Source: an uncultured Flavobacterium sp. (lineage in GTDB: Bacteria > Bacteroidota > Bacteroidia > Flavobacteriales > Flavobacteriaceae). Taken from it: a stretch of DNA of 38,195 bases. Both the position numbers and the translations under genes were made by a program. The stretch spans positions 1 through 38,195 of the forward strand of contig NZ_CAMLMK010000016.1 of NCBI RefSeq assembly GCF_946481155.1, given 5' to 3'. Of this stretch, positions 1 to 38,195 are shown one piece after another. Under the pieces are notes generated by a model. That model saw nothing but the letters and a program-made list of their open reading frames with translations. It had not been told where the DNA came from and ran no database searches. The stretch's first letter is position 1. Every line of letters begins with the position of its first letter.

Positions 1-1
1 A

Positions 2-505
2 GATGCTTTTCTAACAAAGAAGAATTTCAGTGGTGTTACCGATACAAATTTCAGCGTTAATGGCACCTACACTTACACTTCCCCTTCTCCTCCATACTAC
101 TCCGGTTCTGACGAAGCATTGCCGGTATTTGTCATTGATGAAGGCAATGGTAAAATTCTTATGGGCGGAAAAATAAACCGAAATAATACTCTGACTATGA
201 CCAGAGAAACAGGTTTTGGCATGATCCGAATTGATCAGGGTACACTGAGCAGCGAGAACTTCACAAAGGACAACTTAAAAATTTACCCAAACCCTTTCTC
301 CGATTATGTAAGTATTGACTCTGAAGTAGCCATCAAGGAGATTGAAATCTATAATGCCTTAGGCGAAAAACTTAATAGGCAGTCTGATTTCGATAAAAAC
401 ACTTCTCTTTTAGATCTTTCATGGATCAAACATGCCGGAGTATATGTCATTCGTATTACATCAGAAGATGATACCGTAACTTATAAGAAAATCATCAAAA
501 AATAA
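2..505 (+). CDS. Secreted protein with T9SS C-terminal sorting domain (3' part only)
   Basis: The reading frame is open from base 2, so the gene begins upstream of the window and only its last 167 residues are seen. The last ~75 residues form a typical type A T9SS sorting domain: a KIYPNPFSDYVSI start, an IYNALGEKL middle and a GVYVIRI...KKIIKK end. In this family the domain directs export across the outer membrane and is then cleaved. The preceding part contains GNGKILMGGKI and GFGMIRID segments that resemble delta-60/beta-propeller-like repeats, but too little is visible to name the enzyme or adhesin. A TTG at 119 is an internal codon, not a start. The gene converges on purM across a shared terminator. 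Confident for the sorting domain; the function of the main body is unknown. Confidence 0.85.
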   Translation, partial: DAFLTKKNFSGVTDTNFSVNGTYTYTSPSPPYYSGSDEALPVFVIDEGNGKILMGGKINRNNTLTMTRETGFGMIRIDQGTLSSENFTKDNLKIYPNPFSDYVSIDSEVAIKEIEIYNALGEKLNRQSDFDKNTSLLDLSWIKHAGVYVIRITSEDDTVTYKKIIKK

Positions 506-530
506 AAAATCCCTCGAAAGAGGGATTTTT
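505..530. terminator. Bidirectional terminator between the T9SS gene and purM
   Basis: A perfect 11-bp stem (AAAAATCCCTC / GAGGGATTTTT) with a GAAA loop sits directly between two convergent stop codons. The A and T flanks give a U-run in both directions. Confidence 0.85.
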
Positions 531-1708
531 TAGTATTCAAACACTCCGTATTCCGAAGCTATAGTTAGGCTTTTCTTTTCCGAAGCCTCTACCCTTCCTA
601 TAATTTGTGCATCAACACCAAACGATTTGGAAATCTCGATAATATCTTCGGCGATATCGGAAGGAACATATAATTCCATACGATGTCCGCAGTTGAAAAC
701 CTGATACATTTCCCTCCAGTCGGTTCTTGATTGCTCCTGTATTAGTTTGAACAAAGGCGGTACAGGGAACATATTATCTTTTATGATGTGCAGGTTATCT
801 ACGAAATGCAGGATTTTGGTTTGAGCACCACCGCTGCAATGTACCATTCCGTGAATTAAGCCTGCGGTATATTTTGCAAGGATCGCTTTAATTACCGGCG
901 CATACGTACGCGTAGGCGAAAGCACCAATTTTCCGGCATCCAGAGACGAGCCTTCAACAGCATCGGTTAGTTTTACATTTCCGGAATACACCAATTCTTT
1001 TGGAACGGATGCATCGTAACTTTCCGGATATTTGTCGGCTAAATAATTAGCGAAGACATCATGACGCGCTGATGTTAAGCCATTGCTTCCCATTCCGCCA
1101 TTGTATTCTTTCTCATAATTTGCCTGGCCGAAAGAAGCCAAACCGATAATTACGTCACCAGGCTTGATATGTGCATTGTCAATTACATCTTCGCGCTTCA
1201 TTCTTGCGGTTACCGTTGAATCTACGATTATGGTACGCACTAAATCACCCACATCCGCAGTTTCACCGCCGGTAGAATGAATCGTTACTCCATAACTTTT
1301 CAATTCTTCAATTAATTCTTCTGTTCCGTTGATAATTGCGGAAAGCACTTCACCCGGAATCAGGTTTTTATTTCTTCCGATAGTGGAAGACAGCATGATA
1401 TTATCTGTTGCGCCTACGCACAATAAATCGTCAATATTCATGATTAAAGCATCCTGTGCGACTCCTTTCCAAACCGAAATATCGCCGGTTTCTTTCCAGT
1501 ACATATAGGCCAAAGATGATTTTGTACCCGCACCGTCAGCATGCATTACAAGGCAATAATGATGGTCGTGGGTTAAATGATCCGGAACTATTTTACAGAA
1601 AGCTTTGGGAAATAAGCCTTTATCGATGTTTTTGATCGCATTGTGCACGTCTTCTTTGGAAGCCGAAACTCCTCGAAGGTTATAACGTTGACTGTTATCG
1701 GAACTCAT
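530..1708 (-). CDS. purM: AIR synthase (phosphoribosylformylglycinamidine cyclo-ligase)
   Basis: This 392-residue protein has the PurM/AIR synthase look of Bacteroidota. It carries DGAGTKSSLAYMYW (nucleotide-site region), ALIMNIDDLLCVGA and STGGETADVGDLVRT segments. The enzyme closes the imidazole ring of the purine precursor, turning FGAM into AIR with ATP in the cytosol. The frame is open up to 1837, but I place the start at the ATG at 1706-1708 (MSSDNSQRYNLRG). The upstream extension is hydrophobic and low-complexity, and a good promoter (1756-1788) lies inside it. The leader of about 40 nt has a 6-bp hairpin (CCTGTC AAAA GGCAGG). Other PurM-superfamily paralogues are possible, but the length and motifs fit PurM best. 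Confidence 0.88.
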   Translation of the reverse strand: MSSDNSQRYNLRGVSASKEDVHNAIKNIDKGLFPKAFCKIVPDHLTHDHHYCLVMHADGAGTKSSLAYMYWKETGDISVWKGVAQDALIMNIDDLLCVGATDNIMLSSTIGRNKNLIPGEVLSAIINGTEELIEELKSYGVTIHSTGGETADVGDLVRTIIVDSTVTARMKREDVIDNAHIKPGDVIIGLASFGQANYEKEYNGGMGSNGLTSARHDVFANYLADKYPESYDASVPKELVYSGNVKLTDAVEGSSLDAGKLVLSPTRTYAPVIKAILAKYTAGLIHGMVHCSGGAQTKILHFVDNLHIIKDNMFPVPPLFKLIQEQSRTDWREMYQVFNCGHRMELYVPSDIAEDIIEISKSFGVDAQIIGRVEASEKKSLTIASEYGVFEY

Positions 1709-1755
1709 GTAATTTGTTGTTGTGCCTGCCTTTTGACAGGTAGATTGTTGTGGCG

Positions 1756-1788
1756 TAAAGATAAGGAGAAAAAAGAAAATAGCGCAAA
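1756..1788 (-). promoter_or_regulatory. purM promoter
   Basis: On the minus strand a TTTG is followed after exactly 21 nt by TATCTTTA, a near match to the Bacteroidota -33 TTTG / -7 TAnnTTTG pattern. Transcription would start near 1749, about 40 nt before the chosen purM ATG. Confidence 0.6.
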
Positions 1789-1868
1789 GAGACGAGAAGA
1801 AAGAGAATCGAAAATAGAAACAAGAGGCAAGAAGCAAGAAATAATCTAAAGAAAGGTTATTTAACCCT

Positions 1869-1952
1869 CTCTTGTCTCTTGTCTCTTGTCTCTTGTCTCT
1901 TGTCTCTTGTCTCTTGCCTCTTGTCTCTTGTCTCTTGTCTCTTGCCTCTTGC
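1869..1952. repeat. 7-bp tandem repeat, 12 units of CTCTTGT/CTCTTGC
   Basis: Twelve contiguous heptamers were counted: nine CTCTTGT and three CTCTTGC (units 7, 11 and 12), followed by a decaying TTCTTCTTCC tail. The array lies between the 3' end of an OmpA-like gene and the purM promoter, about 80 bp upstream of the latter. At 1821-1840 there are two to three inverted copies (plus strand CAAGAGGCAAGAAGCAAGAA), so the two parts could pair as a long hairpin. Short open frames through this stretch are artefacts of the repeat. Confidence 0.95.
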
Positions 1953-1963
1953 TTCTTCTTCCT

Positions 1964-2809
1964 CTACTTACTCAATATCATAATTTCCACGCGGCGGTTT
2001 GCCAGCGCTTCCCCTTCATTAGCTTCCGGTATGGGATATTTAGGATGGCTTACACCGAAACCTTTGACTTTTACTCTGCTTTGCGCTATTCCGTAGCCTT
2101 CGAGAACACGTCTGATTTGCTTGGCTCTTTCTAGGGACAGGTTCCTTCTATCGGCATCAACACAGCAGATATGACCCTGAATTTCAATATTCAGCGAAGG
2201 ATTTTCTAAAAGAATAGCTATTAATTCGTCGACAGCCGGTTTTGAGGAAGGCATCATTCCGAACGAATTCTGATAAAAAAAGATATTATTCAGGACAATT
2301 CTAGTTCCCGGTCTTGATAATGCCACCTTTTCTTCCAGGGAGGCATTAGGCGGAAAATCCATATCTTCCTCCTCTATTGGAATAATCTCTGGGATCACAG
2401 GTGTGATTTTCAGAATTTCATTCTCGCGGGGTAAATCCTTCGGAAGGATATAATAGATGACTACTTTTCGGTTTTCTGCTTTTATTTTTGACTGTTTATG
2501 CAACTCGCCGAAGCTTCTGGTTTTGAAATCTTCGCGGATTTTCATGCTATTTTTGATAATCACATTATGAATGAAGTCTACACGTCGTTGCGAAAGAGAA
2601 TCGTTATGCTGGTTGGTACCGTCTTCGTCTGTAAATCCATTAATGGCGACCACCTTTGACTCCTTGTTTGCAGCAATCCAACTGTTTAAAAGATCCCATT
2701 GCTTCTTCACAGGCTCGTGTTTATTGCTGTCAAAGTAAATTGAAAACTGCTCCTGAGCTATGGCAAACAACGGAAAAAAAAGAAGTATGAATAAAGTAAG
2801 TCGTTTCAT
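1964..2809 (-). CDS. OmpA-like periplasmic protein with two OmpA domains
   Basis: This 281-residue protein has a signal peptide (MKRLTLFILLFFPLFAIA, cleaved near residue 19) and no lipobox. An N-terminal OmpA-like domain (about 22-125) retains GFTDEDG and NDSLSQRRV, with the Asp and Arg that normally contact peptidoglycan. After an acidic, proline-rich linker (about 130-155), a second OmpA-like domain (about 165-281) has GHICC where the family usually has GHTD, then NLSLERAK and ANRRVEI. The protein probably sits in the periplasm bound to the cell wall. It lies 62 bp downstream of a paralogue with the same architecture, so the pair is a tandem duplication and may be one transcription unit. 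No partner gene reveals a more specific role. Confidence 0.8.
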   Translation of the reverse strand: MKRLTLFILLFFPLFAIAQEQFSIYFDSNKHEPVKKQWDLLNSWIAANKESKVVAINGFTDEDGTNQHNDSLSQRRVDFIHNVIIKNSMKIREDFKTRSFGELHKQSKIKAENRKVVIYYILPKDLPRENEILKITPVIPEIIPIEEEDMDFPPNASLEEKVALSRPGTRIVLNNIFFYQNSFGMMPSSKPAVDELIAILLENPSLNIEIQGHICCVDADRRNLSLERAKQIRRVLEGYGIAQSRVKVKGFGVSHPKYPIPEANEGEALANRRVEIMILSK

Positions 2810-2871
2810 TTCAATGTATTTAAATCAATAACGAATAAACAAAAATAATATGATAAAAAGAGGCGATTTTA

Positions 2872-3627
2872 TTAATTTTCAACAATTAAGATTTCGACCC
2901 TGCGGTTTTCATCCCGTTCGAATTCGTTTTTTTCAGGGATAGGATATAAAGGCATGGAACTTCCGAAACCTTTATAAGACAAGCGGTTCTTGTCTATGCC
3001 GTTTTGTATCAGGTAATTGTATACTGTTTTGCAGCGTAAGGTGGAAATATCTTCGAGATCATATTTCACCTGGCAGCAGATGTGTCCCTGAATTTCGATT
3101 TTCAGTTTTGGGTTTTGCTGCATAATTTCAAGTAACTCTAACAGGACAGGTCTGGATTTCGGGACAACGACACCGGAACGGTTATAGAAATTGAGGTTTC
3201 TCAGGCGGATTTTCTCGCCCACTTTCATTTGCGTGATTTTCTCGGAAAGCTTTGCTTCTTTCTTTCGGAAATAAATTTCTACTTTTCGGTTTTCGTCTTG
3301 GATTTTGGATTGCTCAAATCGTTTTCCGAAGCCTTTTGTCTCTAACTTTTCCGAAAGACTGATTTTATTTTCTTTCAGGATATTCATAACAGCATTCACT
3401 CTTCGGATGGCCAGTTTATCGTTGTATTCGTGCGAACCTACACTATCGCAAAAGCCATATACTTTCAGCACTTCAGTTTCTTTGTTTTGGGAAATCCAGT
3501 CAGACAATTTCACATTTGAATCGGAATTGACCTGATGAATATCGAAATCAAAATACACCGTGAATTTTTCCTGTGAAAAACCGGTGAGAGAAAATACCAG
3601 ATAAAAAAGAAGGAGATACTTTTTCAT
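2872..3627 (-). CDS. OmpA-like periplasmic protein with two OmpA domains (paralogue)
   Basis: This 251-residue protein is a paralogue of the gene at 1964-2809. It has a signal peptide (MKKYLLLFYLVFSLTGFS), then an OmpA-like domain with GFCDSVG and NDKLAIRRV (about 20-125). A short linker leads to a second OmpA-like domain with GHICC, LRCKTVYNYL and ENRRVEIL (about 140-251). As in the paralogue, the first domain keeps the peptidoglycan-contact Asp and Arg, while the second has lost the Asp and has a CC pair. It is probably the first gene of a two-gene unit. About 120 bp separate it from the terminator of the candidate RNA upstream. Confidence 0.8.
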   Translation of the reverse strand: MKKYLLLFYLVFSLTGFSQEKFTVYFDFDIHQVNSDSNVKLSDWISQNKETEVLKVYGFCDSVGSHEYNDKLAIRRVNAVMNILKENKISLSEKLETKGFGKRFEQSKIQDENRKVEIYFRKKEAKLSEKITQMKVGEKIRLRNLNFYNRSGVVVPKSRPVLLELLEIMQQNPKLKIEIQGHICCQVKYDLEDISTLRCKTVYNYLIQNGIDKNRLSYKGFGSSMPLYPIPEKNEFERDENRRVEILIVEN

Positions 3628-3744
3628 GCTTATTTTTAATCCTACTAAGATAGCAGAAAATTATTACGAAGAAAAGCGTTCCTCTTATAAAAAAAGAAAC
3701 GCTTTTCCCAACTAAAAAACAAGTTTAAATGGATCCTTGATTGG

Positions 3745-3915
3745 TTAAAAAAGTGAGACAGACAGAATCCGTCTCACTTTTCCTCTATGGGTTTGGTTTG
3801 TTTCTGAGCACAGGAGAAAACAATACAAATTATCGAATTCTTTAACACAATCCCTGTGTTATCCCTCAAAACTTGTTGCGGGATTAAAATTGACGTTTTG
3901 CTCCTGTTCGGTAAA
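3745..3915 (-). ncRNA. Candidate structured small RNA (possibly 6S-like) with terminator
   Basis: Plus-strand coordinates: CAGGAG-AAAAC (3811-3821) pairs with GTTTT-G-CTCCTG (3895-3906), giving 11 bp with one bulge. A second stem of about 8 bp pairs 3833-3842 with 3886-3893. Inside are two hairpins: AACACA/TGTGTT (3844-3860) and ATCCC/GGGAT (3861-3884). The GGGAT can also pair with a second ATCCC in the first loop, so alternative folds exist. I choose the minus strand because a perfect terminator with six Ts lies 30 nt downstream in that direction and none lies downstream on the plus strand. Length and shape are compatible with a 6S-Flavo type RNA, but this is not established. A 13-codon minus-strand ORF (3925-3884, MKIVYRTGAKRQF) overlaps its 5' part, so a leader-peptide attenuator is an alternative. 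Confidence 0.42.
3747..3781 (-). terminator. Terminator after the candidate RNA
   Basis: A perfect stem AAAAGTGAGAC / GTCTCACTTTT with an 11-nt loop is followed on the minus strand by six Ts. It does not follow any protein gene: the nearest upstream minus-strand gene, glnN, has its own terminator at 4188-4209. This supports a separate short transcript. Confidence 0.75.
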
Positions 3916-4187
3916 CGATTTTCATTGCTGAAAGTCGTAAATTTTAATGTGAACCCATACAGTTATTAACAATAAAAAACAATAATTCTTTCGAAATACA
4001 GAGGATGATTCGGAGGGTGAAATTACTCAAAATGAGTTGTTGGAAATAAATCTTGTGGTTTGATTTATAGTTCAAATTTAGAACATTTTTTTTTACGTAA
4101 AAAGCTTTAATTAATTATTTTTCAGGAAATTACCTTTTTTTCTACTAAGCGAATAAAAAGACAGACCAACTACATTTTTGCCATAAA
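3907..4187. other. AT-rich intergenic stretch without a recognised gene
   Basis: This is the rest of the 603-bp gap between glnN and the OmpA-like pair. No convincing ORF was seen on either strand. A minus-strand TAAATTTG (near 4072-4079) matches the -7 element, but no good -33 element stands before it. Confidence 0.5.
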
Positions 4188-4210
4188 AAAACCTCCCGAA
4201 GGAGGTTTTC
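4185..4210 (-). terminator. glnN terminator
   Basis: Stem AAAACCTCC (4188-4196), loop CGAA, stem GGAGGTTTT (4201-4209), with extra Ts on the minus strand, about 20 nt after the glnN stop. Confidence 0.85.
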
Positions 4211-4230
4211 AAAATAAATAAACAAACAGA

Positions 4231-6420
4231 TTATTTTGTAAATAACAATTCTCTGTATTTTGTAAGCGTCCAGATCTCGTCGTCTACCAAAAGCTCTAAT
4301 TTATCACAGTGGCTTCTGATGATGTCGAAGTATGGTTTTACTTTATCACAATATGCATCTGCCATTTTCTCAGTGCTTGAAAGGTTGTTGGCTTTCTTGC
4401 GCTCTTCTGTCATGGCTTCCACATTCGTGTTGATGCCTTCGATATGCTCTGAAATTTCTTTGATCAGTCCGATTTGCTCTTTTGCAATTTTCTCGAAATC
4501 TTTTCCGAAAATTTCTTTTAATCCTCTTACGTTTTCGATTAACGTATTTTGGTATTTGATAGCTGTAGGGATAACATGGTTACGGGCAATATCACCTAAA
4601 ACACGACCTTCAATCTGGATTTTCTTAGTATACTCTTCCAATTCGATTTCGTAACGTGATTCTACCTCAACGTGGTTCATAACGTTCATTTCACCGAAAA
4701 GTTCAATAGCTTTTTTAGAAACTTTAGCCTTTAATGCTTTTGGAGTCGTTTTATGATTGCTCAAGCCACGTTTTTTAGCTTCTTTTTCCCAGGCATCGCT
4801 GTAACCGTCGCCTTCGAAAAGGATTGCTTTCGTTTTCTTGATATATTCTCTTAAGACATTGAAGATCGCTTCGTCTTTCTTTAAATCGTTCTTTTCGATT
4901 AACGCATCTACTTCCACTTTGAAATCTTTCAACTGTTTTGCAACGATTGTATTTAATGTCGTCATGGAAACTGCACAGTTCGCAGAAGAACCTACGGCTC
5001 TGAACTCAAATTTATTTCCTGTGAAAGCGAATGGAGATGTTCTGTTTCTGTCGGTGTTATCTAATAAAACGTCCGGTAATTTTCCAACTACGTTTAGTTT
5101 AAGATCGGTTTTTTCTTCCGGAGATAATTTTCCGTTGGAAACACCTTCTAGCTCTAACAACACTTTTGTCAATTGCTGTCCGATGAACACAGAGATGATT
5201 GCCGGTGGCGCTTCGTTAGCTCCTAAACGGTGGTCGTTACTTGCCGACGCGATTGATGCTCTTAATAACTCTTCATAATCGTGTACCGCTTTGATGGTAT
5301 TGATGAAGAACGTTAAGAACTGTAAGTTGCTCATTGGTGTTTTACCCGGGCTTAACAAGTTGATACCTGTATCTGTAGCTAATGACCAGTTATTATGTTT
5401 TCCGGAACCGTTTACTCCTTTGAAAGGCTTCTCATGGAATAATACCTTGAAATCATGGCGTTCTGCTACTTTTTGCATTACGTCCATCAGCAATGAGTTG
5501 TGGTCTACCGCTAAATTCGTTTCCTCGAAAATAGGAGCCAGCTCAAACTGATTCGGAGCTACCTCATTGTGACGAGTTTTTACCGGAATACCCAATAACA
5601 TACATTCGTTTTCCAGATCTCTCATGTATTGCAATACACGTGTTGGAATCGATCCGAAATAATGGTCGTCTAACTGCTGACCTTTAGAAGATGTATGACC
5701 TAATAAAGTTCTTCCTGTCGCAAGGATATCAGGACGTGAATAGGCTAAAGCGCTGTCCACTAAAAAATATTCCTGTTCCCAACCTAATGTCGGCGTAATT
5801 TTTTTAACGTTTTTATCGAAATATTTAGCCACTTCAGTCGCTGCAGTATCAATAGCGTGTAATGCTCTTAATAGCGGAGTTTTATTATCTAAAGCTTCAC
5901 CGGTGTAAGAGATGAAAACTGTTGGGATACATAAAGTTGTACCGAAGATAAATGCAGGAGATGTTGGATCCCAGGCAGTATAACCACGCGCTTCGAAAGT
6001 GTTTCTGATTCCTCCGTTCGGGAAAGACGATGCATCCGGTTCCTGTTGTACTAATTGGCTTCCGCCGAATTTTTCTACAGGATCGCTGCCATCCATTGAC
6101 GTTTCAAAGAAAGCGTCGTGTTTTTCTGCAGTGGTTCCTGTTAATGGCTGGAACCAGTGAGTATAATGTGTAACGTTTTTTGACAATGCCCATTCTTTCA
6201 TCCCCATGGCGATGTATTCGGCCAGTTTTCTGTCGATTTTGGTTCCGAATTCGATTGCGCTTCTTACGGCTTTGTAGGCTTCCGGGGTCAGGTATTGTCG
6301 CATTGCTTTGTCTCCAAAAACATTGCTGCCGAAAATCGCTGATTTTCTATCCAATTCTTCTACCGCTACCGGTTTTCTGTCTGTGGCTTTTTCAAGAGCC
6401 TTAAAACGAAATGTTGACAT
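4231..6420 (-). CDS. glnN: Type III glutamine synthetase
   Basis: This 729-residue protein is the length typical of GSIII, far longer than GSI (~470). GSIII makes glutamine from glutamate, ammonia and ATP and is the main ammonia-assimilating synthetase in many Bacteroidota. Diagnostic segments include GWEQEYFLVD (metal/glutamate-site region), TRHNEVAPNQFELAPIFEE, HEKPFKGVNGSGKHNNWS (nucleotide region), and NRTSPFAFTGNKFEFRAVGSSAN near the end of the catalytic core. The C-terminal ~200 residues are helical and charged, as usual for GSIII. It stands alone, with its own terminator and a -7 element (6462-6469) behind an inverted repeat (6493-6517) that could be a nitrogen-control operator. No ammonium transporter or PII gene is nearby. 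Confidence 0.95.
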   Translation of the reverse strand: MSTFRFKALEKATDRKPVAVEELDRKSAIFGSNVFGDKAMRQYLTPEAYKAVRSAIEFGTKIDRKLAEYIAMGMKEWALSKNVTHYTHWFQPLTGTTAEKHDAFFETSMDGSDPVEKFGGSQLVQQEPDASSFPNGGIRNTFEARGYTAWDPTSPAFIFGTTLCIPTVFISYTGEALDNKTPLLRALHAIDTAATEVAKYFDKNVKKITPTLGWEQEYFLVDSALAYSRPDILATGRTLLGHTSSKGQQLDDHYFGSIPTRVLQYMRDLENECMLLGIPVKTRHNEVAPNQFELAPIFEETNLAVDHNSLLMDVMQKVAERHDFKVLFHEKPFKGVNGSGKHNNWSLATDTGINLLSPGKTPMSNLQFLTFFINTIKAVHDYEELLRASIASASNDHRLGANEAPPAIISVFIGQQLTKVLLELEGVSNGKLSPEEKTDLKLNVVGKLPDVLLDNTDRNRTSPFAFTGNKFEFRAVGSSANCAVSMTTLNTIVAKQLKDFKVEVDALIEKNDLKKDEAIFNVLREYIKKTKAILFEGDGYSDAWEKEAKKRGLSNHKTTPKALKAKVSKKAIELFGEMNVMNHVEVESRYEIELEEYTKKIQIEGRVLGDIARNHVIPTAIKYQNTLIENVRGLKEIFGKDFEKIAKEQIGLIKEISEHIEGINTNVEAMTEERKKANNLSSTEKMADAYCDKVKPYFDIIRSHCDKLELLVDDEIWTLTKYRELLFTK

Positions 6421-6461
6421 AAAGTTGTGTTTTTAAAATTATACCCTGCAATTTTACAGTG

Positions 6462-6469
6462 CAAAAATA
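6462..6469 (-). promoter_or_regulatory. Likely glnN -7 promoter element
   Basis: The minus strand reads TATTTTTG, a full match to TAnnTTTG, about 42 nt before the glnN ATG. No TTG stands at the usual 20-21 nt upstream. The nearest is 15 nt away, so promoter strength may depend on an activator. Confidence 0.45.
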
Positions 6470-6492
6470 TAAAATTTTACATTACAAAATAA

Positions 6493-6517
6493 TTAACCCC
6501 TAAAAAAATAGGGTTAA
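6493..6517. promoter_or_regulatory. Inverted repeat upstream of the glnN promoter (possible operator)
   Basis: Arms TTAACCC (6493-6499) and GGGTTAA (6511-6517) are perfect inverted copies around an 11-nt A-rich centre. The repeat lies just upstream of where RNA polymerase would bind at glnN. That position suits an activator site, but no protein has been assigned to it. Confidence 0.4.
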
Positions 6518-6553
6518 AAAATAAAAAATAACATTTTTATAACTTCACCCCAT

Positions 6554-6579
6554 AAAAAAAGGAGCCTAAATTGACTCCT
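6554..6579 (-). terminator. Terminator of the lipoprotein gene at 6614-7120
   Basis: The minus strand reads AGGAGTC, loop AATTTA, GGCTCCT (7 bp with one wobble), then seven Ts, about 35 nt after the stop codon. Confidence 0.75.
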
Positions 6580-6613
6580 CTCACTAATTATAACTATTAA
6601 GTACTGCAAAAAA

Positions 6614-7120
6614 TTAATTCATTTTCTTAACCTGGTTTTCGGTCTTGTTCAATTTCGCCATTACCTCTTTATAATTGGTCACGTCGACTGTTTTAGAGAA
6701 ATAACCCGGAACAATCACGATTCTGAAAGTCTGGTTTTGTGTCCATTGTGACCCCAGGATTCCTAAGTCGAAATCGGCTGAACTCATAAACAGGTTAACA
6801 TCATAAGGCGTAAAATCGTAGTTGTACTGTAAGTCACCTTCATTTAACTGTACGGTTTGCGGCATTAAACGCCAAATTGGAGTTCCTCCATCCACATCCC
6901 ATAATAAGTAAACCAATACCACATCGGAATCATAGATAGCCGGATTTAAGGTTACCAATGAGGAATAGCCGTTCCCCGGAGAAAAACTTCGTGTCACTTC
7001 AAACACTTCACTAATCGTATCCTGATCGTTAGTATCTTCATAGACAACTTCTTCTCTAATGCAACTTTGAAGCCCAATCATTCCGATAAAAGCCACTAAT
7101 ACTAAAGCTAATTTTTTCAT
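6614..7120 (-). CDS. Putative lipoprotein of unknown function
   Basis: This 168-residue protein has a lipoprotein signal peptide (MKKLALVLVAFIGMIGLQSC, with Cys20 as the likely lipidated residue). After the Cys comes IREEVVYED, an acidic stretch not far from the K-(D/E)2 surface-export signal described for Bacteroidota lipoproteins, but with Arg instead of Lys. The rest looks beta-rich and contains YLLWDVDGGTPIWRLMP, QYNYDFTPYDVNLFM and TFRIVIVPGYF; the C-terminus is lysine/asparagine-rich. I recognise it as a conserved Flavobacterium type but know no function. It has its own promoter and terminator and stands between glnN and icmF. Confidence 0.75.
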   Translation of the reverse strand: MKKLALVLVAFIGMIGLQSCIREEVVYEDTNDQDTISEVFEVTRSFSPGNGYSSLVTLNPAIYDSDVVLVYLLWDVDGGTPIWRLMPQTVQLNEGDLQYNYDFTPYDVNLFMSSADFDLGILGSQWTQNQTFRIVIVPGYFSKTVDVTNYKEVMAKLNKTENQVKKMN

Positions 7121-7171
7121 AGGTGTAATTTTTATTTTTTGGATTTGTTAATCATAGTTTTCTTATCGATT

Positions 7172-7198
7172 CAAAAATATGCAATAGTCGTGCCAAAA
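7172..7198 (-). promoter_or_regulatory. Candidate promoter of the lipoprotein gene
   Basis: The minus strand has TTTTGG followed 14 nt later by TATTTTTG, a full -7 match. The spacing is shorter than the 20-21 nt of other promoters here, so the -33 assignment is weak. The -7 lies about 52 nt before the ATG. Confidence 0.4.
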
Positions 7199-7230
7199 CG
7201 GATTGTTGTTTTCAAAATAATTTTGGCAAT

Positions 7231-7259
7231 AAAAAAACCTCCCTGAAAAAGAGAGGTTT
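7231..7259 (-). terminator. icmF terminator
   Basis: The minus strand reads AAACCTC, an 11-nt loop, GAGGTTT and further Ts, 25 nt after the icmF stop codon. Confidence 0.75.
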
Positions 7260-7283
7260 AAGTTAAAAAATATAGAATCTTAT

Positions 7284-10200
7284 TTACATATTTCTTCGGT
7301 ACTGCCCACCCACTTCAAACAACGCTGAAGTAATCTGACCTAACGAACAAACTTTAGTAGCATCCATTAATTTCTCGAAAATATTCTGATTATTAATCGC
7401 TGCATCCTGGATAATGCCTATCTGCTCTTCCACTTTATGTTTGTTGGCTTCGTGAAGGTGATCCAGCATTACGATTTGGTATTGCTTTTCTTCTTCAGTG
7501 GCACGGATAACTTCCGCTGGAATAACCGTTGGAGAACCTTTGGAACTTAAGAAGGTATTTACACCGATGATTGGGAATTCGCCTGTATGTTTTAATGTCT
7601 CGTAATACAAAGATTCTTCCTGGATTTTCGAACGCTGGTACATCGTTTCCATTGCACCTAGCACTCCTCCTCTTTCGGTGATTCTGTCGAATTCCGCTAA
7701 AACGGCATCTTCCACTAAATCGGTTAATTCTTCGATGATGAAAGAACCCTGGATCGGATTTTCGTTTTTAGCTAATCCTAATTCCTTATTAATAATCAAC
7801 TGAATTGCCATTGCGCGACGTACGGATTCTTCGGTTGGCGTCGTAATCGCTTCGTCGTATGCATTAGTATGCAATGAGTTACAGTTATCATAAATCGCAT
7901 ACAACGCCTGAAGTGTCGTACGGATATCATTAAAGTCAATTTCCTGCGCATGCAATGAACGACCGGATGTCTGAATATGGTATTTCAACATCTGTGCTCT
8001 TTCGTTGGCACCATACTTGTTTTTCAGTGCTTTCGCCCAAATTTTACGCGCCACACGACCGATTACTGCATATTCCGGATCGATACCATTCGAGAAGAAG
8101 AACGATAAGTTAGGTCCGAAATCGTTGATATTCATCCCACGGCTTAAGTAGTATTCCACGTAAGTGAAACCATTCGCCAAAGTAAATGCCAACTGTGTGA
8201 TAGGATTCGCGCCTGCTTCTGCAATGTGGTATCCTGAAATCGAAACCGAATAGAAGTTACGCACGTTTTCTTTAATGAAATATTCCTGAACGTCACCCAT
8301 CAGACGAAGCGCGAATTCTGTGGAGAAAATACAGGTGTTTTGTGCCTGGTCTTCTTTTAGGATATCCGCCTGCACCGTTCCACGCACCTGAGCTAAGGTT
8401 TTAATCTTAATATCGTTATAAACATCAGCTGGTAAAACCTCATCACCGGTCACTCCTAAAAGCATTAATCCCAATCCATCATTACCTGCCGGTAAATCAC
8501 CTTGATAATGAGGACGCTCTACGCCTTTTTTCTTATAAATTTCGTTGATTTTCGCTTCAACTTCTTTTTCTAAATCGTTTTCCTTGATGTATTTCTCACA
8601 GTTCTGGTCGATGGCAGCATTCATGAAGAAGCCTAACAACATCGGGGCAGGACCATTAATCGTCATCGAAACCGAAGTCATCGGATGGCTCAAATCGAAA
8701 CCTGAATATAATTTCTTAGCATCATCCAAACAGCAGATAGAAACTCCGGCATTACCGATTTTCCCATAAATATCAGGACGGATGTGCGGATCATTTCCAT
8801 ATAACGTTACACTGTCAAAGGCAGTAGACAAACGTTTTGCAGGCAATCCCGCGCTCACGTAATGGAAACGCTTGTTGGTTCTTTCCGGTCCGCCTTCTCC
8901 GGCAAACATACGCGATGGATCTTCTCCTTCACGTTTGAACGGATACAATCCGGATGCGAATGGGAATTCTCCCGGTACATTTTCCTGTAGGTTCCATTTT
9001 AGGATATCACCCCAGGCATGGTATTTTGGCAACGCTACTTTTGGAATTTGCGTGTGTGACAAACTCTCGGTGTGCGTAGCGATTTTTATTTCTTTATCCC
9101 TTACCTTAAACGAGTAAACCGGATTTTTGTACTTATTTACTTTTTCATCCCAGGTCAGGATGATTTCCCAATTGTACGGATCCAGGTTCATTTTCACGCG
9201 GTCGAATTCTTTTGTCAGCAGCGACAAAAATTCTTTTTTCTCCGGCGAATGATTTAAGGAATCTTCAACGATTCCGGCTTTATCAAGTTTTGGAATTCTT
9301 CCGGAAACCGTTTCTACCGTTTTGAAAATCCCGTATAATTTCTGTGCTACATCAACTTGTGAAAGTGCTGTTTCATCATACTTACGGTTGTTTTCCGCGA
9401 TTTCAGACAAATAACGCGTTCTGTGTGGCGGAATTACGAAGATTTTCTCGCTCATTTCACGCGTGATCTGGAAGGTCGAATGTAAATCGATCCCCGTTTT
9501 CTCTACAATCTTATCCATGATGGATTTGTAAAGCGTATTCATTCCCGGATCGTTAAACTGCGAGGCAATTGTTCCGAACACCGGCATTTTATCTGGATCA
9601 ACGTCCCATAAATTATGGTTACGCTGGTATTGTTTCTTCACATCACGGATCGCATCTAAAGCGCCGCGTTTGTCAAATTTATTTAAGGCTACCAAATCAG
9701 CGAAATCAAGCATGTCGATCTTCTCTAACTGTGTTGCGGCACCGAACTCAGGTGTCATTACATATAAAGAAACATCAGAATGATCCATGATTTCCGTATC
9801 CGACTGGCCGATACCCGAAGTTTCCAGAACAATCAAATCATATTTAGCCGCTTTCAGAACTTCAATGGCTTCCTGAACGTATTTTGATAAGGCTAAATTC
9901 GACTGACGGGTTGCCAAAGAACGCATATAAACTCTGGGGTTATTGATGGCGTTCATACGGATTCTGTCTCCTAATAATGCCCCTCCTGTTTTACGTTTGG
10001 AAGGATCCACGGAAATTAACCCGATGGTTTTCTCTGGGAAATCAATTAGAAATCGGCGAACCAATTCGTCTACCAAAGAGGATTTTCCTGCTCCACCTGT
10101 TCCGGTAATCCCTAAAACCGGTGTTTTGCTGTCCTGGTTTATTTTAGCAATTTTCTCTAAAGCCGGTTTTGCAACTTCAGGGAAATTTTCCGCTGAAGAA

Positions 10201-10709
10201 ATTACGCGTGCAATAGCTGTTGGATTCTTATCTTCTAAATGATTTACTTCACCATTCAATACTTCTCCCACCGGGAAATCGGAACGTTGTACCAAATCGT
10301 TGATCATTCCCTGCAATCCCATCGCACGGCCATCATCCGGAGAATAAATCTTCGTAATGCCATATTCGTGCAGTTCTGCGATTTCAGAAGGAAGAATTAC
10401 TCCTCCGCCTCCGCCAAAAATCTTGATATGACCTGCTCCTTTTTCTTTAAGCAAATCATACATGTATTTGAAATATTCATTGTGACCTCCCTGATAAGAC
10501 GTCATTGCAATCGCATTTGCATCTTCCTGAATTGCTGTATTCACTACTTCTTCCACACTTCTGTCATGTCCTAAGTGAATTACCTCAACACCAGTAGCCT
10601 GAATGATTCGGCGCATGATGTTAATGGCTGCATCGTGTCCGTCAAACAACGAAGCTGCAGTAACAATTCTAACTTTATTCTTTGGTTGATATGGGTGTAC
10701 CTGTTCCAT
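7284..10709 (-). CDS. icmF: Fused isobutyryl-CoA mutase IcmF (B12 domain, G-protein chaperone, mutase)
   Basis: This 1141-residue fusion has three parts in the IcmF order. A B12-binding domain (about 10-140) has [10 protein letters not shown] with His25 as the likely cobalt ligand, and a GGGGG stretch at 99-103. A MeaI/ArgK-type GTPase (about 195-420) has the P-loop GTGGAGKS (203-210), [26 protein letters not shown] and NKFD. The mutase large domain fills about 560-1141. By alignment with methylmalonyl-CoA mutase, the substrate-site Tyr and Arg are replaced by Phe591 (GLYPFKREG) and Gln790 (DQAQNT). That replacement points to isobutyryl-/butyryl-CoA rather than methylmalonyl-CoA. The enzyme needs adenosylcobalamin, and the built-in GTPase gates cofactor loading. 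The start is the only plausible ATG. It is often misannotated as methylmalonyl-CoA mutase. Confidence 0.93.
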
Positions 10710-11100
10710 TTTATGGGTAATAAATTTGAGGTGGCAATTTACGCATTTATTAAAAAGTAATGACTTAAAAATTAAATTCTTCTGTAGAAAAACGAACCAT
10801 TATACCAGAAATAAATATTGACAAATTTTTAAGCTTAGATCCTAATCTCATCATTTGTCTCGCAGAATAAGCAGATCTCGGCAGATTTTTAAATTATGAA
10901 ACTTCAGAAAATTCCTTAATCTTTAAAATTTCGAAAACTATGTTCGCTTTAAATTCCAGTTAAAATCAAGATCTGCACAAAATCTGCCTGCAAAACCAAC
11001 GTGAATAAATCATAGCCTACCTGTAACAAAAAACTTTTTCATTCGTCTTGCTGTCATCCTTTGTCTGATTTCGTTGGGATACATCATCAAAATACGAACC
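10710..11100. other. Divergent intergenic region between icmF and the M61-like peptidase
   Basis: This 391-bp gap must hold the promoters of both divergent genes, but neither shows a clean TTG-N21-TAnnTTTG. A minus-strand TAAATTG lies near 10730, and a plus-strand CCTTTG near 11056 is only partial. The centre (10858-10991) carries a decayed inverted repeat, listed separately. No ORF is convincing. Confidence 0.6.
10858..10991. repeat. Decayed interspersed repeat with GCAGAT/ATCTGC inverted arms
   Basis: The left arm (10858-10890) has CGCAGAAT and two GCAGAT copies. The right arm (10966-10991) has two ATCTGC copies. The arms can pair with each other across about 75 nt of AT-rich sequence. From memory, similar AATCTGCG-rich intergenic elements are scattered through Flavobacterium genomes. 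The copy here looks degenerate, with several mismatches. Confidence 0.55.
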
Positions 11101-12579
11101 ATGAAAAAATATCTTTTTCTGCTTTGCGGAATGGCATTTTCTTTATCTTCCTTTTCGCAAAACAATACTGCCACGTACCAACTGGATTTCACAAAACAGC
11201 AACAACAACTTGTCCACATCAAAGCTGATCTTGAACTGACCCAAGCCAAAAACCGTTTCTTTATGATTACGCATCCTTCGGAGAAAAATCCGGATGGGGA
11301 AGCTAAATTTGTCAAGAACATTATGGCTAAAAACGTTAAAGGCCAAAAACAGACTCTTAAATATTTAGGCGAAGGTACGTGGGAAATCCAATCTCCGGAA
11401 AGCGGTTCCTTTGCGATTGAATATGATATTCTGTTACAGCACGATAGTGAAAACTGGGATCATTGCGGCGGTGTTGACGAAGTGGCGTACAAAACTCCGG
11501 AAGGTTTTTTCTTTACCGGATATTCACTGTTTATGGCTCCGGATATTTCAGCTTTGGGCGATGTGAAAAATGTTTCTGTTGCTTTTACTTTACCGAAAAA
11601 CTGGAAGGCATCAACACCCTGGATAAAAACCCTGAAAACGAATCATTTTACTGTCAATGAAGATTTGCGTTTTTTACTGAACAACTGCATTTTCGTTGGA
11701 ACCCATTATGAAAAAGAAATAAAATTAGGCGACTTTGACCTTTTGTTCGCATTGGGCAATTCGATGAAGCCGCATGAAGATGATTTTGTCGGCCTGATGG
11801 AACCTATTATTGAATCGACTACGAAAGTCTTCAAAGGTTCGCCGAAGAAAAAGTACCTTATCGTAGTTAATGAGAACAATCATATGACGGACGGCGGTGC
11901 GTTCCGAACGAGTTTCAGCCAGATTATCAAAGGAAAAGTCAACAAAAACAGCCGCACGAATTGGGGCCACATTATGGCGCACGAGACCATCCATCTTTGG
12001 AACGGACACACCTTAATACCGAAGGAACAGGAAGAATGGTTCAAAGAAGGCTTTACCGATTACCTGACCAACATCTTACTAACGCGCAATAAAATCATTG
12101 ACGAGCCGACATTTTACAAGCGTTTTGAGAATGTTATTACCAAATACAATATCATCCGTGATCTGATGCAGAATAAGGTAACGATTCGCGAATCCGGAAA
12201 TAACAAAGACCAAAACCGTTATTTAGTTTATGGTGGTGGAGAATTGGTTGCTTTGGCATTGGACATCGAAATCCGAAAAAGCACTAATAGTACCAAAAGC
12301 CTTGACGATTTGTTTGCTGAAATGTATGCGCAATTCGGGAGAACCAACACCCGTTATGAATTGGCCGATATCATCAAAATAACCAATCAGATTACGGAAA
12401 AGAATATGCAACCTTTCTTTGATGAGTATGTAACGGGCATGAAGCGAATTCCGGTAACAGAATACCTTGCTGAAATGGGTTTACAACTTGACGGCTATCT
12501 TGAAGATGTTTATATTTCCGCAGCTGAAAATCCGAATCCGCAACAATTGGCACTTAAAAAAGGAATTCTTGGATTATAA
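11101..12579 (+). CDS. M61-like metallopeptidase (glycyl aminopeptidase family), no PDZ domain
   Basis: This 492-residue protein has a signal peptide (MKKYLFLLCGMAFSLSSFSQ), so it acts in the periplasm or outside the cell. I start at the ATG at 11101 because it begins a good signal peptide; an ATG nine codons earlier would spoil it. The zinc site is HETIH (294-298) followed by WN, with Glu316 in WFKEGFTDYL 18 residues later. This HExxH-18-E spacing and the HLWN continuation match family M61. The ~270 N-terminal residues form the usual beta-rich M61 N-domain. Characterised M61 enzymes run to about 600 residues with a C-terminal PDZ domain; here the protein ends at 492, so that domain seems absent. 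It stands alone, with a terminator shared with the convergent DUF4494 gene. Confidence 0.82.
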   Translation: MKKYLFLLCGMAFSLSSFSQNNTATYQLDFTKQQQQLVHIKADLELTQAKNRFFMITHPSEKNPDGEAKFVKNIMAKNVKGQKQTLKYLGEGTWEIQSPESGSFAIEYDILLQHDSENWDHCGGVDEVAYKTPEGFFFTGYSLFMAPDISALGDVKNVSVAFTLPKNWKASTPWIKTLKTNHFTVNEDLRFLLNNCIFVGTHYEKEIKLGDFDLLFALGNSMKPHEDDFVGLMEPIIESTTKVFKGSPKKKYLIVVNENNHMTDGGAFRTSFSQIIKGKVNKNSRTNWGHIMAHETIHLWNGHTLIPKEQEEWFKEGFTDYLTNILLTRNKIIDEPTFYKRFENVITKYNIIRDLMQNKVTIRESGNNKDQNRYLVYGGGELVALALDIEIRKSTNSTKSLDDLFAEMYAQFGRTNTRYELADIIKITNQITEKNMQPFFDEYVTGMKRIPVTEYLAEMGLQLDGYLEDVYISAAENPNPQQLALKKGILGL

Positions 12580-12580
12580 A

Positions 12581-12613
12581 AAATAAAGACAGGTTTACAG
12601 CCTGTCTTTATTT
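12581..12613. terminator. Bidirectional terminator between the M61 and DUF4494 genes
   Basis: A perfect 13-bp stem (AAATAAAGACAGG / CCTGTCTTTATTT) with a 7-nt loop lies between the two convergent stop codons. Confidence 0.9.
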
Positions 12614-12618
12614 TTTAC

Positions 12619-13170
12619 TTAAATGCTTTCCGCTACAATTTCCGGATCAAACTCCATATGATCTATTACTTCTGCAACATCAGGTTTAGAAGCTTTAAGG
12701 GTATTGAACTTTTCCAATTGCTCCGATCTGTCTTCTTCACCGCTGAAATAAGGAAAAACATCCATGATAGGAGATTCCGAAATAGCCGGTACGGTATACT
12801 CTCCCATAGTATTTTTCATTGCTGTGATGGTGTTATCATAAGCTTCTTTCACATCGTTGGCCTGGACTAACAGATAAAAATTTGTCTTACGTTCTTTTCC
12901 GCTTTCTTCATCGTAAGCCAGTAAAGAAACTTTCGATTTGAACCAGCGGTCGGAATTCTCGAAAGGATGAATTTCAGCATAATTGGCTACTTTTATATTT
13001 GTGATTTTAAATTCTTCACTGACATAAGCCGCCATTTCTTCATTGATTCTGCTTTCGGCTTCCGTATAGGATAAAGCATCTACTAAATATGGTTCTGTGA
13101 TAACCTTTTGCACCCCCGTATCATCAATTTTTCTGTATTTTACTTTGCATTCATACCAAATTGCACCCAT
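12619..13170 (-). CDS. DUF4494 domain protein
   Basis: This 183-residue cytosolic-looking protein has no signal peptide or membrane segment. The opening GAIWYECKVKYRKIDDTG, the TEPYLVDALSYTEAESRI segment and NFYLLVQANDVKEAYDNT match what I know of DUF4494, a family confined mainly to Bacteroidota with no known function. Residues after ~135 are acidic and less conserved. It has its own -7 element (13194-13201) and converges on the M61 gene. No functional partner is visible. Confidence 0.8.
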   Translation of the reverse strand: MGAIWYECKVKYRKIDDTGVQKVITEPYLVDALSYTEAESRINEEMAAYVSEEFKITNIKVANYAEIHPFENSDRWFKSKVSLLAYDEESGKERKTNFYLLVQANDVKEAYDNTITAMKNTMGEYTVPAISESPIMDVFPYFSGEEDRSEQLEKFNTLKASKPDVAEVIDHMEFDPEIVAESI

Positions 13171-13193
13171 AACGATTATTTTTTTAAGGATGG

Positions 13194-13201
13194 CAAAGTT
13201 A
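13194..13201 (-). promoter_or_regulatory. Likely -7 element of the DUF4494 gene
   Basis: The minus strand reads TAACTTTG, a full match to TAnnTTTG, 24 nt before the ATG. A -33 TTG is present only at a longer spacing of about 29 nt. Confidence 0.4.
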
Positions 13202-13338
13202 AATTTTTAAAGAAACCGGAGGCGTAATTTCAAAAATAGATATTCACAATTCTCGGTTTGTTAGGCAAATCACCTTTTCCCTTCGCCATTTTTTGCGTAT
13301 CTTTAAACTGTCTAACAACAACTTAAAATACAAATCAT

Positions 13339-13590
13339 ATGGCAACTTATAATCAATCTGAATGGACAGAACTCAACCATAGTCTGTATAAAAGTTTTCT
13401 TTTTGCTGATTTTTCCGAAGCCTTTGGTTTTATGACCCGGGTAGCGCTTCTGGCACAGCAACTTGATCATCATCCTACATGGACAAATACCTGGAATAAG
13501 GTTGAAATTTGGTTATCGACGCATTCTGAAGGAAATGTTGTTACTGAGAAGGACAGGGAATTGGCTTCCAAAATCGACCGGTTGATCTGA
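13339..13590 (+). CDS. Short pterin-4a-carbinolamine dehydratase (PCD/DCoH)
   Basis: This 83-residue protein carries the PCD signature QQLDHHPTWTNTWNKVEIWLSTHSEG. It has the His-His pair and the downstream W/N/V positions of the active site, followed by VTEKD. The family dehydrates 4a-hydroxytetrahydrobiopterin in pterin recycling. It is shorter than the usual ~95-110 residues, and the loss is at the N-terminus. The usual GLTxxD turn reads NVVTEKD. No in-frame upstream extension with a better start was seen. No aromatic amino acid hydroxylase gene is in the window. A TATCTTTA at 13298-13305 may be its -7 element. Promoter distance and the motif both support a real gene. Confidence 0.85.
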   Translation: MATYNQSEWTELNHSLYKSFLFADFSEAFGFMTRVALLAQQLDHHPTWTNTWNKVEIWLSTHSEGNVVTEKDRELASKIDRLI

Positions 13591-13614
13591 TTGATTTCCT
13601 AAAATACTAAACAT

Positions 13615-13655
13615 AAAAAAACGCTGTAAAAATCTAAGTTCTACAGCGTTTTTTA
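13615..13655. terminator. Bidirectional terminator between PCD and the fibre protein gene
   Basis: Stem AAAACGCTGTA / TACAGCGTTTT around a 13-nt loop, with A and T flanks. It serves the convergent PCD (plus) and fibre (minus) genes. Confidence 0.85.
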
Positions 13656-13674
13656 TTTGTTTTTTCAGCGATCC

Positions 13675-16600
13675 TTATTTTGAATTAGTGCTGATGGTAT
13701 TGTTGAACATGCTTTTTATCTGATTAATGTCAGCTTCCGTTTTCGTTAAGCGCTCATTCATATCGGTATTTTCAGCTTTCAGGCCGCGAATCTGAGCTTC
13801 CTGTTGGTTGATGATTTTGATAAGCTCCTGTGTAGCGGAAATATTCAGTGTGGAAAGCGCCTCATAATCAACAGTATGAAAATCGTTTACTTCACGTCCG
13901 AAAACGAATACTTTCCCCTCATCTTTCACTGCAACATTGAAGCCATATTCATCAGCCTGCAACACTGTCACAAGTTCTGTCCTGTTATCGAAAACCAATT
14001 TCACGCGGTCTCCTTTTTGAAGGGTGTTTTTCAGGATTACTCTTCCGTCTTTAATTTTTGCAATGGTATAAATATCCGGAATCACATCTGTAATGGTAGC
14101 TACAGCCTGTGGGTATACCTTTTCAACCTGTTGTGCAATAACTTTTTTATTAATTCCCATTCCTTTTCCGATGGAATCCTTGAAGGTATAATCAGTAATT
14201 TCGATTTTATTTAGGGTCTCAAGGTCTTTTGCGCTGTTGGATATTCCTTTGATATCTTTAATCCTTGCATCAGAGAAGGCGTTGAATTCTGTAGCTGCTA
14301 TCCTTCCAGTTGTATAAAGTGAGTAACCTGCAGTCGAATTGGTTAGACCCACCGTTCCGGCACTGTTCAGGTAAGCATATGTCTGGAAAGAATTTTGTGT
14401 CCCATTGATGACTACTTTGGCTTGGGTTACAGAATTGGTTCCGATACCCACATTTCCTCCGCCTGTTACCATTTGAATATTCCCGGTATTATCGGAATTG
14501 AGCTCCAACACGCCAGTTCCTTTACTTCTGACCTGCAATCCAAGATCTGCTGGTGTATTAGCTCCGTTTGGATAGATTGTAGACCTGGTCAAGCTATTCA
14601 TCTCGATATCTGCATTCCCACCAGCACTGCTTGGCATAATTGATCCAACGACTTCAAGTGGGGCACGCGGCGTTGTCGTACCGATTCCTACCCTACCGTT
14701 TCCTTCACCATCAATTGTCATCACCTTTTTTGTTCCGATAGTCCCTACGGCATCCGTACCAAAATCCCATACGGTAAAATCGATCGCATTCCCTGTATCC
14801 GAACCTGACATATGGCGCGATTTGATGGAGTGCATGTAAGTATTAGTGCCACTGTATCCGAAGGCAATTTGCGAGGAGTTGAAGGCATTATTATTGTTTC
14901 CGCTGCGAAGCAATAGTGAATTTGTACCTGAGTTGTGGCCATAGACATCAAGATAGGCAGCTGGTGCCGACACCCCAATTCCCATAAAACCGCCACTTGT
15001 AAATCTGGCGCGTTCGGCATTATTAGTCTTGAATACAAAATCGATTGCATCGGTTGTGCCTAAGAAATTGGTTCCCGCTACCGTTCCGGCATTCCCGCTT
15101 AAGGCCCATGCATTTGTTGTAGGTACACTTCCCCAAACTCCGGTTCCTAATAAAACCTGTGACGCTGTCCCCCCGGCAAGTGGCGTAAGAGTTCCGTTGG
15201 CATCCGCCTGAACTACCCTTGTACCGGTTCCGGCAAGTGACGAGGTGCGTACATTACCAACAACCTCCAGTTCTTCAGCAGGAGCTGTAGTTCCTATTCC
15301 GACTTTAACCGCATTAGCGCCTGTGCCTCCTAAAACCATGCTGTTACTTGCGGCTACTTTAGCATTATAACCAATAGCAGTGGCGTTGGTAAGTGCTCCT
15401 GAGCTTACGTCTGCATTAAAACCAAGAGCGGTATTATTGGTTCCCGTAGTATTGGCGTTAAGCGCACTTGTTCCGAATGCCGAATTGCCGACTCCGGTTG
15501 TGTTGTTTTGAAGTGAAAAATATCCAAATGCAGCAATATCGTTCCCTGTGGTATTCAAATTCCCGGCCTGATATCCGGCAACTGTGTTCCTGCTTCCCAA
15601 AGTCGTGCTTTCCAAAGCGCGGGCTCCAACTGCTGTATTGTTACTCGCTGCGGTGCTACTGTTCAAAGCTATACGCCCTACAGCGGTATTATTGTTCCCT
15701 GTTGTGTTGGCATTCAGTGCATGCGCGCCAATTCCTGTGTTAAATGCACCCGTGGTGTTTACACCCAATGCACTATTTCCGTTTGCGACATTGTCGTACC
15801 CGGTAGTATTTAATCTCATTGCATTAGATCCGGTAGCTGTATTGTATGACCCTGTGGTATTTGTTTGTAAGCTTCGGTAGCCTAATCCGACATTATCAGT
15901 TCCTGTTGTGTTTGCATTACCTGCCTGATATCCGATGAATGCATTGATATTATTAGTCAGATCATCATTTGCTCCTGCACCTTCACCTACAAAAACAGAT
16001 TGCCCGGTGTTCAACGTTTCAATCTGGCCTTTGTTTGTTATTCTTGTACGGATAACATTATTAGTACGGATATCTAAAGCCTGGTTGTCCGTTGTTCCGA
16101 TGAAGTTCGTGCCGTTAACTGTGCCTGCATTACCTGTAAGCGACCAGTCATTTGTTAGTCCTGGCACAGTACCCCAAACACCTGTTCCCAATAAAACCTG
16201 CGCTGCTGTTCCTGCGGCTAAAGGCGTTAAAGTTCCGTTGGTATCTGCCTGCACCATTCTTGTTCCGGTACCCGCCAGTGAAGAAGTGCGGACATCACCA
16301 ACAACCTCAAGCTCTTCAGCAGGGGCAGTAGTTCCTATTCCGACTTTTACTGCATCAACGCCTGTTCCCCCTAAAACCATACTGTTACTGGCGGCTACTT
16401 TGGCATTGTAACCTATTGCCGCGGCATTAGTAAGTGCTGCACTCGTAACATCAGCGTTGGTTCCTAAAGCAAGATTGTTTGACCCTGTATTGTTGGTCCC
16501 CAAGGCATTTATACCCAAAGCCACATTATTATTTCCTGTTGTATTGGAAGATATTGCCTGGAAGCCCACAGCAGTGTTATTTGCACCTGTAGTGTTATCG

Positions 16601-19600
16601 AACATTGCACTCGTTCCAATTGCTGTATTCAGTCCTGCAGTAGTGGTAAATAATAAGGCGTATTTACCTAAACCAACGTTGTTGCTTCCTGTAGTAATAT
16701 TAAGTAAAGCTTCACTTCCCACTGAAGTATTATTTCCTCCAGTGGTATTTTTACTTAAAGCCGCATAACCTACAGCGGTATTACTTGAGCCTGTAGTTGT
16801 AGCTTTTAGCGCTTCATAACCTATAGCCGTGCCACGGATTCCTGTATAATTTTGAAGTGCTCTGTATCCTACAGCAGTTGCTCCGTTGGAAACACTGTTT
16901 TGTAAAGCCTGGTATCCGATACCGGTAGTAAAGGCTGATGTTGCATTGGTCTGACCCGCCTGCATACCAATAAGCGTATTTCTGTTATCTGTCAGATCAT
17001 CACCTGCACCTGCGCCTTCCCCTACAAATACTGAATTACCTGTATTTAGTGTTTCAATTTGTCCTTTGGTAGTGATTCTTGTACGGATGGTGTTATCGGT
17101 TCTGATATCCAAAGACTGGTTGTCTGTGGTTCCGATGAAATTCGTACCATTGACTGTTCCTGCATTTCCTGTAATCGACCAGTCGTTGGTAATTCCAGGC
17201 ACGCTACCCCACACGCCTGTTCCTAATAAAACTTGCGTTGCTGTTCCTGCAGTTAGCGGTGTTAAGGTTCCATTTGCATCTGCCTGTACCACTCTGGTTC
17301 CGGTACCGGCAAGGGAAGAAGTTCGGACATCACCAACAACCTCTAATTCTTCAGCGGGAGATGTAGTTCCGATTCCGACCTTTACCGCATCAGCTCCGGT
17401 TCCTCCAAGGACCATACTGTTGCTGGCACCTACTTTAGCATTATATCCGATTGCTGTTGCATTTGTCAAAGCAGCTGAGCTCACATCTGCACCAAATCCG
17501 ACAGCAGTATTATTACCCCCTGTAGTATTTGTTGCCAAAGCGGTCCATCCCAAGGCAGTATTTCTTCCACCGGTTGTATTCGCCATTAACGACCGCCCAC
17601 CTACTGCTGAATTATTAAAACCGCTTGTATTAAGAAACAGTGAATTGGTACCGATTGCGGTATTGTTTTGTCCTGTAACTATATCTCCCAAGGCGTAATA
17701 TCCGACTGCTACGTTTTCCGATGTGCTGACCGACTTACTTAAAGCCTGACCTCCAAGAGCGACATTTCGGGACCCTGTAGTATTTGAACGTAGGGTCTCG
17801 GCTCCCAAAGCAGTGTTATCTGCTCCGGTAGTGGTTGCAGTGAGCGCCTGGTGCCCGATTCCGGCATTGCTATAACCCGTAGTAGTTGCATTTAGCGCAG
17901 CCTGTCCAACTGCAGTATTATAATTTCCTGTAGTAAGATTACCTAAAGCCGTATTACCTACACCCACGTTTCTTTGGCCTGTAGCAGTAAGTTTTCCTGC
18001 ATTTATTCCGCTAAAGAAACCGGTATTGGTATGAATCAATGTATTGGCATCAGAATAAATAATACCTGTTGTCGAAGTAGACGCCGGTAACCTGAAGTTT
18101 TTTGTTATCTGAAGCTGTTCTGCAGGAGTACCGGTTCCGATACCCACAAATCCGGCACCTGTCACTCTTGCCTGTTCGGTGTTGTTAGTTTTAAGAACCA
18201 AATCCACGTTGTCTGTGGTTCCTATAAAATTAGTCCCTGCTACTGTACCTGAATTACCTGTTAGTGACCAGTCATTTGTTAATCCCGGAACAGTTCCCCA
18301 AACACCTGTACCTAACAAAACCTGAGAAGCTGTACCTGCTGCCAGAGGTTTAAGAGTACCCCAGTCGTCTGCCTGAACGACTCTGACTCCTGTTCCGGCG
18401 AGCGATGATGTGCGGACTTCACCAACAACTTCCAATTCTTTTGCAGGTGAGGTAGTACCAATACCAACTTTACCGTTCTCATTACCGTCAATAGTCATCA
18501 CTTTTTTGGTTCCCATGTCTGATATACCATCAGTACCCTGGTCCCATAAAACGAAATCGATTGCGTTTCCGGAATCAGCAAAGGAATTATGGCGGGAAAT
18601 TATGGAATGTTTATAGTCACTGCCTCCATTCCAGGAAAAAGCAATTTGCGAAGAGAGAAACTCGCTGTTATTATTTCCGCTTCTTAGTAAAAGGGAATTA
18701 GAACCGCTGTTATTTCCGTATATATCAAGATATGCTGAAGGAGCGGCAACGCCAATACCCATAAAACCGGTACTTGCAAATCTTGCACGTTCAGCATTAT
18801 TTGTCTTGAATACAAAGTCAATTGCATCTGTTGTTCCTATAAAATTAGTACCTGCTACTGTCCCTGAATTACCAGTTAGTGACCAATCATTTGTTAGCCC
18901 CGGAACAGTTCCCCAAACGCCAGTTCCTAATAAAACCTGAGCAGCAGTTCCTGCAGCTAATGGTGTCAAAGTTCCATTTGTATCTGCCTGTACCATACGC
19001 ATTCCTGTACCGGCAAGAGAAGATGTCCTTACGTTTCCGACTACTTCCAATCTTTCTGCTGGTGCCGTTGTACCAATACCAACATTAGCATTGTTACCAA
19101 GAACAAGACTGTTGCTGGCGCTTACACTGGCATTAGCTCCAACAGCCGTGGCATTGGAAAGATTTCCTGAGGCAACATTCGCGGCATAACCAACAGCAGT
19201 ATTATCAGAACCTGTAGTATTTCCCGCCAGGGCTAAATCCCCAGCTGCAGTATTTCTGTTTCCTGATACGTTAAAGCTCAGGGATGAGCTTCCCACCGCA
19301 GTATTATTGCTACCCGTAGTATTCGAGAATAAAGTATTTTTTCCAAGTGCCGCATTCCAGTTTCCTGTAGTATTCGAGTTTCCTGACAAGTCACCCACAA
19401 CAGTATTCGAAACACCTGTTGTATTTGAAGGTAACGACAAATCTCCCAATGCGGTATTTGCATATCCCGTCGTGTTGGAACTAAGGGCATAATATCCGAA
19501 GGCAGAGTTTCCGCCTCCAGTTGTATTGGCAGTCCCTGCATAATGTCCTACAAATGCATTTTGGTTATTGCTTAAGTCATCATTGGCACCTGCCCCCTGA

Positions 19601-21738
19601 CCAAGAAATACCGAATGTCCTGTGTTAAATGTTTCTATTTGACCTTTCGTAGTAAATCGGGTTCTCAGGATATTATTTGTCCTAAGATCGAAGGCCTGGT
19701 TATCCGTCGTTCCAATAAAATTGGTCCCTGCTATAGTCCCAGAATTACCTGTAAGCGACCAGTCATTTGTTAACCCGGGTACGCTTCCCCAAACGCCTGT
19801 CCCCAATAATACTTGTGAAGCGGTTCCTGCTGCTAATGGCGTTAAGGTCCCATTTGTATCTGCCTGCACCATTCTTGTTCCTGTACCGGAAAGGGACGAT
19901 GTCCTGATATTTCCATCCACATGGAGCATTTCTGCCGGGGTTACTGTACCTATACCAACATATCCGTTATTGTTTATTCGCATTCGTTCCATATATCCAA
20001 TCCCGTTCACTGAAGTAAAGAAACGGTGATAACCATCCGTATCCCAATCTCCGGGGCCTGCCATATAGTCAATACTCCATCCGGCTGAGTGATTGATTTT
20101 GGATCCCATGTCAGCCCAGTCTGTAAGCTGGATTTTATCTCTGGAATCATTGCTATAAAGCGTAAGCGTTCCATTTTCTATTTTTTCATTTCCGGTAACA
20201 TGAAGTTTGGTGTCTGGTGATGCTGTCCCGATACCTACATTTCCGGCAGATGAAATACGTGCGGCCTCAGTTGCATTGGTTTTAATCACTAAATCCTGAC
20301 TATCGCTCGTTCCTATATAATCCGTTCCGGCCGTAGTTCCGGCATTTCCGGCTTTAAGCCAGGCATTCGGATCGGATTCCGTAATAAGTGAACTGGCCGG
20401 GGCCCATGCAACGGCACCTGCACCATTTGTTTTCAGAACATATCCGTTCGTCCCGTCTGTGGTTGGGAAACTGTAAGCACTGTTGATATTTAATGTTCCA
20501 TTCACGCGAAGCAAATTTGTCGCGAAGTCCCCATAGATAAGTGGATTGACAGTATTACTATTATCAATGTATAATTTATTACTACCCGTTTCGGAATACC
20601 CTGCAAGATAACCAAGCATTACGTTACCTGAGCCTAAAGCGCTGTATCCTGCTTCTGTTCCGACAGCCGTATTGGAACCTCCAACAATATTATTATGCAA
20701 AGTCCCATAACCTAGTGCTGTATTACGGTTTCCGGTAGTATTTGCAGGCATTGCATCACGACCAAAAGCTGAATTGTTGAATCCGGAGGTAGTCGATGAC
20801 AATGCACCATTTCCTACGGCTGAATTGAATCCCCCTGTTAGAGCACCTCCTAAAGTTCCATATCCTATTGCCACGTTATCTGATCCTGTAGTAGCACCAC
20901 CCATGGACTGGCTTCCTACAGTTGTATTTCTCGATCCCGTAGTGCTGTTTTTAAGGGATTGTGCCCCAATTGCCGTATTATCGCCGGCTGTCGTAGACGA
21001 AAGCATAGATTGGTATCCAAAAGCGGCATTATTGAATCCGGTAGTTAACGAATTCATAGACAAGTGGCCAAAGGCACTATTAATATTTCCAGTGGTAATA
21101 GCAGTCAATGCATCGTTTCCTACTCCCGTGTTACCAAACCCTGTAGCAGTTAGGCTCCCGGCATTTAACCCGCTAAAAAAACCGCCGTTAGTATGGAGTA
21201 ACCTGTTTGTAGTGGAATAAATAATACCCGCAGTGGAAGTTGACGCCGGAAGACGAAAATTTCCTGTGATCTGCAACTGCTGGGCAGGAGTAGCAGTACC
21301 TATTCCAAGGAAACCGCCACTTGTGAATCGTGCGCGTTCGCTATTATTTGTTTTAAACACAAAATCTTTTGCATCTGTTGTCCCTAAGAAATTGGTTCCC
21401 GGAACAGTCCCCGAATTACCTGTTAATGCCCAATCATTTGTTGATGAAGCCAGCCCAATCCATGTTGAGGTGGTGCTGTCCCAATAGTAAAATCCGGGTG
21501 GTTTAATCCCAACAGCGGTAGTCAGGAAAACCATCATACCATTTTGTGCAGTTGTCGGATTCGTTGCCGGAAAAACATCTACTTTAGGAATTAAAATACC
21601 ATCTGTATTTGCCGGAGCGGCCTGATTGCTGGAGCGAATGTCAAGTTGTGCTCCTGGAGTTGTTGTGTTGATACCTACCTGACCAACTGCTGTGCTAAAA
21701 GACAATAAAAAAAGTAACTTATACAATTGCTTTCTCAT
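13675..21738 (-). CDS. Giant modular fibre-like protein with C-terminal S74 chaperone domain
   Basis: This 2687-residue protein starts at the ATG at 21736-21738 with a signal peptide (MRKQLYKLLFLLSFSTAVG) and then QVGINTTTP. The body has eight modules. Each opens with a linker of the NDWSLTGNSGTVAGTNFIGTTD type near residues 100, 460, 660, 950, 1155, 1520, 1860 and 2210. Five modules carry long runs of a ~14-residue NTTGxxNTAVGxxAL repeat like YadA-head or tail-fibre beta-rolls. Most are separated by VGIGTxxPAExLEVVGxVRTSSLAGTG units. The C-terminal ~200 residues match the S74 intramolecular chaperone: SDARIK with Ser2489 and Lys2494 as the likely self-cleaving dyad, HTVDYEALSTLNISATQELIK, and a final coiled coil. 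The domain likely trimerises the fibre and is then cut off. There is no T9SS sorting domain, lipobox or membrane anchor. It is probably extracellular or on the surface; the target is unknown. Confidence 0.85.
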   Translation of the reverse strand: MRKQLYKLLFLLSFSTAVGQVGINTTTPGAQLDIRSSNQAAPANTDGILIPKVDVFPATNPTTAQNGMMVFLTTAVGIKPPGFYYWDSTTSTWIGLASSTNDWALTGNSGTVPGTNFLGTTDAKDFVFKTNNSERARFTSGGFLGIGTATPAQQLQITGNFRLPASTSTAGIIYSTTNRLLHTNGGFFSGLNAGSLTATGFGNTGVGNDALTAITTGNINSAFGHLSMNSLTTGFNNAAFGYQSMLSSTTAGDNTAIGAQSLKNSTTGSRNTTVGSQSMGGATTGSDNVAIGYGTLGGALTGGFNSAVGNGALSSTTSGFNNSAFGRDAMPANTTGNRNTALGYGTLHNNIVGGSNTAVGTEAGYSALGSGNVMLGYLAGYSETGSNKLYIDNSNTVNPLIYGDFATNLLRVNGTLNINSAYSFPTTDGTNGYVLKTNGAGAVAWAPASSLITESDPNAWLKAGNAGTTAGTDYIGTSDSQDLVIKTNATEAARISSAGNVGIGTASPDTKLHVTGNEKIENGTLTLYSNDSRDKIQLTDWADMGSKINHSAGWSIDYMAGPGDWDTDGYHRFFTSVNGIGYMERMRINNNGYVGIGTVTPAEMLHVDGNIRTSSLSGTGTRMVQADTNGTLTPLAAGTASQVLLGTGVWGSVPGLTNDWSLTGNSGTIAGTNFIGTTDNQAFDLRTNNILRTRFTTKGQIETFNTGHSVFLGQGAGANDDLSNNQNAFVGHYAGTANTTGGGNSAFGYYALSSNTTGYANTALGDLSLPSNTTGVSNTVVGDLSGNSNTTGNWNAALGKNTLFSNTTGSNNTAVGSSSLSFNVSGNRNTAAGDLALAGNTTGSDNTAVGYAANVASGNLSNATAVGANASVSASNSLVLGNNANVGIGTTAPAERLEVVGNVRTSSLAGTGMRMVQADTNGTLTPLAAGTAAQVLLGTGVWGTVPGLTNDWSLTGNSGTVAGTNFIGTTDAIDFVFKTNNAERARFASTGFMGIGVAAPSAYLDIYGNNSGSNSLLLRSGNNNSEFLSSQIAFSWNGGSDYKHSIISRHNSFADSGNAIDFVLWDQGTDGISDMGTKKVMTIDGNENGKVGIGTTSPAKELEVVGEVRTSSLAGTGVRVVQADDWGTLKPLAAGTASQVLLGTGVWGTVPGLTNDWSLTGNSGTVAGTNFIGTTDNVDLVLKTNNTEQARVTGAGFVGIGTGTPAEQLQITKNFRLPASTSTTGIIYSDANTLIHTNTGFFSGINAGKLTATGQRNVGVGNTALGNLTTGNYNTAVGQAALNATTTGYSNAGIGHQALTATTTGADNTALGAETLRSNTTGSRNVALGGQALSKSVSTSENVAVGYYALGDIVTGQNNTAIGTNSLFLNTSGFNNSAVGGRSLMANTTGGRNTALGWTALATNTTGGNNTAVGFGADVSSAALTNATAIGYNAKVGASNSMVLGGTGADAVKVGIGTTSPAEELEVVGDVRTSSLAGTGTRVVQADANGTLTPLTAGTATQVLLGTGVWGSVPGITNDWSITGNAGTVNGTNFIGTTDNQSLDIRTDNTIRTRITTKGQIETLNTGNSVFVGEGAGAGDDLTDNRNTLIGMQAGQTNATSAFTTGIGYQALQNSVSNGATAVGYRALQNYTGIRGTAIGYEALKATTTGSSNTAVGYAALSKNTTGGNNTSVGSEALLNITTGSNNVGLGKYALLFTTTAGLNTAIGTSAMFDNTTGANNTAVGFQAISSNTTGNNNVALGINALGTNNTGSNNLALGTNADVTSAALTNAAAIGYNAKVAASNSMVLGGTGVDAVKVGIGTTAPAEELEVVGDVRTSSLAGTGTRMVQADTNGTLTPLAAGTAAQVLLGTGVWGTVPGLTNDWSLTGNAGTVNGTNFIGTTDNQALDIRTNNVIRTRITNKGQIETLNTGQSVFVGEGAGANDDLTNNINAFIGYQAGNANTTGTDNVGLGYRSLQTNTTGSYNTATGSNAMRLNTTGYDNVANGNSALGVNTTGAFNTGIGAHALNANTTGNNNTAVGRIALNSSTAASNNTAVGARALESTTLGSRNTVAGYQAGNLNTTGNDIAAFGYFSLQNNTTGVGNSAFGTSALNANTTGTNNTALGFNADVSSGALTNATAIGYNAKVAASNSMVLGGTGANAVKVGIGTTAPAEELEVVGNVRTSSLAGTGTRVVQADANGTLTPLAGGTASQVLLGTGVWGSVPTTNAWALSGNAGTVAGTNFLGTTDAIDFVFKTNNAERARFTSGGFMGIGVSAPAAYLDVYGHNSGTNSLLLRSGNNNNAFNSSQIAFGYSGTNTYMHSIKSRHMSGSDTGNAIDFTVWDFGTDAVGTIGTKKVMTIDGEGNGRVGIGTTTPRAPLEVVGSIMPSSAGGNADIEMNSLTRSTIYPNGANTPADLGLQVRSKGTGVLELNSDNTGNIQMVTGGGNVGIGTNSVTQAKVVINGTQNSFQTYAYLNSAGTVGLTNSTAGYSLYTTGRIAATEFNAFSDARIKDIKGISNSAKDLETLNKIEITDYTFKDSIGKGMGINKKVIAQQVEKVYPQAVATITDVIPDIYTIAKIKDGRVILKNTLQKGDRVKLVFDNRTELVTVLQADEYGFNVAVKDEGKVFVFGREVNDFHTVDYEALSTLNISATQELIKIINQQEAQIRGLKAENTDMNERLTKTEADINQIKSMFNNTISTNSK
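14600..21450 (-). repeat. Long internal repeats in the fibre gene (eight modules of four types)
   Basis: Module type order from the N-terminus is A-D-C-B-A-C-C-B. Type A (FRLPASTST...HTN.GFFSG): about 21450-20370 and 18280-17190. Type D: about 20370-19770. Type C (QIETLNTG.SVFVGEGAG): about 19770-18890, 17190-16160 and 16160-15130. Type B (YLDIYG.NSG.NSLLLRSGNNN): about 18890-18280 and 15130-14600. Nucleotide similarity between copies is obvious by eye in the linkers. Boundaries are approximate. Confidence 0.8.
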
Positions 21739-21884
21739 GGGGGAGATTTTGGATTTATAGCTTTGACGACAAAACTTTTTTATTCTTGCGCTTACACTTA
21801 AATTATTTTTGAAGTACAAGAAAATCAAGGATTAAAAAGGAATACTTTTGTCGGTAAAGCTTTAAAGTTTTTCTTAAAAAAAAG

Positions 21885-21915
21885 CAAAAATATAGTACTA
21901 TATTATTAAAAACAA
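21885..21915 (-). promoter_or_regulatory. Promoter of the fibre gene, with a palindrome in the spacer
   Basis: The minus strand has TTG, 20 nt, then TATTTTTG (full -7 match). Transcription would start near 21878, giving a leader of about 140 nt. The spacer contains the 12-bp perfect palindrome TATAGTACTATA (21891-21902), which overlaps the -7 element and could be a repressor site. Confidence 0.6.
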
Positions 21916-22021
21916 ATTAGTGATTCAATTTCAACAAACATATTTTCAGCACATTAAAAAATATAAATAAAGTCTTACAGATAGGAATATTCTGCAAATG
22001 AAAAAGTTGTTAATTGAAATT

Positions 22022-22678
22022 TTAGTGATTGAAAAATAGCTCATGTCGCTTTCCCTTATTCTCAAAAATCACCCTGGACCAAAATGGTTGTGCTTTATTT
22101 GAAGTCGGAAACCAATTTCTGTTTTCACCGGAAATAATAAATAAGCCCCTGTTGTCACCTAAAACAGAAAAAGTCACATTTTTAGGCTGCATTACGAAAA
22201 AATCAGTTTCATATTTTGTATTGATCTCATCGCAAAATTGCAGGACATCTTCCACTACAAACCCTATTTCGCTGATTTTGATAAAGGAATCGGCGTTAAA
22301 AATTGCTCCGGAAGTATTTTTGAGATCATAACGAACGATGCATTCCAGAATATTGCCGTTGTTATCATAAAAGTAAAACGATTTGGCGTGCCAGTTGGAG
22401 AAGTCGATAATTTCATGGTCTTCAGACGGAATCAATGCTGCTCTTTTCCGAATCCAATCCAATGCTTCCATAAGTTTATTTTCCGGAATATCAATGGCGA
22501 AATGATACACCGGTTTTTGAATTTCATCCGATAAATGAAAATACAACTTTGAGGTTCCTATCTGAAATGAAAGAAGTTCATCCGTTTTCGCTGTCACTTT
22601 CAAACCTAACTTTTTCCCGTAAAAGAATTCGGTTTCCGAAAGTGAATTTGTTAACAGATGAACTTCTGAAAGTTGCAT
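22022..22678 (-). CDS. VOC (glyoxalase/bleomycin-resistance) family protein
   Basis: This 218-residue cytosolic protein has two VOC-type beta-alpha-beta-beta-beta halves. The first (about 1-118) has VHLLTNSLSETEFFYGKKLGL, FHLSD and SFYFYDNNGNILECIVR. The second (about 130-215) has KISEIGFVVEDVLQFCDEI and FSVLGDNRGLFIIS. His and Glu residues suitable for metal binding are present in the first half (HFAIDI, NILEC), but no substrate can be assigned. It starts 9 bp after the katG stop and is almost certainly cotranscribed with it, hinting at a detoxification role. Confidence 0.82.
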   Translation of the reverse strand: MQLSEVHLLTNSLSETEFFYGKKLGLKVTAKTDELLSFQIGTSKLYFHLSDEIQKPVYHFAIDIPENKLMEALDWIRKRAALIPSEDHEIIDFSNWHAKSFYFYDNNGNILECIVRYDLKNTSGAIFNADSFIKISEIGFVVEDVLQFCDEINTKYETDFFVMQPKNVTFSVLGDNRGLFIISGENRNWFPTSNKAQPFWSRVIFENKGKRHELFFNH

Positions 22679-22687
22679 GATTTCTAA

Positions 22688-24916
<2,229 letters not shown>

Positions 24917-25040
24917 TTAATAAACAGCTCAAAATCAAAATTTACAACCTTTAAATTTACCTAAAATTAAACAATTAAGAAAGGAAAAACTTATAAATCA
25001 AATTGATTGTTTTTATTTTTTGATAACCAAAAACTATACA

Positions 25041-25072
25041 TTGAAAATTGGCATCAAGTTTGCTTATCTTTG
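25041..25072 (+). promoter_or_regulatory. Promoter of the DUF4197 gene
   Basis: TTG (25041-25043), 21 nt, then TATCTTTG (25065-25072) is a full match to the Bacteroidota consensus. It lies 18 nt before the chosen ATG and rules out the longer frame that opens at 25007. Confidence 0.7.
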
Positions 25073-25090
25073 GGAAACAAATCAAATTTT

Positions 25091-25792
25091 ATGAAAAAAA
25101 TAGCACTACTCTTAGTTTTCATTCCTTTTTTAGGATGCGCAGAAATGCAGCAAGTAATGGATCAGTTACCACAACAGGGCGGATTGGGCCAGGCGGAAAT
25201 TGCGTCGGGACTTAAGGAAGCTTTGAACAAAGGAATTGACAAACAGGTTGTTAAATTAACAAACGTAGATGGTTTTTATAAAAATGAAATGGTGAAGATT
25301 CTTCTGCCGGAAGAATTGAAGAAAGTGGATAAAACCCTTCGTGATATTGGGATGAGCAAATTGGCCGATGAAGGTTTAAAGATGATGAACCGTGCCGCGG
25401 AAGATGCGGTCAAAGAAGCAACTCCTATTTTTGTTGACGCTATAAAAGGAATGACTTTCACCGATGCGAAAAACATCTTATTAGGCGATGACCGTTCTGC
25501 AACAACATATCTTCAGACTACAACTTCAAATGCATTGTATACGAAATTCAGTCCGGTGATAAAAAATTCTTATGCAAAAGTGGGCGCTGATAAAGTCTGG
25601 GCTAATATCATCAACAAATACAACAGCATTCCTTTGGTGAAAAAAGTAAATCCTGATTTGACTGATTATACTACTAATAAAGCTATGGAAGGTGTTTTTA
25701 AAATGATTGCCGTTGAGGAAAAAGACATCCGAAATAATTTAGCAGCGCGTACGACAGCTCTTTTGAAAAGAGTATTTTCGCTACAGGATTAA
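25091..25792 (+). CDS. DUF4197 lipoprotein
   Basis: This 233-residue protein starts at the ATG at 25091, just downstream of a consensus promoter. The signal peptide MKKIALLLVFIPFLGC puts the lipidated Cys at 16. The body is helical: GLGQAEIASGLKEALNKGIDKQV, GFYKNEMVKILLPEELKKVDKTLRDIG, KGMTFTDAKNILLGDDRSATTYLQ and the C-terminal VEEKDIRNNLAARTTALLKRVF. This matches DUF4197, a family found in many Gram-negative bacteria with no established function. It is monocistronic and divergent from katG. Confidence 0.87.
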   Translation: MKKIALLLVFIPFLGCAEMQQVMDQLPQQGGLGQAEIASGLKEALNKGIDKQVVKLTNVDGFYKNEMVKILLPEELKKVDKTLRDIGMSKLADEGLKMMNRAAEDAVKEATPIFVDAIKGMTFTDAKNILLGDDRSATTYLQTTTSNALYTKFSPVIKNSYAKVGADKVWANIINKYNSIPLVKKVNPDLTDYTTNKAMEGVFKMIAVEEKDIRNNLAARTTALLKRVFSLQD

Positions 25793-25859
25793 AAAAGGTA
25801 AAAATTTAGTATTCAAATACATACAAATAACAAATTGTTAACATTAGGAAACAAAAAAT

Positions 25860-25950
25860 TATCGGAACTTTGTACCATAATAAATAGTTTCTCATTTGGT
25901 TAGGGTTAGTTAAAAAAGAATTCCACGCTTTAGGGCGTGGTTTTTTTTTG
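25860..25950 (+). ncRNA. Possible very short transcript ending in a strong terminator
   Basis: A GAACTTTG -7-like element (25865-25872) is followed by about 50 nt without a good ORF, then a strong plus-strand terminator (25923-25948). The terminator is 130 nt beyond the DUF4197 stop, and a promoter-like element sits between, so it may serve a separate small RNA rather than the lipoprotein gene. Weak evidence: the -7 lacks the leading TA. Confidence 0.25.
25923..25948 (+). terminator. Strong terminator (plus strand)
   Basis: Stem CCACGC / GCGTGG with a 6-nt loop, then nine Ts on the plus strand. On the minus strand the hairpin is the same but the T-run is delayed, so it serves the convergent BtuF-like gene only weakly. 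Confidence 0.8.
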
Positions 25951-25953
25951 CTT

Positions 25954-26763
25954 TTATCCTAAACGATTGTGTAGTTGCTTAAAGTAGTCAAAGGCCTTCA
26001 CCAATCGGCTTCCGTACCAGGAGAACATCTCGCCGTCGACAAAAATGGTAGTCGCATGATGGGTATGTCTTCCAAGCTCAAAAGCATGTTCGTCTTTGAA
26101 AGGAAATGGCTCTGAAGAAAGAAAAACAAAATCCGGATCGCCCTGAATACGCATTTTCTGGATCACGATTTCAGGATACCTGCCTTCATATTTTGGATTG
26201 TTATCGTAAATATTTTCGAATTTATTCAGCTTTAATAATTCGTTGATAAAATTATCGCCACCCGCTACCATCCATGGATTCGCCCAGATGAAATAAGCCA
26301 CTTTCTTAACCTCCTTATCTTTAATGAAATTTTGAAAATCGGCTAAGGCAGCTGTCGTTTTATCCAGCCACTTTTGTGCTTCCGTGCGCTTGTTGAACAA
26401 TTGTCCGAAATCGGATATCATCTGAAAATTATCTTCGATGGTTATAATATTCGTTACCCAAACCGGGCAAATATCTTTTAGTGATTCTACAATTTCAAGT
26501 GTATTTTCTTCTTTATTGGCGATGATTATATCCGGCTGTAATTCCTTGATTTTATCAATCTTAACCTTTTTGGTACCCCCGACAATTTTCTTAGTCGACT
26601 TAAGATGAAACGGATGTACACAAAACTTTGTTATCCCCGCGATGCTGTCTTCCAGTCCCATATCGAACAACAATTCGGTTTGGGAAGGGACGAGCGAAAC
26701 AATGCATTTTGGCGTTGTCTGAAAGGTATGCGAAGTTCCGAGTTGGTCGACTAAGGTTTTCAT
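25954..26763 (-). CDS. BtuF-like helical-backbone substrate-binding protein without signal peptide
   Basis: This 269-residue protein has the fold signature of cobalamin/iron-siderophore binding proteins (TroA/BtuF class). The segments are CIVSLVPSQTELLFDMGLEDSIAGITKFC, GGTKKVKIDKIKELQPDIIIANKEEN (typical BtuF-type first lobe), a linking helix (about 120-150) and AYFIWANPWMVAGGDNFINELL at the start of the second lobe. Such proteins normally act outside the inner membrane with an ABC importer. Here the N-terminus ([14 protein letters not shown]) has no signal peptide or lipobox and there is no permease gene nearby. The ATG overlaps the pyrF stop (TAATG), so translation is probably coupled. Cobalamin or another metal complex is a reasonable guess as ligand; location and role remain open. 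Confidence 0.78.
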   Translation of the reverse strand: MKTLVDQLGTSHTFQTTPKCIVSLVPSQTELLFDMGLEDSIAGITKFCVHPFHLKSTKKIVGGTKKVKIDKIKELQPDIIIANKEENTLEIVESLKDICPVWVTNIITIEDNFQMISDFGQLFNKRTEAQKWLDKTTAALADFQNFIKDKEVKKVAYFIWANPWMVAGGDNFINELLKLNKFENIYDNNPKYEGRYPEIVIQKMRIQGDPDFVFLSSEPFPFKDEHAFELGRHTHHATTIFVDGEMFSWYGSRLVKAFDYFKQLHNRLG

Positions 26764-27578
26764 TAGCTGTTCATTATGGCTTCCATTTCCTGCTGTAGTT
26801 TTAAAGCTTCCGCTCTTGCTTTTTCGGCGAAATCGGTTCCGTTTGAAGCATAGATAATTCCGCGGGAAGAGTTGATTAGTAAACCAACATTCTCATTTCT
26901 ACCATATTTGCAAACTTCCGCTAAGCTTCCACCCTGCGCACCTACTCCGGGAACTAACAGAAAACTGTCCGGAACAATCTTTCGGATTTCAGTAAAATAT
27001 TCGGCTTTAGTTGCTCCTACCACATACATCAGGTTTTCGGAATGCTTCCAGGTTTTAGAAGTTTCCAAAACAGTTTTGTACAATTCTTTTCCTTCTACAT
27101 TTTTCGTTTGAAAATCGAAGGCGCCTTCATTGGAAGTCAGCGCCAGCATAATTGTATGTTTGTTTTCAAAAGCTAAAAAAGGCTCTACAGAATCTTTCCC
27201 CATATAAGGTGCTACGGTTACACTATCGAAATTCAGGTCTTCAAAAAAAGCTTTTGCATACATGGACGACGTATTTCCGATATCTCCTCGTTTTGCATCG
27301 GCAATAGTGAAAATATCCGGGTAATTATCGTTGATATAATTGATGGTTTTTTGCAGTGACTGCCAGCCTTTGATACCGTATGCTTCATAAAATGCCGTAT
27401 TCGGTTTATAGGAAACAGTTACATCATGCGTGGCATCAATAATCGCTTTATTGAATTCAAAAATAGGATCTTCGGTTTGCAGCAAATGCTGTGGAATCTT
27501 GTTTACATCTACATCCAAACCAATACAAAGGAAAGACTTTTTGATTTGAATCTGATGAATTAGTTGTTGTGTTGTCAT
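26763..27578 (-). CDS. pyrF: Orotidine 5'-phosphate decarboxylase (type 2)
   Basis: This 271-residue protein belongs to the longer PyrF group. The catalytic segment is [22 protein letters not shown], with the Lys/Asp charged network of the family. [12 protein letters not shown] opens the barrel and [11 protein letters not shown] carries the phosphate-binding region. It makes UMP from OMP in the last step of pyrimidine synthesis. The open frame extends to 27626, but the promoter lies inside that extension, so the start is the ATG at 27576-27578 ([11 protein letters not shown]). The stop overlaps the start of the BtuF-like gene by one base. Confidence 0.93.
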
Positions 27579-27594
27579 CTTCTTGGTTTGGGCG

Positions 27595-27626
27595 CAAAGG
27601 TACGAAGGTTCATAGGTAAATATCAA
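27595..27626 (-). promoter_or_regulatory. pyrF promoter
   Basis: The minus strand has TTG, exactly 21 nt, then TACCTTTG, a full TAnnTTTG match. Transcription would begin about 10 nt before the pyrF ATG, giving a very short leader. Confidence 0.7.
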
Positions 27627-27679
27627 AATTTTATAACATTCACTTGTAATTATATAACAGAATTATACTTAGTACAAAA

Positions 27680-27687
27680 TATCTTTG
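27680..27687 (+). promoter_or_regulatory. Candidate -7 element upstream of the AI-2E family gene
   Basis: TATCTTTG is a full -7 match, about 140 nt before the ATG. A second, weaker candidate, TAACTTTA (27763-27770), lies inside the palindrome AAGTTGTAACTT only 59 nt before the ATG. Which one is used cannot be decided from sequence. Confidence 0.35.
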
Positions 27688-27828
27688 CTACGGTTATGCA
27701 TCATGGAAGTTAAGCCGTAAGCAATTTCAGTCTTTTTTCGAATTAGAAATGAATTTAAGTTGTAACTTTAATATGCGTATAGGAAAATAACATCAGGCGA
27801 ATTAGGCAAACACCAAAAACAAGAATCT

Positions 27829-28947
27829 ATGGCCTCGACTAATAATAAACCCCACATGGCTTACAATCTCTTTACCTTCATGGCCATAGTTTTGATGCTA
27901 TATGTCCTGAAACCAGTGATTGTCCCTTTAATTCTGTCCATTATTTTAAGCATTATGCTGTATCCTGTTGTGCTGGTTTTAGAACGAAAACTGCATTATA
28001 ACAGGCTTATGTCTACTATAATAGTAATTCTGCTGTTGACTATAGTAATTTGTGGTCTTTTCATTTTCATTGGTTTCCAGATTAAGGATGTAATAAGTAA
28101 AACCGACATCTACCTTGTAAGGCTGACTGAATTATATCAGGAATTCCTGAATTACTGCGGAAAAAATTTAGGCATCGACCAAAAACGAATCCTAACCGAA
28201 AAAACTTTCAGGATAGAAACCATAATCAAAAACAGCACTATGCGGGTGGATGATTTCATAACCTTCTCCGGAGGCCTTATCAGCAACCTGATCCTGATAC
28301 CGATTTACATATTCTTCTTACTCCTGTACCGCAAATTTTTTATTGCATTTATTCATAAAGCCTTTCCTAAAAAAGATAACGAATACCTGGACATTATTCT
28401 AAAAAAAATATACATGATCCAACAAAACTACCTCATTGGGTTAACCATCGTGATGATAATTGTTGGCATATTAAATAGTATCGGCCTGTTGCTTCTGGGA
28501 ATTGAAAATGCCGTTTTCTACGGATTCCTGGGTGCCTTTTTGCTGCTTATACCCTACATAGGCATCATCGTTGGCTCCCTGATTCCTGCTTTTGTGGCTT
28601 TGGCTACCAAAGATTCGGCCTGGTATTCCGTGGGCGTCATCGGGGTATTCAGTTTTGTACAGGTATTGGAAGGCAATTGGATAACCCCAAAAATTACCGG
28701 TTCGAAAGTGAACCTCAACGCCTTTATTTCCATTCTTTCTCTGGTACTTTTCTCATTGCTTTGGGGATTGGTCGGAATGGTTTTGGCACTTCCGGTAACG
28801 GCTACCTTAAAAATTATCTTTGATCAGATCCCTTCGCTGAAACCTTATGGATTCCTGATGGGCGAACCGGAGGAGGAATATTTAAAAAGTAAAAGTTTTG
28901 CCCGACTGAAAATATGGAGAGAGCTACGTAAAAACAAAAAATACTAA
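27829..28947 (+). CDS. AI-2E family (PerM/YhhQ-like) membrane transporter
   Basis: This 372-residue inner-membrane protein has about seven to eight membrane segments: a pair near 12-50, another near 60-85, one near 145-170, then a cluster from about 205 to 330. The spacing, the cytoplasmic loop with YLDIILKKIYMIQQNYLIGL, and the GNWITPKITGSKVNLNAFISILSLVLFSLLWGLVGMVLALP block are typical of the AI-2E transporter family. Substrates vary and include AI-2, Na+/H+ exchange and unknowns, so none is claimed. It precedes an AraC regulator by 83 bp and the two-component genes after that, and may be under their control. Confidence 0.87.
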   Translation: MASTNNKPHMAYNLFTFMAIVLMLYVLKPVIVPLILSIILSIMLYPVVLVLERKLHYNRLMSTIIVILLLTIVICGLFIFIGFQIKDVISKTDIYLVRLTELYQEFLNYCGKNLGIDQKRILTEKTFRIETIIKNSTMRVDDFITFSGGLISNLILIPIYIFFLLLYRKFFIAFIHKAFPKKDNEYLDIILKKIYMIQQNYLIGLTIVMIIVGILNSIGLLLLGIENAVFYGFLGAFLLLIPYIGIIVGSLIPAFVALATKDSAWYSVGVIGVFSFVQVLEGNWITPKITGSKVNLNAFISILSLVLFSLLWGLVGMVLALPVTATLKIIFDQIPSLKPYGFLMGEPEEEYLKSKSFARLKIWRELRKNKKY

Positions 28948-28979
28948 TTACAGGTTTAGCGGTTTTGCATTTATTTACT

Positions 28980-28987
28980 TATCTTTA
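28980..28987 (+). promoter_or_regulatory. Candidate -7 element of the araC-type gene
   Basis: TATCTTTA lies 43 nt before the ATG at 29031. The only nearby TTG is 12 nt upstream, shorter than usual, so read-through from the AI-2E gene is equally likely. Confidence 0.3.
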
Positions 28988-29030
28988 TAATAAATATCTT
29001 ATCTTTTCTTTTTGCTAAAGACTGTACCGA

Positions 29031-29588
29031 ATGAAAGCTTTCTTAAAATTTGATTTCAACGTGTTAACAAAAAGACTATTGGAAGAAAAGCTAAATGGTT
29101 TTGGCGTTAAATTTAGTATTCCGGGATTTGGTGAAATTGAAATCCATGAAGAACTGAGTCAGGAAAAACTGGAAGAGATCACTTCTTTTCTGGCGGAGTA
29201 TGGCATTGAAGTGGTTGAAAACCAAAAAAGTATCCTCGTTCAGAAAATTAAAGATGCCATAAACGAAATCATCTTTCAGGACAACAACCTCAATATAAAA
29301 AGTTCGGTTTACCTGGCCGAAAAATTAAACCACAGTTATGGCTATCTTTCCAATCTTTTCTCAGAAGTAACCCATACCTCTATTGAAAATTTCATTATCT
29401 TACAAAAAATAGAGCTCGCCAAACAACTTATAGTAAACGACAATCTAAGTCTCACGGAAATAGCCTATAAACTAAACTATTCCAGCGTGGCACATTTGAG
29501 TACGCAATTTAAAAACACGACAGGCATTACGCCCTCAACTTTTCAGCGGATTATTTTGAAACGAAGAAAAATTGCCAACTCAAAATAG
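29031..29588 (+). CDS. AraC-family transcriptional regulator with small N-terminal domain
   Basis: In this 185-residue protein, the C-terminal ~105 residues form the AraC double helix-turn-helix. The first HTH is VYLAEKLNHSYGYLSNLFSEVTHTS with ENFIILQKIELAKQLI as linker helix. The second is SLTEIAYKLNYSSVAHLSTQFKNTTGITPSTFQ. The N-terminal ~75 residues (MKAFLKFDFN...EITSFLAEYGIEVVE) look like a small alpha/beta sensor domain reminiscent of heavy-metal-associated folds but without a CxxC metal motif. It lies 24 bp before the response regulator and is surely in one operon with it and the kinase. Confidence 0.88.
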   Translation: MKAFLKFDFNVLTKRLLEEKLNGFGVKFSIPGFGEIEIHEELSQEKLEEITSFLAEYGIEVVENQKSILVQKIKDAINEIIFQDNNLNIKSSVYLAEKLNHSYGYLSNLFSEVTHTSIENFIILQKIELAKQLIVNDNLSLTEIAYKLNYSSVAHLSTQFKNTTGITPSTFQRIILKRRKIANSK

Positions 29589-29612
29589 TAGCAATCCTAA
29601 ACATTTACTTGT

Positions 29613-30059
29613 ATGAACAAAGAATATATTCATATCATTCTTGCGGACGACGATGAAGATGACCGATTGTTTTTTACGGATGCCTTCAATGAGTTGAAGA
29701 TCAACACGAAAGTCAACACCTTTAAAGATGGCGTGGAACTGATGGATTATTTGCAGGATCCGGAATCCGTTTTGCCTAATATCCTTTTCCTTGATTTGAA
29801 TATGCCTAAAAAAAACGGTATAGAATGCCTTCACGAAATTAAAAGCTACGATCGGTTCAATGATATTGCCATAGCCATTTATTCCACTTCCTCCTCGGAA
29901 GAAGATATTGAGGAAACCTTTGTGAGCGGCGCCAACATCTACATAAAAAAACCCAACGATTTTACTTCACTAAAGAAAATCCTGGGCGATGTAGTGGCCA
30001 TCAACTGGCAATACCATACTTCAGGTTTAAACAAAGATAACTTCCTACTTCGTTTATAA
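29613..30059 (+). CDS. Single-domain CheY-like response regulator
   Basis: This 148-residue receiver has no output domain. The acidic cluster is DDDEDD (12-17), the phospho-acceptor is Asp61 in LFLDLNMPKKNG, the switch residue is Ser91/Thr92 and the conserved Lys is Lys113 in YIKKPND. Such receivers usually act by protein contact, or as phosphate relay or sink. It lies between an AraC regulator and a histidine kinase (gaps 24 and 17 bp). The neighbouring kinase is therefore the likely phosphate donor. Confidence 0.92.
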   Translation: MNKEYIHIILADDDEDDRLFFTDAFNELKINTKVNTFKDGVELMDYLQDPESVLPNILFLDLNMPKKNGIECLHEIKSYDRFNDIAIAIYSTSSSEEDIEETFVSGANIYIKKPNDFTSLKKILGDVVAINWQYHTSGLNKDNFLLRL

Positions 30060-30076
30060 TTCTAAAAGCCCCCGCT

Positions 30077-31900
30077 ATGAAATTTACAGAATTTTTACGA
30101 AGACCACTGTTTCTCAAAATAATATTTGTTATTTCCATTGCGATGATCTTTTTCATTTCGGGAATAACCTATAAACATCTTTTTAAATTATCCGAGTCAT
30201 CTCAAAAAGTATCTCATGCCTACGAAATAAGCCTTCAGCTGGAAAAACTGATGTCCCAGCTAAAAGACGCGGAAACAGGCAATCGGGGCTTTATTATCAC
30301 CAGGGATTCCGCTTTTCTTGAACCTTATACTTTCGCCCGGATACGACTTGAGGCTTCCTGTAATATTTTAGACCATTTAACAAAAGGCAACAATATCCAA
30401 AACGAAAATGTTGAAACACTCCATAAACTTATCGACAGACGATTGGATTTTATGGAAAAATCAATGGTCTTGACCAAACAAAACAGAACCTTCGCCTTGC
30501 AGCGAAACCTGCAAAGAGGAAAATTGACCATGGACAGTATCCGGAATTCTGTTGCAAACATGGCCGAACTGGAAACCAAGATTTTATCCATACGCCAGGA
30601 AGATTACAACAACACTTTCTCCAACACGCCAATCCTGATTTACATCATCATTTTAATCGGGCTTATTCTGAGCGCGGCAGCTTTCATCAAAATCACAAAG
30701 GATCTAAACGAATTGAAATTGGCCAATAACCAGCTTTCCATTGCCAATGAGACTACCAGCATGGCAGAGATCGTGGGGAATTTCGGATGCTGGCAATGGG
30801 ATATCACCAAAAACAAATATAATTTTTCCGATAATGAATACCGACTTGTAGGCTGCGAACCCCAATCCTTTGAAGCCAGTTTAGAGAATTTCATGAAGTT
30901 CATCCATCCTGAGGATTTGGAATACGTTCAAAATTCAATGAACAGAATGATTAAAAATGAAAACCTTCCTGCTTTTACTTACAGAGTGATAAGGGAGGAT
31001 GGTCAACTTCGCTATTTTAGGGCCATTGGAAAGCTGATTATCAATACCCCGAAAGATAAAATACTATTGGGAACCAACAGTGATATTACTGATGAATACA
31101 ATGCCACACTGGAAATTGAGGAAAGAAACCGCGAACTGGAACGAAGCAATAAGGAACTAACTGCTTTTAACTATGCTGCCAGCCATGATTTGCAGGAACC
31201 TTTACGGAAAATCCAGACATTTATCTCCCGATTAATGGAAACGGAAGCAAACAGTCTGTCGGATTCCGGTAAAGATTCCCTGCGAAGAATTATTTCCGCA
31301 GCCGAAAGAATGCGAAATCTGATCGATGACCTGCTGCAATTTTCCAGATCCAATAAAGTAGAAAAGAATTTCGAACTGACCAGCCTGAATGATTTGCTTG
31401 AAAATACTAAAGTCGAACTCTCTCCAACCATTGATGAAAAGCACGCAGTAATTATAAGCGACAACCTTCCCGAACTGCGCGTTATTCCATTTCAGATTCA
31501 GCAGTTGTTCACCAATCTGATTAGCAATTCCTTAAAATACAGCAGAGAAGGCATCACGCCGGAAATAACCATAACCACTTCCAAGGTTATTGCTTCCGAC
31601 GAAAAACTGATACCTTTAAAAACTAAAGACAAATTCCATAAGATTGTATTTCAGGATAATGGAATAGGTTTTCAGCAGGAATATGCCGAAAAGATCTTTA
31701 TCCTGTTCAATAGGCTTCACAATAAAAATGAATATGCGGGAACAGGAATTGGTTTAGCCATCTGCAGAAAGATAGTCGAAAACCATAGCGGGTATATCTT
31801 CGCTGAAGGAATTCCAAATGAAGGCGCAACTTTTATTATTTACCTTCCGGTGAACAATACGAACAATAAAAAGAGGGAAGCAAAATCCCAACTTCTTTAA
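30077..31900 (+). CDS. Membrane sensor histidine kinase (CHASE3-PAS-HisKA-HATPase)
   Basis: This 607-residue protein has a first membrane segment (about 12-31). A periplasmic CHASE3-like helical domain (about 35-180) contains the typical AETGNRGFIITRD motif. The second membrane segment is 185-205. A PAS domain (about 230-345) has WQWDITKNKYNFSDN and YRVIREDGQLRYF. A coiled linker leads to HisKA with His370 in AASHDLQEPLRKI. The HATPase domain has an N box (LFTNLISNSLKYS), a G1 box (DNGIGF) and a G2 box (GTGIGLAICRKIVE). The C-terminus has no receiver. This architecture resembles phytochrome-like/PAS kinases of Bacteroidota. It ends at a terminator and is followed by stress-type small genes. 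Confidence 0.93.
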   Translation: MKFTEFLRRPLFLKIIFVISIAMIFFISGITYKHLFKLSESSQKVSHAYEISLQLEKLMSQLKDAETGNRGFIITRDSAFLEPYTFARIRLEASCNILDHLTKGNNIQNENVETLHKLIDRRLDFMEKSMVLTKQNRTFALQRNLQRGKLTMDSIRNSVANMAELETKILSIRQEDYNNTFSNTPILIYIIILIGLILSAAAFIKITKDLNELKLANNQLSIANETTSMAEIVGNFGCWQWDITKNKYNFSDNEYRLVGCEPQSFEASLENFMKFIHPEDLEYVQNSMNRMIKNENLPAFTYRVIREDGQLRYFRAIGKLIINTPKDKILLGTNSDITDEYNATLEIEERNRELERSNKELTAFNYAASHDLQEPLRKIQTFISRLMETEANSLSDSGKDSLRRIISAAERMRNLIDDLLQFSRSNKVEKNFELTSLNDLLENTKVELSPTIDEKHAVIISDNLPELRVIPFQIQQLFTNLISNSLKYSREGITPEITITTSKVIASDEKLIPLKTKDKFHKIVFQDNGIGFQQEYAEKIFILFNRLHNKNEYAGTGIGLAICRKIVENHSGYIFAEGIPNEGATFIIYLPVNNTNNKKREAKSQLL

Positions 31901-31924
31901 AGAGATTTTAAAATCAATACCTTC

Positions 31925-31953
31925 AAAAGCTGCCCTGTTCAGGCGGCTTTTTT
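31925..31953 (+). terminator. Terminator of the AraC/RR/HK operon
   Basis: Stem AAAAGCTGCC / GGCGGCTTTT (one G-T wobble), 7-nt loop, then extra Ts, 25 nt after the kinase stop. Confidence 0.8.
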
Positions 31954-32022
31954 GTTTACTAACGTCTACAGAGATCAAGAAAACCTTCCAAAACACCTTT
32001 AAACACTGGCATATGGAAATTC

Positions 32023-32080
32023 TGTAACAATTTGAAAATATGTTGTAACACAAAAGCATCAATCCTGTTGCAACTTTGTA
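32023..32080 (+). promoter_or_regulatory. Direct repeats and promoter-like element before the small stress-type genes
   Basis: TGTAACA occurs at 32023-32029 and again at 32044-32050, exactly 21 bp apart (two helical turns). A degenerate third copy, TGTTGCA (32066-32072), runs into CAACTTTG (32071-32078), which resembles the -7 element. The arrangement looks like an activator site in phase with a promoter about 70 nt before the first gene. Confidence 0.4.
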
Positions 32081-32145
32081 AAGCAAATGACAACAATAGT
32101 TGTTTTTCAGCCATAAATTTTTAACCAATTAAAAACATAAATATC

Positions 32146-32298
32146 ATGCAAAACATACTTTACTTGGTCGCAGTAGTATTAGTAATATTATGGGCCTTAG
32201 GATTTTTTGTCTATAGCGCAGGAAATATTATTCACATTCTGTTAGTGATTGCCGTTATAGCAATTTTATTACGATTGATAAGAGGAAAAGATATATAA
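32146..32298 (+). CDS. lmo0937-like small membrane protein (50 residues)
   Basis: This 50-residue protein (MQNILYLVAVVLVILWALGF...) has two hydrophobic helices (about 4-22 and 28-43) and a short basic tail ending RLIRGKDI. The pattern, including WALGFFVYSAGNIIHILLVIAVIAILLRLIRG, matches the lmo0937 family of tiny membrane proteins common in Bacteroidota and Firmicutes, often beside YtxH genes. Function is unknown; stress induction is known for some relatives. The gap to the YtxH gene is 19 bp, so they are cotranscribed. Confidence 0.85.
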   Translation: MQNILYLVAVVLVILWALGFFVYSAGNIIHILLVIAVIAILLRLIRGKDI

Positions 32299-32317
32299 CC
32301 ATTAAATATTTGAAATT

Positions 32318-32587
32318 ATGAAACCAGGAAATGTAGTATTAGGAGTAGTGGGCGGTCTAGCTGCCGGAGCCGTATTGGGAGTATTATTCGCACCGGATAA
32401 AGGTTCCAATACCCGAAAAAAAATCGCCGATAAAGGCAATGACCTGAAAGATGGTCTAAAAGAGAGCCTTGGAGGTCTTATTTCCAAAGCAAAAGATGAG
32501 TATAAAGATTTGGCATCAAAAGCAGAAAATGCTTTCGACCAAGGCTTATCTGAGTTAGACAGTCTGAATAAAGACTTTAGAAAGTAA
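32318..32587 (+). CDS. YtxH domain protein
   Basis: This 89-residue protein has an N-terminal glycine-rich membrane helix (VVLGVVGGLAAGAVLGVLFAPDKG) followed by the basic NTRKKIADKG and an amphipathic, charged helical tail. The LAAGAVLGVLFAPxKGxxTRKKI pattern is diagnostic of the YtxH family. It is a general-stress-type protein with no defined biochemical activity, probably anchored in the inner membrane. It lies in the tight gene row 32146-33327. Confidence 0.9.
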   Translation: MKPGNVVLGVVGGLAAGAVLGVLFAPDKGSNTRKKIADKGNDLKDGLKESLGGLISKAKDEYKDLASKAENAFDQGLSELDSLNKDFRK

Positions 32588-32600
32588 AAAAACCGCAGCT

Positions 32601-32984
32601 ATGGAAAATCTGGCAACTAATATCGAAAGACTTTGTGAAAAAGCAGAAAGGTTTTCAAAAACCAGCATAGAATTGCTGAAGTTAAACGCCGTTGATAAAA
32701 CTTCGGATGTAATTTCTTCTTTAGCATTCATCCTTTCTTTTTCAATAATAGTTGCCATTTTTACTTTTTTTGTGAACATCGGAATTGCATTGGTATTAGG
32801 CAGATATCTTGGGGATTATGCTTTAGGTTTCTTCATCGTATCCGGCTTTTATCTTGTCTTTGCAATAATCCTTTATCAATTCAGGCATGCGTTAATCAAA
32901 ACCCCTATTGGCAATCTGGTAATTAAAAAATTACTAAAGGAAAAAGCCATAAGCGAAAAAGAAAGCATGGAAAACAACTTGTAG
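32601..32984 (+). CDS. Holin-superfamily-III-like membrane protein
   Basis: This 127-residue protein has a charged N-terminal helix (1-36), two membrane segments (about 38-66, ILSFSIIVAIFTFFVNIGIALVLG; and 74-95, YALGFFIVSGFYLVFAIILYQF), and a basic C-terminus. It resembles the 'phage holin family' (superfamily III) proteins that are chromosomal in many Bacteroidota. No phage genes are present, so lysis is an unlikely role and membrane stress a better guess. It starts 13 bp after the YtxH stop. Confidence 0.75.
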   Translation: MENLATNIERLCEKAERFSKTSIELLKLNAVDKTSDVISSLAFILSFSIIVAIFTFFVNIGIALVLGRYLGDYALGFFIVSGFYLVFAIILYQFRHALIKTPIGNLVIKKLLKEKAISEKESMENNL

Positions 32985-32988
32985 CAAT

Positions 32989-33327
32989 ATGAAAAATTTG
33001 AATCAAATTGAGCAATTGGATTTAAGAATCATGGCGCTCAAACAGCAGCAGCGGGAAGATTTTCAGGACATGAAAGCAGAATTTCACGAAATCGTCACCA
33101 GTTTAACGCCAGCCAACCTGATCAAACAGGCTTTTAGAAATATAGCCACCAAAGAAACATTGATTTCGGCGGTTACAGGAATTCTGGGAGGGTATCTAAC
33201 GAAAAAAGTGGTGGAAGGAAATTCAGAAAGTCCGGTCCGAAAAATTCTTGGCAATGTTGTTCAGCTTGCTGTTACTACTATTTTATCCATCTTTTCTAAC
33301 AGAAAAATGGAAGAAACAGAAGAATAA
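32989..33327 (+). CDS. Hypothetical protein of the small stress-gene row
   Basis: This 112-residue protein starts 4 bp after the previous stop, so it is translated from the same message. The first ~45 residues are charged and helical (LRIMALKQQQREDFQDMKAEFHEIV, likely coiled coil). Two hydrophobic stretches follow (TLISAVTGILGGYLTKK and NVVQLAVTTILSIFS). It probably associates with the membrane. I do not recognise a named family. Its place after the YtxH and holin-like genes, where Flavobacteria often have such a protein, suggests a shared envelope role. Confidence 0.75.
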   Translation: MKNLNQIEQLDLRIMALKQQQREDFQDMKAEFHEIVTSLTPANLIKQAFRNIATKETLISAVTGILGGYLTKKVVEGNSESPVRKILGNVVQLAVTTILSIFSNRKMEETEE

Positions 33328-33408
33328 GCTGAAAAACAAAATTTCAGTCAAATTGCTCACAAGTTTCAATTATAAAAGATTAATCAAAACAACTTTAATC
33401 CATAAATT

Positions 33409-34083
33409 ATGAAAAATTTAAAATTCTATATTGCAGTAGCGATGATTGCAACTGTAATGATTTCATGTAAAGATGAGAAAAAAGAAAGAGCAGAAGAAGC
33501 GGTAAACAGTTATACTGTATATGTGGATTCCGTTAGTAAAATCACCGCCGCCGATGCTGCCGCAAAATGGGATGAAATCGAAGCCGCTGCCAATGCCAGA
33601 AAAGTTGAGGCTGAAAATGCTTTAGCTGATTTGAAAGACAGAGCAGAATACGAACAAAAAATTGCTGCTTCAAACGAAAAATATGTTGTTTACAGACAAA
33701 CAATAGTAGTTGAAAAAGAAAAAACTGCTGCTCCGGTTGCCGTAGACTACAAAACAACACTTAGGACTTCGCTTTTCGGTAATAATGTAATTGGGGATGA
33801 CATGAGTTTCTCATGGGTTAATAAAGATAACATCCTAAAAACATACGACCAGTTTGTGCAAACCGTGAAGGATAACAAAGATGAGTATTCCCGTGAAGAC
33901 TGGGATGAAATCAAATTGTTATACGAAGCTTTGGATACACGTAAGAATACTGTAGAGAAAGAAGGTTTATCAGCTGAGGATAACAATAAAATTGCCGGAT
34001 TGAAAATGCAGTTCGCGCCAATGTATAAATTAAACAGAATGGGTGCTAAATCCGCTGAAAATAAATATGCGAAAGAAGAATAA
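33409..34083 (+). CDS. Putative surface lipoprotein (DUF6565-like)
   Basis: This 224-residue protein has the signal peptide MKNLKFYIAVAMIATVMISC, with Cys20 lipidated. The residues right after it, KDEKK, match the K-(D/E)2 lipoprotein export signal known from Capnocytophaga and Flavobacterium. The protein may therefore reach the cell surface. The mature part is highly charged and helical (SVSKITAADAAAKWDEIEAAANARKVEAENAL) with a second block, DNKDEYSREDWDEIKLLYEALDTRKN. It resembles what is annotated as DUF6565, from memory. It is 81 bp from the preceding gene, so it may have its own promoter (ACTTTA near 33394). A terminator follows. Confidence 0.75.
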   Translation: MKNLKFYIAVAMIATVMISCKDEKKERAEEAVNSYTVYVDSVSKITAADAAAKWDEIEAAANARKVEAENALADLKDRAEYEQKIAASNEKYVVYRQTIVVEKEKTAAPVAVDYKTTLRTSLFGNNVIGDDMSFSWVNKDNILKTYDQFVQTVKDNKDEYSREDWDEIKLLYEALDTRKNTVEKEGLSAEDNNKIAGLKMQFAPMYKLNRMGAKSAENKYAKEE

Positions 34084-34103
34084 TTTTCAATTATTTGCAC
34101 TTC

Positions 34104-34142
34104 AAAAAAAAACGAGATAAATTAATTATCTCGTTTTTTTTG
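34104..34142. terminator. Bidirectional terminator between the lipoprotein gene and prfA
   Basis: Stem of 17 bp counting the A/T flanks (core AACGAGATAA / TTATCTCGTT), loop ATTAA. It serves the plus-strand lipoprotein gene and the minus-strand prfA. Confidence 0.9.
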
Positions 34143-34148
34143 TTTGTA

Positions 34149-35222
34149 TTAGAAAACATCGCTCTCTTTCAGCTTTTCAGTATTGTTTACTAATTGCAGC
34201 TCGTCAACGATTTTCTGGATGTCACCATTCATAATGTTTCCAAGATCATACAAAGTCAGACCAATTCTGTGATCCGTTACACGTCCCTGTGCATAGTTAT
34301 AGGTACGGATTTTCGCCGAACGGTCACCACTGCTAACCTGAGAAGATCGTTTAGTAGCATCTTCTTCCTGCTTTTTCGCCAATTCCTGTTCGTACAAACG
34401 GGAACGCAATACTTCCAGGGCTTTATCTTTATTCTTGTGCTGAGATTTCTGATCCTGACATTGTGCTACCAATCCAGTTGGAATGTGCGTCAGACGAACG
34501 GCCGATTTAGTCGTGTTAACCGACTGACCTCCAGGACCCGACGAACAGAAAAAATCCACACGGACATCATTCATATCGATCTGCACATCAAATTCTTCCG
34601 CTTCCGGAAGTACCATTACCGTCGCCGCGGAAGTGTGAACACGTCCTTGAGTTTCGGTTTGCGGAACACGTTGTACACGGTGAACACCTGCTTCAAACTT
34701 TAAAGTTCCGTAAACATCTTCGCCGGTTACTTCAAAAATTACCTCCTTGAATCCTCCAGAAGTTCCTTCGTTCATATCAACAACCGAAGTTCTCCAACCT
34801 TTGCTTTCGCAATATTTGGTATACATACGGAACAAATCCCCTGCAAAAATTGACGCTTCGTCCCCACCGGTACCGGCACGGATTTCAACCATAACGTTTT
34901 TCGCATCTTCAGGATCTTTCGGGATCAGCATGAATTTGATTTCTTCTTCCAGTTGCGGTAAACGCTCTTTGGCTTCGTCCAACTGCATTTTTGCCATCTC
35001 CACCATCTCGGCATCCGAACCATCTGAAATGATTTCCTGAGCTTCCTTGATGTTCCCGTCAATATTGATGTACTCCTCGCGTTTTTCAACCAAGGCTTTC
35101 AAATCTTTATATTCTTTATTCAATTGAACATAACGTTTTTGGTCGGCGATAACGTCGGGCTGAATGATCAAATCCGAGATTTCGTCGAAACGCTGCTTCA
35201 CATATTGCAATCTGTCTAACAT
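34149..35222 (-). CDS. prfA: Peptide chain release factor 1
   Basis: This 357-residue protein is full length for RF1. The stop-codon recognition region [19 protein letters not shown] carries the P-x-T anticodon-like motif of RF1 (release at UAA/UAG). The peptidyl-tRNA hydrolysis loop is [18 protein letters not shown] with GGQ at 231-233. The N-terminal ~100 residues are the usual helical domain. It stands alone, with a -7 element at 35247-35254 and the bidirectional terminator 5 bp after the stop. No prmC methylase gene is in the window. Confidence 0.96.
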
Positions 35223-35246
35223 ATTCTATACGCTTGTTTTGGAGTG

Positions 35247-35254
35247 CAAAATTA
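35247..35254 (-). promoter_or_regulatory. Likely -7 element of prfA
   Basis: The minus strand reads TAATTTTG, a full TAnnTTTG match, 24 nt before the ATG. A TTG lies 26 nt upstream, longer than the local norm. Confidence 0.45.
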
Positions 35255-35325
35255 CGAAAAAAAAATCTTTAAAAAACAGTCAAAAAACCACAGATAAATT
35301 TTTCATAATAAATAACTAATATCTA

Positions 35326-35333
35326 TATCTTTG
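35326..35333 (+). promoter_or_regulatory. Likely -7 element of the DUF6265 gene
   Basis: TATCTTTG is a full match, 18 nt before the ATG at 35352. No TTG is at the usual -33 position. Confidence 0.5.
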
Positions 35334-35351
35334 CGCCGTTAAAAATCCCTA

Positions 35352-35870
35352 ATGAAAATGAAGAAAATTACTTTTATTTTAGCGTCAGTAACGCTTATTG
35401 CATGTAATCAGAGAAAAGAGAGTTCGCTGCAGATTGGTGAGCCGGAAGAGATTGTAACCAAAACATATGACCAGCTTGAAAAAGTGAACTGGATGTTGGG
35501 GGAATGGGAAAATACTTCTGCAGAAGGCAATTTAACCGAAACCTGGACAAAATTAAATGACAGCACCTATACCGGAAAAACTGTTTTCGTTGCCGGTAAG
35601 GACACCATGTTCACCGAAACCATAGAAATTGTTCAGGATAAGAACGACTTATTCTACAATACGAAAGTTTCCAACCAGAACGAAGGAAAAATGGTTTCTT
35701 TTAAAGGCAGTACTGTGGCCGATAATCAGGTTGTTTTTGAAAATCCGAAACACGATTTCCCACAAAAAATCGCTTACAACAAAATTACTTCAGATAGTTT
35801 AGTAGCTGAAATCTCCGGAATGAAAGACGGAAAAGAAAGCAAGGAAAGCTACCCGATGAAGAAAAAATAA
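35352..35870 (+). CDS. DUF6265-like lipoprotein
   Basis: This 172-residue protein has signal peptide MKMKKITFILASVTLIAC, with Cys18 as the likely lipidated residue. An ATG two codons later is an equally possible start; the promoter fits both. The body is a lipocalin-like beta-sheet protein: VNWMLGEWENTSAEGNLTETWTKLNDSTYTGKTVFV, then NPKHDFPQKIAYNKITSDSLVAEISG. The WMLGEWEN...ETW...NPxHDFPxxI pattern is that of DUF6265, whose function is unknown. It is monocistronic and convergent with the large protein gene. Confidence 0.82.
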   Translation: MKMKKITFILASVTLIACNQRKESSLQIGEPEEIVTKTYDQLEKVNWMLGEWENTSAEGNLTETWTKLNDSTYTGKTVFVAGKDTMFTETIEIVQDKNDLFYNTKVSNQNEGKMVSFKGSTVADNQVVFENPKHDFPQKIAYNKITSDSLVAEISGMKDGKESKESYPMKKK

Positions 35871-35892
35871 GCAAAAATGAGCAAAATATAAA

Positions 35893-35920
35893 AGCCCCGT
35901 GATTACATGGGGTTTTTTTT
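35893..35920. terminator. Bidirectional terminator after the DUF6265 gene
   Basis: CCCCGTG / CATGGGG (one wobble) around a 4-nt loop with eight Ts on the plus strand. The T-run abuts the stop codon of the minus-strand gene. Confidence 0.75.
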
Positions 35921-38195
35921 ATCGGCGGGATTTAAAATAATCTTCAAAAAACGAGCAATCACTGGTTAACCGGTCGTAATGCCCGGAATAATTTGTTTTC
36001 AAATCGGAATAATACCTGTTTTTACTGAATATATATTCAGGGTAATCTTCAATTTTACTGTCATAATTATAAGGGATAAGGTATTCCAGTTTATGTTTTT
36101 CACATCTCGCTATCATCCGCAGACATAATGCTTTGAACTTATCGCTTACAGCATTTTCTTTGGCTAACAGATAATATTTTTTGGCCAGGTCACATTGAAA
36201 ATACTCTGCTTCATCTTCGAGGATTGAGTGATTCCCATAGCTGGTCCAGGAGTATCTCCGCATCATCCAGGAATTCCCATGTTGTGTCATATTGTAATAA
36301 CAGTTGGCTACCAGAAAATAATAGTAGTCCCTGTCTTTCTCATTAACATTGCTGGCTTTATTAAGATACCTTATCAGTTGCTTTGTGATCGAGGTTTTAG
36401 TCAACCGGATGCTGTCTTTTATAGGAATAAATTCGGGTGTATATTTCAATTCGTAAAATGGGTTTTTATCAAAAATATTGCTTCCGTCCCACGTGTATTC
36501 ATTTCTTTCCCAAGCGGAATATTTTTCATTCCAGAACCCGTTATTCACTTTTTTAAAGCTCGCTAAAGCTTTAGGCAGATTGTTTTGCCGAATGTATTTT
36601 GTTCCTGTCAAATCATATAAATTAGGAATTTGATTTTTCAGGGCCCCATACTTCCACACTGAAAATTCGTCTTTAGCCTTTACATTTGCACGGATGCTTC
36701 GGATTAAATCCTCGACCTCTTTAGGAGTGTACATCACGTTGATATAATCAAAATAATTATAATAAAAATCCGAATAGGTATCCCCTTTATTTTTTATGGT
36801 TTTCCAATAAGCAACATTGTAATAGTCGTGTTCTTCGGTAAGTTCGTTTTCGTCCATTTTAGAATAAAGGAGAGCTGCATCGGTTGTGTTTCCGTTGTAT
36901 TCCAGTTCTCTTCCTAAAGCAAAAAGGAATTTTTTATTCCCTTTATTGTTTAGAATAATTGTTTTGACTGCATCGGAAATTATGGCTTTCCCTCTTTCCT
37001 GATTGGCCACTATATTCAGCGCTTTAATAACTTGCAGCTGCTTATAAATTTCTTCTGTTTTTTTTACGGATTTTTCCATTTTTCCGATCAACTCCAGACT
37101 CTGTCCATAATCCTTCGTTATGAAAAGCAGATGCGCCTTGCAGATTTTCCAAAATTCGGGATGGGTTACTTTAGACAAATCAACCTGGTTCACAAACTGT
37201 AAGACCTGGGCCGCATATACTCTGTCTGCTTCAACTCTTCTCAGGATATTGTGCATTGAAATTTCTTCAGCATCCCAAAAAGCATTTGTATCAACAGAAG
37301 GACTGAAAAGCGAATAATAAGGCGTAAAAACCCAATCCTCAATTTTATTTATTTCTCTTAACAACAGAAAATTCAAACCCTCAAATTTTGGATTGTACTG
37401 ATAGACTTTTTGTAAATACTCAAGTGATTTATCATGTCTTTTAATTCCTCCAAGCAGATAAATATTTGCTCTTTCCTCATTGGTTTTTGCATATTTTAAA
37501 ACCGAGGCCACAGGTACTTTGGAATTATAATACTGCGCTATCATAAAACGCTTGTCCGGCGCATTGGCAAAAACCTGAGCCGCGTAAAAATTAGCTAAAG
37601 AGGCATCCACTTCAGCGATAGCCCTGAAATACAAACTCCAATAATCCAGAATATTTCGTTGTGTCTTTTCTTTAAAGACCGAGTCATATAATGTTCGGAT
37701 TTTGCCGAAATCCTGATTATAAAAAGCCAGCCGTATGGCTAAAAAAGTATAGCGAATGCGGATTTCTTCGTTTTTGGTGTTTTTTGAAAGCTGAATGGCC
37801 TGGTTTACAAGTTTTGTTCTTTTTGGCAAAGACATCACTTCGTTTCGCTCCCAGGGATCATCCATCCAGGAATTAAAAAACTCACAGTTTTTGGCAAACT
37901 TCAGGTAGTTCAGCGCTTCATAATCTTTTGTCTGATAGAGATATTGAATCAATTTGTTTTTGCTTCCTTTATCAATATCACCAACTTTAAATTCATCTAA
38001 CACCAATCGTATTTCTGAAACGAGTACCTTATTTCTGCAATACTCAATCCAAAGCTTTTCATTGGGTGATGATTCAAAATCCTTATAAACCGCACCGGGT
38101 TCAAATGAATTTGCCGAATAATTAAACTCCGAATAAGAATAGTAGCCAAACCTTTCCGGGTTTAAGAACGAAAATCGTAATTCTTCTCCATAAGG
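35919..38195 (-). CDS. Large protein of unknown function, possibly TPR-like (5' end outside window)
   Basis: The frame is open to the last base of the window, so 758 residues are seen and the true start lies beyond 38195; a TTG at 38004-38006 is only an internal codon. The sequence is rich in Tyr, Asn and Lys. It shows helix-pair stretches suggestive of tetratricopeptide-like repeats (ANIYLLGGIKRHDKSLEYLQKVYQYNP, KFLFALGRELEYNGNTTDAALLYSKMD, ALASFKKVNNGFWNEKYSAW). The C-terminal part has DYYYFLVANCYYNMTQHG and a Tyr-rich end without a T9SS sorting domain. I know similar long proteins from Flavobacteria only as hypothetical. Export cannot be judged without the N-terminus. Confidence 0.75.
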   Translation of the reverse strand, partial: PYGEELRFSFLNPERFGYYSYSEFNYSANSFEPGAVYKDFESSPNEKLWIEYCRNKVLVSEIRLVLDEFKVGDIDKGSKNKLIQYLYQTKDYEALNYLKFAKNCEFFNSWMDDPWERNEVMSLPKRTKLVNQAIQLSKNTKNEEIRIRYTFLAIRLAFYNQDFGKIRTLYDSVFKEKTQRNILDYWSLYFRAIAEVDASLANFYAAQVFANAPDKRFMIAQYYNSKVPVASVLKYAKTNEERANIYLLGGIKRHDKSLEYLQKVYQYNPKFEGLNFLLLREINKIEDWVFTPYYSLFSPSVDTNAFWDAEEISMHNILRRVEADRVYAAQVLQFVNQVDLSKVTHPEFWKICKAHLLFITKDYGQSLELIGKMEKSVKKTEEIYKQLQVIKALNIVANQERGKAIISDAVKTIILNNKGNKKFLFALGRELEYNGNTTDAALLYSKMDENELTEEHDYYNVAYWKTIKNKGDTYSDFYYNYFDYINVMYTPKEVEDLIRSIRANVKAKDEFSVWKYGALKNQIPNLYDLTGTKYIRQNNLPKALASFKKVNNGFWNEKYSAWERNEYTWDGSNIFDKNPFYELKYTPEFIPIKDSIRLTKTSITKQLIRYLNKASNVNEKDRDYYYFLVANCYYNMTQHGNSWMMRRYSWTSYGNHSILEDEAEYFQCDLAKKYYLLAKENAVSDKFKALCLRMIARCEKHKLEYLIPYNYDSKIEDYPEYIFSKNRYYSDLKTNYSGHYDRLTSDCSFFEDYFKSRR

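Follow-up and report, generated by a model that had tools for sequence, protein, structure and literature searches.

The Gene and Its Product

The window analysed here, 38,195 nucleotides of a contig from an uncultured Flavobacterium sp., contains on its minus strand one intact gene for a giant fibre protein of 2687 aa (13675–21738, with the ATG at 21738 and the stop at 13675), exactly where the original prediction had placed it. If started at a TTG, the frame reaches 21828, an extension for which we found no support. Some 150–180 nt before the ATG, on the same strand, lies a match to TTTG-N20-TATTTTTG (21885–21916), which is promoter-like by the Bacteroidota consensus; it is a consensus match only, and the pattern occurs nine times in the window when overlapping matches are counted apart.

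The protein lacks cysteine altogether. Its first 19 residues, MRKQLYKLLFLLSFSTAVG (21682–21738), resemble a signal peptide by sequence and by a simple hydrophobicity score, in agreement with the earlier proposal. They are followed by an N-terminal domain (residues 20–100; 21439–21681; pLDDT 86–89 across its middle 40 residues), which coincides with Pfam family PF26696. The shaft consists of eight modules: M1 (type A, residues 103–459; 20362–21432), M2 (type D, 460–659; 19762–20361), M3 (type C, 660–951; 18886–19761), M4 (type B, 952–1156; 18271–18885), M5 (type A, 1157–1519; 17182–18270), M6 (type C, 1520–1864; 16147–17181), M7 (type C, 1865–2210; 15109–16146), and M8 (type B, 2211–2426; 14461–15108). 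A last segment (2427–2488; 14275–14460) precedes the predicted cut. The S74 end comprises the core (2489–2546; 14101–14274) with Ser2489 and Lys2494 of an SDARIK motif, an inserted beta-rich domain (2555–2614; 13897–14076; pLDDT 85–91), and a long, coiled-coil-like C-terminal helix (2625–2684; 13687–13866; pLDDT 39–78).

Modules, Linkers, and Heads

The common opening linker W-x-x-x-GN-x-GT occurs eight times, at residues 103, 460, 660, 952, 1157, 1520, 1865, and 2211, so that the claim of eight modules behind a single opener holds. Modules were typed on their residues 29–150, over which the type A pair M1/M5 is 63% identical, the type B pair M4/M8 70%, and the type C trio M3/M6/M7 48–57%, against 23–47% for cross-type pairs (some of these over few aligned residues). 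Because identities within types exceed those between them, the types cluster when aligned, which bears out the originally proposed order A-D-C-B-A-C-C-B. When entire modules are compared, the shared linkers make the types harder to tell apart (M5 and M7, for example, are 63% identical).

A closing linker, ...LEVVG...LLGTGVWG, ends six of the eight modules; M1 ends differently, and M8 continues into the tip. The closers are 75–94% identical as protein but agree at only 41% of fourfold sites (191 of 469 comparisons), where 27–43% would be expected by codon family. The silent sites of the shared linkers are near saturation, and such high protein identity over such low fourfold identity indicates that the linkers are held by selection and not by recent copying. 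This strong conservation over silent change, together with the great length, the repetitive heads, and the lack of cysteine, would also suit a structural part of an extracellular matrix or sheath, in which length and stability matter and ligand binding does not. We regard such a role as unlikely, since some segments resemble segments of mosaic adhesive trimer (MAT) fibres and phage fibres by sequence and since the Bdellovibrio relatives are described as surface adhesins (PMC10769870).

Heads that repeat every 17 residues are found in types A and C, and types B and D have cargo of other kinds. Identity at lag 17 is 0.33–0.46 in the heads, against a maximum of 0.19–0.25 in shuffled sequences, and exceeds the shuffles in all five heads. 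Capping-loop-like motifs number 11, against a shuffle mean of 0.006; the pattern was adapted from the motif printed in the MAT paper, which reports it for MAT proteins and myelin regulatory factor (MyRF; PMC10769870). M2 reaches 15.5 bits against Phage_T4_gp36 (cut-off 26). The YadA-head repeats suggested earlier fare less well: PF05658 stays below its cut-off of 25, scoring 17.9 and 15.3 bits at the head–neck junctions of M7 and M5, two of the three head modules scanned. Together with a best viral model match that bears the name LbR_YadA-like (E 5.5e-6, query TM 0.23), these scores are what one could cite for a classical trimeric autotransporter (type Vc) with a degenerate anchor. There is very little chance that this is the right description, as no YadA anchor family matches and the C-terminus consists of S74 plus a long helix.

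The S74 End and Its Predicted Cleavage

The C-terminal S74 domain that had been predicted was recovered by HMM search, PF13884 scoring 30 bits on the whole protein (cut-off 22) and 34.8 bits when the C-terminal piece was scanned by itself; the SDxRxK motif is intact. This motif is invariant in all 15 aligned sequences, and SDxR(I/F/V/L/Y)K is present in 83 of the 120 listed homologs. Ser2489 and Lys2494 are five residues apart, the spacing reported for S587/K592 of MyRF and S911/K916 of endoNF (PMC8326128). By analogy with these proteins, we infer that the chain cleaves itself at Ser2489 within a trimer. The predicted products are a 248.5 kDa chain, counted from residue 20, and a 199-aa C-terminal fragment of 22.3 kDa, close to the 22 kDa estimated beforehand.

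In a profile search of the PDB with the C-terminal end, MyRF ranks first (7dc3, E 6.8e-11), its matching stretches flanking the insert, ahead of a long tail fibre subunit (6f45, E 3e-5), Bd2133 (8ond, E 5e-4), and weaker matches to 8oml (0.035) and 8on4 (0.05). Among solved structures, the S74 unit (13687–14274) is thus closest by profile search to MyRF and not to phage S74, and it contains in addition a beta insert of some 60 residues that is modelled with good confidence. Outside the insert and the helix, the C-terminal model is poor (mean pLDDT 50). A Foldseek search of the PDB gave nothing under E 0.001 for either model, the best match of the N-terminal model being 8ond (E 0.13).

Export, Sorting, and Anchoring

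The absence of a T9SS domain, a lipobox, and an anchor, as originally described, is upheld in the scans made here. Searches of Pfam and NCBIfam at E ≤ 0.01 gave no T9SS sorting domain. Pfam showed no membrane anchor or YadA anchor family, whether the whole protein was scanned or its C-terminal piece with the threshold relaxed to E 10. Having no cysteine, the protein cannot contain a lipobox. No signal known to direct passage across the outer membrane was seen in the fibre.

The fetched loci yielded 51 distinct frames carrying S74 or its motif. Two of these, both Flavobacterium genes, were chosen by eye from their C-termini for a sorting-domain scan, and in each S74 is followed by a T9SS type A sorting domain (L014, 35.9 bits; L056, 25.3 bits; cut-off 23). 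One homolog, P0060, has PF18962 in the search table and no match in NCBIfam. At least some kin of the fibre thus use T9SS. One might therefore regard the present protein as another T9SS substrate, or one otherwise sorted by its C-terminus, like L014 and L056. This is very unlikely, given that it ends in a predicted long helix and gives no sorting-domain match at the threshold above. In L014 (499–2094) and L056 (1317–3200), cleavage at S74 would part the sorting signal from the fibre.

The N-terminal domain need not be an anchor, because it is repeated inside some relatives. An iterated HMM of this domain matches all 45 PF26696 proteins and two others among the 120 homologs listed; at least two copies are found in seven of these 47 proteins with the iterated HMM and in one of 17 with a single-sequence search, L001 having four. 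The occurrence of PF26696-type domains several times inside L001 and P0104 makes the domain a shaft module as well.

Cassette Order in Relatives

The protein search returned 2355 homologs at E ≤ 0.001 among 7987 candidates scored. The four closest have similar ends and different arrays. P0003 has C-C-C-C plus a short end module, P0004 has A-D-C-B, i.e., the first half of the order seen here, P0005 has A-C-C-D, and P0006 has a more distant mixture. The survey of module order proposed with the original prediction thus turned up the same cassettes in other orders, and the order A-D-C-B-A-C-C-B in none of five relatives (P0003–P0006 and P0017). The M6 cassette illustrates this: it is sixth of eight here, first of five in P0003, second of four in P0005, and probably third of four in P0004.

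Cargo identities were measured, at the protein level only, against the modules of P0003–P0005 and those of the protein itself. The M6 cargo is 80% identical to module 1 of P0003 and to module 2 of P0005, and 67% to module 3 of P0004 over three quarters of its length; within its own protein no module exceeds 58%. Similarly, M7 is closer to P0003 module 2 (75%) than to its own best counterpart (60%), M1 to P0004 module 1 (82% versus 55%), and M8 to P0004 module 4 (77% versus 70%). M2, the sole D here, finds P0005 module 4 at 58%. M3 and M5 are near ties (63% outside versus 60% inside, and 57% versus 55%), and M4 is the exception, being 70% identical to M8 and 65% to the best outside module. Overall, seven of the eight modules have their best cargo match in a relative, M3 and M5 by 2–3 points only.

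In a tree built from 19 cargoes of types A and C, M7 pairs with P0003 module 2 (97/96) and M1 with P0004 module 1 (99/98), and the five A cargoes fall together (100/99). M6 groups with P0003 module 1 and P0005 module 2 (92/97, just below the level starred by the program), and M3 and M5 are placed without resolution. The succession M6–M7 matches modules 1–2 of P0003. Compared with P0003–P0005, the N-terminal domain is 81–88% identical and the S74 end 73–84%; the tip, at 56–71%, is no more conserved than the cassettes.

Because seven of eight cargoes match relatives best and the closers are only 41% identical at fourfold sites, the module types predate these proteins and have been reassorted. 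Cassettes have been re-ordered, gained, or lost among relatives, which gives the array the look of an ancient, reshuffled repertoire and not of the outcome of recent duplication. The repeated segmental duplication originally put forward is therefore not sustained, most cargoes being closer to relatives and the silent sites of the closers near saturation.

Module mosaicism occurs in phage fibres and trimeric autotransporters. It is also known from MATs (PMC10769870). A tentative extension, which we consider possible but would not press, is that the fibre evolves as a cassette array, in which a few interchangeable shaft types move between positions and genes, bounded by one strongly conserved linker, while its two ends, the N-terminal domain and the self-cleaving chaperone, remain in place. 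The linker would then be both a folding joint and an exchange point, so that a lineage could alter fibre length and binding faces and leave export and trimerisation as they are. Cassette shuffling is the most interesting side of this fibre, which is notable in size and shuffling and ordinary in kind.

Genomic Context

The neighbours of the fibre gene that belong to named families are metabolic or housekeeping, and no phage or injection family was found in the nine neighbouring genes scanned (five against Pfam, seven against NCBIfam, three of them against both). The phage-like parts of the fibre lie in a non-phage setting. A receptor-binding fibre of a prophage, tailocin, or extracellular injection system could in principle lie alone, and PHROGs matches to virion structural and tail families reach 1e-129, 100 phage records (four of them named Flavobacterium phages) have similar stretches, and S74 genes are reported in eCIS operons (PMC8213781). 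However, three of the four strong PHROGs matches have their best stretch in the head repeats, none of the phage records reaches 80% query coverage, all matches are below 60% identity, and a scan of viral contigs for close relatives gave none. Given also the signal-peptide-like start and the lack of phage families in the nine genes scanned, such an origin is very unlikely.

The KatG protein of the window is up to 86% identical to those of Flavobacterium genomes (the genus of F. caeni). Five genomes were read whose KatG is closest to that of the window. Four of them retain both IcmF and KatG within the stretch covered, three of these also DUF4494; the fifth (L099) has the KatG side only. In none of the four genomes keeping both is the fibre gene found between IcmF and KatG; the space there measures 2.6, 1.7, 4.5, and 0.16 kb and contains different genes or is empty. 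The fibre gene is thus in a variable spot between conserved genes. The interval 13170–22022 of the window, from DUF4494 to the glyoxalase-like gene and katG, has other genes in each close genome and is possibly a local insertion hot spot. An ORF of 83 aa on the plus strand (13339–13590), a putative pterin-4a-carbinolamine dehydratase, has a counterpart of the same length in genome G087.

Relation to Known Fibres

Searches of the PDB with the single protein sequence gave two matches, both to Bdellovibrio fibres (8ond, E 1e-3; 8ojn, E 0.0045), the second being a weak match of M8 to a fibre tip. A profile search with the N-terminal piece matched 8ojn alone (E 5.5e-5). The structures matched by sequence are those of Bd2133, Bd3182, and Bd1334 of Bdellovibrio bacteriovorus, and they point to a modest kinship with MAT fibre segments. 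MATs of the S74 subgroup (Bd3182 and kin) share with the present fibre a signal peptide, beta-helical fibre segments, the capping-loop motif, and a C-terminal S74 with SDxxxK (PMC10769870). According to the same paper, however, MATs are typically about 1,000 aa, against 2687 aa here; their diversity is described at the tip, whereas this fibre varies in the composition and order of its shaft; and their conserved beta N-terminal domain has about 130 aa, against about 80 aa for PF26696 here.

Other known proteins resemble the fibre in part. Bacteroidota proteins with PF26696 and/or PF13884 (P0003–P0006, P0017) have similar conserved ends and are mostly unnamed or called 'tail fiber domain-containing'; P0003–P0006 share its cassettes in other orders. 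The S74 unit of MyRF belongs to a membrane-bound transcription factor, that of the fibre carrying the extra beta insert instead. Phage S74 tail fibres and spikes are alike in the S74 core and the head-like repeats, but they are virion proteins, and most of the present protein is covered by no phage record. The kind of protein is already known, and the present one is an unusually long member; fibres of this sort occur in other bacteria according to the MAT paper (PMC10769870).

We consider this protein to be, with good probability, a secreted and probably homotrimeric adhesive surface fibre that works like the Bdellovibrio MAT fibres, with an S74 chaperone that is folded on and then cut off. 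Weighing against this view are the recurrence of the N-terminal domain inside relatives, the absence of a recognised outer-membrane crossing signal, the lack of Foldseek matches under E 0.001, the poor C-terminal model outside insert and helix, and a tip conserved no better than the cassettes. The chain would be exported by Sec by way of its signal peptide. As in MyRF and phage S74 proteins, three chains would then register at the C-terminal coiled coil and the S74 unit, from which the beta-rich shaft would fold. In the trimer, Ser2489 and Lys2494, both present in the sequence, would cut each chain at the serine, and the 22.3 kDa chaperone would be shed. What is left, about 249 kDa per chain with the N-terminal domain, eight cassettes, and the tip, may bind glycans or other surfaces along the shaft and at the tip. 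Over evolution the shaft acquires, drops, and rearranges cassettes between ends that stay conserved, as the differing orders show, and this could set the length and the array of binding faces. If S74 proteins are surface adhesins like MATs, many proteins, often named after phage tails, are mislabelled, and cassette arrays such as this one offer a direct handle on how such fibres diversify.

Distribution among Flavobacterium

Among the literature searched, no paper devoted to S74 proteins in Flavobacterium was listed. S74 is present in 59 of the 199 Flavobacterium genomes searched, and partial matches to the whole protein occur in five of the ten close genomes searched. The C-terminal domain finds a match at E ≤ 0.001 in 18 of 398 Flavobacterium genomes; the match covers more than 200 of the 261 residues in six of them, and in a seventh genome it comes in two pieces on two contigs. 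At two loci (L090, 5549–16127; L093, 171–8000), S74 ends 43–44% identical to the one described here stand behind series of large same-strand genes, most of them unknown, in which DNRLRE and kelch or beta-propeller families match weakly.
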